Shown: in pieces, positions 1 through 64,000 of the stretch
Layout of the letters: the number at the start of each line of letters is the position of its first letter
Position numbering within the stretch: position 1 is the first letter of the stretch
Program-made: the position numbers and the translations under genes
Notes under the pieces: generated by a model
What the model was told of the DNA's origin: nothing
The model's input: the letters and a program-made list of their open reading frames with translations, nothing else
Database searches by the model: none
NCBI RefSeq assembly: GCF_900220985.1
Contig: NZ_OCPC01000001.1
Coordinates: 970,836-1,034,835, forward strand
DNA: 64,000 nt
Origin: Parahoeflea halophila
GTDB taxonomy: Bacteria > Pseudomonadota > Alphaproteobacteria > Rhizobiales > Rhizobiaceae
Direction: 5' to 3'

Positions 1-77
1 AGGCCGAGCGCCAGTGTTGCCCAGATATGCGCGCCCCAGCTCTGCCCGTCCCTGGCGGTTTTCAACTGCACGTTCAT
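1..77 (-). CDS. MATE-like efflux transporter, N-terminal fragment
   Basis: Reading the minus strand from an ATG at 75-77 gives an open frame of 25 codons that runs off the window edge. It starts MNVQLKTARDGQSWGAHIWA and continues TLALG(L). A GGGAG ribosome binding site lies just before the ATG. In rhizobia, NorM-type MATE multidrug exporters commonly begin with a short polar tail followed by an 'ATLALGLPL' first membrane helix, and this fragment fits that. It is divergent from the MscS gene that follows. The family call rests on 25 residues and memory, so it is tentative; the reading frame itself looks real. Confidence 0.42.
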   Translation of the reverse strand, partial: MNVQLKTARDGQSWGAHIWATLALG

Positions 78-227
78 GAAATGCTCCCGTCCTCGAAAAA
101 CGCTTATGCGCCCGCGAAAAATACTTGGCAACCCGCTCTGCAACGCGGCGCGCCTCTGTGCTGCATCCATCCCGGATTGCCGAGACGGGAGCTTCTCAAT
201 TCACGCATAAGATCCCATACTAGCGGG

Positions 228-1550
228 ATGGACAGTATCGACATCCCCGCAACCGCGCAGACCCTTGTCACCTTCTGGGACAAGACCTCCGCCTATCTCG
301 CCCAGCCCTGGACCTTCTATCAGATCCTGATTCTGGCGGGCTGCTATGCGGCCGGCTGGGTGATATCGCGCAGGGTCGAGCCCTGGCTTGAAGACCGCGC
401 CCGCACGATCAAGGGAAAGCCCGGCCTGCTGCGCGTCATCATCGCGGTGATGCGCCGGACCCACTGGATCATCTTCCTGATCCTGCTGTGGCTCATCCGG
501 CTGGTGACACTGGAACTGACCTGGCCGTCACGGACCTATCTGATGGCGCTGGCGCTGGCGCTCGGCTGGGCCTGGTTGGCGATCTCGGTCTCGAGCCGCA
601 TCATTCACAACCGGACCATCTCGCGGCTGATCGCGCTTGCGGTGTTCGGCTATGTCGCGCTCGGGATACTCGAACTGCGCCCAGATGCCGCCGCGTTTCT
701 CGAGCAGATGGCCATCCAGCTTGGCGACCTGCGCATCTCGGCGCTGTTCGTCCTGCGCACCGTGGTGATTACCGCGGGCTTTCTCTGGATCGCCAATCTG
801 GCCGGAAATTTCTTCGACAGCCGCATCAACACGTTTGAGGACCTGTCTCCTTCGTTCAGGGTTCTGGCTGGCAAGGTGGTCAAGATCAGCCTGATCGTGA
901 TTGCCGGGATGATGGCGCTGTCTTCCACCGGCATCGATCTCACCGCGCTGACCGTGTTTTCCGGTGCCGTCGGCGTCGGGCTCGGCTTCGGCCTGCAGAA
1001 AGTGGTGTCGAACTTCATCTCCGGCGTCATCATCCTGATGGACCGCTCGATCAAGCCCGGTGACACCATCGCGCTTGGCGACACCTTTGGCTGGATCCGC
1101 GAATTGCGCGCCCGCTTCGTTTCGGTGATCACCCGCGACGGCCGCGAATACCTGATCCCGAACGAGGACTTCATTACCCAGAAAGTGGTCAACTGGTCGT
1201 TTTCCGACAAGCTGGTGCGGCTCGATGTCGATTTCGGCGTGGCCTATGACAGCGACCCGCATGAAGTCACCAGACTGGCGATCGCCGCAGCCAGTACCAT
1301 CGACCGCGTTCTCGATGCGCCGTCTCCCGTGTGCTGGATGACGCAATTCGGCTCGTCGTCACTGGATTTCAAGCTGCGCTTCTGGATCGCCGACCCGCAG
1401 GCGGGCCTGACCAATGTCCGCGGCAAGGTGCTGCTTGCGATGTGGGATGAGTTCAAGGAAAACGGCGTCAACATCCCCTTCCCGCACCGGGAAATCATCA
1501 TGCGCACGCCGGTGGAGGTCGTCAGCCGCACCGCGCCGGAAGCCGAATAG
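228..1550 (+). CDS. MscS-family mechanosensitive channel
   Basis: 440-residue inner-membrane protein with about five to six hydrophobic helices in the first 245 residues, followed by the MscS pore-lining helix (GAVGVGLGFGLQKVVSNF, about residues 245-262) and the start of the cytoplasmic beta domain (DRSIKPGDTI, about 272-281). Family members open on membrane tension and release solutes during osmotic downshock. The open frame extends upstream to 27, but the extra 67 residues are low-complexity and non-membrane, so ATG 228 (MDSIDIPATAQ) is preferred; its ribosome site is weak. The extra N-terminal helices resemble the larger MscS subfamilies rather than the minimal three-helix type. Confidence 0.87.
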   Translation: MDSIDIPATAQTLVTFWDKTSAYLAQPWTFYQILILAGCYAAGWVISRRVEPWLEDRARTIKGKPGLLRVIIAVMRRTHWIIFLILLWLIRLVTLELTWPSRTYLMALALALGWAWLAISVSSRIIHNRTISRLIALAVFGYVALGILELRPDAAAFLEQMAIQLGDLRISALFVLRTVVITAGFLWIANLAGNFFDSRINTFEDLSPSFRVLAGKVVKISLIVIAGMMALSSTGIDLTALTVFSGAVGVGLGFGLQKVVSNFISGVIILMDRSIKPGDTIALGDTFGWIRELRARFVSVITRDGREYLIPNEDFITQKVVNWSFSDKLVRLDVDFGVAYDSDPHEVTRLAIAAASTIDRVLDAPSPVCWMTQFGSSSLDFKLRFWIADPQAGLTNVRGKVLLAMWDEFKENGVNIPFPHREIIMRTPVEVVSRTAPEAE

Positions 1551-1622
1551 CCCCGGAAAGTGGGGCGGCAAAGCCAATCCTCCGTTGCATATCCGCCTGC
1601 CGCCCGACCCTGAACCGGCCAC

Positions 1623-1652
1623 AAAAATGCCGGGAGCCCTGGAGCTCCCGGC
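1623..1652 (-). terminator. Rho-independent terminator of the MCP gene
   Basis: Perfect 9-bp stem GCCGGGAGC/GCTCCCGGC (1629-1637 and 1644-1652) with a 6-nt loop. On the minus strand it is followed by five T residues, so it serves the chemoreceptor gene ending at 1681; the plus side has only a few A residues. Confidence 0.75.
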
Positions 1653-1680
1653 AAAATCGAGGTCGAAACCCGCTGTTGGA

Positions 1681-4360
<2,680 letters not shown>

Positions 4361-5272
4361 TTAAACCGGGCTGTTGAGCGTGTCGCAGGCTTCCAGGCGG
4401 CCAGATTCGAAACCGCGGGCGAACCATTTTTTGCGTTGCGCCGAGGTGCCGTGGTTGAAGCTTTCGGGCACAACGAACCCTTGGGTGCGGCGCTGCAGCG
4501 TGTCGTCGCCGATCTGCCGGGCGGCATTGAGCGCCTCTTCCAGATCGCCACGCTCGAGCAGCCCTTTCTGCTCCGTATAATGCCCCCAAATCCCGGCAAA
4601 ACAATCGGCCTGCAGCTCGACCCGGATCGACATCTGGTTCTCTTCCGTCTGGCTCATCGAGCGGCGCATCCGGTTGAACTCGGGCAGCACGCCGATCAGG
4701 TTCTGCACGTGGTGTCCGACCTCGTGCGCGATCACATAGGCCTGGGCGAAATCACCCGACGCCTTGAAGCGTTGGGCCAGCTCGTCAAAGAAGGTGAGAT
4801 CGATATAGACCTTCTGGTCGCCGGGGCAATAAAACGGACCGGAAGCGGAACTGGCATTGCCGCAGGCCGAACTGACTGCGCCTGAAAAAAGCACCAGTGT
4901 CGGCTCCGGATAGGCGAAACCGTGCGACTGCATGATGGTGTTCCAGACATCCTCGGTCTCGGCCAGAACCGTGGCCACGAATTGCGTCATCTCGTCCTGG
5001 CGCGCCGGTGTCACCTGGCGTTCAGTCTGGCTTTGCCCGTTTAGCGCGCCGGTATTGCCGCCGAGCAATTGCAGCGGGTCGATGCCGATCAGCTTGAGGA
5101 CGAGAAAGATCACCCCGATGATCAAGATGGTTTTGAAGCTCAGCCCCGAACGGCGAATGCCGCCCGATGGCAGGCGGATACCTCCGCTGCGGCCAAATGA
5201 AGTGCGGCCACGCGACGAGGATCCCCGTCTGTCCTCGATATTGCGGCTCTGGCGGCGGCCTTTCCAATCCAT
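4361..5272 (-). CDS. YpfJ-type neutral zinc metallopeptidase
   Basis: 303-residue protein of the 'putative neutral zinc metallopeptidase' (YpfJ/KPN_02809) family. The N-terminus is rich in Arg, Ser and Gly, followed by one membrane helix (ILIIGVIFLVLKLIGI, about 50-65), so the catalytic domain probably faces the periplasm. The metal and catalytic motif HEVGHHVQN is near residue 182, and the family block QADCFAGIWGHY follows. ATG 5272 (MDWKGRRQSRN) has GGGAG upstream and matches the usual family N-terminus; the frame extends eight codons further. No physiological substrate is known to me. It stands alone between an intergenic gap and the DUF2306 gene. Confidence 0.86.
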   Translation of the reverse strand: MDWKGRRQSRNIEDRRGSSSRGRTSFGRSGGIRLPSGGIRRSGLSFKTILIIGVIFLVLKLIGIDPLQLLGGNTGALNGQSQTERQVTPARQDEMTQFVATVLAETEDVWNTIMQSHGFAYPEPTLVLFSGAVSSACGNASSASGPFYCPGDQKVYIDLTFFDELAQRFKASGDFAQAYVIAHEVGHHVQNLIGVLPEFNRMRRSMSQTEENQMSIRVELQADCFAGIWGHYTEQKGLLERGDLEEALNAARQIGDDTLQRRTQGFVVPESFNHGTSAQRKKWFARGFESGRLEACDTLNSPV

Positions 5273-5342
5273 GATCTCAAGTCTCCCGGGCGGCATGAGC
5301 CGTGCTTCTGCAATACGCTGGTACGGCGCGCCAAAGCCAGTT

Positions 5343-6314
5343 TCAACATTCGGCTTCCAGCGTCAGTCGGCGGGACTTCCGCGCAAGCGGGTTGTAGCCG
5401 GCCTGCGCCAGCGCCCGGGCAGCCATCACGCTCGCTAGGAAAACCGGCGCGGCGACAAAAAGTTCCCGGACACCCGCCCTCTCCATGAGATCGGGCGCCA
5501 CTGCTGCAATGGCGCCAGCAGCAAAGCGGAACGCGAAGATCGCAAGAAGGGCGAGCAGCGAGATGACTTCCCCCCTGACCAGCACCCTGTTGCCCTCAAG
5601 CCGCGTTGCCACAGCGGATCGCATGGTCATGAAGCCGGCGGCCAGGCCAAGGCCAAGGCCTGCCGCCATGGCCGAGAGCCCGGAAGCATCGATCCCGCCA
5701 GTCAGAACTGGCAACAGCATCGCAACCATCAGCAGCGCCGGCAACAGCATCAGCCGCCACACCGGCAGGACCCGGTCGCGCATGCGGCTCACGCCAAGCG
5801 CAATCAGCGCAATGAGCAGCGGCCAGACCCAGACCGGCGCCGCAGTAACGATATACACGGCCGCTGCCGGACCTGTTGCAAGCGTTGTCGGAGGAACGGA
5901 AGCAGCGCTCGCCCCGGCTGAACCGAACACCACCTCGTGCATGATCCGGCCAGGCAGGAAGCTGAAACCTCCGGCGATCCCGATGGCGCCGAAATAGAGT
6001 GACTTGACCGCCCGCTGGTGATTGATGAAGTCGCGCCGCCGCGCCGACCAGACCACCGCGAAGACGCCCACCAGCGTTAACACCGAGAGCAGGTGGATGG
6101 GAGAGAACGGCCCCCACAGCCTGATCGTGTGAATGAAGAAGCTCGACAGCGCGGCAAGCAGCATCAGCGCAATCCAGACCCGGCCCGCACTGCGATGGGC
6201 CGGCGTGCCTTTCCGCCCCAGCAGCAGGATGCCGTCAATGACCGCCGCCGGAACGACGGCAAGCACGTGAAGCTGGATCGCAGGGCTGGCATTGAGCAGA
6301 GGTTCGAGAGTCAT
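5343..6314 (-). CDS. DUF2306-like integral membrane protein
   Basis: 323 residues with about eight hydrophobic helices and no obvious catalytic motif. The first half contains the pattern LHVLAVVPAAVIDGILLLGR, HRSAGRVWIALM and INHQRAVKSLYFGAIGIAGG, which I associate with the DUF2306 (predicted membrane protein) family; conserved His residues could bind a cofactor. ATG 6314 (MTLEPLLNASPA) is preferred over the longer 6368 start because it begins shortly before the first helix. It is transcribed divergently from the LytTR gene at 6449, with about 135 bases between them, so regulation by that protein is plausible but inferred. Confidence 0.7.
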   Translation of the reverse strand: MTLEPLLNASPAIQLHVLAVVPAAVIDGILLLGRKGTPAHRSAGRVWIALMLLAALSSFFIHTIRLWGPFSPIHLLSVLTLVGVFAVVWSARRRDFINHQRAVKSLYFGAIGIAGGFSFLPGRIMHEVVFGSAGASAASVPPTTLATGPAAAVYIVTAAPVWVWPLLIALIALGVSRMRDRVLPVWRLMLLPALLMVAMLLPVLTGGIDASGLSAMAAGLGLGLAAGFMTMRSAVATRLEGNRVLVRGEVISLLALLAIFAFRFAAGAIAAVAPDLMERAGVRELFVAAPVFLASVMAARALAQAGYNPLARKSRRLTLEAEC

Positions 6315-6448
6315 GAAAACAGGTCCTTGTTGTGGATCGCGGTGGGCTGGCGGGTCAAACACCTGCACTCCGATTGCTTAATCGAACCTCATCGGCCATG
6401 AACGGAGGCGTTCCTCAACGCCATCTGCGTCTGTGACCGGAGAACTTC

Positions 6449-7318
6449 GTGAGCGCCCCATTGCTGCAATCCACGCTTCGTGAACTGCACACCCATCTCA
6501 AACGGCCCAGACTGTGGCTGGTGTTTGCACTGGTGGTCGGCCTCTTCGTCATCACCGGCCCGTTCGGCACCTATGAACGGCTGGCCTTCCCCACCCGGCT
6601 TGGCTACTGGCTGGTGCTGCACGCTGCCAGCTGGGCTTGCGCGCTGACCAGCATTGCCTTCTTCGACACTCTGCTGGCAGCCCGCATGGCCTCCCGGCTC
6701 AACCGCATGCTTATCGGTGCCATTGTGTCGGCTCCGCCCCTCGGGCTGGTCATCTCGGTGATCAACTTCGCGTTACTGATGCGCCCTCTCAACGCGATGC
6801 AGATTGCCGAAAACGCGCTGATCGCCCTGCCGATCGGCGTGACGTTCTCGCTGCTGGCATGGCTCAGCATGAGCAGCGGCGAACCAGACGCACCGGCCGG
6901 CCCGGGCGAGGCGACCGCCACCACACCCGGCGCATCTTCTTCACCTGGCGCCATAGCCGCCGCAACCGATTCCGGCGTTGCAGCCGATCGGCCATCCTTG
7001 CTTGACAGGCTTCCTGTGGAAAAGCGCGGCACCCTGATCCGGCTTGAGGTGCAGGATCACTATGTGCTGGTGGTGACCACGAGGGGCGAAGAGCTGATCC
7101 TGATGCGCCTTGCCGATGCCATCGCGGAAGCTGGCGCCGGCCAGCAGATCCACCGCTCGCACTGGGTCTCGGACGCCGGCGTCGAGACCTTGAGTAGAAA
7201 AGGTGGCAAGAACCCGAAACTGGTGGTCCAGACCCTTGATGGCCGCGAGCTGCCGGTGAGCCGCAGCCAGATGCCGGCCGTCCGCAGCCGCTGGGGCAAC
7301 AGGATCAGAAATTCTTGA
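6449..7318 (+). CDS. Membrane-anchored LytTR-family transcription regulator
   Basis: 289 residues with two parts. Residues about 20-145 hold four hydrophobic helices. After a Pro/Ala/Gly/Ser-rich linker (about 150-185), a LytTR DNA-binding domain fills the C-terminus: LEVQDHYVLVVTTRGEELI, then MRLADAIAEA and IHRSHWVS, ending with the LPVSRSQM region. Regulators with this layout are membrane-bound one-component systems. The start codon is GTG with GGAGA seven bases upstream. Its divergent neighbour is the DUF2306 protein; membrane LytTR regulators often control a membrane partner gene next door, which supports pairing the two, though no operator repeat was identified. Confidence 0.82.
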   Translation: MSAPLLQSTLRELHTHLKRPRLWLVFALVVGLFVITGPFGTYERLAFPTRLGYWLVLHAASWACALTSIAFFDTLLAARMASRLNRMLIGAIVSAPPLGLVISVINFALLMRPLNAMQIAENALIALPIGVTFSLLAWLSMSSGEPDAPAGPGEATATTPGASSSPGAIAAATDSGVAADRPSLLDRLPVEKRGTLIRLEVQDHYVLVVTTRGEELILMRLADAIAEAGAGQQIHRSHWVSDAGVETLSRKGGKNPKLVVQTLDGRELPVSRSQMPAVRSRWGNRIRNS

Positions 7319-7386
7319 TCCCGATCATGGCGGGCGCGTCGAACATGCCTCAGGCTCGCATCGGAACCAACCAGTGAGCAATTGAA

Positions 7387-7755
7387 ATGGCCATCAACAA
7401 AATGTCAGGTAAGGTAGCGGCAACGGCATTGATCGCTGTTCGCGTCATGGTACTGACAGCCCTGCCGCTCACAGCCACCCCCGCGCCGGCCGATCAGGCA
7501 GCCGTCAAGCGCGGTCAGGCCGTGGTCGACGAATGGTGCCGCGACTGCCATGTCCGCGAGGGCGAAAAGCTCACCGCCGACATGGCCCCGCCCTACTCGA
7601 TTATCGTCAAGGGCGATAAGCGCGACCGCGCCTGGTTCGAAGCCTTCCTCGCGGCAGACCATTTCCCGATGGCCACATTCAGATTGTTCGACCATGAGAA
7701 GACCGATGTGGTGGAATGGCTGCTCGATCTGCAAAAGCGCGAAGTGGGGAATTAG
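7387..7755 (+). CDS. Small periplasmic c-type cytochrome
   Basis: 122 residues: an N-terminal signal sequence (hydrophobic core about 10-32, ending ATPAPA), then a single haem-binding CRDCH motif at about residues 54-58 and a possible Met axial ligand in HFPMATFRL near residue 99. This is the pattern of a monohaem class I cytochrome c or cytochrome c-like domain protein. It starts 68 bases after the LytTR gene on the same strand and could share its transcript. It ends 11 bases before the converging PAP2 gene. Its electron partners cannot be told from the context. Confidence 0.8.
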   Translation: MAINKMSGKVAATALIAVRVMVLTALPLTATPAPADQAAVKRGQAVVDEWCRDCHVREGEKLTADMAPPYSIIVKGDKRDRAWFEAFLAADHFPMATFRLFDHEKTDVVEWLLDLQKREVGN

Positions 7756-7766
7756 CCCTGATCGAT

Positions 7767-8711
7767 CTACCCGGCGCTTCTTCTGCTGCTGAACTGGAAC
7801 GCTTGGGTCGGTTTGTGCTGCGGCATCCGGGAAACAGCCCCGACACAATAAAGCGCTAACGCCGCGACGGCAAAACCGGCAAACACATCAACAAGATAGT
7901 GCCCACCGTGGGTCAGGGTCGAAAACCCCATCAAGGCATTGAGCGCCAGGAACGGATATCTGAGCCATGGGAGGCTGAACGCCGAGACACCGCATATCAA
8001 AGCAACCGCAGCATGAACAGAAGGGAATGTGAGGATCCCCTCCGCCGTCGCCAGCGAGAACATGAACTCCGGTTGCTCACGGACTGCATTGAACTGGTCA
8101 AGAAATGCATGCCCGAAATAAGGATTGATCGAGGCCAGTGAATCCGGCTCGATGGCGTACACCACATGCGCACCCAAAGCCGGAAACCAGATCGAAACAA
8201 AGCTCGAAAAAAAGCCAACCGCGGCATAGGCCAGAACCAATGCAAACGCTCGTTCTGGGTGTCCACAAAGGATCAAAAGCATGGGCAACACTATCAATTG
8301 GAGGGAAAATGACGCGTAGGCATGCATCAGCGCCCACGAAAACAGTGGTATGGTGTCGATGAAGCGTATCAATGCAACACCATCAAACCCCACGCGCTGG
8401 TCAATCGCCATGAGTGTGGCATCTGCCAATGGTGAATTGAGCGACACCGCCAGATAGGTCGACATCAGCACCAGGACCGAGAACGCGACACCACCGGATA
8501 GGGCTTCCAAGATCAAAGAGGATTTGATGAAACCGCGTAATCGGCAAATCACTGTTGTCAAAATCATCAGGGACATTGATGAGGCAACAGGCATTAACGC
8601 ATGAACATCAAGCAAAACCTTGGAGACGCTGAACAACAGCATGACCACGGTGCCGGATGCCAGAAGCGACCACCACATGAATGCGCGCAGGATCTTCAAT
8701 TCACGGGTCAT
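7767..8711 (-). CDS. PAP2-superfamily membrane phosphatase
   Basis: 314 residues with about six to eight membrane helices. Two PAP2 phosphatase motifs are visible: FPSVHAAVALICG (motif C2, catalytic His) near residue 200 and THGGHYLVDVFAG (motif C3, nucleophilic His and Asp) near 270. The third motif (KxxxxxxRP) is not obvious, which is typical of the PAP2_3 / inositol-phosphoceramide-synthase-like branch. Likely substrates are lipid phosphates or sphingolipid headgroups in the membrane. Start MTRELKIL at 8711 is preferred over 8726. Slightly lower GC than its neighbours suggests it may be accessory. Confidence 0.78.
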   Translation of the reverse strand: MTRELKILRAFMWWSLLASGTVVMLLFSVSKVLLDVHALMPVASSMSLMILTTVICRLRGFIKSSLILEALSGGVAFSVLVLMSTYLAVSLNSPLADATLMAIDQRVGFDGVALIRFIDTIPLFSWALMHAYASFSLQLIVLPMLLILCGHPERAFALVLAYAAVGFFSSFVSIWFPALGAHVVYAIEPDSLASINPYFGHAFLDQFNAVREQPEFMFSLATAEGILTFPSVHAAVALICGVSAFSLPWLRYPFLALNALMGFSTLTHGGHYLVDVFAGFAVAALALYCVGAVSRMPQHKPTQAFQFSSRRSAG

Positions 8712-8997
8712 GCATTCCTGCGCCATGCTATTGCAACGGGCTTTAAAGATGTCGGATGCATCTTAAAATTCCGTTGGCAACAACAGCCGGGGCTGAAAGC
8801 CGCACCGCAAGGCTTCAGAATTGGAACCGGCACACCCCCCACTTTCCCCTGCACATCGTCGCATTGGGGGTTCCCTCACAGCATCCATTTCCCTATAAGC
8901 CGCGTCTAGCCTCAGATTTTGCGCATGGCGTCTCCCGGGTGGTTGATCTCCAGCGGGGGGATTTTTGCGCGAAGCCCGCAGAAAAGGGACCCGGACC

Positions 8998-12489
<3,492 letters not shown>

Positions 12490-12501
12490 CGGGGCAAGTT
12501 G

Positions 12502-12696
12502 ATGCTGCGGGACAGCCGCGATACCATCAAGCGTCTGAAGGCTGATGGTTTCGAGCTGGTATCGGTTCGTGGGCCCCATCACAAGTTCCGGCAACCGTTG
12601 GACGGTAGGGTTGTGATTCTCACCCATCCGCGCAAGGATATTCCTGCTGGAACAGTTCGGTCGTTCTACGCACAGGCCCGCTGGCCCAAGGACTGA
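12502..12696 (+). CDS. hicA: HicA-family mRNA interferase toxin
   Basis: 64 residues with the HicA (YcfA-like) double-stranded-RNA-binding-type fold: SRDTIKRLKADGFELVSVRG, then PHHKFRQP with the catalytic His (GPHHKF), and a closing VILTHPRKDIPAGTVRSF. HicA toxins cleave mRNA in a translation-independent way. It begins only 12 bases after carB, possibly on the same transcript, with GGGG as ribosome site; ATG 12502 is chosen over an adjacent TTG. The hicB antitoxin follows three bases later, the standard toxin-first order. Confidence 0.9.
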   Translation: MLRDSRDTIKRLKADGFELVSVRGPHHKFRQPLDGRVVILTHPRKDIPAGTVRSFYAQARWPKD

Positions 12697-12699
12697 GAC

Positions 12700-12978
12700 A
12701 TGGTTTACTACATCACTCTCGTTCACAAGGAACCTGACAGCGGCTACTGCATTTCCTTTCCCGATGTTCCAGGCATCACCGCGGTTGCCGATACGCTTGA
12801 TGACGCAATGCGCGAAGCTGCGACTGCTTTGGCGTTTGCTTTTGAAGACTGGGAGGGAGAACTGCCGGCGCCCCGGACCCTGGATGCTTTACGCCAGGAC
12901 GAGGACTTTCTCGCCCTTTCAGTTGACGCTGTCGTTGCCGCAGTTGCACCAGCGTCCAACCTCGAAGATGCGACGTGA
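12700..12978 (+). CDS. hicB: HicB-family antitoxin
   Basis: 92 residues. The N-terminus has the partial RNase H-like HicB fold (YYITLVHKEPDSGYCISFPD followed by VPGITAVADTLDDAMREAATAL), which binds and blocks HicA. The C-terminal tail is short and lacks a clear helix-turn-helix or ribbon-helix-helix domain, so whether it represses its own promoter is uncertain. It follows hicA by three bases. Confidence 0.9.
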   Translation: MVYYITLVHKEPDSGYCISFPDVPGITAVADTLDDAMREAATALAFAFEDWEGELPAPRTLDALRQDEDFLALSVDAVVAAVAPASNLEDAT

Positions 12979-13015
12979 TCGTTGATCTGCAGCGATGCGG
13001 TCACTGCGAGCCTCG

Positions 13016-13456
13016 ATGACCACCCCCATCGAAATTTACAACAGCCGCCTTTTTCCGGTCGACCGGCAAACGCTATTCGACGCCTTTGCCGATCCGGAGA
13101 AGCTCGTCGCGTGGTGGGGACCTGAAGGCTTCACCAATCGCGTCACCGCCTTCGATCTGAAGCCCGGCGGCCACTGGCTGATCACCATGACCGCCGACAA
13201 CGGCAGCGACTTTCACAACCGCTGGACCATCGAGGAGGTGATTGCGGGTAAGCTGGTGCGGATGACGCACCATGAACCGGTTCATGTGTTCACGCTGGAA
13301 ATGAAATTCTCCGGGGACGGCAAAAGCGCCCGTATGTCCTGGCGCATGGTGTTTCAGCACACCGACGAGATCGAGGCGATGGAAAAGTTCCTGCACGCCG
13401 CCAACGAGCAGAATTTCGACCGGCTGGAACGTTTTATCGAGGCGACACTCCGATAA
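13016..13456 (+). CDS. SRPBCC / AHSA1-like protein
   Basis: 146 residues of the START-like SRPBCC fold, Activator-of-Hsp90-ATPase-homologue (AHSA1) subgroup: the opening FPVDRQTLFDAFADPEKLVA with WWGPEGFT, then LKPGGHWLITM, a central beta-sheet and a long C-terminal helix (EIEAMEKFLHAANEQNFDRL). The fold forms a hydrophobic pocket, but the ligand is unknown for this subgroup. ATG 13016 (MTTPIEIYNS) was chosen because the family begins there. Confidence 0.82.
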   Translation: MTTPIEIYNSRLFPVDRQTLFDAFADPEKLVAWWGPEGFTNRVTAFDLKPGGHWLITMTADNGSDFHNRWTIEEVIAGKLVRMTHHEPVHVFTLEMKFSGDGKSARMSWRMVFQHTDEIEAMEKFLHAANEQNFDRLERFIEATLR

Positions 13457-13596
13457 CAGTTTGTTCTCGGCGTGGTGGAGCTGAAGCGATCTTTCCGCCT
13501 CCGGACAGGCTCCCGCAATGCTTCGATAAGCCAGCTTCGAAGCCGCAATGGCAGAAATCCAATTGCCATCTAGCCTCGATTTCAGCCTGACATCAT

Positions 13597-14958
13597 CTAG
13601 AGCGCCGGACCGGGAATGAGCCTTCTGCCGTCGGTAAAGCGTGAAAAGCGGAAGCGTGACATGTCGTGGCCGGTGGGCCGGCCGGTGGCCATATCGGCAA
13701 TCACCTTGCCGAAGCCCGGCCCGATACCGAAGCCATGCCCGCTCATGCCGGTGGCGACGATCAGCCCCTCGATCCCGGGCACCCGGTCGACCACCGGAAC
13801 CACGTCGGGCATGGCGTCGATCATGCCGGCCCAGGCATGGGTGATCTCCGGCTCGCCGAGCGCGGGGAAGCGGGCAGCGAAGCGCCGCTGGAGCACGCCC
13901 ATCCGGTTCTCGTTGGGTTTGGGATCGAGCACCCGGCAGCGCTCGAACGGGGTCTCGTCGCCAGGCCCCCATCGCCGCGCCGTGCCCCAGGCGTCGGGAT
14001 AGTGCCTTGGCGCAGCCGGCAGGAAACGGGTCTGCCCCAGCACCTTCGCGGCTGTCGGCAGCCAGGTGCGAAGATGCCTGAAGGAGTCCGGTCCGATCAG
14101 CAGGTCATGGGCGTCGAGTGCAGAGACCGTGTAGCTGCCATCCTCGCGCCGTCTGATTGCCAGCTCCTCGTCGAGCGCAGCACCGTCATAGACCTCGGGC
14201 ATCGGCGCGGTCCGCATCACCGTCGACCGCACCGAGAGTTGCGGCAGCGCTATGCCGTGGTTGCGCAACAACAGCGAGGTCCACGCACCACCTGCGACCA
14301 CCACCTGCGAAGTGGCAATGAAGCCCTGCTCGGTGTGGACGCCGGACAGTTTCCCGGCTTCGGTTTCAAACGTGCGGATGGCACAGTTCTCGCAAATGCC
14401 GACGCCCTCGCTGTGCGCCAGCCGGGCCACTGCCGGCACTGCCACCCAGGGTTCGCCACGGGCATCGGTCGGCGACCAGATCGCGCCGGCCCAGCGCTTG
14501 CCGCCCGGCCCGGTGTCGATCTGTCCCGCCACCGCGTCCCCATCGATGGCTCGCACATCAAGTTGGTGCCGGCGCGCCACATCGAGCCATTTTGCCCGCT
14601 CTTCCATCTCCTTGTCGCTGCTCGCCAGATACATGATGCCGGTGCGCCGGAAGCCGGTGCGGTTGCCGGTGTCCGCATCGATCTGCTGCCACAGCCGCGA
14701 GGCTTCCATCATGATCGGCAGTTCCGCCTCGTCGCGGCCGAGCTGGCGGATCCAGCCCCAGTTGCGCGAGGATTGTTCACCGGCCACCCGGCCCTTCTCG
14801 ACGACAAACACCGACAAACCGGCCCGCCGGAGATAGAGCGCACTCATGATCCCGATGACGCCGGCACCGACAATGACCACATCGACCCCTGAGGGCAGAG
14901 GATCGGAAAAACTGACAGGGGAAGCCGCGGTGATGGGGGCGGCAGAGCGCGCAGACAT
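13597..14958 (-). CDS. FAD-dependent oxidoreductase, D-amino-acid-oxidase-like
   Basis: 453 residues of the DAO (glycine oxidase / sarcosine oxidase-like) family. A Rossmann FAD-binding motif (DVVIVGAGVIGIMSALYLRR) lies near 25-45; a substrate-domain section follows; the C-terminus has the second FAD contact (GLIVATGMSGHGFGIGPGFG). The SSRNWGWIRQLGRD segment after the FAD motif is typical of the DadA-like branch. It probably oxidises a secondary amine or D-amino acid. ATG 14958 with GGAG upstream is preferred to 15018. It converges on the SRPBCC gene and stands alone. Confidence 0.85.
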   Translation of the reverse strand: MSARSAAPITAASPVSFSDPLPSGVDVVIVGAGVIGIMSALYLRRAGLSVFVVEKGRVAGEQSSRNWGWIRQLGRDEAELPIMMEASRLWQQIDADTGNRTGFRRTGIMYLASSDKEMEERAKWLDVARRHQLDVRAIDGDAVAGQIDTGPGGKRWAGAIWSPTDARGEPWVAVPAVARLAHSEGVGICENCAIRTFETEAGKLSGVHTEQGFIATSQVVVAGGAWTSLLLRNHGIALPQLSVRSTVMRTAPMPEVYDGAALDEELAIRRREDGSYTVSALDAHDLLIGPDSFRHLRTWLPTAAKVLGQTRFLPAAPRHYPDAWGTARRWGPGDETPFERCRVLDPKPNENRMGVLQRRFAARFPALGEPEITHAWAGMIDAMPDVVPVVDRVPGIEGLIVATGMSGHGFGIGPGFGKVIADMATGRPTGHDMSRFRFSRFTDGRRLIPGPAL

Positions 14959-15481
14959 GGGAACTCCAGAGACGGGACGAGACGCCGGATCGGTCTGGCG
15001 CGATCTTGATGGCGGCAAAGCTCAAAAGCAAGCGCGCCGCAATGGGGCCCGTCATGCGACAGCGCGGCTCGGGCCTGTGCCACATCCGCATCTTCCGGCC
15101 GCGGCAACCCCTGGTGCGCAGGCGCGCACCGGCGGCAGCCTCCCAGCGAGCTGGAGGTGAGATCTTCGCCAGCGCCCGCCCGGTGATGGCGGTTGCAGGT
15201 TGCGCTTGTTGCCGTGGCGCTTTGCAAATTCCTACACATCGGACCTTGCAAGACCTGATCATGGCACCGACGTAGAGGCAGACCAGCCATGGCGTGACCG
15301 AGCTGAAACGCGTTGCGGCCCGGGCTGTCTTTTTTCAGGTGAATTCCGTTGCCGGATTTGCTAGCCTGAGAGAAAGAAACACTTGAACGGCTCCGGAGTG
15401 CCCACTTCGGAGGCGTTCCATTTTTGTGTTCTGCTGCCGTTTCAACGGGTGCCAGGACACCATGAACAAGGATTGAGACCG
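14959..15481. other. Intergenic region with the greA leader
   Basis: About 520 bases between the divergent flavoenzyme and greA genes. Overlapping frames here lack ribosome sites. The only clear structure is the hairpin at 15391-15412 shortly before greA; no tRNA or repeat was seen. Confidence 0.5.
15391..15412 (+). promoter_or_regulatory. Hairpin in the greA leader
   Basis: An 8-bp stem CTCCGGAG/CTTCGGAG (one G-U pair) with the loop TGCCCA. Seven bases further on is a run of five T (15421-15425 region), which makes it weakly terminator-like. It lies about 70 bases before the greA start. Function is inferred only. Confidence 0.4.
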
Positions 15482-15958
15482 ATGGTTGAAAAGGTTCCGA
15501 TGACGCAAGCCGGCTACACCAAGCTGCAGGAAGAACTGCGCTGGCGCCAACAGACCGAGCGGCCGCGGATCATCGAGGCGATCTCCGAAGCCCGCGCCCA
15601 TGGCGACCTCTCGGAGAACGCGGAATATCACGCCGCCAAGGAAGCCCAGAGCCACAATGAGGGCCGAATCGGCGAGCTCGAGGATTTCATTGGCCGCGCC
15701 GAAGTCATCGATCCGTCAAAGCTTTCCGGCAACACCATCAAGTTCGGCGCGACCGTCAAGCTGGTCGATGAGGACACCGAGGAAGAAAAGACCTATCAGA
15801 TCGTCGGCGACCAGGAAGCCGATGTGAAGGCAGGCCGAATCTCCATCTCCTCGCCGATCTCGCGGGCGCTGATCGGCAAGTCGGTGGGCGATTCCATCGA
15901 GGTCGTGGCCCCCGGCGGGTCGAAAGCCTACGAGATCCTCGAGGTCAGGTGGGGCTGA
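15482..15958 (+). CDS. greA: Transcription elongation factor GreA
   Basis: 158 residues, the exact usual length. The N-terminal antiparallel coiled coil reads [35 protein letters not shown] and AAKEAQ; its acidic tip (D and E of DLSENAEY) enters the RNA polymerase channel and stimulates cleavage of backtracked RNA. The C-terminal domain ends [23 protein letters not shown] 15482 is the family start; the frame extends 33 codons upstream without support. lpsB follows 38 bases later on the same strand. Confidence 0.97.
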
Positions 15959-15996
15959 GGCCCGGCAACTTTGCAAACGGTTCAGGCTGAGATCCC

Positions 15997-17067
15997 ATGC
16001 TATCTGATCCATCCCGGACCCACGTGATTGCACCGAACCTCAAGCGGCGCCTGTCTGGCGTCACCACCTCGATCATCCAGCTGATCCCCGTGCAGAACCG
16101 GATCGGGCAGCAGATCGCAGTCTTCGGACCGGGCCTGCCCGACGATCTGCCGCGGCTGCGCCTGCGTGACCTGCCGCGGCTCTGGCGAGCGCCCGAGGGA
16201 CGGAAACTCAGGATCTGGCACGCGAGGCGCAATGTCGAGATGCTGCTCGGCATCATCCTGCGCGACATCTTGCGCATGCCGGTGAAACTCGTTTTCACCT
16301 CCGCCTCGCAGCGGGTCCATACGGCCTGGACACGGTTTCTGGTTGCGCGCATGGATGGCGTCGTCGCCACCAGTCACAAGTCTGCTGCCTATCTCAAGGT
16401 TCCACACCGGGTAAGCCTGCACGGCATCAACGCCGAAAGGTTTTCGCCCGCTGCTGATCGCAGCGAGGTGCGCCGCGCCCTGTCGCTGCCGCAGGACCAG
16501 AAACTGGCCGGCTGTTTCGGCCGCATTCGTCACCAGAAGGGCACCGACATCTTTGTCGACGCGATGATCCGGCTGCTGCCGTCGCGGCCGGACTGGAGTG
16601 CGATTGTCGCAGGCCGCGCCACCGCCAGCCATACCGGCTATCTTTCCGGGCTGAAAGCCCGTGTTGCTGCCGCAGGCCTGAGCGATCGCATCCTGTTCGT
16701 CGGCGAACACACCAATATCAACGACTGGTACCGGGCGCTTGACCTGTTTGTCGCCCCGCAGCGCTGGGAAGGCTTCGGCCTGACTCCGCTCGAGGCCCAG
16801 GCCAGCGGTGTTCCGGTGGTGGCAACCGATGCCGGTGCGTTCGAGGAAATCATCGCCCAAGATGCGGATGAGACGGGCATGGTTGTCGGCAAGGATGATC
16901 TGGAAGCGCTTTCGGCCGCCGCTGCGGCTTTTATGGATGATGCTGCACGGCTAAGCGCCGCAGCCACACGCGCCAGACCTTACGTGCTGGCCAATTTCAC
17001 CATAGAAAGCGAGGCAGAGCGGCTTTCGGCAGCCTATGAGGATGTGTGGCGGAAATTCGATGCTTGA
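15997..17067 (+). CDS. lpsB: LPS core glycosyltransferase LpsB
   Basis: 356-residue GT4-family (GT-B fold) glycosyltransferase. The opening VIAPNLKRRLSGVTTSIIQL matches my recollection of Sinorhizobium LpsB, a mannosyltransferase of the lipopolysaccharide core. The donor-binding C-terminal half has FGRIRHQKGTDIFVDAM and the nucleotide-sugar site (PQRWEGFGLTPLEAQASGVP, with the E-x7-E pattern) near 252-275. It follows greA, the order recorded in S. meliloti. Its end overlaps the next glycosyltransferase by 8 bases, so they form an operon. It acts at the cytoplasmic face of the inner membrane. Confidence 0.9.
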   Translation: MLSDPSRTHVIAPNLKRRLSGVTTSIIQLIPVQNRIGQQIAVFGPGLPDDLPRLRLRDLPRLWRAPEGRKLRIWHARRNVEMLLGIILRDILRMPVKLVFTSASQRVHTAWTRFLVARMDGVVATSHKSAAYLKVPHRVSLHGINAERFSPAADRSEVRRALSLPQDQKLAGCFGRIRHQKGTDIFVDAMIRLLPSRPDWSAIVAGRATASHTGYLSGLKARVAAAGLSDRILFVGEHTNINDWYRALDLFVAPQRWEGFGLTPLEAQASGVPVVATDAGAFEEIIAQDADETGMVVGKDDLEALSAAAAAFMDDAARLSAAATRARPYVLANFTIESEAERLSAAYEDVWRKFDA

Positions 17068-18007
17068 TATCCTGATCATCGGCAAGGACAGCAAATACGG
17101 CCTGACCAAGGACAGCCTGCTGCTCGAAGACGCGATCCGCAACGCCGGCCTGCCCCATGCCATCGGGCGCGCCGACCACAAGAGCCGGCCGCTGATGGAG
17201 CGGATCTTCCGGACCCGGCGGGCGCGTATCGCCATCCATGTCGAACGGGTCTATCCCGCCTGGTATTCGGCCGCCGACATCCATTACCTTCTGCCCAACC
17301 AGGAGCGCTATCCACGGCGCCAGCTGGGACGGCTGAAACACATCGATCTGGTTCTGTGCAAGAGCCGCCACGCGGTCGATGTGTTCTCGAAGGAAGGCGC
17401 CCGGACGTTTCATCTCGGCTTCACTTCCGAAGACCAGCATGCACCGGACACCGTCAAGGATCGCGCCCGCTTCGTGCACATCGCCGGCGCCAGCACGCTC
17501 AAGGGTACGGAGGCGGTGCTGGCCGCCTGGCAGGCGCATCCGGACTGGCCGGAGCTGACACTGGTGATGAATGCCCGTCTGGCACCCGCCACGGTGCCGG
17601 ACAATGTCAGGCTGATGAGCACCTATCTCGGCGATGACGAAATGAGAGAGTTGCAGAACGCCTGCGGCATTCATCTGTGCCCGTCCCAGGCCGAGGGGTG
17701 GGGCCATTACATCGTCGAAGCCATGTCGACCGGCGCCGTGGTGATCACCACCGACGCGCCGCCGATGAACGAGCTGGTCACGGCGGATTCCGGAATCCTG
17801 GTTGCTGCCGCTTCCTCCACCCCCCGTCACCTGGGCACCTGTTATCAGGTCGACCAGGCTGCGCTGGAAGCAGCGGTCGAGGAGGTGATCCGGATGGACA
17901 GCGACGGGAAGGTGCGGATCGGAACGCAGGCGCGGCGCGACTTCGAGGCCATCCAAAGCGGTTTTCTCGAACGGCTGCAAACACTGCTGGGCAGCGACGC
18001 GCGATGA
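17060..18007 (+). CDS. Glycosyltransferase, LPS core (LpsE/LpsD-like)
   Basis: 315 residues. The N-terminal half is unusual for GT4 enzymes (MLDILIIGKDSKYGLTKDSL), while the C-terminal half has the family-1 donor site (LCPSQAEGWGHYIVEAMSTG) near 207-226. It starts inside the lpsB stop region (8-base overlap) and overlaps the next gene by ATGA, so the three are translationally coupled. By position it corresponds to one of the lpsE/lpsD genes that accompany lpsB in Sinorhizobium; which one cannot be settled by reading alone. Confidence 0.78.
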   Translation: MLDILIIGKDSKYGLTKDSLLLEDAIRNAGLPHAIGRADHKSRPLMERIFRTRRARIAIHVERVYPAWYSAADIHYLLPNQERYPRRQLGRLKHIDLVLCKSRHAVDVFSKEGARTFHLGFTSEDQHAPDTVKDRARFVHIAGASTLKGTEAVLAAWQAHPDWPELTLVMNARLAPATVPDNVRLMSTYLGDDEMRELQNACGIHLCPSQAEGWGHYIVEAMSTGAVVITTDAPPMNELVTADSGILVAAASSTPRHLGTCYQVDQAALEAAVEEVIRMDSDGKVRIGTQARRDFEAIQSGFLERLQTLLGSDAR

Positions 18008-19047
18008 ACCTGCTGCACCTGTCGAGCGAGAAGGGGTTGCGCGGCGGTGAAAACCAGCTGCTTCTTCTCGCCGGACGGACCAGGCCGGGGATTTCCGAGT
18101 GGTACGGGCTGCCGCCGGGTTCAGGCCTTTCCACCGCCCTCCCCGCCGATATCGCCACGCTGCCGATCCGGTGCCGTGGACTTCTTGATCTGGCCTCGAT
18201 TGCAACAATCCGAAGCCTTGCCCGCAGCAAGGACATCGATCTGATCCATGCCCACTCGAACCGGGCTCACAAGACAGCCGCTGCAGCAAAGATCGGCCGC
18301 CGCCAGCGCCTGATTGTCTCCCGACGCAACGCGTTCAGATGCCGGGGCGGCTGGGCCTACCGCGCTGCCGATCATTTCATCACCATCTCCGAGGCCGGCT
18401 ACCAGGCATTGCGCGCTGGCGGCATCACAGCCGACCGCATCAGCATCATCCATGATGCCGTGGATGAACCCGCGCTCGCGGCCGCAAGTCCCGAACGGTG
18501 CGGCCTGGGCGCAGAGGAAATCATGATCCTCTGCGTGGCCGCCTTCACCGCGGAAAAGGACCACGCCACATTGCTCGACGCCTGGCATCTGGTCCAGAAG
18601 GCCTCGCCCCGGGCGCATCTCATTCTGGCCGGAGACGGGCCCGATCTTGCCCGTATCCGGGCCCGGGCGGAGGGCTTGCCGAGGGTCACCTTCCTCGGCT
18701 GGCGCAACGACGTAGCCTCGCTGACAAAGGGGGCGGATATCGTCACCCTCGCCTCGCGCGAGGAGGGTCTCGGCTCGAGCCTGTGCACGGCGCAATTGGC
18801 TGGCAAACCCGTGGTGGCCACCGCGGCCGGCGGCATTGCCGAAGCTGTCAGCGACCGGGAAACCGGGCTCCTGAGCCCGCCCGGAGACGCGGAACAGCTG
18901 GCGCAAAACCTGATTGCCATGTCCGAAGATTCCGCGATGCGCCGGGCCTATGGCGAAGCCGGCGCAGAACGGGCGCGCGGCATGTTCTCGCTCGACACGT
19001 TCCACGCCCGGCACCTCGAGATCTACCGGCGCCTCACCGGCGCCTGA
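18004..19047 (+). CDS. Glycosyltransferase family 4, LPS core (LpsD/LpsE-like)
   Basis: 347 residues with full GT-B architecture. The acceptor half opens MNLLHLSSEKGLRGGENQLL and carries IDLIHAHSNRAHKTA. The donor half has VAAFTAEKDHATLLDAWHLV, ILAGDGPDLARIRARAE, and the ASREEGLGSSLCTAQLAGKP binding site near 255-275. It overlaps the preceding gene by four bases (ATGA). It is the last gene of the greA/lpsB direction and converges on the lpsC-like gene 15 bases away. Likely adds a core sugar to LPS. Confidence 0.82.
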   Translation: MNLLHLSSEKGLRGGENQLLLLAGRTRPGISEWYGLPPGSGLSTALPADIATLPIRCRGLLDLASIATIRSLARSKDIDLIHAHSNRAHKTAAAAKIGRRQRLIVSRRNAFRCRGGWAYRAADHFITISEAGYQALRAGGITADRISIIHDAVDEPALAAASPERCGLGAEEIMILCVAAFTAEKDHATLLDAWHLVQKASPRAHLILAGDGPDLARIRARAEGLPRVTFLGWRNDVASLTKGADIVTLASREEGLGSSLCTAQLAGKPVVATAAGGIAEAVSDRETGLLSPPGDAEQLAQNLIAMSEDSAMRRAYGEAGAERARGMFSLDTFHARHLEIYRRLTGA

Positions 19048-19062
19048 GCTTGCACGATCAGG

Positions 19063-19827
19063 CTAGCCGGAGCGGCGGGCTTCGGCACGGCGGTTCACAT
19101 GCACGATCATGTATTTCCAGAACACGGTCTGGCCGTGGATCCACGCATTCACCAGGCCCTCGACGCCGCCCAGAAACCCGCGCTTGAGCACATAGGTTTT
19201 CGCAAACGCCCCGAGCGCATGGCCGAACGGGGTCAGCAACGAGACCTTGCGGCCTGACTCTTCAAGCTGCCGCGCGCCGAGCGTGGCATAATGCTGCCCC
19301 TTGGCCAGCGCCTGTTCCAGCGACCGCACGGTGAAGTGATCCATGGGATGGGACAGCGTGCCGACAGGCCGGTCGGTTTCGGCGAATTCATGCACCAGCC
19401 TGGAATTGAACCGGGCTGCATCGCGGCGAAACAGCCGCAGTGGCGCGTCCGGCCACCAGCCCGAATGGCGAAACGGCTTACCGAGAAAATAGGACAGCCG
19501 TGGCACCTGGTAGGCATCGTAAGCGGGGTCAGCCAGGGTCGAGACGATCTCCTCAGCGAGGCTGGGCGGAACCCGTTCGTCGGCGTCCATCGACAGCACC
19601 CAGTCGCAGCTGGCCTGCGTGCGGGCAAACTCCTTCTGGTCGCCAAATCCGGTAAAGTCGCGGGCAATGACCCGCGCCTTGAACGACGCCGCGATGTCGC
19701 GCGTGGCATCATCGCTGTGGCTGTCCACCACCACGATCTCGTCGCAGAAATGCAGACTCTCGAGAAGCCCGGGCAGCATCTCCGCTTCGTTGCGGGTGAT
19801 GATGACGGCGCTGATCGTCGGCTTCAT
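19063..19827 (-). CDS. Glycosyltransferase family 2, WaaE/LpsC-like
   Basis: 254 residues, GT-A fold. The start is MKPTISAVIITRNEAEMLPG, with the DSHSDD motif near 35 and the metal-binding DADERVPPS near 85 (DxD-type). The C-terminal portion includes FWKYMIVHVNRR and a hydrophobic helix. WaaE/KdtX-like GT2 enzymes add core sugars to LPS. ATG 19827 is used because the family starts there. It lies 13 bases after lrp on the same strand, so lrp and this gene form one transcript, as in the lrp-lpsC arrangement described for S. meliloti; here the other two transferase genes face the opposite way. Confidence 0.85.
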   Translation of the reverse strand: MKPTISAVIITRNEAEMLPGLLESLHFCDEIVVVDSHSDDATRDIAASFKARVIARDFTGFGDQKEFARTQASCDWVLSMDADERVPPSLAEEIVSTLADPAYDAYQVPRLSYFLGKPFRHSGWWPDAPLRLFRRDAARFNSRLVHEFAETDRPVGTLSHPMDHFTVRSLEQALAKGQHYATLGARQLEESGRKVSLLTPFGHALGAFAKTYVLKRGFLGGVEGLVNAWIHGQTVFWKYMIVHVNRRAEARRSG

Positions 19828-19840
19828 GCCGTTGCCTCTG

Positions 19841-20311
19841 TCAAAGCGCCACGAGACCTTCATCCTTGACCTGGCGGATCGTCAGCATGGTGCGCACGGT
19901 ATCGACATTGTCGGTGGCGGTCAGTTCCTCGATGACGAAGTCCTGGAAGTGGCTGAGATTGCGCGCCACGCAATGCAACAGGAAATCGCTTTCGCCGGAG
20001 ACCATCCAGGTTTCGCGCACGATCGGCCATTCGTTGGTCTTGGCGGCAAAGGCCTTGAGGTTGGCATCAGACTGATGCTTGAGCCCGACCATGCAGAATG
20101 CAACCAGATCGAACCCGAGGCTGGGTGCGTTCAGCTGCGCCCGGTAACCGCGAATGATCCCCGCCTGCTCGAGCTTGCGAACCCGCCTCAGGCAGGGCGG
20201 TGCCGAGATCCCGACACGTTCCGACAGGTCCACATTGGTCATTCGTCCGTCTTTCTGCAATTCCCGCAGAATCTTGAGATCGATTGCATCGAGTTCGGCC
20301 TTGATCGCCAT
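19841..20311 (-). CDS. lrp: Lrp/AsnC-family transcription regulator
   Basis: 156 residues: an N-terminal helix-turn-helix (LKILRELQKDGRMTNVDLSE, then RVGISAPPCLRRVRKLEQAG) and a C-terminal RAM (ligand-binding) domain containing MVSGESDFLLHCVARNL. Lrp proteins form octamers that respond to amino acids. ATG 20311 follows a GGGGAAG site. It is divergent from trxB and begins the lrp-lpsC-like operon. In S. meliloti the equivalent gene (lrp3) is reported as an LsrB target; the LsrB-like gene is 1.3 kb away here. Confidence 0.9.
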   Translation of the reverse strand: MAIKAELDAIDLKILRELQKDGRMTNVDLSERVGISAPPCLRRVRKLEQAGIIRGYRAQLNAPSLGFDLVAFCMVGLKHQSDANLKAFAAKTNEWPIVRETWMVSGESDFLLHCVARNLSHFQDFVIEELTATDNVDTVRTMLTIRQVKDEGLVAL

Positions 20312-20449
20312 GAAGTCTTCCCCGGTTCGGCGCCACCATCCTGCGCGGGACGGTGAATTGAGCGAAACTTTATTGCGCCAGTGCGCAGCATCTGTAAAGT
20401 CTCGCAAGCCCCTCAGGTGCGAAGTTCTGTGCGTAACTCCGTCGCCAAG

Positions 20450-20479
20450 CTTGAAAACGCGCCTTGCTCGCACCTAAAT
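20450..20479 (+). promoter_or_regulatory. Candidate trxB promoter
   Basis: CTTGAA (20450-20455), 18-base spacer, CTAAAT (20474-20479); close to the rhizobial CTTGAC-N17-CTATAT consensus. It leaves a leader of about 110 bases to ATG 20596. Confidence 0.4.
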
Positions 20480-20595
20480 GGTGTCAAACCGCACCGCGTC
20501 ATGCCCGCGCCGCCAGATTTCTGGCTTTCGTCATTGATGCGTCACCGGGGATGGCCCACACTGCCGCCTCGCAATATCTGTTTCAGGATCATTCC

Positions 20596-21570
<975 letters not shown>

Positions 21571-21624
21571 GCGCGTGAGCGCCAGATAAGGGCCCGAACA
21601 ACGGGCCATGGGGACGGATGCTTG

Positions 21625-22521
21625 GTGCCACTCGACTGGGACAAACTGCGCATATTCCACGCGGCTGCGGAAGCGGGTTCCTTCACGCACGCAGCCGAGA
21701 AACTGCACTTGTCGCAATCGGCCATTTCAAGGCAGGTCTCGGCCCTCGAGATGGACATCGGCGCCAAGCTGTTCCACCGCCATGCCCGCGGCCTGATCTT
21801 ATCGGAACAGGGCGAGATCCTCTACCAGACGGCGCATGAAGTGCTGATGAAGCTGGAATCGGTCAGGAACCAGCTGACCGAAACTCGCGAGCGCCCCTCT
21901 GGCAAGCTGCGTGTCACCACCACTGTCGGCTTCGGCCAGGGCTGGCTCACCGAGAAGGTGCAGGAGTTCCAGTCGCTCTATCCCGATGTCCAGGTGCAGC
22001 TGCTGCTCGACAACGAGGAACTCGACGTCAACATGCGCCAGGCCGATTGCGCCATCCGCCTGCGGCAGCCACAGCAGCCCGACCTGATCCAGCGCCGTCT
22101 GTTCACTGTGCACATGCACATCTACGCCTCGCCCACCTATCTGGCGCGCCATGGCGAGCCCAAGAGCATCGAGGATCTCGACAACCACCGAATCATCACC
22201 TTCGGCGAACCGGCCCCGGGCTATCTCACCGATGTGAACTGGCTGGAAACCGCCGGACGCAGCCCGGACAACCGCCGGCCAGCGCAATTGCAGATCAACA
22301 ATCTGCCGGCAATCCGGCGCGCGACGTTCAACGGTGCCGGCATTTCGCTGCTGCCCGATTACATGATCAACCGCGATCTGCAGCTTGTGCAACTCAATCT
22401 CACAGCCGACATCCCGAGCTTCGATACCTATTTCTGCTATCCCGAAGAGATGAAAAACGCAGCCAAACTCAAAGCATTCCGCGATTTTCTGGTTGGAAAA
22501 GCGCGCAACTGGAGTTTCTGA
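21625..22521 (+). CDS. lsrB: LysR-type regulator LsrB/VtlR
   Basis: 298 residues. The N-terminal winged helix (DWDKLRIFHAAAEAGSFTHA, then AEKLHLSQSAISRQVSALE) and the effector domain (PSGKLRVTTTVGFGQGWLT; LDNEELDVNMRQADCAIRLR) match what I recall of Sinorhizobium LsrB (VtlR in Brucella and Agrobacterium) almost throughout, including the C-terminal DTYFCYPEEMKNAAKLKAF. LsrB governs symbiosis, LPS genes and redox balance; VtlR activates an AbcR sRNA. The call follows from trxB upstream and the AbcR pair downstream. The start is probably GTG 21625; a TTG lies one codon earlier. Confidence 0.93.
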   Translation: MPLDWDKLRIFHAAAEAGSFTHAAEKLHLSQSAISRQVSALEMDIGAKLFHRHARGLILSEQGEILYQTAHEVLMKLESVRNQLTETRERPSGKLRVTTTVGFGQGWLTEKVQEFQSLYPDVQVQLLLDNEELDVNMRQADCAIRLRQPQQPDLIQRRLFTVHMHIYASPTYLARHGEPKSIEDLDNHRIITFGEPAPGYLTDVNWLETAGRSPDNRRPAQLQINNLPAIRRATFNGAGISLLPDYMINRDLQLVQLNLTADIPSFDTYFCYPEEMKNAAKLKAFRDFLVGKARNWSF

Positions 22522-22630
22522 CAGCTGCAGCAGAAACGGGTCCGTCATACCAACCAGCATCAACAACCCGGAAAGATCGCAATTATTTTGTCGCCTATTT
22601 TTCGAGCAAAAACATAGCCATGCGGCCTCC

Positions 22631-22645
22631 GCATGGCAGTCATGC
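22631..22645. promoter_or_regulatory. Candidate LysR operator, AbcR copy 1
   Basis: Palindrome GCATG-N5-CATGC centred about 53 bases before the predicted sRNA start, directly upstream of the -35 box. Spacing and symmetry suit a LysR-type binding site. The same sequence recurs before copy 2. Confidence 0.5.
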
Positions 22646-22655
22646 GCACCGTTCC

Positions 22656-22684
22656 CTTGCACACTGCTCAATAAAGCACCATAT
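22656..22684 (+). promoter_or_regulatory. Promoter of AbcR copy 1
   Basis: CTTGCA (22656-22661), exactly 17 bases, CCATAT (22679-22684). Fits the alphaproteobacterial vegetative consensus and places the start near 22691. Confidence 0.75.
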
Positions 22685-22690
22685 CGCTTG

Positions 22691-22811
22691 TAGCTGATGC
22701 ACCTTTGGCGGCCTACTCCTCCCAGTGCCGCCGCATGAGCTGTTCCCCTCTGGAGGTTTTTTGACCTTCATACCTATTGGGCCCGAGAGCAATCTCGAGG
22801 CCCATTTTTTT
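22691..22811 (+). ncRNA. abcR1: AbcR-family trans-acting sRNA, copy 1
   Basis: About 120 nt, bounded by a promoter and an intrinsic terminator. The 5' hairpin GGCGGC/GCCGCC presents a pyrimidine-rich loop with CTACTCCTCCCAGT, an anti-Shine-Dalgarno sequence; a second exposed stretch GTTCCCCTCTGG follows. The terminator stem TGGGCC/GGCCCA (22778-22783, 22799-22804) with inner CGAGA/TCTCG is followed by seven T. These are the hallmarks of AbcR (alpha-r15) sRNAs, which with Hfq silence ABC-transporter mRNAs. The position next to lsrB/vtlR and the tandem copy agree with S. meliloti, Agrobacterium and Brucella. The numbering 1 or 2 is arbitrary. Confidence 0.88.
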
Positions 22812-22859
22812 GCCTGGTTCGTAGCCGAAATTGCTTACTTTTCAGGCTATGCAGCCTCC

Positions 22860-22874
22860 GCATGGCAGTCATGC
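22860..22874. promoter_or_regulatory. Candidate LysR operator, AbcR copy 2
   Basis: Same GCATG-N5-CATGC palindrome as at 22631-22645, 229 bases downstream and in the same position relative to its promoter. Confidence 0.5.
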
Positions 22875-22884
22875 GCACCGTTCC

Positions 22885-22913
22885 CTTGCACACTGCTCAA
22901 TAAAGCACCATAT
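22885..22913 (+). promoter_or_regulatory. Promoter of AbcR copy 2
   Basis: CTTGCA (22885-22890), 17 bases, CCATAT (22908-22913); identical boxes and spacer to copy 1. Confidence 0.75.
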
Positions 22914-22919
22914 CGACTG

Positions 22920-23042
22920 CAGCTGATGCACCTTTGGCGGCCTACTCCTCCCAGTGCCGCCGCATGAGCTGTTCCCCTCTGGAGGTTTTTTGACCTTCAT
23001 ACTTATTGGGCCCGAGAGCAAATCTCGTGGCCCATTTTTTTT
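22920..23042 (+). ncRNA. abcR2: AbcR-family trans-acting sRNA, copy 2
   Basis: Second copy, 229 bases after the first. From the -35 box to the terminator it differs only at a few places: around the start site (GACTGC for GCTTGT), CTTATT for CCTATT, and in the terminator loop. Both anti-Shine-Dalgarno stretches are unchanged. The terminator TGGGCC/GGCCCA (23007-23012, 23029-23034) is followed by eight T. Because promoter and targeting regions are nearly identical, the copies probably act redundantly, unlike the better separated AbcR1/AbcR2 regulation reported in other rhizobia. Confidence 0.88.
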
Positions 23043-23088
23043 GCCTTGCCTCTATCGAGCGATTCATGGGGCTTTCACACCCCGAGTT

Positions 23089-24141
23089 TCATGCCGTCAC
23101 CGCCGCGCGGCCCTTGCCCTTGGCGGCTGTCACCGGGTCCGAAGAGGCAGAAGCTTCCAGGCACCCCAAGCCGCGCAAGGTCTCCCGCATCGCCTGGTCA
23201 AGCGGCGTGTGCGGCTCGGCGCCGAGAAAAGCCACCAGCTTGTCGTTGCGCATGTGCAGCGGCTGACGCCAGAGGTAGCGCATCTCAAGCAGCTCACGGA
23301 AAAACGCGATGAAGGGCGCCCCCAGATACAGCAACCACCAGGGAAACCGCCGCGTACGCAATGACGGTCTGCCGGTGACCCGCCGGATCGACTCGCTCAG
23401 CTGCATGCCGTCCGCGTCCCAGACCCCTTCCATGTGGAACCGGGCGAAGGTCGGCAGATCCTCAGAGCGTTCAACCAGCTGCATCATGGTCTCAGCCACA
23501 TCGGGCAGATAGGCCCATTGATGCCCGACACCGGGATCTGACGGGCTGGTGATCTTTGTCACCGGCGCGCCGGGCTTGATCATCACCTGGGAAAACCAGC
23601 TGCTTTCGGCGCCGGGACCAAAGTAATCCCCAGTGCGCACGAGAATGACCTGGGTGCCCTCATGCGTCGCCGCTTCGAGCCGTTCTTCAAGCTGAACCCG
23701 GATCTTGCCCTTGAACGATTGCGGGCGTTGCGGACTGTCCTCGGTCACATTGGCGAATGTTTCCGGACCGAAATTGTACACGGTTCCGGGCATCAGGATG
23801 CGCGCGCCACTGGCTTTCGCCGCAACGATGGTGTTCTCGATCATCGGCAGCACCAGCGTGCCCCAGTTGCGGTAGCCGGGCGGATTGACCGCATGAACGA
23901 TCAGCTCGACGCCCTTCGCGGCGGCGAGCACGTCAGCTCGAGCCATCGCATCCCCGTTGACCCACTCGTATTGTGGCATCTTTTTGGCCTGTGCGCCCGC
24001 GTCCCGGTGCATGGCCCGCACCTGGTAGCCGCGTGACGAAAGCTTTGCTGCCATGGCGCTTCCAACGCCGCCGGTCGCCCCTAGGACTAGCGCGAGCTTT
24101 TGGACGGAATCTGTCTGCGATATCGTAGTGGTATTGGTCAT
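23089..24141 (-). CDS. NAD(P)-dependent epimerase/dehydratase-like protein
   Basis: 350 residues of the extended/atypical short-chain dehydrogenase superfamily. N-terminal Rossmann motif LALVLGATGGVGSAMAAKL (GxxGxxG) near 16-34; an acidic or polar region follows, and IRVQLEERLEAA sits where the YxxxK active site would be, so the catalytic Tyr-Lys pair is not evident. This suggests an NmrA-like or atypical member rather than a standard epimerase. The C-terminus has a hydrophobic stretch (FPWWLLYLGAPFIAFF). Divergent from a LysR gene about 90 bases away, which probably regulates it. Confidence 0.78.
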   Translation of the reverse strand: MTNTTTISQTDSVQKLALVLGATGGVGSAMAAKLSSRGYQVRAMHRDAGAQAKKMPQYEWVNGDAMARADVLAAAKGVELIVHAVNPPGYRNWGTLVLPMIENTIVAAKASGARILMPGTVYNFGPETFANVTEDSPQRPQSFKGKIRVQLEERLEAATHEGTQVILVRTGDYFGPGAESSWFSQVMIKPGAPVTKITSPSDPGVGHQWAYLPDVAETMMQLVERSEDLPTFARFHMEGVWDADGMQLSESIRRVTGRPSLRTRRFPWWLLYLGAPFIAFFRELLEMRYLWRQPLHMRNDKLVAFLGAEPHTPLDQAMRETLRGLGCLEASASSDPVTAAKGKGRAAVTA

Positions 24142-24222
24142 GTCTGGTCTCCATCAGTTGCGATGAACGAACTATGGATCAGGCTCCGACTAAACGGAAT
24201 TGCGCATTAACTTGGGTGTGCT

Positions 24223-24236
24223 ATACAATAATGTAT
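24223..24236. promoter_or_regulatory. Palindrome between reductase and LysR genes
   Basis: Inverted repeat ATACA-N4-TGTAT in an AT-rich stretch, overlapping the first candidate LysR start codon. Placement in the divergent region suggests an autoregulatory operator. Confidence 0.35.
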
Positions 24237-25146
24237 GGCTATGAGTTCACTTGACTGGGATCACTACCGCACCTTCCTGGCAATCCTCGATGAAGGCTCC
24301 CAATCGGCTGCAGCACGCGCTTTGGGCGTGACCCAGCCAACCGTAAGCCGGCATTTGGATGCACTCGAAATGGCCGCGGGCAAGCCGCTCTTCCTGCGCT
24401 CCCATCAAGGACTGCTGCCGACCGAGACAGCGCTGAGCATGCGCAGTTACGCGGAGACCATGGCGGCAAGTGCCGCGGCCCTGTCCCGCGTCGCCTCTGG
24501 TGGCGGAACCAGCCCGGAAGGAACGGTTCGCATCAGCGCCAGCGAAATCATCGGCACCGAGGTGCTGCCACCGATCCTGGCTGCGCTTCAGGAGCGTTAC
24601 CCGCGCCTTGCAATCGAGTTGTCGCTCTCCGATGCTATCGAGGACCTGCTCAAACAGCAGGCCGACATTGCAGTCAGGATGGTGGAACCGACGCAGGGCG
24701 CCCTGGTCAGCCGCAAGATCGGAGGGCTCGCAATCGGAATATTCGCCCATCGCGGCTATCTCGATCGGCATGGCTGGCCGCAGGATTTCGCGGAGTTGTC
24801 GGAGCACCGGTTGATCGGTTTCGATCGCCAACTGACCTATGTCCGGGACGCAATCAGGAAATTCCCGGAAATAGCACACTTGAGCTTCGATTTCCGCTCT
24901 GACAGCAATGCCGCACAGCTGGCGATGATCCGGGCGCAAGGCGGAATAGGCATGTGCCAGGTCGGGCTCGCCTGCAAAGATCCCGATCTGGTCCAGTTGT
25001 TTCCCGGCAAGCTCGATCTGCAGCTGATGACCTTTCTGGTCATGCACGAGAACCTGAAAACGGACCCGCGCTGCCGGGTTGCCTTTGATGCGCTTGCCGA
25101 CGGATTGCTGGCCTACCGCGCACGGGTGCCCGGTCGCGCTGGCTGA
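24235..25146 (+). CDS. LysR-family transcription regulator
   Basis: 303 residues. N-terminal winged helix: DWDHYRTFLAILDEGSQSAA, RALGVTQPTVSRHLDALE; effector-binding domain from about 95 (GTVRISASEIIGTEVLPPIL). The pattern belongs to the large LTTR group without a specific known effector. Neither ATG 24235 nor ATG 24241 has a good ribosome site, so the exact start is open and the mRNA may be nearly leaderless. Divergent from the epimerase-like gene, the typical LysR-target arrangement. Confidence 0.88.
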   Translation: MAMSSLDWDHYRTFLAILDEGSQSAAARALGVTQPTVSRHLDALEMAAGKPLFLRSHQGLLPTETALSMRSYAETMAASAAALSRVASGGGTSPEGTVRISASEIIGTEVLPPILAALQERYPRLAIELSLSDAIEDLLKQQADIAVRMVEPTQGALVSRKIGGLAIGIFAHRGYLDRHGWPQDFAELSEHRLIGFDRQLTYVRDAIRKFPEIAHLSFDFRSDSNAAQLAMIRAQGGIGMCQVGLACKDPDLVQLFPGKLDLQLMTFLVMHENLKTDPRCRVAFDALADGLLAYRARVPGRAG

Positions 25147-25326
25147 ACTGCTGACGCGTTTCGCTTCTCAAATTTGCCCCGTCGGAGCGGCGTCACGACG
25201 GCTGTTTTCGGGGCAAGTGATCCGATTTGTTCCGCAGCCCGTACATCTTTGTGAATGCAGGGTGGTATGGAACTTCCGCGTCGCTGAGCGGTTGTCTTGC
25301 GTCGTTCCAAGTTCACGAGGTCCGAA

Positions 25327-26271
25327 ATGCGCACCACCTTGATCCTCAATCAGGAGGGCGGCACTATTCGCGGAATGGATGCACAGCACTTTGCTGACAT
25401 GGCCTGCTCAAAACTGTCTCAGCGGGGACAGCAGTGCGATGTTCGGCTGGTCTCTGGCAAGGATCTGGTCAAGACCCTCGACGAGGTGGCGGAGGACCGG
25501 GACACGGCAACCATCGTGGCCGGCGGCGGGGACGGCACGATCTCGGCGGCAGCGGCAGCCTGCTTCAGAACCGGAAAGACCCTCGGCGTGCTGCCAATGG
25601 GCACCATGAACATGTTCGCACGCAGCCTCACACTGCCCCTCGATCCGGCCGAAGCGTTAGATGCGCTGGTGCAGGCCGACGAAAGGCCACTCGATATCGC
25701 CACAGCGAACGGCCGGCCTTATGTGCACCAGTACTCGGTCGGGCTTCATGCCCGCCTGGTGCACCAACGGTCTCGACTCGACACCTCGACCCGGTTTCGC
25801 AAGATCACCTCCACCATCAAGTCTCTTGGCCGGGTGATTCTAAATCCGCCGCGCTTCGGCGTCGAGGTTGACACCGGCACAGGCCGCAACCGGCAGATCG
25901 TGTCCGCCGTTTCTGTCTCCAACAACCTTTTCGGCGACACCCCGCTGGCCTATGCGGCGCAGTTGGATGAAGGCGTTCTGGGCGTCTACCGCTCCCGTGC
26001 ACTGGAACCCGGGACGGTGTTCCGGTTGACCCTGCACGCCGCCATCGGCCGATTGCGGGAAGACCCGGACATGAGCGTCGAACCCGCCCTCCGGGTCAAG
26101 CTGATGTTCCCCAACGCCCGCAAGAGTACGAAAGCCGCCATAGACGGCGAGATCGTTCCGCTGGAGCAGGAGGTTGAATGTGTCTGCCATCCCGGCGCAC
26201 TCCGCACGCTCGTTCCCAAATCCTACTCCGTCAGTGCCGCAGCCCGCGCTCCGGATCTCAAAACGGCATAG
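25327..26271 (+). CDS. Diacylglycerol/lipid kinase catalytic-domain protein
   Basis: 314 residues. The N-terminal nucleotide-binding part has the DAGK catalytic motif TIVAGGGDGTISAAAAAC near 58-75 and the following LGVLPMGTMNMFARSLTLP (the PxGTxN-type block) near 88-106. The C-terminal beta-sandwich includes FGVEVD and AIDGEIVPLE. Bacterial family members phosphorylate diacylglycerol, sphingosine-like lipids or are of unknown substrate. ATG 25327 follows GAGG by seven bases. Probably cytoplasmic, membrane-associated; no lipid gene neighbours to narrow the substrate. Confidence 0.88.
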   Translation: MRTTLILNQEGGTIRGMDAQHFADMACSKLSQRGQQCDVRLVSGKDLVKTLDEVAEDRDTATIVAGGGDGTISAAAAACFRTGKTLGVLPMGTMNMFARSLTLPLDPAEALDALVQADERPLDIATANGRPYVHQYSVGLHARLVHQRSRLDTSTRFRKITSTIKSLGRVILNPPRFGVEVDTGTGRNRQIVSAVSVSNNLFGDTPLAYAAQLDEGVLGVYRSRALEPGTVFRLTLHAAIGRLREDPDMSVEPALRVKLMFPNARKSTKAAIDGEIVPLEQEVECVCHPGALRTLVPKSYSVSAAARAPDLKTA

Positions 26272-26305
26272 GCCCCGTGCCCGCCCAAAACCGAAAGGCA
26301 AACTC

Positions 26306-26377
26306 ATGACCTGTCTCATCCGCCGCGCCCGGCCCGCCAACACGGCCATCACGACCGTTTCGGTGGTAGCACGATGA
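26306..26377 (+). CDS. Possible 23-residue leader peptide before DUF2177
   Basis: An ATG with AAAGG upstream opens 23 codons (MTCLIRRARPANTAITTVSV plus VAR) whose stop overlaps the DUF2177 start as ATGA. The geometry suggests translational coupling, but the sequence is not recognisable and may be chance. Confidence 0.25.
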   Translation: MTCLIRRARPANTAITTVSVVAR

Positions 26378-26778
26378 TCCCGGCGGGCTTTCTCAAGGCA
26401 TGGGCAGGAACCGCATTGTTTCTTCTTGCCGTCGATGCCCTCTGGCTCGGTGTCGTCGCGAAGGGCTTTTACGCACGGCAGCTTGGCGACCTGATGCTTG
26501 ATCAGCCGCGCCTGGGGATCGCGGCAATTTTCTACGTCATGTATTCCGGCGTTGCGGTGTTGCTGGCGTCCACCCCGGCGTTTCGCTCGGGATCGCTGCA
26601 GGATGCGCTGATGCTGGGTGCCATCCTCGGGTTTGCCGCCTACGGCACCTATGACATCACCAACATGGCCACGCTGAAAAACTGGCCCATCACCATGAGC
26701 ATCGTCGACATGGCCTGGGGCACGCTGCTCACGGCCGCCGCCTCGGCAGTCGGTTTCTGGCTTTTGCGCTGGGTCTGA
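26374..26778 (+). CDS. DUF2177 family membrane protein
   Basis: 134 residues with four hydrophobic helices. The family pattern is clear: FLLAVDALWLGVVAKGFYAR near 16-36, then FYVMYSGVAVL, and the late block GFAAYGTYDITNMATLKNWP near 89-108. Function unknown; probably inner membrane. It follows the lipid kinase gene by about 100 bases and converges on aatA, separated by a strong hairpin. Confidence 0.88.
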   Translation: MIPAGFLKAWAGTALFLLAVDALWLGVVAKGFYARQLGDLMLDQPRLGIAAIFYVMYSGVAVLLASTPAFRSGSLQDALMLGAILGFAAYGTYDITNMATLKNWPITMSIVDMAWGTLLTAAASAVGFWLLRWV

Positions 26779-26786
26779 AACGGAAA

Positions 26787-26809
26787 CGGCCGCCCTGAAG
26801 GGGCGGCCG
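26787..26809 (-). terminator. Terminator between DUF2177 and aatA
   Basis: Perfect 9-bp stem CGGCCGCCC/GGGCGGCCG. On the minus strand it is followed by TTTCCGTTTC, so it mainly ends aatA transcripts; the plus side has no T run. Confidence 0.65.
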
Positions 26810-26855
26810 CGATAACCGGCAGGGGCAGATGCCCTGAGAACAGCTGGGAAGCGGA

Positions 26856-28175
<1,320 letters not shown>

Positions 28176-28213
28176 TTAACCTTGGAGAAAGATTTGATTG
28201 TTAGGGTCCGACA

Positions 28214-29188
28214 GTGAAGCTAACGGAAACCGGAGTCCAGGACATGATGGCCGGGCAACGCGAACCGCATTTCTTACAGGACGACCGGGGCTTTTTCACG
28301 ACCTCCTACGGACCCTTTGTCCTGCGTTCGGCATTCCAGCCGATTTTCAGTCAAAATGACGAGGGTCACCTGACCATCGAGGCCTTCGAGGCACTGATCC
28401 GCGCGCAGCAGGATGGCAAGCCGGTCTCCCCTCCCCGCTTCTTCTCCATGGTCGAAAAAGCCGATGCCCTGATGGTCGACACGCTGTGCCGCGAACTGCA
28501 CATACGCAACATGGGCAACCTTGGCCGCCTCAAGGCAAGACTGTTCGTCAACTTCAATCCCAGCCTGTTTGACGACATTTCGAGCATTGACGCCGAAATC
28601 GACCGCATGGTCGATGTCACCGTCCGTGCCGGCCTGCGCCCAGGCAGGGTCGTCTGTGAAATCACCGAACAGGGCAGCGGCGACGAAAAGGTCCTCAACG
28701 GGCTCGTCAACGGCCTGCGGTCACGTCTGTTCAAGATCGCGGTCGATGACTTCGGCGCGGACGATTCCGATTCCAAGCGCGTCGACGAACTCAGGCCAGA
28801 CGTGCTCAAGTTCGATGCCGCATGGGTGCGTCGCTTCACCGAAACCACTGCCGGCATGGGGCTGCTCAAGATGATGGTGGCACAGTTCATCGAACGCGGC
28901 ATCACCGTTCTGTTCGAAGGACTCGAGGAAGAACACCAGATCGAGTTCTGCCAGACGGTCGGGGTGCAGCTGATGCAGGGCTATGCGCTAGCGCGCCCGG
29001 AGATCGTGCCCAGAACCTTCGATGACCGCTTCCCGGAGCCTGTACTCTCACAGGCCGGAGACAGCCAGCGTCCCGCACAGGCCCGCGTGCTGCAGCGTGA
29101 GCCTGCCGTCGCGGCTCCGGCAAGCGATCTCCCCATTCGCGCCGCGCCGCCGCGCCGCGCTGCGACCTTTGGCAAAAGAGTTCGTTAA
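28214..29188 (+). CDS. EAL-domain cyclic-di-GMP phosphodiesterase
   Basis: 324 residues, mostly one EAL domain with no GGDEF or membrane segment. Key catalytic features look intact: EALIR (EALxR) near 57, NFNPS, EITEQ near 151, the metal pair in DDFGADD near 176, LKFD (Lys) near 199, EGLEEE near 235 and QLMQGY near 252. It therefore probably hydrolyses cyclic di-GMP, favouring motility over attachment. The tail after 270 is Pro/Ala/Arg-rich and disordered. GTG 28214 with AGGG upstream is used; ATG 28244 is an alternative. A small membrane protein gene follows. Confidence 0.87.
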   Translation: MKLTETGVQDMMAGQREPHFLQDDRGFFTTSYGPFVLRSAFQPIFSQNDEGHLTIEAFEALIRAQQDGKPVSPPRFFSMVEKADALMVDTLCRELHIRNMGNLGRLKARLFVNFNPSLFDDISSIDAEIDRMVDVTVRAGLRPGRVVCEITEQGSGDEKVLNGLVNGLRSRLFKIAVDDFGADDSDSKRVDELRPDVLKFDAAWVRRFTETTAGMGLLKMMVAQFIERGITVLFEGLEEEHQIEFCQTVGVQLMQGYALARPEIVPRTFDDRFPEPVLSQAGDSQRPAQARVLQREPAVAAPASDLPIRAAPPRRAATFGKRVR

Positions 29189-29295
29189 CCGGAAACACAA
29201 TCTTGACACGACATTGGTCTGTCACGGTCACAATCCGGTCCGATTGACGACCATTTCCCCCCGTTAGATGCGTCCCAATCGCAAAGAAACGGGGA

Positions 29296-29526
29296 ATGAA
29301 AATGATACCTGATGACGACTATCTGCTCGACAGGCCCTCACGCAAGGAACCCGTCACGGCGGTGAGGATTGCACTGATCGCGTTGATGGGATGCCTGTTG
29401 CTGATGGTTGCCCTGATGCTTCAGGCCCGCGCCGAACCCGAAGCGATGCTGCAGCGCCAGATCGAAAAATCCCACGACCCGATCGACAAACCCACCAGCC
29501 ATCCGATGGGGTTCAGCCGACAGTAG
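29296..29526 (+). CDS. Small single-helix membrane protein
   Basis: 76 residues, one strong transmembrane helix (AVRIALIALMGCLLLMVALM, about 23-42) with an acidic N-terminus (MKMIPDDDYLLDR) and a polar C-terminus. A GGGGAATGAA context precedes the ATG. Family not recognised; small proteins of this layout are common in rhizobia. Its last 14 bases overlap the converging PH-domain-like gene. Confidence 0.6.
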   Translation: MKMIPDDDYLLDRPSRKEPVTAVRIALIALMGCLLLMVALMLQARAEPEAMLQRQIEKSHDPIDKPTSHPMGFSRQ

Positions 29527-30037
29527 CGTTCACACGTTTGCCGTGGACCCCGTCCCGGTAGGCGTCGAGCTTGGCAACCGCCGTGTCAGGGGAGGACAGG
29601 CCCGACACGATTACCGGCAACCCGCTTTCGCGTTCGATGACCAGCGACCCCGCGCCGGTGATCCAGCCAGAAAGCCCCCGCCGAACCGTCGCACGACTGA
29701 CCGAGGCATAGGGGATTGTCACCGGATCCCGGGCGGGAAATCCCGGATGCACCTCCAGATAGGATGCGTGCAGTGCCAGCCGGGTTGTCGACAGCCGCAG
29801 GCCGGCATGGGCAAGCAGCAAGGGAACCCCGATGACCAGCACGATCATGCAGACCCGAGCCAGAGGCCCGTTTCCCCTGTCGGCCAGGACGAGCGCCAAC
29901 AGCAGGGCACCGTAGCCCGCCGCCACCACCAGCGCGGGAAGAAAAAGCGCAGCGGCGCTGGCCCGCCAGGCAAACTGGTCCGAAGCCCCGGCGGCCTCGG
30001 TAAGGCCATTGTGAGTATGCGAATCAGCACTATCCAT
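29513..30037 (-). CDS. PH-domain-like (bacterial PH) membrane protein
   Basis: 174 residues: two adjacent membrane helices (about 24-50 and 60-80), then a compact domain reading RLALHASYLEVHPGFPARDP and TIPYASVSRATVRRG, ending with LVIERESGLPVIVSGLSSPD. This is the pattern of YdbS/bPH2-type pleckstrin-like domain proteins. The open frame runs upstream to 31063 antisense to the sugar dehydrogenase, but ATG 30037 is the sensible start; no clear ribosome site is seen, so a nearby GTG is possible. Confidence 0.68.
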   Translation of the reverse strand: MDSADSHTHNGLTEAAGASDQFAWRASAAALFLPALVVAAGYGALLLALVLADRGNGPLARVCMIVLVIGVPLLLAHAGLRLSTTRLALHASYLEVHPGFPARDPVTIPYASVSRATVRRGLSGWITGAGSLVIERESGLPVIVSGLSSPDTAVAKLDAYRDGVHGKRVNATVG

Positions 30038-30151
30038 GACAGCCAAGTTTAGACGGATTTCAGTCACCGTCACGTCTGGCCTCCTGCGCGGGACCTTTTC
30101 TGACGCTCGCGACGCACCATATGCCATTAAGGACCAGGAAATCGGGAGCAC

Positions 30152-31342
30152 ATGAGGCAGCACATGGCATACACTTATCCCCCCGCGATGCAGCCTATTG
30201 CGATGTATGACCGCATCAAGACCCTGCTTGGCGTCTCCACCGCCCTTCTGATTGGCGCGGCAACCGGTACCCAGGCTCAGCAAACCTTCCCGACTCAGGA
30301 GGTTGATATCAAGGTGGAAGTCCTCGCCTCCGGCCTCGACCACCCTTGGGGGGTGGAGCCGCTTCCCGACGGTTCGCTGCTTGTCACCGAGCGCAGCGGC
30401 GCACTGCGGCTCATCCGGGATGGCGAAACAACCAGTCCGATATCGGGACTGCCGGATATCGCGGTTGCTGGTCAGGGCGGCTTGCTGGACGTCGCTCTTG
30501 CCAATGATTTCGCCACCAGCCGCACGATCTTCATCAGCTACTCGACCCGCAGCGATGGCGGCCTGGGGACCGCCATAGCCAGGGCGCGCCTGTCGGAAGA
30601 CGGCACCGCGCTCAGCGATGTGCAGGAAATCTTTCGCATGAACCGGTTCACCAAAGCCGGCCAGCATTTCGGCTCCCGTCTCGCCGTTGCCCCGGACGGT
30701 TCGGTCTTCTTTACCATCGGCGACCGGGGCGAGAGCGAGCGGGCGCAGGACCTCGACGATCACGCCGGGGCCGTGCTCAGGATAAATGCCGATGGTACGG
30801 TTCCGGCTGGCAATCCTTATGCCGGCGGCGGCGGCGCTGCCGAACTCTGGTCGAAAGGCCACCGCAACCCGCAAGGCCTCGACATCGACTCCGAGACCGG
30901 CGTGCTCTATTCGGTCGAGCACGGCGCCCGCGGCGGTGACGAGGTCAATCGTCCTGAACCGGGCAGGAACTACGGCTGGCCCGAAATATCCTATGGCCGC
31001 CATTATTCCGGCGCTGAGATCGGCATCGGCACGGCCGCCGAAGGCTTCGAGCAGCCGGTTCACTACTGGGATCCATCGATCGCACCGGGAGGCATGGCTG
31101 TCTATCGCGGCGAGATGTTCCCCGAATGGAATGGCGATCTGCTGGTCGCGGCCCTCAAGTTCCAGTTGCTGGTGCGGCTTGACCTCGACCCGGAAACCGG
31201 CGAGGTGCTGACCGAAGAGCGGATGCTCAAGGGCGACTACGGACGCATTCGCGATGTCCAGGTGGCCGCCGACGGCTCCGTGCTGCTGGCAACCGACGAA
31301 GACAACGGTTCAATCCTGCGTCTGTCGCGCGCGTCCGAGTAA
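30152..31342 (+). CDS. PQQ-dependent sugar dehydrogenase-like protein
   Basis: 396 residues. An N-terminal signal sequence ends near GTQAQQT; the rest is a six-bladed beta-propeller of the soluble glucose/sorbosone dehydrogenase (GSDH) family. Blade motifs include SGLDHPWGVEPLPDGSLLVT near 67, GQGGLLDVALANDF, KAGQHFGSRLAVAPDGSVFF near 165 and ELWSKGHRNPQGLDID near 230. Members oxidise aldoses in the periplasm with PQQ; many, such as E. coli YliI, have weak or unclear substrates. The true start may be the downstream MYDRIKTLLG at 30203, which gives a shorter, cleaner signal peptide. Confidence 0.87.
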   Translation: MRQHMAYTYPPAMQPIAMYDRIKTLLGVSTALLIGAATGTQAQQTFPTQEVDIKVEVLASGLDHPWGVEPLPDGSLLVTERSGALRLIRDGETTSPISGLPDIAVAGQGGLLDVALANDFATSRTIFISYSTRSDGGLGTAIARARLSEDGTALSDVQEIFRMNRFTKAGQHFGSRLAVAPDGSVFFTIGDRGESERAQDLDDHAGAVLRINADGTVPAGNPYAGGGGAAELWSKGHRNPQGLDIDSETGVLYSVEHGARGGDEVNRPEPGRNYGWPEISYGRHYSGAEIGIGTAAEGFEQPVHYWDPSIAPGGMAVYRGEMFPEWNGDLLVAALKFQLLVRLDLDPETGEVLTEERMLKGDYGRIRDVQVAADGSVLLATDEDNGSILRLSRASE

Positions 31343-31438
31343 TGCGGTTGAGGACTCTGCCCGCGCCAGGACAAGCCCGGCGGAGGCTGACCGGTGAAGC
31401 CGCGCCGCACAGGGCCCCTCAACGAACCGGAAGAGATC

Positions 31439-31930
31439 ATGTTGAAAACCATTTTCCTGTGCGCCATGCTGCTGCTCGGCGTACTCATCGCCGCATTCAT
31501 TCTGTATGGCCGCGAACGCAGCTGGGAACTGCTGGCCGGTTCGCCCGACCGCGGCCAGCGGAATTTCACCAGCTCCCCGCGCAGCCCCACGGACAACGAC
31601 GCACTTGCCTGCAGTCCCGGCCTGTGCGCCGACCCCGATTTCGAGATCCCGCCCTTTGAAGATGCGCCGGCAATCGCGATCGAAAGGCTGTCACAACGGC
31701 TGATGATGACGGATTCACTTGCACGGCGCGTGGACGACCGCAAGGATGCAGCCAGGGCCCGCTTTGTTACTTACTCGCCGCTTATGCGGTTTCCCGATGT
31801 TATCCATCTCGAAGCCCGGCTCCTGCCCGACGGCCGCACCGGCATCATGGCCTATGCCCGGGCGCAACTGGGCAGCGGCGACATGGGCAAAAACCGGGAG
31901 CGCCTGCGAAAGCTGTTCAGGACACCTTGA
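31439..31930 (+). CDS. DUF1499-like membrane-anchored protein
   Basis: 163 residues. One N-terminal helix (LKTIFLCAMLLLGVLIAAFIL) anchors a domain that resembles DUF1499 (NFTSSPRSPTDNDALACSPG; RFVTYSPLMRFPDVIHLEAR). A GGAAGAG site precedes ATG 31439; the longer 31394 start lacks support. Function unknown. It follows the sugar dehydrogenase by about 100 bases, possibly on one transcript. Confidence 0.72.
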   Translation: MLKTIFLCAMLLLGVLIAAFILYGRERSWELLAGSPDRGQRNFTSSPRSPTDNDALACSPGLCADPDFEIPPFEDAPAIAIERLSQRLMMTDSLARRVDDRKDAARARFVTYSPLMRFPDVIHLEARLLPDGRTGIMAYARAQLGSGDMGKNRERLRKLFRTP

Positions 31931-31985
31931 GTTCCGTGTCGCGCGCTCGGCCGTCAGTCCAAAAGAACCGGCAAATCTGCGAGTG

Positions 31986-32015
31986 CTTGACCGGCAATCA
32001 CCGCAGAGGCACTAT
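31986..32015 (+). promoter_or_regulatory. Candidate promoter of the small lipoprotein gene
   Basis: CTTGAC (31986-31991), an 18-base spacer and CACTAT (32010-32015). The -35 is a perfect match to the rhizobial consensus; leader to ATG 32070 would be about 48 bases. Confidence 0.42.
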
Positions 32016-32069
32016 TCGATCTGGAACTGATACGAGCATGAACCGCAAACATGATGTGAGGGTTAGCCG

Positions 32070-32327
32070 ATGAAAGTCCTGAAACTGGCAGTGGTTATAG
32101 CTGCGATAAGCACCCTGTCTGCCTGCACGACCGCCGAGAAGACCGCAAGTGGTGCCGGCGTCGGTGCAGCCGTTGGAGCAATCGCCTTCAACAGTGCTGG
32201 TGGTGCCGTTGCCGGCGCGCTGATCGGTGGGTTCGGAACCTATCTGGTCGAAACCTCCGATGGACTGTGCCAATACCGAAACTCCCGTGGCAGGGTTTAC
32301 ACCACAAGGTGCCACTGGAAACGGTAA
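32070..32327 (+). CDS. Glycine-zipper small lipoprotein
   Basis: 85 residues. A signal peptide ends in the lipobox LSAC (lipidated Cys near 19). The middle is a glycine zipper, SGAGVGAAVGAIAF followed by GGAVAGALIGGFG, as in the 17-kDa surface antigen / SmpA-like lipoproteins of alphaproteobacteria. The C-terminus contains two Cys residues that could form a disulfide. Expected in the outer membrane; the role is unknown. Confidence 0.78.
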   Translation: MKVLKLAVVIAAISTLSACTTAEKTASGAGVGAAVGAIAFNSAGGAVAGALIGGFGTYLVETSDGLCQYRNSRGRVYTTRCHWKR

Positions 32328-32413
32328 ACCGCGATTGCTTCCTGGCCAGGCCAGGACCTGTGCCGGGCACCCGCGAAAGCGGGGCCCAGGCTATCCTCAC
32401 GATTGGAACAGGC

Positions 32414-32443
32414 GGGCAGTTGGACCATCGCTGCCAACTGCCC
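32414..32443. repeat. Perfect inverted repeat upstream of the DMT gene
   Basis: GGGCAGTTGG, ten bases, then CCAACTGCCC. The perfect 10-bp arms would make a stable hairpin, but no T run follows, so a simple terminator is unlikely. It lies about 140 bases before the EamA gene. Confidence 0.55.
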
Positions 32444-32580
32444 CATTGTGATGCAACACTCTCCCGGTTTCCAAAACAGACTGCGCTTCTCCCTTGATTT
32501 AAGCCTTTTCGTGCTTCAGAAGGCATTTCTGAACGCAGGAGGCAGGAGGCGTCCGCGATACTCATTGTCCGGACCCCGAA

Positions 32581-33465
32581 ATGCCGCGTTATTTTGCCAA
32601 CCTGTTGCTTCTTCTTGCCGGCGCCACATGGGGTGCGGGCTTCGTGGCGCAGTCGACTGCGATGGACAATATCGGTCCGTTCCTGTTCATCGGCCTGCGC
32701 TTTCTGGTCGCCGCAATCCTGCTGGCACCCTTCGCCTGGCTGGAATCGCGAAAGGCCGCCGCGCCGGTGTCGACCGCCCATTTGCGCGGCTTCGCACTGA
32801 CCGGGCTGGTGCTGTTCCTCGGCATGGGACTGCAGCAGGTCGGCCTGCTCTTCACCACGGTCACCAATTCAGGCTTTCTGACCGGGCTGTACGTTGTCTT
32901 TGTCCCTTTCATCACGCTGCTGGTACTGGGGCAGCGGCCGCACCCGGTGATATGGCCCGCGGTGCTTATGACCTTCATCGGCATCTGGATGCTTGCCGGC
33001 GGTAGCCTGGTCAGTCTCAACAATGGCGACTTCCTTACCATCGCCTGCGCTGTGATGTGGGCGCTTCAGGTCATTCTGGTCGGGCGCTATGTGGGGCCGA
33101 GCGGTCGCCCGCTGACGCTTTCCTTCGTGCAGTTTGCGCTGACGTCCCTACTTGGCCTGTGCGCCGGCACCGTGGTCGAAACCGTCGACCTGGCCGCGAT
33201 CCTGGCGACGCTGCCGGAAATTCTCTTCGCCGGGCTGTTCGCCACCGGGCTGGCCTTCACCTTGCAGGTCATCGGTCAGCGATACACGACCGCGCCGCAA
33301 GCCGCGATCTTCCTGTCGACGGAATCGCTGTTCGCGGCCCTTTTCGGCGCGGTCATCCTCGGAGAACAGATCCCGGCGCTGGGCTATGCCGGCGGAATGC
33401 TGATCTTCATCGCTATTCTGCTGGCCGAAATCGGCCCGATTCTCAGACCCAGACCCGCATCCTGA
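32581..33465 (+). CDS. EamA/DMT-family transporter
   Basis: 294 residues with ten hydrophobic helices in two tandem EamA repeats, the drug/metabolite transporter layout. The first repeat begins LLLLLAGATWGAGFVAQSTA; the second begins NNGDFLTIACAVMWALQVIL. Members export amino acids, nucleosides or toxic metabolites across the inner membrane; the substrate cannot be read from this sequence. ATG 32581 gives the usual family N-terminus. Confidence 0.88.
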   Translation: MPRYFANLLLLLAGATWGAGFVAQSTAMDNIGPFLFIGLRFLVAAILLAPFAWLESRKAAAPVSTAHLRGFALTGLVLFLGMGLQQVGLLFTTVTNSGFLTGLYVVFVPFITLLVLGQRPHPVIWPAVLMTFIGIWMLAGGSLVSLNNGDFLTIACAVMWALQVILVGRYVGPSGRPLTLSFVQFALTSLLGLCAGTVVETVDLAAILATLPEILFAGLFATGLAFTLQVIGQRYTTAPQAAIFLSTESLFAALFGAVILGEQIPALGYAGGMLIFIAILLAEIGPILRPRPAS

Positions 33466-33766
33466 CCTGTTCTCGAGGCTGTTGTGCGCGGTTCGTGATC
33501 GATCCCGCTCGAGCCTGGCCGCAAGCCAGCCATAATCCGGGCGGAACCGGGGCAATCAGAACGCCCTTGTGGGCAGGCTGTTTACCGCTCGAGCAATCGC
33601 AAAAGCGGCTCTGGCCCGATGCTGCTGCGCCACAATATGGCAGGATTATGTTATTGATATTATTCATTTTATTTACGACACGTGATTTGCCAAACGCCTC
33701 TCGCATCGCCAGATGTGGTTCTGCAGGCACCACTACCGGTGCCGCACAACCAGAGAGACAAAGACC
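33466..33766. other. Intergenic region with an AT-rich block
   Basis: About 300 bases. Most is GC-rich, but 33633-33690 is strikingly AT-rich (TTATTGATATTATTCATTTT region), ahead of the first DUF1344 gene. It may be a promoter/UP-like region; no clean -35/-10 pair was chosen. Confidence 0.4.
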
Positions 33767-34009
33767 ATGAAGAAGATCTTTATTACCACTGTTTCATTGC
33801 TCGGCTTCGCCGGTGCAGCATATGCAGCCGAAGTGGAAGGCGTGGTCACGAATTACGATCCCGCCACCAAGATGATCGTTCTGGAAAGCGGCGCGGCATT
33901 TACCCTTGCCGAAGGCATCCAGCTCGACACCCTGCAGCCGGGTGGCAAGGTCGTCATCACCTATGACGACGGCACCACCGACGCCACCGCAGTCGCCGTG
34001 GTGGAGTGA
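33767..34009 (+). CDS. DUF1344-like periplasmic protein, copy 1
   Basis: 80 residues: a signal peptide (MKKIFITTVSLLGFAGAAYA) and a small beta domain (EVEGVVTNYDPATKMIVLES; GGKVVITYDDGTTDATAVAV) of the DUF1344 type seen in rhizobia. Function unknown. A weak but plausible purine stretch lies before ATG 33767; the longer upstream frame is discarded because the signal peptide would become internal. An 8-bp hairpin (34018-34025 with 34047-34054) follows. Confidence 0.82.
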   Translation: MKKIFITTVSLLGFAGAAYAAEVEGVVTNYDPATKMIVLESGAAFTLAEGIQLDTLQPGGKVVITYDDGTTDATAVAVVE

Positions 34010-34264
34010 CGCCGGTGGCCCGGCCAGGACAAAACCGCACTGCCCGGGCCGGGCATCGAGAGGCTGAAAAGAGGGCAAAAAGCCATACCGATCTGATCGG
34101 ATCGTGGCAAAATTAAGCCGGTTTCAGCCTTGAAAAATTTGTTTTTTTGCCGCTTGCGCGGCCCCACAAACCGGCGCATATCAGCGCCGCCCCGCTGCAA
34201 CCGATCACAGTCTGGCACCTCTGCCAGCCGGTTGCGGATCGGCTAACAACCTATGGAAAACAAG

Positions 34265-34507
34265 ATGAAAAAGATCGTTGCAATCGCTTTCGCATCCGCA
34301 GCCATGCTCTCGACCGCCTTCGCTGGCGAAATCGAAGGCGTCGTCAAGAACTTTGACGCAGCTGCAAACACCGTCGAACTGGAATCCGGTGAAGTCTACA
34401 CCGTTGCTGCAGGCGTCGAAGTCGAAGGCGTCGAAGCCGGCAAGACCGTGATGATCATGTTCAACGATGGCACCACAGAAGCCACCGAAATCGCGATCGT
34501 CGAGTAA
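34265..34507 (+). CDS. DUF1344-like periplasmic protein, copy 2
   Basis: 80 residues, tandem paralogue of the gene at 33767: same layout, signal peptide MKKIVAIAFASAAMLSTAFA and domain GEIEGVVKNFDAAANTVELE with MFNDGTTEATEIAIVE. About half of the positions agree with copy 1. TGGAAA lies before ATG 34265. A 10-bp GC-rich stem (34519-34528 with 34538-34547) lies just after the stop; it lacks a T run but may help end transcription. Confidence 0.83.
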   Translation: MKKIVAIAFASAAMLSTAFAGEIEGVVKNFDAAANTVELESGEVYTVAAGVEVEGVEAGKTVMIMFNDGTTEATEIAIVE

Positions 34508-34873
34508 TCTGACGGGCTTGGCCGGGGCAGCTTCGGCGCCCCGGCCAGGACCACAAACGTGCATTGGCAGACGTCATCAAACTTTTGCTTGCCAATTTCC
34601 GACAAACCAATCATCTTTTATATGTTCGGGCAATTTGCGAACACGGGAAGACCAGAAACATGCGCGCCGAAGCCGCACAAAAAACTTCGGACGACTTCAA
34701 CAAGAGCCCACACGCCAGACCGCGTGAAGGGGCGAAGCCGTTACAATCAGGACCTTTCCTCACACTTCAAGAACTGCCTGCCATAACCCCCGCGCAAATG
34801 CGGGATATGACATGATGCTCGCCGACCGGACAAACCGAGTGGAGACCGGAAGGCAACCAAAGGACCTGACAGC
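34508..34873. other. Intergenic region, leader of the cold-shock gene
   Basis: About 365 bases from the DUF1344 stop to the cold-shock gene. Apart from the hairpin right after DUF1344, it holds an AT-rich stretch near 34605-34625 that may be the promoter. This would give the cold-shock mRNA a leader of more than 200 bases, as is usual for cspA genes. Open frames here have no supporting features. Confidence 0.45.
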
Positions 34874-35086
34874 ATGGGTGAAACCGGTACCGTAAAATTT
34901 TTCAACGTCGACAAGGGTTTTGGCTTTATCAAGCCAGACAATGGCGGTGCGGACATCTTCGTTCACATCTCCGCAGTCCAGGCATCGGGTATGACCGGCC
35001 TCGAGGAAAACCAGAAAGTCGCTTTCGACACCGAGCCTGACCGCCGCGGCAAAGGGCCGAAGGCCGTTAATCTGCGCCTCGCCTGA
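34874..35086 (+). CDS. Cold-shock protein, CspA family
   Basis: 70 residues, the standard length: one OB-fold cold-shock domain with both RNA-binding motifs, KGFGFI (RNP1, near 14-19) and DIFVHI (RNP2, near 28-33). It binds single-stranded RNA and opens secondary structure. The ATG is preceded by GGACCTGACAGC. An intrinsic terminator follows at once. Confidence 0.95.
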   Translation: MGETGTVKFFNVDKGFGFIKPDNGGADIFVHISAVQASGMTGLEENQKVAFDTEPDRRGKGPKAVNLRLA

Positions 35087-35110
35087 TTGGCATCCAGATT
35101 CCACGAACAG

Positions 35111-35143
35111 AAAGCCCGGCGCCGCGCTCGCCGGGCTTTTTTG
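35111..35143 (+). terminator. Intrinsic terminator of the cold-shock gene
   Basis: Stem AGCCCGGC/GCCGGGCT, then a run of T (35137-35142). Ends the csp transcript about 25 bases after its stop codon. Confidence 0.88.
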
Positions 35144-35200
35144 TGTTTGGAGCAATTGACGCATGTCAGGGTTTTGCCGGACAATGATGATTAAGACTTT

Positions 35201-35219
35201 GTTCAGCTACCGTTCAGCT
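35201..35219 (+). repeat. Direct repeat before the BA14K gene
   Basis: GTTCAGCT at 35201-35208 and again at 35212-35219, one helical turn (11 bases) apart. This tandem spacing suits a response-regulator site. The downstream TGGACTGAATA could be the promoter region. Confidence 0.5.
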
Positions 35220-35304
35220 TGGACTGAATAGTGTTCCTGCAAGCCGGAAAACCGGCCGCCGCAAGATACGTTCGCAAGATACGTCAACCGGGAAGGACAT
35301 CGTG

Positions 35305-35760
35305 ATGAACATCATCGCCAAGACGCTCAGCATCACGCTGCTCACCGCAGCGACCGCCTTCGCACCGCTTACCACCGGCGTCGGAATCGCCCACGCTGGC
35401 GAAGACGAATTCTTCGACCCCAACCAGCCGCACTTGTACAGGCAGTATCAGTCCCCCCGTTGGGGCCGGTGGCATCGACCGCACCACACCTACCACCATC
35501 ACAACAACAGCGACGCCATCGCGCTCGGCATCATCGGTCTGGGTGCTGCCGCCATTATCGGCGGAGCCATTGCCAACTCCAACAATCCGCGCGTGATCTA
35601 CCGCCAGCCGTCCGCCCCGCGCGCAGTGAGCGGCGGAACGTACGAGCCCTGGAGCAGATCATGGTACCGCTATTGCTCGAAGAGGTTTCGCTCGTTCAAT
35701 GCAGCGACCGGCACCTATCGCGGCTATGATGGACGCGACCACTTCTGCGTCGCCAGGTAA
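35305..35760 (+). CDS. BA14K family protein
   Basis: 151 residues: signal peptide (cleavage near AHAGED), a His/Tyr/Arg-rich middle (HRPHHTYHHHNN), a hydrophobic segment (AIALGIIGLGAAAIIGGAIA) and the diagnostic C-terminal block WSRSWYRYCSKRFRSFNAAT ending with TYRGYDGRDHFC. BA14K proteins are alphaproteobacterial envelope proteins named after a Brucella antigen with lectin-like activity. ATG 35305 is used with GGAAGG upstream; GTG 35302 is adjacent. Confidence 0.92.
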   Translation: MNIIAKTLSITLLTAATAFAPLTTGVGIAHAGEDEFFDPNQPHLYRQYQSPRWGRWHRPHHTYHHHNNSDAIALGIIGLGAAAIIGGAIANSNNPRVIYRQPSAPRAVSGGTYEPWSRSWYRYCSKRFRSFNAATGTYRGYDGRDHFCVAR

Positions 35761-35789
35761 CGCTGGCCTCGCATCAGATTCACAAAGCA

Positions 35790-35825
35790 AAAACCGGCCT
35801 CCGCCGCTGGCGGGGCCGGTTTTTC
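35790..35825 (+). terminator. Intrinsic terminator of the BA14K gene
   Basis: Stem AAAACCGGCC/GGCCGGTTTT with a GC-rich loop and trailing T residues. Confidence 0.85.
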
Positions 35826-36136
35826 TGTGTTGACGGGCGCACCGGCTACGCATCCTTGAAGAACCGGGGACGCCATTTACGGCAGCCTTGTTGCCAGATG
35901 AACGCATGGTTTTTTGACCCGGGATCAAACAGCGATAGCGACCGTCATGAAGTCTGATCGGCGCCCCGGCGCCGTTGCATCGCGATGTGTAGGATGCAGC
36001 AGAAAGCACGGGCGGAAGAATTTCAAACCCGCCCGCCGCGTCGGCAAGCGTCGTTAACGGGCAATTAAAGCCTAGGCCCTATCTCAGCAAAGTCTCACAG
36101 CCGTGAGAACCCGGCCCCCACCAAAACATTTATAGC
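35826..36136. other. Intergenic region before the Cache chemoreceptor
   Basis: About 310 bases with no supported gene. It holds the promoter of the chemoreceptor gene at 36137, but no convincing boxes were identified; short frames on the minus strand are unsupported. Confidence 0.45.
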
Positions 36137-37987
36137 ATGGCAATCATGAAAAACCTCAAGATATCGCATCAACTTTTTCTTCTGATCGGCGCCCTCATGG
36201 TGGCCTTCTCCGCCGTGACCTACTTCCAGATCAAGTCGGCCTCCCAATCCATTTACACCGAGCGTTACGACATGCTGCGCACGCAGGTGGAGACAGCTAT
36301 GTCTGTTCTCAAGACATACCATGCCAGGGAAGTGTCCGGTGAACTGACCCGGGAAGAAGCCCAGGCCCAGGCCTACAAGCTTCTCACGGATCTCCGCTAC
36401 GAGCCGAACGGCTATTTCTTCGGGCTCGATACCGACGTCACCATGCGTTTCCATCCCAGCACCAGTCTCGTCGGACAGAACAAGAAGGGCGTCGTCGACA
36501 AGCAGGGCAACATGCTGTTTGACGACATCATCAAGATCGCCAAGACCGGTGGCGGCCGGACTCAGTATGTCTGGGAAAAGCCCGGCGACAAGAGCGGCGA
36601 ACTTTTCCCGAAAGCCAGCTACTCGGCGCCGTTTGCTCCGTGGAACCTGGTCATCGGCACCGGCGTCTATGTTGATGACCTGGCAGCACAGGTCCGTGCG
36701 TCGGTCTGGAAGGCCGTGTCGATCGGACTGGTGGTGTTCGGCTTGGGCATTGCCGCGGCGTTCCTGGTCATTCGCGGCATTTCCCGGCCTTTGACGGATA
36801 TTCACAATGCGCTCGAAGCCGTTGCCGACGAGGATGTGGCCATCGAAATTCCGCACACCGATATGGGCAACGAAGTCGGCCAGATGGCCAAAGCCACCAA
36901 GGCGTTGCAGCAAAAGGTCCGCGAACGCCACGAAATGGCCCGCCGGCAGGAACAACAGAGCCGCGAACTCGACAATGAACGCCAGCAGAACACACAATTG
37001 CAGCAGGATCAGGCAGACCAGCAGGCCCGCGTCGTCAAGACGATCGGTGAAGCCCTGAAAGTCATGGCGTCAGGTGATCTGACGGTGCGCTGTGCCGAAC
37101 TTGGTCCGAAGTATGCGGAGCTGCGTCACAACTTCAACGAGGCCCTCTCTCTGCTCGAGGCTGCAATGGCCAAGGTCAATGCCAAGGGTGTCGACATCAG
37201 TGGCTCCAAGGAGGAGATTCGCCGTGCCTCCAACGAGCTCTCGCAGCGCACCGAGCGCCAGGCTGCGAGTCTGGAAGAGACGTCCGCCGCTCTCGACGAG
37301 TTGACGGTGGCAGTCCGCCAGACCGCCGAAGGCGCCCAGGAAGCCGCCGAGCGCGTAACCTCGATCAGCGGTGAAGCCACCAAGTCGGACACCATCGTCG
37401 CCGAAGCGATCGGCGCCATGAGCGGCATCGAACAGTCCTCGGCCGAGATTTCCAAGATCATCGGAGTCATCGACGAGATTGCCTTCCAGACCAACCTGCT
37501 CGCGCTCAATGCCGGTGTTGAGGCAGCCCGCGCGGGGGAAGCCGGAAAGGGCTTTGCGGTTGTCGCCCAGGAAGTTCGCGAACTTGCGCAGCGCTCGGCC
37601 GCGGCCGCCAAGGAGATCAAGAGCCAGATTTCCAACTCGTCCGGACAGGTCCAGAACGGCGTACACCTGGTTGGCGAAGCCGGCGAAGCGCTCAAGCGCA
37701 TTTCTGACCAGATCAAGTCAGCCAACGAGATTGTCACCAAGATCGCCCATTCCGCTTCGGAACAGGACACCACCTTGCGCTCGATCTCCTCATCCATGAA
37801 CCAGCTCGACGTGGTGACACAGCAGAACGCTGCCATGGCTGAAGAGACCACGGCATCGGCTGAAGTCCTGGCCAATGACACCGAAAGTCTTCTGGATCTG
37901 ATCCGCGGCTTCAAGGTGTCCAACGACGCCTCGTCCGCCGGCCGGGATCTACGGAACATGGCCAACACCATGCGTCGCGCCAGCTGA
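36137..37987 (+). CDS. Methyl-accepting chemotaxis protein with single Cache domain
   Basis: 616 residues. A first membrane helix ([18 protein letters not shown]) is followed by a periplasmic sCache_2-type domain ([36 protein letters not shown]), which in this group senses small organic acids. A second helix near 195-215, HAMP, and the conserved signalling hairpin ([35 protein letters not shown]) follow. No CheR/CheB pentapeptide is present at the C-terminus, which ends NTMRRAS. An intrinsic terminator follows, so it is a single-gene unit. Confidence 0.92.
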
Positions 37988-38005
37988 CCTGACTGCATTG
38001 ACGAC

Positions 38006-38037
38006 AAAGGCCGCCGCGATCTCTCGCGGCGGCCTTT
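38006..38037 (+). terminator. Intrinsic terminator of the chemoreceptor gene
   Basis: Stem AAAGGCCGCCGCG/CGCGGCGGCCTTT with a 6-nt loop, ending in TTT. Strong stem, short T tract. Confidence 0.8.
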
Positions 38038-38086
38038 CGCATTTTGCGGCCCCGGAAGCAGCCGGTTGCGCTGCCTGGGCGCGCGG

Positions 38087-38734
38087 CTACAGCCCTTTCA
38101 GGAACGGATTGCTGCGCCTTTCGTCACCAATCTTTCCGCCAGGTCCATGGCCGCAGATGAAGCCTGTCTCGTCTCCCAGCGGAAACACCTTGTCGCGGAT
38201 CGAGTTGAGCAGCGTCTGGTGGTCGCCGCCCGGCAGATCGGTACGGCCAATGGATCCGGCAAACAACACGTCGCCAAGATGGGCGAAGCCCTCCGCCCGA
38301 TTGTAAAAGATCACGTGACCCGGTGCGTGACCGGGTGTGTGAGAGACCTCGAATTCATGGGTTCCAAACGAGACTGTCTCGCCATCCTTGAGCCACTGGT
38401 CGGGGGTAACATTGCGCACCTCCATGTCCAGCCCGAACATCTTGGCCTGCGCTTCGAGGCCCGACAGCAACGGCAGGTCATCCTGGTGCGGACCGATGAT
38501 CTTTACACCGAGTCTTTCACGCAGTTCGTCTGCACCGCCGGCATGATCGATATGGCCGTGGGTCAGCCAGATCGCCTCTATGCTCAGGCCGTTCTCGGTG
38601 ATTGTCTGCAGGATGACGTCGACATCGCCACCCGGATCAACCACCACACCGGACCGTGTGTCCTGGTCAAACAGCACCGTGCAGTTCTGCTGAAACGGAG
38701 TGACGGGGATGATCCCGGCCTGCAAATTGCCCAT
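38087..38734 (-). CDS. MBL-fold metallo-hydrolase (YcbL/GloB-like)
   Basis: 215 residues of the metallo-beta-lactamase superfamily. The di-metal motif THGHIDHAGG is near 58-67; further ligands are HTPGHAPGHV near 134 and the Asp in HLGDVLFAGSIGR near 153. The last His lies in CGHGPGG near 195. The length and spacing resemble YcbL/glyoxalase II-like type I enzymes, which hydrolyse thioesters such as S-lactoylglutathione. ATG 38734 (MGNLQAGIIPV) is preferred because the family begins there. Confidence 0.87.
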   Translation of the reverse strand: MGNLQAGIIPVTPFQQNCTVLFDQDTRSGVVVDPGGDVDVILQTITENGLSIEAIWLTHGHIDHAGGADELRERLGVKIIGPHQDDLPLLSGLEAQAKMFGLDMEVRNVTPDQWLKDGETVSFGTHEFEVSHTPGHAPGHVIFYNRAEGFAHLGDVLFAGSIGRTDLPGGDHQTLLNSIRDKVFPLGDETGFICGHGPGGKIGDERRSNPFLKGL

Positions 38735-38858
38735 GATATCTATTGTCCTTGTATGGCGATTCGATTCGACCAAAGTGAACGCATGGGAGCGCGATGTCAC
38801 CCTCCCGGCAGTCCTGCTTTCGCTTCTTGCCGGTTAAGGGAAAACGCGCCGCCTTCAC

Positions 38859-39848
38859 CTAGTTTGCCGCAGGCGCCTCGTCGTCGTCGTCGCGCGACAT
38901 GTTGCGGTCATCACCCTTGCCATTGTCGGCAGCCTTGCCGCCATCGCCGGTCTTCGCCGCATCGGAATCATCCGGCCTCTCCAGTTCCAGCGACCCGGAA
39001 TAGGTAACTTGCGGGAACGGGATCGAAATACCGTGTTTGTCGAAGGCGATCTTGGCGGCCTTGGTCATCTCACGGCTGGTCACCCACCAGTCAGCCGATT
39101 TGGTCCAGTAGCGCAGGGTAACTGACACCGCGCTGTCGCCAAGTTCGGAGACGTAGGCCCAAGGCTCGGGGTCGCGCAGCACCCGCTCGTCAGCCTTGGC
39201 CAGATCAAGCAGAACAGACTGCGCCTTCTCGATGTCGTCCTCGTAGCCGATGCCGATTACCAGGTCGTAGCGCCGCTCGGGCAGACGCGAGTAATTGGTT
39301 ACCGGCACGTTCCACATTTGCGAATTCGGCGCCATCCGATACAGACCGTCCAGCGTCTGCAGCTCGGTCGCAAACAGGCCGATCTCCTTGATTGTTCCTG
39401 AGATCCCGTCGGCGTCGATATATTCGCCGACGCGGAACGGGCGCAGCACCAGCAGCATGATGCCGGCTGCAATGTTCTGCAGCGTGCCCTGCAGCGCAAG
39501 ACCAATCGCCAGGCCGGCGGCACCCAGAGCGGTGATGATCGAAGCTGTCTGCACGCCAAACTGACCGAGCACCATGATGATGACCAGCACCAGCACAGCG
39601 TAACGGACAAAGACTGCAAAGAAGCCGGAAACCGTGGGATCGACCCTGTGGGTGTGCTTGAGCAGGGTCTTGACCCAGCGCCCCATCAGGCGCGAGATCG
39701 TCCAGCCAACGATCAGGATAACAATCGCGCCGATCACCGAGAAAGCATAGGTCACGAACAGCACTTGCAGGCCATCAAACGCCTCTGCCCAACCTCCCAA
39801 CATTTGCCCCAATTGGGATTCGGATGCAGTCGTCGTCTGATCTTCCAT
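38859..39848 (-). CDS. mscS: Small-conductance mechanosensitive channel (MscS)
   Basis: 329 residues, close to the three-helix MscS architecture: helices at about 30-50, 70-95 and the pore helix with LGAAGLAIGLALQGTLQNIA and GIMLLVLRPFRVGEYI near 105-145. The beta and alpha/beta cage domain follows; the C-terminus is an acidic, disordered tail (DDDDEAPAAN). It protects against hypo-osmotic shock. This is the second MscS-type gene in the window, of the compact form, unlike the longer one at 228. Confidence 0.92.
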   Translation of the reverse strand: MEDQTTTASESQLGQMLGGWAEAFDGLQVLFVTYAFSVIGAIVILIVGWTISRLMGRWVKTLLKHTHRVDPTVSGFFAVFVRYAVLVLVIIMVLGQFGVQTASIITALGAAGLAIGLALQGTLQNIAAGIMLLVLRPFRVGEYIDADGISGTIKEIGLFATELQTLDGLYRMAPNSQMWNVPVTNYSRLPERRYDLVIGIGYEDDIEKAQSVLLDLAKADERVLRDPEPWAYVSELGDSAVSVTLRYWTKSADWWVTSREMTKAAKIAFDKHGISIPFPQVTYSGSLELERPDDSDAAKTGDGGKAADNGKGDDRNMSRDDDDEAPAAN

Positions 39849-40020
39849 ACTGTCTCAACACCTTTTCAGTTCGAATTTCGCGAACATCAAAACCGATGTT
39901 CCGAACATCGTAACGTTTTCGGCGGCATTTGGTTCCATCTTCCAGACAATATTTTTGCGCAGCCGCCCGGGTTGGTGCTGAGCACGCAGGAAACGCCGGC
40001 GGCCACAGCGCTTGCGGCTT

Positions 40021-40491
40021 TCAGATCGGGAGCGCGCCGCTCTCTTTCAGCGTGTCCAGCACGATCGCCGTCTTGACGTGCTGCACCGATTCATGCGGCA
40101 GCAGGACATCGCTGACAAAGGCTGACAGGCTGCGCAAATCCGGCGTCACCACCTTGATGATGTAATCCATCTCGCCGGTCAGCGAATAGGCCTCCAGCAC
40201 CTCCGGCAGGCCGCCGATCAGCCGCGCGAACCGCTGGGCATTGTCGCGATTGTGCGTCGCCAGCGTCACCGTGATCAGGTTGACGATGCCGATACCGAGC
40301 TTTTCGCGGTCGAGGTCCGCACGGTAGCCGCGGATATAGCCGTCCTGCTCAAGCCGGCTGCGCCGCCGGGAGCATTGCGAGGCCGACAGATTGATCTTCT
40401 GTGACAGCTCGTTGTTGGTCAGCCGCCCGTCTTCCTGCAACAGCCGCAACAGCTTTCGATCAAACGCATCCAGATGCACTGAAACCGCCAT
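40021..40491 (-). CDS. Lrp/AsnC-family regulator, divergent from hppD
   Basis: 156 residues with the Lrp helix-turn-helix (RKLLRLLQEDGRLTNNELSQ; INLSASQCSRRRSRLEQDG) and RAM domain (YSLTGEMDYIIKVVTPDLRS). ATG 40491 has GAGGAG immediately upstream; the 31 upstream codons are unsupported. It is divergent from the 4-hydroxyphenylpyruvate dioxygenase gene, 148 bases away, and by analogy with AldR/BkdR-type regulators probably senses an aromatic amino acid and controls hppD. The region between contains several GCAT/ATGC palindromes. Confidence 0.9.
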   Translation of the reverse strand: MAVSVHLDAFDRKLLRLLQEDGRLTNNELSQKINLSASQCSRRRSRLEQDGYIRGYRADLDREKLGIGIVNLITVTLATHNRDNAQRFARLIGGLPEVLEAYSLTGEMDYIIKVVTPDLRSLSAFVSDVLLPHESVQHVKTAIVLDTLKESGALPI

Positions 40492-40639
40492 AATCTCCTC
40501 CTCAGCGCACAAAGCATGCATGAAATTTCGCCATTGCGCGGTGAATGCATACACCTTGCAACGAATATGCAGCATCATGTGCAACAGTCAACCAGCGCAG
40601 GCAAGCAGGATCTGTGCGGACAAACGAGGAGAGATACCC

Positions 40640-41749
40640 ATGGGCCCATTCCCCCACGACGCGCCGCGTGCACCGATTTCCGAAGACAATCCGGCCGGCA
40701 CCAACGGGTTCGAGTTTGTCGAATTCGCCCATCCCGAGCCCGAGAAGCTTGAAGCCCTGTTTGCCCGCATGGGCTACGAGCCCGTCGCGCGCCATCGCAG
40801 CAAGGCCATCACGGTCTGGCGTCAGGGCGACATCAACTACATTCTCAACGCGGAAAAGGGTTCCTTCGCCGATCGCTTCGTCAGCATCCACGGCCCCTGT
40901 GCGCCCTCGATGGCATGGCGCGTCGCCGACGCCAGCAAGGCTCTGGCTCACGCCGTCTCCAAGGGAGCCGAGGAATACACCGGGGACGACAAGACCCTCG
41001 ATGTTCCGGCGATCGTGGGCATAGGCGGATCGCTGCTCTATTTCGTCGACACCTGGGGCGACCAGGGCTCGGCCTATGACGCCGAGTTCGACTGGCTCGG
41101 CGAGCGCGACCCCAAGCCGGCGGGTGCGGGTTTCTATTATCTCGATCACCTGACCCACAACGTCATTCGCGGCAACATGGACAAGTGGTGGGATTTCTAC
41201 CGCGACCTGTTCAACTTCAAGCAGATCCACTTCTTCGACATCGAGGGCAAGCTGACCGGCCTGGTTTCCCGCGCCATCACCTCGCCTTGCGGCCGTATCC
41301 GCATCCCGCTCAACGAATCCACCGACGACAAGAGCCAGATCGAGGAATACCTTCGCAAATACAACGGCGAAGGCATTCAGCACATCGCCGTCGGCACCGA
41401 CAACATCTATGACGCCACCGACTGGATCGCCGACAAGGGCGTCAAGTTCATGCCAGGCCCGCCCGAGACCTATTACAATCTGTCCAAATCGCGCGTGAAC
41501 GGCCATGATGAGCCGATCGAGAAAATGAAGAAGCACGGCATTCTCATCGACGGCGAAGGTGTCGTCGATGGCGGCACGACCAAGATCCTGCTGCAGATCT
41601 TTTCCAAGACGGTGATCGGCCCGATCTTCTTCGAGTTCATCCAGCGCAAGGGTGACGAGGGCTTTGGCGAGGGCAATTTCCGTGCCCTTTTCGAATCCAT
41701 CGAGGAAGACCAGATACGCCGCGGCGTGATAGGTGACGCCGCGGAGTAA
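40640..41749 (+). CDS. hppD: 4-hydroxyphenylpyruvate dioxygenase
   Basis: 369 residues, two vicinal-oxygen-chelate halves. The Fe(II) ligands appear in place: His in LDHLTHNVIRG near 170, His in GEGIQHIAVGTDNI near 250 and Glu in GPIFFEFIQRKGD near 336. Converts 4-hydroxyphenylpyruvate to homogentisate in tyrosine breakdown. GAGGAG lies upstream of ATG 40640. Homogentisate dioxygenase is not next to it; the next gene belongs to the HCCA isomerase/DsbA-like superfamily, which includes GST-fold enzymes, but no pathway link is proven. Confidence 0.95.
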   Translation: MGPFPHDAPRAPISEDNPAGTNGFEFVEFAHPEPEKLEALFARMGYEPVARHRSKAITVWRQGDINYILNAEKGSFADRFVSIHGPCAPSMAWRVADASKALAHAVSKGAEEYTGDDKTLDVPAIVGIGGSLLYFVDTWGDQGSAYDAEFDWLGERDPKPAGAGFYYLDHLTHNVIRGNMDKWWDFYRDLFNFKQIHFFDIEGKLTGLVSRAITSPCGRIRIPLNESTDDKSQIEEYLRKYNGEGIQHIAVGTDNIYDATDWIADKGVKFMPGPPETYYNLSKSRVNGHDEPIEKMKKHGILIDGEGVVDGGTTKILLQIFSKTVIGPIFFEFIQRKGDEGFGEGNFRALFESIEEDQIRRGVIGDAAE

Positions 41750-41820
41750 GCTTCGGCATGCAGGCAGCCCCGAGCGGAACCGGGCATTATATCCGGTGAG
41801 GCCGGGGCTGCTTTTGCCGC

Positions 41821-42429
41821 TTACCGGCTCGGGATCACGGCACTGCCATCAAGCCACGCCAGTGCGTCTTCCAGTCGGTCGTCGCCCCAAAACAGCTCTG
41901 TATCAATACAGAAACTTGGCGCGCCAAATATCCCCCTGTCCCGGGCGGCCTGCGTTGCGGCCTTGTAGGCTGCTTCGGTTTGCGTCGAGTTCGCCTTCTC
42001 CAGAGTCCTGGTCAAATCCTTGCCAAGATGCTCGAGCGTAGCAGAGAGATTCGTTTTTCCTCCGGCTGCATCACCCTCCTCGAACCACCGCCTGTAGGTT
42101 TCAGCGATGTAGTCCCGGCACCAGCCCTCTTCCCTGGCGACGACCGCAATCCGGTTCGCCAGGTCGAATTCCTGTAACGGATAGGGCGCGGGCAGCAACG
42201 GTTTCAGCCCGTACATCTTCGCCCGTCTTTCGATGTCACGCCACATGTAGGCGGCCTTTACCGGCTTCTTGGCGAAGGGGATGTTGTCCATTTCGACCAT
42301 GATCTCGCGGACGCTGAACGGGCGCCATTCAAACTCAAATCCGGTCGATCTTTCGATTTCCGGCAGTCGCGATACTGTCAGATAGCTGTAGGTACTGCCG
42401 ATCGATATCCAGAATTCAGGTGTGCTCAA
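41821..42429 (-). CDS. 2-hydroxychromene-2-carboxylate isomerase/DsbA-like protein
   Basis: 202 residues of the DsbA-like thioredoxin fold, HCCA isomerase (kappa-GST-like) group: EFWISIGSTYSYLTVSRLPE opens the fold with Ser where DsbA has Cys, and the C-terminal RGIFGAPSFCIDTELFWGDD motif contains the cis-Pro. Such enzymes use glutathione and often isomerise aromatic-ring-derived compounds. The start is a TTG at 42429 with a strong GAGGAGGGG two bases upstream; ATG 42450 lies ahead of that site. It follows hppD on the opposite strand. Confidence 0.85.
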   Translation of the reverse strand: MSTPEFWISIGSTYSYLTVSRLPEIERSTGFEFEWRPFSVREIMVEMDNIPFAKKPVKAAYMWRDIERRAKMYGLKPLLPAPYPLQEFDLANRIAVVAREEGWCRDYIAETYRRWFEEGDAAGGKTNLSATLEHLGKDLTRTLEKANSTQTEAAYKAATQAARDRGIFGAPSFCIDTELFWGDDRLEDALAWLDGSAVIPSR

Positions 42430-42606
42430 GACCCCTCCTCGAAATATCATGGCTGAATTGGACCCCCGCACGCCGATCTTGTCAATGCAAGGCCCGGCAC
42501 CGGGCAACCTGGAGGGGCCGGCTGCCGTAGGACAGCCGGGCGCATTCGGCGAAAGCCGGACCGCGCCCTTCTGGCAAGGCCGTAGTTTTCGTAACTGGTG
42601 CTGCGG

Positions 42607-43497
42607 TTACTCGGCAGCGGCCTTTTTCGGCTGGACCTCGGCCATGTAGTCGTTGACCAAATTCTGCGCGATCTCGCCGACCGTGAAGCTGTAGGGTCCG
42701 ATTTCCGAGACCGGGGTTACTTCAGCGGCGGTGCCGGTCAGGAAACACTGCTCGAAGCCTTCGAGCTCTTCCGGCATGATCGCCCGCTCGATCACCTCAT
42801 AGCCGCGCTTCTTGGCAAGGCCGATGACCGTGCGGCGGGTGATGCCGTCGAGGAAGCAATCCGGCGTCGGCGTATGGATCTTGCCGTCTTGGACGAAGAA
42901 TACGTTGGCGCCGGTCGCTTCCGCCACCCGGCCGCGCCAGTCGAGCATCATCGCGTCGGCATAACCGCGCGTTTCGGCCCGGTGCTTGGACAGGGTGCAG
43001 ATCATGTAGAGACCGGCAGCCTTCGAACGGGACGGCGCCGTCATCGGATCCGGACGGCGGTATTCCGCCATATCCAGGCGAATGCCTCTCATCCGCTCCT
43101 CGGGCTTGAAGTAGCTTGGCCACTGCCAGATGGCGATTGCGAGATTGATCCTGTTGGCCTGGGCCGACACGCCCATCATTTCCGAACCGCGCCAGGCGAT
43201 CGGCCGGACATAGGCGTCCTTAAAGCCCTGCCGTCCAAGCAGATCGACGCAGGCCTGATCGATCTCGGCGACGCTGTAGGGGATCTTGAAGCCCAGGATC
43301 TCAGCCGATGTATGAAGACGCTCCGTGTGCTCGGTCAGCTTGAAGATCTCGCCGCCATAGGCGCGCTCACCCTCAAACACCGCACTGGCATAATGCAACC
43401 CGTGGGTCAGAACATGAACCTTCGCATCTTTCCACGGAACGAATTCGCCGTTGAACCAGATTTCACCTTCAAGTTGATCAAAAGGTACGGACGCCAT
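42607..43497 (-). CDS. ilvE: Branched-chain amino-acid aminotransferase
   Basis: 296 residues, fold-type IV PLP enzyme. The PLP lysine is in RSKAAGLYM near 160 and AEATGANVFFVQDGKIHTPT follows near 194-213; the C-terminal GTAAEVTPVSEIG binds cofactor phosphate. Transfers amino groups for leucine, isoleucine and valine. ATG 43497 has GGAGGAAACG upstream, and the sequence MASVPFDQLEGEIWFNGEFV is the family start. It is divergent from the PetP-like MarR gene across a perfect palindrome. Confidence 0.94.
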   Translation of the reverse strand: MASVPFDQLEGEIWFNGEFVPWKDAKVHVLTHGLHYASAVFEGERAYGGEIFKLTEHTERLHTSAEILGFKIPYSVAEIDQACVDLLGRQGFKDAYVRPIAWRGSEMMGVSAQANRINLAIAIWQWPSYFKPEERMRGIRLDMAEYRRPDPMTAPSRSKAAGLYMICTLSKHRAETRGYADAMMLDWRGRVAEATGANVFFVQDGKIHTPTPDCFLDGITRRTVIGLAKKRGYEVIERAIMPEELEGFEQCFLTGTAAEVTPVSEIGPYSFTVGEIAQNLVNDYMAEVQPKKAAAE

Positions 43498-43666
43498 CAC
43501 GTTTCCTCCAGGCGGTATGCCGCCGTGATAATGGTTGTCTGAAGCCGGTGTCGGTGACCGTGGCGCAAGCGCCGGAACCAGGCGGGAGGCAAACGGGCAT
43601 TGGCAAGCCGGCGGGCAGGGCCAGATTTGCCTCGCGCGCAAATCGAAGCTAGCAATTGCGCCAATT

Positions 43667-43687
43667 TATGTCAACATAGCTGACATA
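43667..43687. promoter_or_regulatory. Perfect palindrome between ilvE and the MarR gene
   Basis: TATGTCA-N7-TGACATA, 7-bp arms without mismatch. It lies about 20 bases before the MarR-type start and 170 bases from ilvE, in the only AT-rich part of the gap. MarR proteins bind such palindromes, so it is the likely operator. Confidence 0.7.
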
Positions 43688-43706
43688 TTCGAAAGGAATA
43701 GTCGCT

Positions 43707-44240
43707 ATGAGCCACAGGGGCGCAATCAATGAAGAATCCATTCAAGTTCTCGATCACCCGATGGGGCAGGCCGACGGCGTAGACTTCGAGATCATCGAGC
43801 TGCTGTTCTTCGCCTACCGTGACTTCATTTCGGATCCCGACGCGATTCTCGATACCTCCGGTTTCGGCCGCGCGCACCACCGGGTTGTCCATTTCGTCAA
43901 CCGCGAGCCCGGCCTCACCGTGGCAGCCTTGCTCGACACGCTCAAGATTACCAAGCAATCGCTCGCAAGGGTGCTCAAGCAACTTATCGACTCAGGCTAT
44001 ATTGTCCAGATCGCAGGCCCGGAAGATCGCAGGCAGCGCCGGCTGTTCCCCACGGTCAGGGGGCGCGACCTCGCATTGGCATTGGCAAGGCCACAGTCTT
44101 GCCGTATCGCCAATGCAATGGAAGGACTGAACGAAAGTGGGCGTGCAGCGGTCAAGACGTTCCTTTCGGGCATGATCAATTCTGCCAATCGCAGCGGGGC
44201 AGCAGACCAGAGCGATGCGAAAGAGGGACAAGACCGATGA
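43707..44240 (+). CDS. petP: MarR-family regulator, PetP-like
   Basis: 177 residues with a winged helix of the MarR type: RAHHRVVHFVNREPGLTVAA, LLDTLKITKQSLARVLKQLI (recognition helix) and PEDRRQRRLFPTVRGRDLAL (wing). The MarR gene overlaps the response regulator start by ATGA, which is the PetP-PetR arrangement described in Rhodobacter capsulatus. Here no petABC cytochrome genes follow, so the name is by similarity of arrangement only. A palindrome just upstream suggests autoregulation. Confidence 0.85.
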   Translation: MSHRGAINEESIQVLDHPMGQADGVDFEIIELLFFAYRDFISDPDAILDTSGFGRAHHRVVHFVNREPGLTVAALLDTLKITKQSLARVLKQLIDSGYIVQIAGPEDRRQRRLFPTVRGRDLALALARPQSCRIANAMEGLNESGRAAVKTFLSGMINSANRSGAADQSDAKEGQDR

Positions 44241-44944
44241 CCAATTCCTTGCCGGATGATGACGCGGCCCATCTTCTCGTCGTTGATGACGACACCCGCA
44301 TTCGTGATCTGCTATCGCGCTATCTATCCGAACAGGGATTCCGCGTCACCACCGCCGCCGAAGCCGGCGAGGCACGCCGCAAGCTTGAAGGCATGGACTT
44401 CGACCTTCTGATCGTGGACGTGATGATGCCCGGCGAAAGCGGCCTGTCGCTGACCCGCTCGCTGCGCGAGCTCAAGACCGTGCCGATCCTCATGCTCACC
44501 GCGCTGTCCGAGGGCGAGGCCCGCATAGATGGGCTGGAGGCCGGCGCTGACGATTATCTCGCCAAACCCTTCAATCCGCGTGAACTGGTTCTCAGGATCA
44601 ACAACATTCTCAAGCGCGGTGGCCAGCCCGCTACGCCGAAAATCGAGCAGGTGGTGTTCGGCCCCTACACCTTCGTCATTTCTCGCCGCGAACTGAAGAA
44701 ATCCGGCGAACCCGTCCGGTTGACGGACCGCGAGCGCGAGATCATGGTGGCCTTCGCCGAAAACGCCGGTGAGACTGTCCCCCGCCATGAACTCGTCGGC
44801 GCCGACATCGAGGTCGGCGAACGCACCATCGATGTCCAGATCAACCGTCTGCGCCGCAAGATCGAGGACGATCCGGCCAATCCGGTCTGGCTCCAGACCG
44901 TCCGCGGCATCGGCTACCGGCTGAGTGTCGAGGCCAAGGTCTAA
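44237..44944 (+). CDS. petR: OmpR-family response regulator, PetR-like
   Basis: 235 residues. Receiver domain: acidic pair in HLLVVDDDTRIRDLL near 13-18, phosphoacceptor Asp in LLIVDVMMPGESG near 59, Thr in ILMLTALSEGE and Lys in DDYLAKPFNP near 110. Winged-helix DNA-binding domain: RELKKSGEPVRLTDREREIM, ERTIDVQINRLRRKIEDDPA and the closing VRGIGYRLS. Starts inside the MarR stop (ATGA), so the two are co-translated. The likely kinase partner is 2.3 kb downstream, beyond a chemoreceptor gene. Confidence 0.92.
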   Translation: MTNSLPDDDAAHLLVVDDDTRIRDLLSRYLSEQGFRVTTAAEAGEARRKLEGMDFDLLIVDVMMPGESGLSLTRSLRELKTVPILMLTALSEGEARIDGLEAGADDYLAKPFNPRELVLRINNILKRGGQPATPKIEQVVFGPYTFVISRRELKKSGEPVRLTDREREIMVAFAENAGETVPRHELVGADIEVGERTIDVQINRLRRKIEDDPANPVWLQTVRGIGYRLSVEAKV

Positions 44945-45180
44945 TCAACCGAAATTCACGGCAAAATTGACCGCCGATTCGGACTGGCAGGCACCGCCCC
45001 CGGTCCTTGCGGCCCTGTTGGCTGGCTGATCGGATTGCAATTATCAAGGGCCCGGTGCTGTCGAGATCTCTCGCCTCAACCCAAGGCAACCGCGCCCGTT
45101 CTGCTGCCAAAAAGCAGAGGGTTGGGTATCATTTCCTTAATTATTTCAATCTAATTCTATGCAAAACCATGGGGAAAATC

Positions 45181-47034
45181 ATGTCAATATTTTCACGTTT
45201 CGGAGTGGTCAAAACTGTAACGGTGGTCACAACCGCCATTTTGGTGATCGCACTTACAATCGTCGAGATCGCAGTTCTGTCCAACATCAATTCGCGCATC
45301 CAGACGCAGGCGATCGACAGCCAGAACACCAGCCTGCGGACAGCTGCCACGATCGTAGCGCGCGACCTGCCCGGCACTGCGGTAAGCTGGTCCGACGACG
45401 GCAACGTCAAGCGGATCGTGATGGACAGCATCCCGAATGAGTTTGAAAGTCACGAGATGATCGACACGATCGGCCGCATGACCGGCCAGACCGCTACGAT
45501 CTTCGCATGGGACGCCGAGACCAAGGACTTCTGGCGCAAGACCACCAACATCATCAAGCCGGACGGCAACCGTGCAGTGGGGACGCAGCTGGGCCAGAAG
45601 GGCGCCGTCTATCCTGTCCTGACCCAGGGCAAGACTTTCCGTGGTGAAGCGGTGATTCTGGGCACACCCTATTACACCATTTACGAGCCGATCTATTCGC
45701 CCGCCGGTGACACCATCGGCATTCTTTACGCCGGCGTCCGCTCGGCCGAAATAGATGCGATCGCCAGCGAACTTACCTGGACCATCGGCATCATCGCCGT
45801 TCTCGTTTTGCTGGCCGGCACGGCACTCGCCGCATGGGTCAACCGGCAGGTTCTGGGCCGGATTCCGCGCCTCACCAACGTTGCCAACGCCATCGCGGAA
45901 GGTAATCTCGAGATCGAGGTTCCCGGTCACGAACAGCGCAACGAGATTGGCTCCCTGGCCCGTTCCTTGACGGTCCTGCGCGACGGCGCGATCGAGAAAC
46001 TGGCGCTGGAATCAGACTCGATGCGCAGCCGCGAACAGACCGAAGCCGAGCGCCGTGCCCGCGAAGCCGAGAAGGCGGCCCGCGATCAGCAGACGGAAGC
46101 CGCCGTTGCCGAACTGGGTACCGGCCTGAGCGAACTCAGCAATGGCAATCTCCAGGTCCGGCTTCAGAATCCGTTCTCTGGCGAGTTCGAAAAGCTGCGC
46201 ACCGATTTCAACCATGCTGCTGAACGCCTGAGCCACACCATGGCCGAGCTTCGTGGCGAAACCCACGAGATCAACGCCGGCGCATCCGAAATGCAGTCCG
46301 CAACCGACGACCTGTCTCGCCGCACCGAGCAGCAGGCCGCATCGCTTGAGGAAACCTCTGCTGCGCTCGATGAAATCACCGCAACGGTTCGCAGCGCCGC
46401 CACCCGCGCCGAGGAAGCCCGCGACATGGCCGAGAAGGCACAGAGCAGCACGGTCAATTCGCGTGGTGTCGTGTCCAACGCCGTCGACGCCATGTCGCGG
46501 ATTGAAGCGGCATCGGGTGAAATCTCCAACATCATCACCGTGATCGACGAGATCGCCTTCCAGACCAACCTCCTCGCCCTCAACGCAGGTGTCGAGGCCG
46601 CCCGCGCCGGCGAAGCAGGCAAGGGCTTTGCGGTTGTCGCCCAGGAGGTCCGGGAACTTGCCCAGCGTTCCGCAAGTGCCGCCAAGGACATCAAGGGCCT
46701 GATCACCAAGTCCGGTGAGGAGGTCGCAAGCGGCGTCCATCTGGTCAATGAAACCGGTGAAGCCTTGGGCACGATTTCCGAGCAGGTTGCCGCGATCAAC
46801 GAGCACATCGCCTCCATCGCCACCGCGGCGCGTGAACAGACCACCGGCCTCGGCGAGATCAACAGCGCCGTCAACCAGATGGACCAGGTCACGCAGCAGA
46901 ACGCGGCCATGGTCGAGGAAGCCACTGCCGTCATGCACAAGCTCGCCGGCAGCGCCCAGAAGCTGGCCGGTATGGTCGACCAGTTCGACATCGGCTCCGG
47001 CGCACCGGCCCAGGGCCGCGCCCGGGCCGCCTGA
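45181..47034 (+). CDS. Methyl-accepting chemotaxis protein with periplasmic Cache-like domain
   Basis: 617 residues. Two membrane helices (about 10-30 and 200-220) flank a periplasmic domain with the single-Cache pattern seen in Cache_3-Cache_2 receptors ([39 protein letters not shown]). HAMP, a coiled coil and the signalling hairpin ([35 protein letters not shown]) follow, ending GRARAA without a CheR tether. ATG 45181 is preferred, with GGGG six bases upstream; 45169 is an alternative. It lies between the response regulator and the kinase but has its own terminator. Confidence 0.92.
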
Positions 47035-47078
47035 GCCATTACCGCCGCCCTGCAGCCATTGCTGCATCGTGAAGCAGG

Positions 47079-47107
47079 AGCCCCGCAACCCAGGTTGCGG
47101 GGCTTTT
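47079..47107 (+). terminator. Intrinsic terminator after the third chemoreceptor
   Basis: Stem AGCCCCGCAACC/GGTTGCGGGGCT followed by TTTT. Separates the chemoreceptor transcript from the histidine kinase gene. Confidence 0.85.
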
Positions 47108-47266
47108 CGCTTGCCTCTGGCCCTCCCCTCTTCCCTGCTCCTTCAAAGGACGCGGACCGGGCCATCAATTTCGCTCTCCGCTGTAGCTCTTTGCCCGTCC
47201 ACCTGGCTATAAAGGCTGTGGCGCGAATTGAACGCGGCGCCAGAGGAGGCGAACCGGGCAACTGAC

Positions 47267-48649
47267 ATGACCAGCATGGATTCCATCCGCCGCGAATATG
47301 AGCGTTACCCTCCCAACGGGTTTCGGCGCTTTACGCGCTGGTTCACCAAGCGCATACCGACGCGGCTCTATGCCCGCGCGCTGCTGATCATCATCATTCC
47401 GATGGTGCTGCTGCAGTCGGTGATCGCCTTCGTCTTCATGGAACGCCACTGGCAGACCGTCACCCAGCGGCTTTCGATGGCCGTGACCCGTGACATCGCC
47501 GCCATCATCGATGTGCTCGAGACCTTCCCGCAGGACGCGGCCTATGACGACATCATCCGCATCGCCCGCGAACGGCTCGAACTCAACATCGCCATCGAAC
47601 CGCCTGGAGACCTGCCCGCCCCGAGGCCGAAACCGTTCTTTTCGATCCTTGACCAGATCCTGTCCGAAGAGATCACCCGCCAGATCCGCCTTCCGTTCTG
47701 GATCGACACGGTCGGGAACTCCAACATTGTCGAGATCCGGATCAAGCTCGAGGACAAGATCCTCCGCGTCTTTGCCAAGCGCAGCCAGGCCTACGCATCC
47801 AACACCCACATATTCCTGCTGTGGATGGTCGGCACCTCGCTGGTGCTCCTGGTGATCGCCATCCTGTTCCTGCGCGGCCAGATCCGGCCGATCCTGAAGC
47901 TCACCCAGGCGGCCGAGAGCTTCGGCAAGGGGCAGCGCATGCCCGATGATTTCCGCCCCCGCGGCGCCGACGAGGTCCGCCGTGCCGGCATTGCCTTCAT
48001 CAAGATGCGCGAGCGCATCGAACGCCAGCTTGAGCAGCGCACGGCGATGCTTTCGGGTGTCAGTCACGATTTGCGCACCATCCTCACGCGCTTCCGGCTG
48101 CAACTTGCCCTTGTCGGCGATGGCCCGGAAATGGACGATCTGAACAAGGACATCGACGACATGCAGTCGATGCTCGACAGCTACCTCTCCTTTGCCCGTG
48201 GCGAGGCCGAGGAGGATGTCGGTGCGGTCAGCCTCACCAGCGTCGTCGAAAAGATCGCGGCCGACGGCCGGCTTCGCGGCGCGACAGTAACGGTGTCGGT
48301 GGAAGGCGATGACGAGATCAATGTCCGGCCCAACGCCTTCACCCGGCTGCTCACAAATCTGGTGGCCAACGCCTGCCGCCACGCCGATGAGGTTGCCATC
48401 GCTGCCAGCAACCGCGGCAGGTGGCTTACTATCGCGATTGACGATGACGGCCCGGGCATTCCCGCCGACGCACGCGAGGACGTGTTCCGCCCATTCTATC
48501 GCCTTGATGCGGCGCGCAACCAGGATGAGACCGGGACCGGACTGGGACTGGCCATCGTCCGCGACATCGCCCGCAGCCACGGTGGTGACGTGACGCTGTC
48601 CGACAGCGCCATGGGCGGCCTGCGCGCCGTCGTAAGGCTGCCCGCCTAG
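47267..48649 (+). CDS. EnvZ-like sensor histidine kinase
   Basis: 460 residues. Helices at about 28-48 and 178-198 flank a periplasmic region; HAMP follows (QIRPILKLTQAAESFGKGQR). The H-box is SGVSHDLRTILTRFRLQLAL with phospho-His near 263 and Ile in place of the usual Pro (RTILTR). N-box LTNLVANACRHA, G1 IDDDGPGIP and G2 GTGLGLAIV are intact. Probably phosphorylates the response regulator at 44237, from which the chemoreceptor gene separates it. The start is uncertain: the strongest ribosome site (GAGGAGG at 47243) is far from ATG 47267; TTG 47228 or ATG 47276 are possible. Confidence 0.88.
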   Translation: MTSMDSIRREYERYPPNGFRRFTRWFTKRIPTRLYARALLIIIIPMVLLQSVIAFVFMERHWQTVTQRLSMAVTRDIAAIIDVLETFPQDAAYDDIIRIARERLELNIAIEPPGDLPAPRPKPFFSILDQILSEEITRQIRLPFWIDTVGNSNIVEIRIKLEDKILRVFAKRSQAYASNTHIFLLWMVGTSLVLLVIAILFLRGQIRPILKLTQAAESFGKGQRMPDDFRPRGADEVRRAGIAFIKMRERIERQLEQRTAMLSGVSHDLRTILTRFRLQLALVGDGPEMDDLNKDIDDMQSMLDSYLSFARGEAEEDVGAVSLTSVVEKIAADGRLRGATVTVSVEGDDEINVRPNAFTRLLTNLVANACRHADEVAIAASNRGRWLTIAIDDDGPGIPADAREDVFRPFYRLDAARNQDETGTGLGLAIVRDIARSHGGDVTLSDSAMGGLRAVVRLPA

Positions 48650-48684
48650 ACGGGGGGGGATGGCGCTCCGGAGCTCGCCTCCGG

Positions 48685-49026
48685 CTACATCAGCCGCGAA
48701 CCGTTGGGCACGGCCTTGTCGACCGCAGCCAGCACCACCGCACCGTCATCGTCCATGAAGCCGAGGGTGAGGACTTCCGACATGAACGGACCGATCTGCC
48801 GGGGCGGAAAATTCACCACGGCCAGGACCTGGCGTCCGACTAGCGCCTCGGTGGTGTAATGGTCGGTGATCTGCGCGGAAGATTTCTTCTCGCCGATCCC
48901 GGGACCGAAATCGATACGCAGCTTGTAGGCCGGCTTGCGCGCTTCGGGAAAGGTTTCCGCAGCAGTGATGGTACCTGTGCGGATGTCGACCTTCTCGAAT
49001 TCATCCCAGCTGATGGTCTGGCTCAT
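48685..49026 (-). CDS. csaA: CsaA-type tRNA-binding-domain protein
   Basis: 113 residues, a single EMAP/OB-fold tRNA-binding domain of the CsaA type: [20 protein letters not shown], then [20 protein letters not shown] and [20 protein letters not shown] with LGF. CsaA forms dimers, binds tRNA and is described as an export-related chaperone in Bacillus. It lies at the end of a minus-strand run of genes (proC and the YbjN gene upstream). Confidence 0.92.
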
Positions 49027-49049
49027 GGGTCTGATCTCTCAACGAACAT

Positions 49050-49862
49050 TCAGCCGGCCAGTTCGCGGGAACGGTCCGCTGCGGCACGCAAGGCACAGTC
49101 AAACAGCGGCTGCAGTGCGTCCTCGGCCATCAGCACCGACAGCGCCGCAGCCGTGGTGCCATTGGGCGAGGTCACGTTCTGTCGCAAAGTGGCAGCGGCG
49201 TCCGGGGACCGGTGCATCAATTCACCAGCCCCCGTGACGGTCGCGCGTGCGAGGCGCATGGCGAGGTCCGCCGGCAGGCCGCATTTGCGACCCGCCTCAG
49301 CCATGCACTCGACGAGATAAAAGACATAGGCAGGACCGCTGCCCGAGACTGCGGTAATGGCGTCGATCAGCGCTTCATCCTCGACCCATTCGACGGGTCC
49401 ACAAACAGACAGCAGCTTCTCGATTTCATCCTTGGCTTCGGCACTGACCTCAGCATTGGCAACCGCGCCGGTGATTCCGCGACCGACCATGGCCGGCGTG
49501 TTCGGGATCGACCGGACCACCGCCCCACCCAGGCGCTGTTCGAAGTAGGCCAGTGTCTTGCCGGCAGCGACCGAGAGGCTGACGGTTCTTGGCCCGACAA
49601 GTTTTTTCACACCTTCAATAACGGTATCCATGATCTGCGGCTTGACCGCCAGCATCAGAATACCCGCCGTCACGCCCTCGGGCGCCGCGCTTTCGCACCG
49701 CACGCCTGCGGCGGCCAGCCGTGCCGCCATGGCATCGGAGGGCTTGGGATCGATAACCAGAATGGCTGCCGGATCAGTTCCGGCATCGAGCCACCCGTTA
49801 AGCATGGCGCCGCCCATGTTGCCGGCGCCGACCAGAACCAGAGGATTGTCGGGAGATACCAT
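49050..49862 (-). CDS. proC: Pyrroline-5-carboxylate reductase
   Basis: 270 residues; last step of proline synthesis, reducing pyrroline-5-carboxylate with NADPH. NAD(P)-binding motif LVLVGAGNMGGAMLNGWL near 8-25; the family signature SGSGPAYVFYLVECMAEAGR near 165-185 followed by GLPADLAMRLARATVTGAGE. ATG 49862 has GAGG upstream and lies next to the YbjN stop; an in-frame GTG at 49877 is also possible. Translationally close to the YbjN gene, so probably one transcript. Confidence 0.94.
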   Translation of the reverse strand: MVSPDNPLVLVGAGNMGGAMLNGWLDAGTDPAAILVIDPKPSDAMAARLAAAGVRCESAAPEGVTAGILMLAVKPQIMDTVIEGVKKLVGPRTVSLSVAAGKTLAYFEQRLGGAVVRSIPNTPAMVGRGITGAVANAEVSAEAKDEIEKLLSVCGPVEWVEDEALIDAITAVSGSGPAYVFYLVECMAEAGRKCGLPADLAMRLARATVTGAGELMHRSPDAAATLRQNVTSPNGTTAAALSVLMAEDALQPLFDCALRAAADRSRELAG

Positions 49863-49863
49863 C

Positions 49864-50364
49864 TCAGGCCTCGCCACGGGTCTCGAACATTACTGCGGCA
49901 ATGGCCGACTTGGCTTCCATCCCCGACCAGACGACAAACTGGAATGCCTGGAAATAGGCTTCGCAGGAATCGAGCGCATTCGACAACAGCACCTCGACCT
50001 GGCGGTTGGTAGGCTCCGCCCCGCCTGCCAGCAACAGCGACTGCCGGAAGATGATCACGTGTTCCTGTTGCCACAGGTCGAAATGCCCCATCAGCACCTG
50101 GCCGTTGACGTGCGACAACAGCTTCATCACCTCGGTGACGCGGAAATCGGGAACCTTGATGTCGAAGGCGCTGGCAATGTGCAGCGCCTCGCAGTCCTCC
50201 ATCCAGGAAAACGAGACGTGGTAATCCGTCCAGTGCCCTTCGACCGTCATCGCGATTTCGTGCTCGCCGGACCGCTCGAATGTCCAGTCGTTGGACGCCG
50301 CTACGAACTCGATCATGTCCACCGGATTGGAGTGCCGTTCGAATTCGATATTACTGAGATTCAT
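49864..50364 (-). CDS. YbjN-domain protein
   Basis: 166 residues of the YbjN family: the opening MNLSNIEFERHSNPVDMIEF, the central DWTFERSGEHEIAMTVEGHW and SFSWMEDCEALHIASAFDIK, and the late QQEHVIIFRQSLLLAGG. Family members resemble type III secretion chaperones in fold and affect stress tolerance and motility in E. coli; no defined reaction. It begins the small operon with proC, one base before its start. Confidence 0.88.
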   Translation of the reverse strand: MNLSNIEFERHSNPVDMIEFVAASNDWTFERSGEHEIAMTVEGHWTDYHVSFSWMEDCEALHIASAFDIKVPDFRVTEVMKLLSHVNGQVLMGHFDLWQQEHVIIFRQSLLLAGGAEPTNRQVEVLLSNALDSCEAYFQAFQFVVWSGMEAKSAIAAVMFETRGEA

Positions 50365-50741
50365 GCCCCACCTAGTCTTATTTCAAGCGCCTGGGATCAC
50401 ACGTCAAACGGCTCCAGACGACACCTCATCCATGCATGATTCATCCGCGTCCCGGGGCGTCCGCACTCGCGACTCCTGCCGGGGCTTTTTGCTGCCCGTT
50501 CCGAATCATCATTTAGAATCAGTGTATAAATGCAGAGTCAGAGCGCCAGTCCCCCGGCTGCATTTTGTCCGGCGCATCCTGTGGACCAAGCTGCCAAACA
50601 GATTCCGCCGTGACTCATAACTGACTCAGGCAAAAGGCTTTTTGCGCCTCGCCACCCGGTGGATAACCTGTGTAAAAAAAAGTGGGTAAAAACCGCCCGT
50701 CAGGCGTTCGCGTGCCGGAGCCTTCCGGCAGCGCGCTGATT
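50365..50741. other. Intergenic region with TGACTCA direct repeat
   Basis: About 375 bases between the YbjN gene and the UbiK-like gene. TGACTCA occurs at 50611-50617 and 50622-50628, one helical turn apart. A short imperfect hairpin, GCAAAA-AGCC-TTTTGC on the minus strand, lies next to it near 50632-50648. A GTGGATAA sequence at 50658-50666 looks like a DnaA box with one mismatch. No gene is supported. Confidence 0.5.
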
Positions 50742-51020
50742 TCAGGCGTCGGCCGCGTCCGAGACCGATTTTTGGGAGGACTTTTGCTCCAGCTCATCCA
50801 GCCGCTTGGCGAGCGCATCGTTTTCTTCGCGCGCCTTGATCGCCATGTCACGAACCGCTTCATACTCTTCCCGCTTGACCAGGTCCATCGAATTGAGAAG
50901 CCGCTCGAGCTGACTGCGCATTACAGTTTCCATTTCGCGCCGGACACCCTGAGCAGCGCCCGCGGCATCCGTCATCACCTTGGCAAGCTCGTCAAGAAGT
51001 CTGTTCGATCCGCTGTTCAT
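50742..51020 (-). CDS. UbiK-like (BMFP/YqiC) accessory protein
   Basis: 92 residues, nearly all helical: an N-terminal amphipathic segment (MNSGSNRLLDELAKVMTDAA) followed by a coiled coil (EMETVMRSQLERLLNSMDLV, REEYEAVRDMAIKAREENDA, LAKRLDELEQ). This is the membrane-fusogenic BMFP/DUF526 family to which UbiK belongs, an accessory factor for aerobic ubiquinone synthesis. ATG 51020 is used; 51029 lies three codons earlier. Divergent from lgt. Confidence 0.87.
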   Translation of the reverse strand: MNSGSNRLLDELAKVMTDAAGAAQGVRREMETVMRSQLERLLNSMDLVKREEYEAVRDMAIKAREENDALAKRLDELEQKSSQKSVSDAADA

Positions 51021-51258
51021 CGTTCTCATCCCTGTTTTGGGTCAATCCGGCTCTACCGGAAGGTATTCGACACTTTCGAGGTAAGCATTCCAGGCGCGAG
51101 TTGCAAGCCAAAGCACACAGCACAAGGCTTGCGCAAAGCCCACATGCCATGCAACAGCAGCGAGTATGGCCGCCTGATCGCTGGAAAAGCTGGTCTCAGG
51201 CCATAATTGTAGGTGATCCGGAGAATGCAAAGAGCCGGCATGCAGGAAGGAAATCGCG

Positions 51259-52092
51259 TTGGAGCAGACTGCCACACTGTTGTCGCTCATGACCTTCCCG
51301 GACATTGATCCGGTAATCCTTGCCATCGGTCCGGTCGAGGTCCGCTGGTATGGTCTGGCCTATGTCCTCGGCATCATTCTTGGCTGGCGCTATGCCCGGC
51401 GGCTGGTCGAAAACCGCAAGCTCTGGCCTGCTTCCGGTCCGCGCATGTCAGCCCCCGACATGGATGACTTCCTCTTGTGGGCCACTGTCGGCATCGTCGC
51501 CGGCGGACGCATCGGCTACATCCTGTTTTATGATTTCGCCGCCGTTGCGGCTGATCCGCTGCGCGCGCTGGAAATCTGGAACGGCGGCATGTCGTTTCAC
51601 GGCGGGTTGCTGGGAACGCTGGTCGCCATGATTCTGTTTGCCCGCAGCCGCAACATTCCGGTCTTCAACCTGTTTGACGTTGTCTGCGCGGTCGTGCCGG
51701 TCGGCCTGTTTTTCGGGCGGTTGGCCAATTTCATCAATGCCGAACTCTGGGGCAAGCTTACCGATGTGCCATGGGCTTTCGTGTTCCCCACCGGCGGCCC
51801 GTTCCCGCGGCATCCGACCCAGCTCTACGAAGCCGCGCTCGAAGGCCTGCTGTTGCTGGCGGTTCTGGCCTGGCTGATCTATCGCCGGCAGGCTTTCCAG
51901 TACCGCGGCCTGATCTCCGGCTGCTTTGTTGCGGGCTATGCCCTGTCGCGCATTTTCGTTGAATTCTTCAGGGAACCCGATGCCCATATCGGCTATCTCG
52001 CCGGCGGCTGGCTGACCATGGGAATGGTCCTGTCGCTGCCGATGCTGGCCGTTGGCTTGTGGGTCATGTCAACCGCCCGGCGGCGCGATTGA
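51259..52092 (+). CDS. lgt: Prolipoprotein diacylglyceryl transferase
   Basis: 277 residues with seven membrane helices. Transfers diacylglycerol from phosphatidylglycerol to the lipobox Cys of prelipoproteins. The catalytic signature GRLANFINAELWG is near 152-164, preceded by HGGLLGTLVAM near 113 and followed by RHPTQLYEA near 190. The start is probably TTG 51259 with GGAAGG upstream, since the extra MEQTATLLSL segment resembles other rhizobial Lgt N-termini; ATG 51289 is the alternative. It is followed within 24 bases by the MidA-like gene. Confidence 0.95.
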   Translation: MEQTATLLSLMTFPDIDPVILAIGPVEVRWYGLAYVLGIILGWRYARRLVENRKLWPASGPRMSAPDMDDFLLWATVGIVAGGRIGYILFYDFAAVAADPLRALEIWNGGMSFHGGLLGTLVAMILFARSRNIPVFNLFDVVCAVVPVGLFFGRLANFINAELWGKLTDVPWAFVFPTGGPFPRHPTQLYEAALEGLLLLAVLAWLIYRRQAFQYRGLISGCFVAGYALSRIFVEFFREPDAHIGYLAGGWLTMGMVLSLPMLAVGLWVMSTARRRD

Positions 52093-52115
52093 AAAAGTCC
52101 GGAAAGGTTGCCGCG

Positions 52116-53216
52116 ATGACGCCGCTCACTGAAAAGATCGTCAATCTGATCCAGCAGTCCGGACCTTTGCGGGTATCCGATTACTTTGCACTTTGCCTGT
52201 CCGATCCGGATCACGGCTACTACCAGACCCGGGAGCCTTTCGGCCAGGCCGGCGATTTCGTCACCGCCCCTGAGATCTCGCAGCTGTTCGGTGAAATGAT
52301 TGGCGTGTTCCTGGTCCAGACCTGGCATGCCCAGGGTTCGCCGGCTGACACCCGGATCGTCGAAATCGGCCCCGGCCGGGGCACCCTGATGTCGGATGCG
52401 CTTCGGGTGATCGCGCGGCTTGCGCCAGATCTTTATTCCGACGCCACCATTCACATGGTTGAAACCAGCGAACAGCTGCGCGGCGTGCAGCGCCAGACCC
52501 TGGTTCGGATCAAACAGCGGATCAGCTGGCATGCCGCCTTTGAAGAGATCCCGGCCGGCTTCACCCTGGTGGTTGCCAACGAACTGTTCGACGCTCTCCC
52601 GATCCAGCAATTCGTCAAGACGCCCCAGGGGTTTCGCGAGCGCATGGTCGGCCTCGACGAGACCGGCGCCCTTATCTTCGGCCTCGGGCCGGGAACGCTC
52701 GACACCTCCGTGCTGCCCATCGAGGAGGCCCGGGTTCCCGATGGCGAGATCTTCGAGACCTCGCCCGCAAGGACTGCGGTCATGCAGACGGTGGCGGAGA
52801 AGATCGTCCGCGATGGCGGCACCGCGCTGGCCATCGATTACGGCCACCTGGTGACCGGTTTCGGCGACACGTTGCAGGCTGTCTACCAGCACGAATTTGA
52901 TCCGCCCCTGCTGCGCCCCGGCGAAGCTGATCTGACAAGCCATGTCGATTTTCAGGTGCTCGCTGAAACCGCCAGAGCGGCCGGCGCGCACGTCCACCGT
53001 CCGCTCACCCAGGGCGATTTTCTGGTCGGTCTTGGCATTCTCGAACGCGCCGGAGCGCTCGGAAACGGCCGGGACAGCTTGACTCAGGCGACCATAAGCG
53101 ATGCCGTCAATCGCCTCGCGGGCGAAGGCCAGGGACGCATGGGCGCGCTGTTCAAGGTGCTCGCCGTCAGCGGCAAGCCGGTCAAGCTCGCTCCCTTCGA
53201 CAATCTGTCTGCCTGA
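52116..53216 (+). CDS. MidA/NDUFAF7-like SAM-dependent methyltransferase
   Basis: 366 residues of the DUF185/MidA family. An N-terminal helical cap begins MTPLTEKIVNLIQQSGPLRV, with the typical DPDHGYYQTREPFGQAGDFV near 31-50. The methyltransferase core follows with the SAM loop VEIGPGRGTLM near 86-96. Human NDUFAF7 dimethylates an arginine of the NDUFS2 subunit of complex I, and bacterial homologues probably act likewise. It starts 23 bases after lgt and precedes pgeF; the three plus the M24-like gene look like one transcript. Confidence 0.9.
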   Translation: MTPLTEKIVNLIQQSGPLRVSDYFALCLSDPDHGYYQTREPFGQAGDFVTAPEISQLFGEMIGVFLVQTWHAQGSPADTRIVEIGPGRGTLMSDALRVIARLAPDLYSDATIHMVETSEQLRGVQRQTLVRIKQRISWHAAFEEIPAGFTLVVANELFDALPIQQFVKTPQGFRERMVGLDETGALIFGLGPGTLDTSVLPIEEARVPDGEIFETSPARTAVMQTVAEKIVRDGGTALAIDYGHLVTGFGDTLQAVYQHEFDPPLLRPGEADLTSHVDFQVLAETARAAGAHVHRPLTQGDFLVGLGILERAGALGNGRDSLTQATISDAVNRLAGEGQGRMGALFKVLAVSGKPVKLAPFDNLSA

Positions 53217-53319
53217 GTTGACGAATTGACAGACCGTCCCCAGATGGCCACCATCTGCACGCAGTCTGGACTGTTTTGCGGATTCGGCTCGCCCTCTGGG
53301 CCCACGGGAGGACCAAATC

Positions 53320-54138
53320 ATGACCGTTGACCGCAGCGCACCAAAACCGGTGCGGAGCGCAATTCTGGACGAGCTTTCCTCCACCGGGCGGATTGCCCAC
53401 GGCTTCTTCAGCCGGGCCGGCGGTGTCTCCAAGGGGCTTTACCGCGGACTGAATGTCGGACTTGGCTCCAGCGACGAGCGCACCGATGTGACAGAGAACC
53501 GCGCCCGCGTCAGCCGCTGGTTCGGGCTTGGCGACGACCGGCTGGTCACCGTGCATCAGGTGCATTCGCCGCGCGTACAGATCGCCACTTTCGAAAACCG
53601 CAACGAACGTCCCCAGGCCGATGCGCTGGTCACCAACACGCCTGGCCTGGTACTCGGCGTGCTGACCGCCGATTGCGGGCCGATCCTGTTCGCCGATGCA
53701 GAAGCCGGTGTCGTCGGCGCAGCCCATGCCGGCTGGCGCGGCGCCTTTGACGGCGTGCTGGAAAGCACGCTTGCCGCCATGCAGGACCTGGGCGCGCGGG
53801 CTGAGACCACCGTCGCAGTTCTCGGCCCCTCGATCAGCCAGTCCAATTACGAGGTCGGCCCCGAATTCGTCGACCGCTTCGTTGAGGCCGACCCCGCCAA
53901 TCAGGCCTATTTCGCGCCCTCCCCCAAACCCGGCTATGCCCTGTTCGACCTCAAGCAGTTTACGGTCGACCGGCTGCGCAAGGCCGGCGTGAGAGCCGAG
54001 ATGCTGCCTGACTGCACCTATGCCGATGAGGAGGCCTGGTTTTCCTACCGCCGCTCCACCCATCGCCAGGAACCCGATTACGGACGACAAATCTCCGCTA
54101 TCGCCATCAAGGAGGACGCCCATGGCCCTGCATTTTGA
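53320..54138 (+). CDS. pgeF: PgeF (YlmD/YfiH) purine nucleoside phosphorylase-like protein
   Basis: 272 residues of the laccase-domain family (DUF152). Key metal and active-site residues are visible: VHQVHSP near 87, LTADCGPILF near 127 and AAHAGWRGAF near 145. Recent work assigns these proteins adenosine/purine nucleoside phosphorylase activity and, in E. coli, correction of wrongly linked peptidoglycan. The N-terminal HGFFSRAGGVSKGLYRGLNV near 26-45 is typical. The M24-like gene overlaps its end by 17 bases. Confidence 0.92.
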   Translation: MTVDRSAPKPVRSAILDELSSTGRIAHGFFSRAGGVSKGLYRGLNVGLGSSDERTDVTENRARVSRWFGLGDDRLVTVHQVHSPRVQIATFENRNERPQADALVTNTPGLVLGVLTADCGPILFADAEAGVVGAAHAGWRGAFDGVLESTLAAMQDLGARAETTVAVLGPSISQSNYEVGPEFVDRFVEADPANQAYFAPSPKPGYALFDLKQFTVDRLRKAGVRAEMLPDCTYADEEAWFSYRRSTHRQEPDYGRQISAIAIKEDAHGPAF

Positions 54139-55276
54139 ACGCGAGGAATACGCCGCCCGCCTGGAAAAACTCACAGCCAGCATGCGCAAGGAGAAGCTCG
54201 ACGCCATGCTGATGTTTGCCCAGGAAAGCATGTACTGGCTGACAGGCTACGACACGTTCGGCTTCTGTTTCTTTCAGTGCCTGGTTGTCAAGGCCGACGG
54301 CAACATGACGCTTCTGACCCGCTCGGCAGACCTGCGCCAGGCCCGGCAAACCTCCAATATCGAGCGTATCGTCGTTTGGACCGACCGCACCAACGCCGAC
54401 CCGGCGCTTGATCTCAAGAACCTGCTCTCCGACCTCGATCTTCTCGGTGCACGCATCGGTGTGGAATACGACACCCACGGGCTCACCGGAACCAACTGCC
54501 GCAAGCTCGACAACCAGTTGCAGAGCTTCGCCGAACTGGTCGATGCCTCCTACGTCGTCAGCCAGCTGCGGCTGATCAAGAGCCCGGCGGAAATCGCCTA
54601 TGCCCGCAGGGCAGCTGAACTGTCCGACGCAGCACTCGATGCCGCCCTGCCCCTGATCAAGCCCGGCGCCGATGAAGCCGAGATCCTGTCAGCCATGCAG
54701 GGCGCGGTGTTCTCCGGCGGCGGCGACTATCCCGCCAACGAGTTCATCATCGGCTCCGGCCAGGACGCGCTTCTGTGCCGCTACAAGGCCGGGCGCAGCC
54801 AACTGACGGCCACCGATCAGCTGACGCTGGAATGGGCCGGCTCCTTCGCCCACTATCACGCACCGATGATGCGCACGATCATTATCGGAGAACCCACAGA
54901 CCGGCATATCGAGCTCTACGAGGCCTGCAAGGAGTCGCTTGATGCGATTACGGCCATACTCAGGCCCGGCACCACCTTCGGAGAGGTCTTCGATGCCCAT
55001 GCCGATGTGATGGACGAGCGCGGCCTGACCCGGCACCGGCTAAATGCGTGCGGCTATTCTGTGGGCGCACGCTTTACACCGAGCTGGATGGAGCACCAGA
55101 TGTTCCACGCCGGAAACCCGCTCGAGATCGCGCCTGACATGACCCTGTTTGTCCACATGATTATCATGGATTCCGAAACCGGAACCGCCATGACACTGGG
55201 GCAGACCTACCTGACAACCACTGAAGAGCCAGAATCCTTGTCTGCGAAACCGCTTGACCTGATCATCGCGCCGTAG
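54122..55276 (+). CDS. M24-family peptidase-like protein lacking metal ligands
   Basis: 384 residues with the pita-bread fold layout (N-terminal creatinase domain then M24 domain). In M24 metallopeptidases five ligands (Asp, Asp, His, Glu, Glu) bind two metals; here the matching segments read EWAGSFAHYHAPMMRT (no Asp pair), NACGYSVGARF (Asn in place of the usual His), LFVHMIIMD and MTLGQTYLTT (no Glu). The protein is therefore unlikely to be a normal metallopeptidase and resembles creatinase and ectoine-hydrolase-like hydrolases, which use no metal. ATG 54122 lies inside pgeF (17-base overlap), suggesting co-expression. Confidence 0.85.
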   Translation: MALHFEREEYAARLEKLTASMRKEKLDAMLMFAQESMYWLTGYDTFGFCFFQCLVVKADGNMTLLTRSADLRQARQTSNIERIVVWTDRTNADPALDLKNLLSDLDLLGARIGVEYDTHGLTGTNCRKLDNQLQSFAELVDASYVVSQLRLIKSPAEIAYARRAAELSDAALDAALPLIKPGADEAEILSAMQGAVFSGGGDYPANEFIIGSGQDALLCRYKAGRSQLTATDQLTLEWAGSFAHYHAPMMRTIIIGEPTDRHIELYEACKESLDAITAILRPGTTFGEVFDAHADVMDERGLTRHRLNACGYSVGARFTPSWMEHQMFHAGNPLEIAPDMTLFVHMIIMDSETGTAMTLGQTYLTTTEEPESLSAKPLDLIIAP

Positions 55277-55395
55277 GAACGCAGATCTTGGTTTTGCCCC
55301 ACTCGCCTGCCCGCCGTCCCACCGCCAGATCCTTTCGGCGATTGACATGTCTGCTCTCGGGATTTCATAACAAAGGGGGAAAACGGGCGGGAAGT

Positions 55396-56019
55396 ATGAT
55401 GCAGCGCATCGGGATAATCGGGATGACAGGCGCTCTGGCCTTGGCACTTGCCGGATGCAACAGCACCGAGCAGACACTTCAGCCGATTCCCGGTGACCAG
55501 TCGGCTTCTGGCGAAAATGCAGCCGCTGTGCCTCCCGGCGGGGTTGATCCGTTCTCGCCGGCAGCGAACCCGGGCGCGACAAGTCCGGCAAATCCGGCAC
55601 AGCCAAATCCTGCCCAGACGAACCCGGCCCAGACGCAGGCGTTACTTCCCGCCGGACAGATGCGCGGACAGATCCGCTTCATGCCGGTCATTGGCGCGCC
55701 CGTGAACGCTGTGACGCCGCTCTCGCGGCAACTGGCTGCGGAAGCACGCAATCGCGGACTGGCAATCCTCAGCGCATCGGATCCGGGTGGCGACCACGTG
55801 CTCAAGGGTTATTTTTCCGCCGACAATTTCGATGGCCAGACCACCATCTATTATGTCTGGGACATTCTCGATCCGGCAGGCACCCGGCTGACACGCATTC
55901 AGGGCCAGGAAACCTTTGCCGGCGGCTCGGGCGACCCCTGGGCCTCCGTCCCTGCCAATGTGATGGAACAGATCGCAACCCGCACCCTGTCCGATTATGT
56001 CGCCTGGCGCGGACTCTGA
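55396..56019 (+). CDS. Predicted lipoprotein with proline-rich linker
   Basis: 207 residues. A signal peptide ends in the lipobox LALAGC (lipidated Cys near 21). A Pro/Ala/Asn/Gln-rich repeat segment (PANPAQPNPAQTNPAQTQA) near 70-90 follows, then a globular domain with PLSRQLAAEARNRGLAILSA near 118 and GGDHVLKGYFSADN. The family was not recognised by name; it resembles rhizobial conserved lipoproteins. ATG 55396 with GGGAAG upstream; an adjacent ATG at 55399 is equally possible. Confidence 0.78.
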   Translation: MMQRIGIIGMTGALALALAGCNSTEQTLQPIPGDQSASGENAAAVPPGGVDPFSPAANPGATSPANPAQPNPAQTNPAQTQALLPAGQMRGQIRFMPVIGAPVNAVTPLSRQLAAEARNRGLAILSASDPGGDHVLKGYFSADNFDGQTTIYYVWDILDPAGTRLTRIQGQETFAGGSGDPWASVPANVMEQIATRTLSDYVAWRGL

Positions 56020-56205
56020 CACCCTCCGCAATGTGCCTTGCCGGCGTCACTCGCAGAGAAGTTTAACAGAAAAATTACGCCCACAGCCGATGCGTGCTTG
56101 CAATCAGCAAAACCCCCGCTAAAAAGCGGGCCAACGGGTTGGCGCCCCGTCCTCCTGCGTGATCCTGCGCGGGCTGCGACGCGGCCAAAAAACAGGCGGT
56201 CCCAA

Positions 56206-57138
<933 letters not shown>

Positions 57139-57202
57139 CGCCTCTCAGAACCCGGCATTCGACCGGGTTCCAAGCACGCCAATTTCCGATTGCGCCGACG
57201 GT

Positions 57203-58519
57203 TCAGGCCAGCAGTGTCACTGCAATTCCGGCCAGGGTGGAAGCGCCGAGCACCGCAAACAGGTTGACGTGAAAGCGCAGCAACGCCACCCCCGCTGCAA
57301 GGGCGATGGCAAGCGCGCCCGGATTGAGCGTTGCAATCTCGGGCACCGGCAGGGTGAAGGGCCCGAACACGGCCTCCCCGACGCTGGCAAACAGCACATT
57401 GAGTGCGAACCACGCCGCGAGATTGGCGATGACACCAACCACTGCGGCAGTGATCGCGGCCAGACCGGCTGAAAGCCATCTGACCGAGCGCAACCGCTCG
57501 ATATGCGGCGCCCCGGCGAAGATCCACAAAAAGCACGGTGCGAAGGTGAAGAACAGCGCCAGCATTCCTCCAATCAGCCCGCCCGCAAGCGGATCCACCC
57601 CCGCTTCCCGTGCGCCGCCAAGAAAGCCGACAAAGACCAGCACCAGAATCAGCGGCCCCGGCGTGGTTTCGGCCAGCCCGAGGCCCGCCAGCATGTCGCC
57701 GGGCACCAGCCAGCCATGTACTTCGACCGCCTGCTGCCCGACATAGGCAAGCACCGCGTAGGCGCCGCCAAAGGTGACGATCGCCGCCTTCGAGAAGAAC
57801 ATCGCCATGGCGGAAACGGCGTCGGGGACGCCGGGCATCACCAGCAACACGCCCAGAGGCAGAAGCCAGATAGCCCCCCAGACCAACACCGTGCGGAATG
57901 TCGGCCCGGCCAGCGCCGTCACCCCGGAATCCGCAGGCGCACTGCCAGGCCCGGCTCCAACCGTAGGGTCTTGCTTGCCCAGCAGTGAGGCGAGGATCCC
58001 GAGCAGCCCTGCGCCCAGCACGATCAGCGGAAACGGAAGCTTCAGAAACGCGATCCCCACGAATGCCGCGCCCGCCAGACCCCAGGCAAAACGTGATTTC
58101 AGTGCCCGTCTGGAGACCTTGATCAGCGCCTCCAGCACGATCGCCAGCACTGCCGCTTTCAGCCCGAACAGCACGCCGGCCACAACCGGAAGATCGCCAT
58201 AGTAAAAATAGGCCGCCGACAGTCCCATGATAATTGCAAAACCCGGCAGGATGAACAGCAACCCGGCGAGCAACCCGCCAGCGACACCGCGCAGCAACCA
58301 GCCGGCATAGGTCGCCAGCTGCATGGCTTCGGGCCCGGGCAGCAACATGCAGAAATTCAGCGCATGCAAAAACCGCGACTCGTCTAGCCACGGCCGTTCA
58401 TCGACCAGTTCGCGATGCATCAGCGCGATCTGGCCGGCAGGGCCGCCGAAGGACAATAGTCCGATGCGGCCAAAGACCCGGAACATCTCGGACCAGGAGG
58501 GAGCAAATACGGAACTCAT
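57203..58519 (-). CDS. chrA: Chromate transporter
   Basis: 438 residues, about ten to twelve membrane helices in two homologous CHR halves. The first half opens with FRVFGRIGLLSFGGPAGQIA near 13-32, followed by ELVDERPWLDESRFLHALNF, LLPGPEAMQLATYAGWLLRG; the second has FGGAYAVLAYVGQQAVEVHG and AETTPGPLILVLVFVGFLGG. It extrudes chromate from the cytoplasm, driven by the membrane potential. It starts inside the stop of the chrB-type gene (ATGA overlap), so the pair is translationally coupled and shares the leader at 59344-59424. Confidence 0.94.
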   Translation of the reverse strand: MSSVFAPSWSEMFRVFGRIGLLSFGGPAGQIALMHRELVDERPWLDESRFLHALNFCMLLPGPEAMQLATYAGWLLRGVAGGLLAGLLFILPGFAIIMGLSAAYFYYGDLPVVAGVLFGLKAAVLAIVLEALIKVSRRALKSRFAWGLAGAAFVGIAFLKLPFPLIVLGAGLLGILASLLGKQDPTVGAGPGSAPADSGVTALAGPTFRTVLVWGAIWLLPLGVLLVMPGVPDAVSAMAMFFSKAAIVTFGGAYAVLAYVGQQAVEVHGWLVPGDMLAGLGLAETTPGPLILVLVFVGFLGGAREAGVDPLAGGLIGGMLALFFTFAPCFLWIFAGAPHIERLRSVRWLSAGLAAITAAVVGVIANLAAWFALNVLFASVGEAVFGPFTLPVPEIATLNPGALAIALAAGVALLRFHVNLFAVLGASTLAGIAVTLLA

Positions 58520-59346
58520 GATGCAGCTTTCCCCGAGGCCGGAGTATGAATTTTACCGGTAGCATGACGGCACCACGCATAGAGCGCGTCGTAAATCACC
58601 ATGCTCTTTTCCAGCAGTGCCAGATCATCCTTTTTCGAAGATGACAATCCCAGCGCAATCGCCAGCAGCCCTGCCGCTTGCCGCGCCTGCTCAAGTTCGC
58701 CCGTGTCCGCCGCGCGGACGATCCGCGCCAGATGCCGCAGCGCCATTTCCTCGATTCCGAACAGATCCAGTAGCGTATCGACGCTGCACGAACTACCGGT
58801 GTCGCCGCGGCGAGTATAGGTCACGCCACCGACATCAAACGGGATCGCCCCCATTTCCCTGGCAATATCGACCACCCACTCTTCTTCGACGAAATGAAAT
58901 TGCGCCATTGGATCGATGAACCGGCGCACCATCCAGGCGAACGCCATGCAGCCGGGTGCGGGGCTCTCCCGGGCAATCCACCACGTCGGCTCCGGCAACA
59001 GCAGCGGCACGCCCGGTCCCCTCCGCTTGAGCACCATGCCGCCCGCCTCTTCATAGGCATTGATCCCACCTTCCAGATAGCTTGCGTCAATACCCATGGC
59101 TCGCAACCGCGCCACCGCCAGCTGGCTGACATTGTGCCCGTGCACGCAGTAGACAATGATCGGTTTGCCGAGCCGTGCGAGATCAGGCCCCCAGATTTCG
59201 CTCTGCATGTGGTCGCGCCAAACAGATCCTGCAATCGCGCGTGCCTCGTCCTCGAACTTGGCGCGCCGGCTCGCGGCAACGACCGTCGGCCAGCTGCTGG
59301 TGCCGGACAGGCTGGAAAGGTCCTGGGCTGAGATTGATTTGGACAT
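58516..59346 (-). CDS. chrB: ChrB-domain chromate resistance protein with rhodanese-like domain
   Basis: 276 residues. An N-terminal rhodanese-like domain (about 1-105) contains the catalytic Cys loop in IIVYCVHGHNVSQLAVARLR near 60-79. A C-terminal ChrB-type domain follows (RESPAPGCMAFAWMVRRFID; EMGAIPFDVGGVTYTRRGD; EEMALRHLARIVRAADTG). ChrB proteins sense or respond to chromate and accompany ChrA. ATG 59346 is preferred, with GGGG six bases upstream; the site lies in a hairpin. The 36 codons further upstream overlap the structured leader and are unlikely to be coding. Confidence 0.9.
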   Translation of the reverse strand: MSKSISAQDLSSLSGTSSWPTVVAASRRAKFEDEARAIAGSVWRDHMQSEIWGPDLARLGKPIIVYCVHGHNVSQLAVARLRAMGIDASYLEGGINAYEEAGGMVLKRRGPGVPLLLPEPTWWIARESPAPGCMAFAWMVRRFIDPMAQFHFVEEEWVVDIAREMGAIPFDVGGVTYTRRGDTGSSCSVDTLLDLFGIEEMALRHLARIVRAADTGELEQARQAAGLLAIALGLSSSKKDDLALLEKSMVIYDALYAWCRHATGKIHTPASGKAAS

Positions 59347-59424
59347 GGTGATCCCCTTCGCATAGCTACGAAGGGCGGAACTTGGGCTCACGCCTGCAAC
59401 GGGGAGTCCACCCGTAACCCCGTG
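59344..59424 (-). promoter_or_regulatory. Structured chrB leader RNA, candidate riboswitch
   Basis: Minus-strand RNA of about 78 nt from the predicted start at 59424 to ATG 59346. Three stems: (1) ACGGGG/CCCCGT at 59423-59418 and 59404-59399; (2) GGCG/CGCC at 59394-59391 and 59377-59374; (3) CCCTTCG/CGAAGGG at 59375-59369 and 59360-59354. Stem 3 pairs the ribosome site (AAGGGG), and shares two bases with stem 2, so the two are alternatives, which is how a switch works. Loop 1 (GGGT) can pair with loop 2 (GCCC). A cis-regulatory chrB RNA motif has been reported computationally in Alphaproteobacteria; I cannot confirm from memory that this is the same element. Confidence 0.6.
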
Positions 59425-59430
59425 CTGTGT

Positions 59431-59459
59431 TTCTAGGTCAGGTTTTCCGGCCACGCAAG
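59431..59459 (-). promoter_or_regulatory. Promoter of chrB-chrA
   Basis: On the minus strand CTTGCG (59459-59454), 17 bases, CTAGAA (59436-59431). Places the start near 59424, at the first base of leader stem 1. Confidence 0.7.
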
Positions 59460-59485
59460 CCGGGGCGAGGGCAGCAGCCCCAAGC

Positions 59486-59514
59486 CTTGCATTCGCCCGG
59501 CTGCTCGGCTATAG
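59486..59514 (+). promoter_or_regulatory. Promoter of rplY
   Basis: CTTGCA (59486-59491), 17-base spacer, CTATAG (59509-59514), close to the consensus. Start near 59521. Back-to-back with the chrB promoter, with about 26 bases between the -35 boxes. Confidence 0.78.
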
Positions 59515-59555
59515 CGGCCACGTCCGTGCAGACACCCTTGGAGGCACCGCGGATG

Positions 59556-59596
59556 AAGCGCCGTCATTCTTGATTGGGACGGCGCTTGATGTTTTT
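59556..59596 (+). terminator. Terminator-like hairpin in the rplY leader
   Basis: Perfect 10-bp stem AAGCGCCGTC/GACGGCGCTT (59556-59565 and 59578-59587) with a 12-nt loop, then GATG and a run of five T (59592-59596). It is about 60 bases upstream of the rplY start within the predicted leader, so it looks like an attenuator rather than the end of a gene. Confidence 0.6.
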
Positions 59597-59658
59597 GGGG
59601 ACCCGCACATTGAGGGGACCGGAAAGCAGCCTTGATTAGAACCTCGAAAGGTTATGCC

Positions 59659-60303
59659 ATGAGCAATGCTTCATATGAGCTGAAGGCCGAGGCGCGCACA
59701 CAGGTTGGTAAGGGGTCCGCCCGTGAACTTCGCCGCAACGGTTTGATTCCTGCTGTCATCTACGGTGACAAGAAGGACCCTGTTTCCATCGCGCTCTCGC
59801 GCAAGGATGTGACCAAGAAGATCCACGACGGCGGTTTCATGACCACCCTCGTGACCATTGAAGTCGACGGCAAGAAGCACTCCGTGCTGCCGAAGGACTA
59901 TCAGCTTGACCCCGTCCGTGACTTCCTGATGCACGTCGACTTCCTGCGCGTGTCGAAGAACACCCAGGTGACGGTTGAAATTCCGGTGCACTTCGAAAAC
60001 GAAGAGAAGTCTCCCGGCCTCAAGCGCGGCGGCGTTCTCAACGTCGTGCGTCACACCGTCGAGTGCCACTGCCCCGCCAACGCGATTCCGGATGCGATCA
60101 CCATCGATCTTACCGGTCTTGAACTCGGCGCCGGCATCCACATCTCGCACGTCACGCTGCCCGAGGGTGTTGAGCCGACGATCACCGATCGCGATTTCAC
60201 CATCGCCACCATCGCATCGCCTGCTGGCCTGAAGAGCGACGACAATGCCGCTGGCGGCGATGACGACGCAGACGAATCAGCTGAAGGCGACAGCGAGGAA
60301 TAA
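59659..60303 (+). CDS. rplY: 50S ribosomal protein L25 (Ctc/TL5 type)
   Basis: 214 residues. The N-terminal L25 beta-barrel ([40 protein letters not shown]) binds 5S rRNA; the C-terminal TL5/Ctc extension (about 95-185) and an acidic tail ([20 protein letters not shown]) make it the long form. ATG 59659 with AAAGG upstream is the family start. It sits 33 bases before pth, a pairing conserved in many bacteria. A possible attenuator lies in the leader. Confidence 0.96.
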
Positions 60304-60336
60304 GCTGTCCCTCATCGTTATTGAGGAACTGGATCC

Positions 60337-61083
60337 ATGTTGCTGATTGTTGGCCTTGGAAATCCCGGATCTCAGTACGCCAGGAACCGGCACAATGTCG
60401 GCTTTATGGCGGCGGACACAATTGCCCGCCGCCATTCGTTTTCCGGGTTTTCGAAAAAATTCAAGGCCGAGATCGCCGAAGGCACGCTGGCCGGCGACAA
60501 GGCGCTCATCATCAAACCCATGACCTTCATGAACCTGTCGGGTGACAGCGTCGGCGAAGCCATGCGGTTCTACAAGCTCACGCCTGCCGATATCGTGGTC
60601 ATCCATGACGAGCTCGACATTGCGCCGGGCAAGCTGAGGCTCAAGACCGGCGGCGGCAATGGCGGCCACAACGGCCTCAAATCCATCGACGCCCATTGCG
60701 GCAAGGACTACAAACGCCTGCGGATCGGCATCGGTCACCCGGGCCACAAGGACCGCGTCAACCCGCATGTGCTTGGCGATTTCGCCAAGGCCGATCAGGA
60801 CTGGCTGCAGCCCTTGCTCGACGCCATCGCCGACAATGCCGAACTGATCGCCAAGGGCGATGATGCGGGTTTTCTCAACAGGATCGCGCTCGCCACCGGC
60901 ACCGCAACGCCAAAACCGGCCAAACCCGCCCGCCAGGCAGACGAAGGGGCAGCCAAAAAGGCCCCGGCCAAGCAGCCCGCCGGCCGCTCGCACATCCATC
61001 AGGCGCGCCAGGGCAAGCCAAACCTGCCGGCCTCGGGCCCGATGGCCGATATGCTCAAGAAGCTGCTCGGCAACAAGGACTGA
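60337..61083 (+). CDS. pth: Peptidyl-tRNA hydrolase
   Basis: 248 residues. Frees tRNA from prematurely released peptidyl-tRNA. The catalytic His follows the start: [20 protein letters not shown] near 1-20 (His in NRHNVGF). [16 protein letters not shown] near 66 holds the second Asn; [18 protein letters not shown] near 90 contains the catalytic Asp; [13 protein letters not shown] near 108 follows. The C-terminus beyond about 200 is Ala/Lys/Pro-rich and extended relative to E. coli (194 residues), as is usual in rhizobia. Co-transcribed with rplY. Confidence 0.96.
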
Positions 61084-61215
61084 GATCGCCGCCTGCAGGT
61101 AGTCGGCGCGTCGTTGCAGCGCGGGTCTTCGCCGACCCACCTTCACACGATCGTCATTCCGGGTTGATCTGCCTGTTTGCTAGTCTGGCCTCCCGATACC
61201 TGGAGGAGACCGGAA

Positions 61216-61665
61216 ATGACCATGCTAAGAACTGCGACAAGGCTCATCACCTTGTTTTGTATGGCGCTGCTGGCTCTCGCCAGCCTGGCGCTGGCTGCCG
61301 AGCAGAACCTCGGCTCCGGCGGTATCGCAATCCAGGGCTATGACCCGGTTGCCTATTTCATCGACAACAAGGCGGTGCCCGGCAGCCCGGACATTACCTT
61401 GACCCATGACGGCGCCACCTATCGGTTTGCCTCTGACGAACACAGGGCGGCCTTTGAGGCCAACCCGGGCCAATACGTGCCGCAATATGGCGGCTACTGT
61501 GCCTATGGCGCGGCGCAGGGCTACAAGGCTTCGGTGGAACCGGACCAGTTCACCATCGCCGACGGCAAGCTTTATCTCAACTACAACGCCAGTGTGCGTG
61601 CACGCTGGAACGAGGATCAGGCAAACTACATCAACAAGGCTGATGCCTACTGGTCGACGCAGTAA
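61216..61665 (+). CDS. YHS-domain secreted protein
   Basis: 149 residues. A signal peptide (hydrophobic core LITLFCMALLALASLALAA) is followed by a YHS-type domain: IAIQGYDPVAYFIDNKAVPG near 38, TLTHDGATYRFASDEHRAAF and PQYGGYCAYGAAQGYKASVE near 92. The domain is associated with metal binding in some proteins; Cys 99 and the HDG/YDP motifs are conserved features. Function unknown. ATG 61216 follows GGAGGAGA. Its gap from pth is about 130 bases. Confidence 0.82.
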   Translation: MTMLRTATRLITLFCMALLALASLALAAEQNLGSGGIAIQGYDPVAYFIDNKAVPGSPDITLTHDGATYRFASDEHRAAFEANPGQYVPQYGGYCAYGAAQGYKASVEPDQFTIADGKLYLNYNASVRARWNEDQANYINKADAYWSTQ

Positions 61666-61671
61666 ATCGTC

Positions 61672-62046
61672 TCAAAGCTCAGCGACGCGCTGCCAGAACA
61701 GCTCGGCAAACGCCCCTGCCCCGGTTTCGATAAGCTGCGCAAAGCCGAGTCCGGCACCCTCGACGAACAGCATCGCCGCCAGCCCGCCCAACACGGTGAA
61801 AATCACCGACAGCCGAAGATTCTTCCCGCTGTCGAGCCGGTAGTACCCGGCGTCGTCGAACACGGTTCCCCAGAAATAGTCGGCCCAGCCATAGTCGCTG
61901 GAAACCATGATGTTAACTGCTGGGGTGTCGGACAGCTTGTCGGGGAAGACGTTGAATACCGCCCGGCAGACATGCGCGAGCGCTCCCAAAAGCGCGAAGA
62001 TGACGCCGGCGGCGGCAAAATGCCGGGTGGCAAGCCCGGTTTCCAT
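61672..62046 (-). CDS. Small membrane protein, two to three helices
   Basis: 124 residues: an N-terminal helix (ATRHFAAAGVIFALLGALAH), a middle domain with DYGWADYFWGTVFDDAGYYR and a second helix (LSVIFTVLGGLAAMLFVEGA). The true N-terminus is METGLATRHF at 62046 (or GTG 62055); the very long frame continuing to 63693 is antisense to ychF and is not real. Family not recognised. It lies between the YHS gene and ychF. Confidence 0.65.
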   Translation of the reverse strand: METGLATRHFAAAGVIFALLGALAHVCRAVFNVFPDKLSDTPAVNIMVSSDYGWADYFWGTVFDDAGYYRLDSGKNLRLSVIFTVLGGLAAMLFVEGAGLGFAQLIETGAGAFAELFWQRVAEL

Positions 62047-62126
62047 GGCGCGCACTGCCGGTGCGATCTCACCCCTTGTCGCACAGAAACCTTGCAGCCC
62101 GGTTGACCGCTCAAAAACCCGCGGGG

Positions 62127-62156
62127 CTTGACCCTGAGGGCCCTTTCCCGCATAGC
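62127..62156 (+). promoter_or_regulatory. Candidate promoter of ychF
   Basis: CTTGAC (62127-62132), a spacer of 17-18 bases and GCATAGC (62150-62156). Perfect -35, weak -10. Start near 62163; short leader to ATG 62197. Confidence 0.45.
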
Positions 62157-62196
62157 CAGCGGCAACTCCCCTTTCAGACACGAGACGAGCAAATCC

Positions 62197-63300
62197 ATGG
62201 GTTTCAAATGCGGTATCGTCGGGCTGCCCAATGTCGGCAAGTCCACCCTGTTCAACGCGCTGACACGCACCGCCGCCGCCCAGGCAGCGAACTACCCGTT
62301 CTGCACCATCGAGCCCAACACCGGCGAGGTGGCGGTGCCCGATCCGCGGCTGAAGAAGCTTGCCGCAATCGCGAGCTCGAAGGAAATCATTCCGACCCGC
62401 ATTTCCTTTGTCGACATCGCCGGCCTGGTCCGTGGCGCGTCCAAGGGCGAAGGTCTCGGCAACAAGTTCCTCGCCAACATCCGTGAAGTCGACGCCATCG
62501 TGCATGTGCTGCGCTGCTTCGAGGATGATGACATCACCCATGTCGAAGGGCGGATTGATCCGGTCGGCGACGCGGAGACGATCGAAACCGAGCTGATGAT
62601 CGCCGATCTCGAAAGCCTCGAGCGCCGCGCCGAGCAAGCCCGCAAGCGCGCCACCGCCAAGGACAAGGACTCCCTGACGGTGCTGCCGATGATGGAAGCC
62701 TCGCTGAAGCTGCTGCAGGACGGCAAGCCGGTCCGCACCATGCTGAAGGATCTGGCCGACGAGGATCTGGCTATCCTCAGGGGGCTCAACCTTCTGACCT
62801 CGCACCCGGTGCTTTACGTCTGCAACGTCTCGGAGGAAGACGCTGCCACCGGCAATGCCCACACCGAGGCGGTGGCGAAAATGGCTGCCGCACAGGGGGC
62901 GGAAACAATCGTGGTTTCCGCCGCCATCGAATCCGAAGTCGCGCAATTGCCCGACGAGGAAGCGAAGGAGTTTCTCGGTGCCCTTGGCCTTGACGAAGCC
63001 GGTCTCGACCGGCTGATCCGCGCCGGCTACAGCCTGCTCGACCTGATCACCTATTTCACCGTCGGCCCGAAGGAAACCCGCGCCTGGACGATTGAGCGCG
63101 GCACCAAGGCACCCGGCGCCGCCGGTGTCATCCACACCGATTTCGAGCGCGGTTTCATCCGTGCCTTCACCATTGCCTATGACGACTACATCACGCTGGG
63201 CGGCGAGGTTCCGGCCAAGGAAGCCGGCAAGGCGCGCGATGAAGGCAAGGAATATGTCGTCCAGGACGGTGACGTCATCCATTTCCGCTTCAACACCTGA
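62197..63300 (+). CDS. ychF: Redox-regulated ATPase YchF
   Basis: 367 residues of the Obg-related YchF subfamily of P-loop proteins. G1 GLPNVGKSTLFNALT near 8-22; G2 region IIPTRISFVDIAGLVRGASK near 62-82 with the NxxE motif NTxE-type replaced in this ATP-specific family; TGS domain at the C-terminus (LDLITYFTVGPKETRAWTIE). Unlike other Obg proteins it prefers ATP, and it affects translation and oxidative-stress responses. The family start is MGFKCGIVGLPNVG at 62197. Confidence 0.95.
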   Translation: MGFKCGIVGLPNVGKSTLFNALTRTAAAQAANYPFCTIEPNTGEVAVPDPRLKKLAAIASSKEIIPTRISFVDIAGLVRGASKGEGLGNKFLANIREVDAIVHVLRCFEDDDITHVEGRIDPVGDAETIETELMIADLESLERRAEQARKRATAKDKDSLTVLPMMEASLKLLQDGKPVRTMLKDLADEDLAILRGLNLLTSHPVLYVCNVSEEDAATGNAHTEAVAKMAAAQGAETIVVSAAIESEVAQLPDEEAKEFLGALGLDEAGLDRLIRAGYSLLDLITYFTVGPKETRAWTIERGTKAPGAAGVIHTDFERGFIRAFTIAYDDYITLGGEVPAKEAGKARDEGKEYVVQDGDVIHFRFNT

Positions 63301-63417
63301 GGTCTGGAGCAACCGGGCAGCCAGGCCAGCCCCCCGGGCTGCCGGTTCCAGAGATAGCGCCGCTCCAATCGCACATACGGCTTGCAAGGGCACGCGGCAG
63401 GATGCAGGTTTGCTGCG

Positions 63418-64000
63418 ATGAACACGCAGACCCATCTCCTGCTGGCATCGGCCCTGTTTGCCCGTCCGGGACCGCAGAACCGGCTGCGCAACACGGCCGT
63501 GATCAGCGGTGCGGTGCTGCCGGACGCGGCCATCTTCGCAATGTTCGGCTGGTCCAAGCTGGTGGGCGCACCGGAATCGGAAGTCTGGTCGAGCTGGTAC
63601 TTCAATCCGCCTTGGCTCACCGTCATCGACTGGATGAACTCGCTGCCGCTGTTCGGCGCGATCCTGCTGGTCGCACTTGTGTTGCCGCAACACCGGCCCG
63701 GTTTCAGGACTTTGTCATCCCTGCTGTTGCTGTTTGCACTGGCAGCGATCACGCACCTGCTTGCCGACCTGCCGCTTCATGTCGATGACGGGCATGCCCA
63801 TTTCGTGCCGCTGTCCGGGTGGCGCTTCGTCTCACCGGTCTCCTATTGGGATCCCCGACACCACGGCGACATTTTTTCGCTGCTTGAGTTGGCGCTGGGA
63901 CTGTTGCTGATCGTCATCCTCTGGCGCCGCTTCAGGACCCTGCCGGTCCGTGCGCTGCTTCTTCTTGCCGTTATCGCCTACGCCGTACCCTATGTCTGGT
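63418..64000 (+). CDS. Membrane-bound metal-dependent hydrolase-like protein, 3'-truncated
   Basis: An open frame begins at ATG 63418 and runs past the window end (at least 194 codons). It starts MNTQTHLLLASALFARPGPQ and has several hydrophobic helices (AILLVALVL; LLLLFALAAITHLLAD). A polar His/Asp cluster, HLLADLPLHVDDGHAHFVPL followed by DPRHHGD, resembles the DUF457/YbcI-type membrane hydrolases and proteins often labelled 'cobalamin biosynthesis CobQ-like' in rhizobia. The cluster could bind metal. Because it is truncated, the family name stays tentative. Confidence 0.6.
   Translation, partial: MNTQTHLLLASALFARPGPQNRLRNTAVISGAVLPDAAIFAMFGWSKLVGAPESEVWSSWYFNPPWLTVIDWMNSLPLFGAILLVALVLPQHRPGFRTLSSLLLLFALAAITHLLADLPLHVDDGHAHFVPLSGWRFVSPVSYWDPRHHGDIFSLLELALGLLLIVILWRRFRTLPVRALLLLAVIAYAVPYVW

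Follow-up and report, generated by a model that had tools for sequence, protein, structure and literature searches.

How the chromate resistance genes of Parahoeflea halophila are controlled is the question raised by the leader in front of its chrB-like gene. Within the window, i.e. the whole stretch of 64,000 nucleotides that was analyzed (contig NZ_OCPC01000001.1, positions 970,836 to 1,034,835), a first-pass annotation had read this leader region (minus strand, 59344-59459) as three hairpins, the last of which could hide the ribosome binding site of chrB, and had considered a switch plausible. Here, we compare the leader with its relatives and ask to which class of RNA it belongs, which of its helices are conserved, and whether these helices could act as a switch.

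The locus and its relatives

The chrB-like gene (58516-59346, minus strand, with its ATG at 59346) encodes a 276-aa protein in which Pfam detects a fusion of rhodanese and ChrB_C and no match to ChrB_N. It is followed by chrA (57203-58519, minus strand), encoding a chromate transporter (Pfam Chromate_transp), the start of which overlaps the chrB stop (ATGA); the order of leader, chrB and chrA is the placement expected for the chrB RNA class. A search of the genome contigs for relatives of the window's protein found one locus only. The divergent neighbor of the leader is the gene for ribosomal protein L25. A 10-bp inverted repeat, AAGCGCCGTC / GACGGCGCTT, with a 12-nt loop (59556-59587), lies between this neighbor and the promoter of chrB and is followed on the plus strand by GATGTTTTT; it resembles a terminator or a leader element of L25. 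Elsewhere in the window, the alphaproteobacterial sRNA ar15 (RF02345) is present as a tandem pair on the plus strand, at 22692-22809 and 22921-23039 (95.0 and 95.3 bits).

To collect relatives, we searched for ChrB_C (PF09828) and found it in 94 of 247 genomes of the family and in 59 of 386 genomes of the class. The resulting 166 upstream regions comprise those of 160 chrB loci, with fragments and some second ChrB_C copies excluded from the fetched set, as well as the window and five Hoeflea regions found via the RNA itself. R1, a model of the P1 and P2 hairpins built from 29 equal-length leaders, gave 48 and 80 matches at E ≤ 1; five of the 80 lay off the leader place and were dropped, and 123 were kept. 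Ten leaders missed by R1 were added via descriptors, two of them (L048 and L191) placed by a descriptor that uses the pseudoknot, so that a leader was located in a total of 133 loci (L004 and L008 included), mostly at a similar distance before chrB. By the R1 and descriptor route, the RNA is present in 124 of the 160 fetched chrB loci; L086, L161 and L174 are also RNA-bearing by the chrB-b model of Rfam, and in L033, L137 and L159, the sequence ends before the place of the expected leader. The core set consists of 132 leaders (L161 was left out), eight of which (the window, L004, L007, L008, L010, L012, L013 and L014) are the window itself or were obtained via RNA matches; 119 leaders were left after removal of duplicates. 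Because MAFFT misplaced the 5' arm of P1 when aligning whole cores, the alignment of these 119 (A4) was made from loop 1 onward; a structural alignment by R1, with 126 columns, was unused. The tree comprises 108 ChrB protein rows. A descriptor combining P1, P2 and the pseudoknot fires on shuffled sequence, its score being reached in 39 of the 166 shuffled regions compared to 101 of the 166 real ones, and its count was therefore left out of the evidence.

Anatomy of the leader

The 132 leaders have one anatomy in common, namely hairpins P1 and P2, a CAAG linker, a pseudoknot in which loop 1 pairs with the sequence following CAAG, and a hairpin, P3, over the Shine-Dalgarno (SD) site. In the parsed leaders, P1 mostly has a GGGG/CCCC core with a loop of 9-13 nt, P2 is mostly GGC-N4-GCC, and CAAG or a near form follows; after it come a strand that can pair with the 3' part of loop 1, its register being nearly constant, then the SD hairpin and the start codon. 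The loop and strand sequences themselves take several forms: GCGAU/AUCGC in chrB-a-like leaders, GCAG/CUGC in chrB-b-like leaders, GCCGU/ACGGC, and GGUGGA/UCCGCC in leaders of the window's kind.

In the window, P1 (59399-59423, all leader elements being on the minus strand) consists of ACGGGG (59423-59418) and CCCCGU (59404-59399) around a 13-nt loop; the Rfam match, the relatives and R2, a second covariance model, agree on this hairpin, which confirms the first stem of the annotation. Comparison and covariation place the 5' strand of the pseudoknot, GGGUGGA, within loop 1 (59407-59413) and its 3' strand, UCCGCCC, at 59373-59379, bases 59373-59375 being common to P3. Between the two strands lie P2, GGC-GUGA-GCC (59385-59394), identified by comparison, and the CAAG linker (59381-59384), conserved in the alignment of relatives. 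P3 (59354-59375) is a 9-bp hairpin, CCCUUCGUA (59375-59367) / UGCGAAGGG (59362-59354), that is predicted from shuffles and energies to mask the SD site AAGGGG (59353-59358), 6 nt before the ATG.

Among the 119 distinct leaders of A4, 98.6% of the P2 cells are paired, with double changes in 2 of the 3 pairs; this hairpin has no bases in common with stem 3. The second stem of the annotation, which was said to share bases with stem 3, is a different one; its bases were unnamed, and we took them from predicted folds to be GGCG/CGCC. This candidate was rejected, given that it is paired in 70.2% of cells in relatives and 70.4% in shuffles, with zero double changes among the relatives. Minimum-energy folding of the window's leader alone, which gives a stem 2 other than the conserved P2, yielded no significance (z of -0.19 over 114 nt and -1.27 over 80 nt), and the covarying long-range helix would have been missed by energy alone.

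Several leaders depart from this plan. L161 / L250 (G563:C3), at 77 nt over the chrB-b model, has an expanded P2 region and retains P1 and the pseudoknot strand. L266 (G011, same genus as the window) belongs to the window's kind of leader; its P1 is broken, ACG stands where the start codon would be, and it looks like a decaying copy. In L010 (G003, also of this genus), ATT (1577-1579) stands in place of ATG as the chrB start after an intact leader.

The position of the promoter relative to P1 is conserved. In the interval from -41 to -32 before the GGGG of P1, TTGAC was found in 100 of the 132 leaders (background 0.006 per interval) and TTG[AC] in 127 (background 0.053 per interval), the start of TTGAC being mostly 39-36 nt before GGGG. 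In the register of this element, the window has TTGCGT (59453-59458, minus strand) as the putative -35 element and, 17 nt after it, TAGAAA (59430-59435, minus strand), read from the sequence, as the putative -10 element; a TA-element lies at most one base from the latter place in five other Hoeflea leaders. Given the usual spacing, transcription is predicted to begin at the foot of P1, 2-3 nt ahead of GGGG (in the window near A59423), and the predicted leader RNA would extend from this +1 to the start codon of chrB (59344-59423; the R2 match spans 59344-59428). A scan of the window for E. coli-type sigma-70 promoters found none. The good promoter that had been claimed at the first stem thus holds with respect to its position, by virtue of the conserved distance, but less so with respect to its letters, both hexamers being weak.

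Relation to the chrB RNA class

The chrB motif reportedly goes back to Weinberg 2017, and Rfam splits it over two models, neither of which is named for a ligand. A search of the window at the curated Rfam cut-offs reports neither chrB family. In E-value searches of 401 bases, chrB-b (RF03086) scored 25.1 bits (E 0.0027), below its gathering cut-off of 36.5, and chrB-a (RF03078) 24.7 bits (E 0.03), below its gathering cut-off of 43.9; each match covers the full length of the respective model, and the two overlap. With chrB-b, the window's leader shares P1 and P2 (model positions 1-49 are matched), CAAG, and a 3' tail that can form 7 pairs with loop 1, a complementarity that in chrB-b is read from the model consensus rather than from the Rfam annotation. 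It differs from chrB-b in its longer loop 1 (13 nt) and longer linker between P1 and P2, and the chrB-b model stops before P3. With chrB-a, the leader shares P1 and an SD-masking hairpin directly before the start codon of chrB, the match extending to the ATG. However, the arms of this hairpin depart from the chrB-a consensus (CCCUUCG/CGAAGGG in the window as opposed to GCGUCC/GGACGC), and the printed structure of the chrB-a model has no P2.

Among 20 diverse leaders compared with Rfam, 19 exceed one of the cut-offs (14 that of chrB-a and 5 that of chrB-b), and L175 reaches 35.6 of the 36.5 bits. In L078 and L157, both models match at one site, such that the kinds of leader grade into each other. 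The 20 leaders of the GGUGGA kind fare differently against chrB-b: five pass the cut-off, ten match below it, and for five (the four Hoeflea leaders among the 20, plus L035), a search at E ≤ 0.05 gave no match. The existence of a group intermediate between the two Rfam models explains why annotation misses leaders such as that of the window. R2, a covariance model that includes P1, P2 and P3 and was built from 18 GGUGGA-kind leaders outside the window's genus (Hoeflea), matches the window at 59344-59428 with 61.3 bits (E 3.4e-14 in a search of 78 kb and 1.8e-12 in the whole genome); the sole other match in the whole genome at E ≤ 1 scores 21.3 bits, and 8 of 18 genomes of the genus have a match at E ≤ 0.01. 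By sequence, the assignment of the window's leader to the chrB class of cis-regulatory RNAs, as a divergent member, is as good as settled. The Rfam matches and the R2 score bear out the suggestion of the first-pass annotation that the leader belongs to the described motif or is a variant of it, and the covariance-model check that it had proposed found the leader conserved in homologous chrB leaders, which disposes of the objection that such conservation might be lacking.

Covariation of the pseudoknot

The annotation had also proposed that loop 1 pairs with loop 2, with the bases not given. We found no support for this pairing; the covarying partner of loop 1 is the strand after CAAG, and in the window, GGGUGGA (59413-59407) would pair with UCCGCCC (59379-59373). 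For the five central pairs of the pseudoknot, 95.7% of 576 cells in the 119 leaders are standard pairs, compared to 82.2% in shuffles and 18.7-51.5% in slid registers. Cells changed on both sides number 89 as against 34.3 in shuffles, and double changes occur in 4 of the 5 pairs, which is equaled in 78 of 500 shuffles. On the tree of 108 ChrB proteins, the six column pairs of the pseudoknot show joint changes on 17 branches compared to 3.5 expected, a number reached in none of 5000 permutations. However, joint changes are also above expectation, at 92 against 51.5, in 66 other column pairs, so that a part of the excess reflects shared ancestry or alignment. Independent changes in the columns of the 3' strand are few (13 in column 50, 3 in 51, 4 in 52, 1 in 53 and 3 in 54), and a sign test on supported branches, with very few pairs, carries little weight.

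The pseudoknot itself has already been published: the CaCoFold study (PMC7657543) lists the chrB RNA among its examples of new pseudoknots supported by covariation, in agreement with the covarying pseudoknot found here. The available part of that paper mentions neither a competition with the SD hairpin nor which of the two chrB families was meant. In the literature searched under names of the chrB RNA, this was the only paper to the point, and we make no claim that the overlap between pseudoknot and SD hairpin is new in print.

Overlap with the Shine-Dalgarno hairpin

The third stem of the annotation, CCCTTCG/CGAAGGG, is confirmed as P3, which is two pairs longer, at 9 bp, and covers AAGGGG. 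In the window, P3 on its own has a z of -4.35, and none of 100 shuffles of the tail reaches its score. In each leader, we sought the best helix that the sequence following CAAG can form with the region upstream of the start codon; in 106 of 130 leaders, no more than 5 of 100 shuffles of the leader itself reach the score of this helix. The register of P3 varies by group, chrB-a-like leaders using GCGUCC, the GGUGGA kind CCUUCGC and the window CCCUUCGUA. In leaders with the chrB-a-like arm (n=95), the base before UCC and its SD-side partner form G-C in 64, A-T in 15, G-T in 7 and A-C in 0 cases, with no call in 9; where A precedes UCC, the partner on the SD side is never C. A simple call of the SD site has fewer than 3 paired bases in 53 of 131 leaders, including L010, which has no helix, the lack of P3 there being due to the choice of a wrong start codon.

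The 3' strand of the pseudoknot (T2-T6) falls within the best P3 helix in 125 of the 130 leaders, compared to 57.7% in shuffles that keep T1-T6; the five leaders in which the best downstream helix lies off the pseudoknot strand are L050, L103, L160, L165 and L176. Because this strand is part of P3, the pseudoknot and P3 exclude each other. In the window, the overlap comprises C59375-C59373, the first three bases of stem 3, and because only 3 of the 7 pseudoknot pairs clash with P3, partial coexistence via branch migration is possible. The calculated energies, loop costs excluded, are -13.8 kcal/mol for P1 and P2, -14.9 for P3 and -11.6 for the pseudoknot duplex; by this estimate, the two rival helices would be similar in strength, with P3 scoring as the more stable.

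A putative translational switch

Comparison of the leaders shows the class membership, P1, P2, the pseudoknot, P3, their overlap and the position of the promoter; we infer from these that the overlap is a switch, that it turns translation on, and that it responds to a small molecule or ion and not to a protein. The switch that the annotation had envisaged remains plausible in that two conserved helices are mutually exclusive, but one of the competing pairings differs from those it had in mind. Under the model that we somewhat favor, at slightly better than even chances, the leader is a translational on-switch of the chrB class for chrB-chrA. In the resting state, P3 would pair with the SD site and hide it. 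An inducer, be it an ion, a metabolite or another signal, would stabilize the core of P1 and P2 together with the pseudoknot, whereby loop 1 would capture bases of the 5' arm of P3 and P3 would open; translation of chrB and, with it, chrA could then proceed. A similar arrangement is seen in pseudoknot riboswitches such as that for fluoride, in which a small pseudoknot fold competes with the expression platform, the element that turns expression off.

The same two states could also be read with the opposite sign, the ligand-bound pseudoknot blocking the ribosome. Some small pseudoknot riboswitches are off-switches, and the end of the pseudoknot lies 14 nt before AAGGGG. However, it is P3 itself that masks the site and P3 that the pseudoknot destroys, and efflux genes are expected to be inducible; we thus regard an off-switch as unlikely. 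A still less probable reading dispenses with a sensor altogether: P3, which at -14.8 kcal/mol is very stable alone, would merely throttle or thermally tune translation, and the pseudoknot would only shape the 5' end. A simple hairpin hiding the SD site has no need of P1, P2, CAAG and the pseudoknot, all of which are kept, with P2 and the pseudoknot covarying.

Genes behind the RNA

The presence of the RNA is associated with the domain composition of ChrB. A rhodanese motif was found in 118 of 129 RNA-bearing ChrB proteins and 5 of 37 counted as without RNA, and a ChrB_N motif in 0 of the 129 and 13 of the 37, by self-made patterns, of which the rhodanese one replaced a strict version that caught only 11 of the 129. 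The 129 proteins exclude L004 and L008; the 37 include L086, L161, L174 and L191, which are RNA-bearing by other evidence, and L033, which is cut. The five rhodanese proteins among the 37 are L033, L086, L161, L174 and L188, the last having the motif with no RNA found. Among the 11 RNA-bearing proteins without the rhodanese motif, some are cut or have a wrong start, and two or three are ChrB_C alone. In line with the motif counts, Pfam detected ChrB_N in all five scanned RNA-less proteins of the 13 with the ChrB_N motif, and rhodanese without ChrB_N in L100 and the window's ChrB.

These differences bear on the relation to the ChrB repressor of Ochrobactrum tritici, which, like the leader studied here, controls a chrB-chrA operon for chromate resistance. 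According to the available part of its description (PMC3817168), this ChrB binds at the chr promoter, the site of an inverted repeat, and the authors propose that its N-terminal part binds DNA and its C-terminal part senses chromate. In the window, by contrast, an RNA leader precedes a rhodanese-ChrB_C protein in which the ChrB_N part of an O. tritici-kind repressed operon has no Pfam match. That the conserved block is instead a DNA operator, an inverted repeat acting on transcription as at the O. tritici promoter (PMC3817168), is very improbable, given that the covariation between loop 1 and the strand after P2 obeys the rules of RNA pairing and that ChrB_N is the part for which the window's ChrB shows no match. 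As far as the proposal for the N-terminal half of O. tritici ChrB (PMC3817168) goes, the RNA may rather stand in for that DNA-binding regulator.

Another possibility, which we likewise consider unlikely, is that ChrB or another RNA-binding protein binds the folded leader and controls translation. The RNA does mostly adjoin chrB: R1 matches 31 of 386 genomes of the class, and 30 of its 32 matches adjoin a ChrB_C place. However, the chrB-b model (E ≤ 1e-3) matches 33 of the 386 genomes, 24 of them over the cut-off, and in 12 of these 33 (G295, G308, G334, G375, G432, G442, G452, G514, G532, G586, G591 and G664), no ChrB_C was found at E ≤ 1e-8, a count in which proteins beyond this threshold could be missed and which includes three genomes less than 90% complete (G308, G334 and G452). 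Seven of the 12 are over the chrB-b cut-off, and in G375, G442, G514, G532 and G586, chrA is the next gene after the RNA. Thus, ChrB seems unnecessary for keeping the RNA. Its presence where ChrB_C went undetected, together with its complementarity with the ChrB_N kind of ChrB, favors an RNA that senses by itself, as the on-switch model would have it.

The other genes found behind the RNA are diverse. In four more of these 12 genomes, the next gene is MFS-like by resemblance to L227 (G452), encodes a porin of the Alginate_exp family (G664), or has a match to the lectin-type domain PF21708 (G308 and G432, over the cut-off in G432 only). Elsewhere, the RNA precedes chrA (L002, L255-L257, and L225 at 187 nt), MFS transporters (L227 and L248), an ornithine cyclodeaminase/mu-crystallin family protein (L222) and a Cj0069 family protein (L238). 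Of 249 genomes of the phylum, 12 are positive; 2 of these belong to another class, and in one of the two, L257, the RNA stands before chrA. In L252 (G819) and L253 (G835), two chrB-b RNAs lie about 2.5 and about 3.7 kb apart, respectively, on opposite strands and convergent, and the RNA read in each precedes an MFS-like gene. Chromate is no more than a first candidate for the inducer, given that the genes behind the RNA include transporters and enzymes of other kinds. We are aware of no RNA that senses chromate or another heavy oxyanion. The main text of a review of former orphan riboswitches (PMC7266159) contains none of the terms chrB, chromate and chromium.

A broader reading, which we put forward as tentative and rather doubtful, is that chrB-a, chrB-b and the intermediate group are one orphan riboswitch class that would sense chromate, a related oxyanion or a product of damage, would switch on translation by exchanging the SD hairpin for the pseudoknot, and would replace the DNA-binding half of ChrB where a rhodanese has taken the place of that half. 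Whichever signal might be involved, a single anatomy with two mutually exclusive helices provides exact mutants for testing. Furthermore, what the RNA may replace is indicated by its occurrence in genomes in which ChrB_C went undetected and by its absence in front of all 13 chrB genes with a ChrB_N motif.
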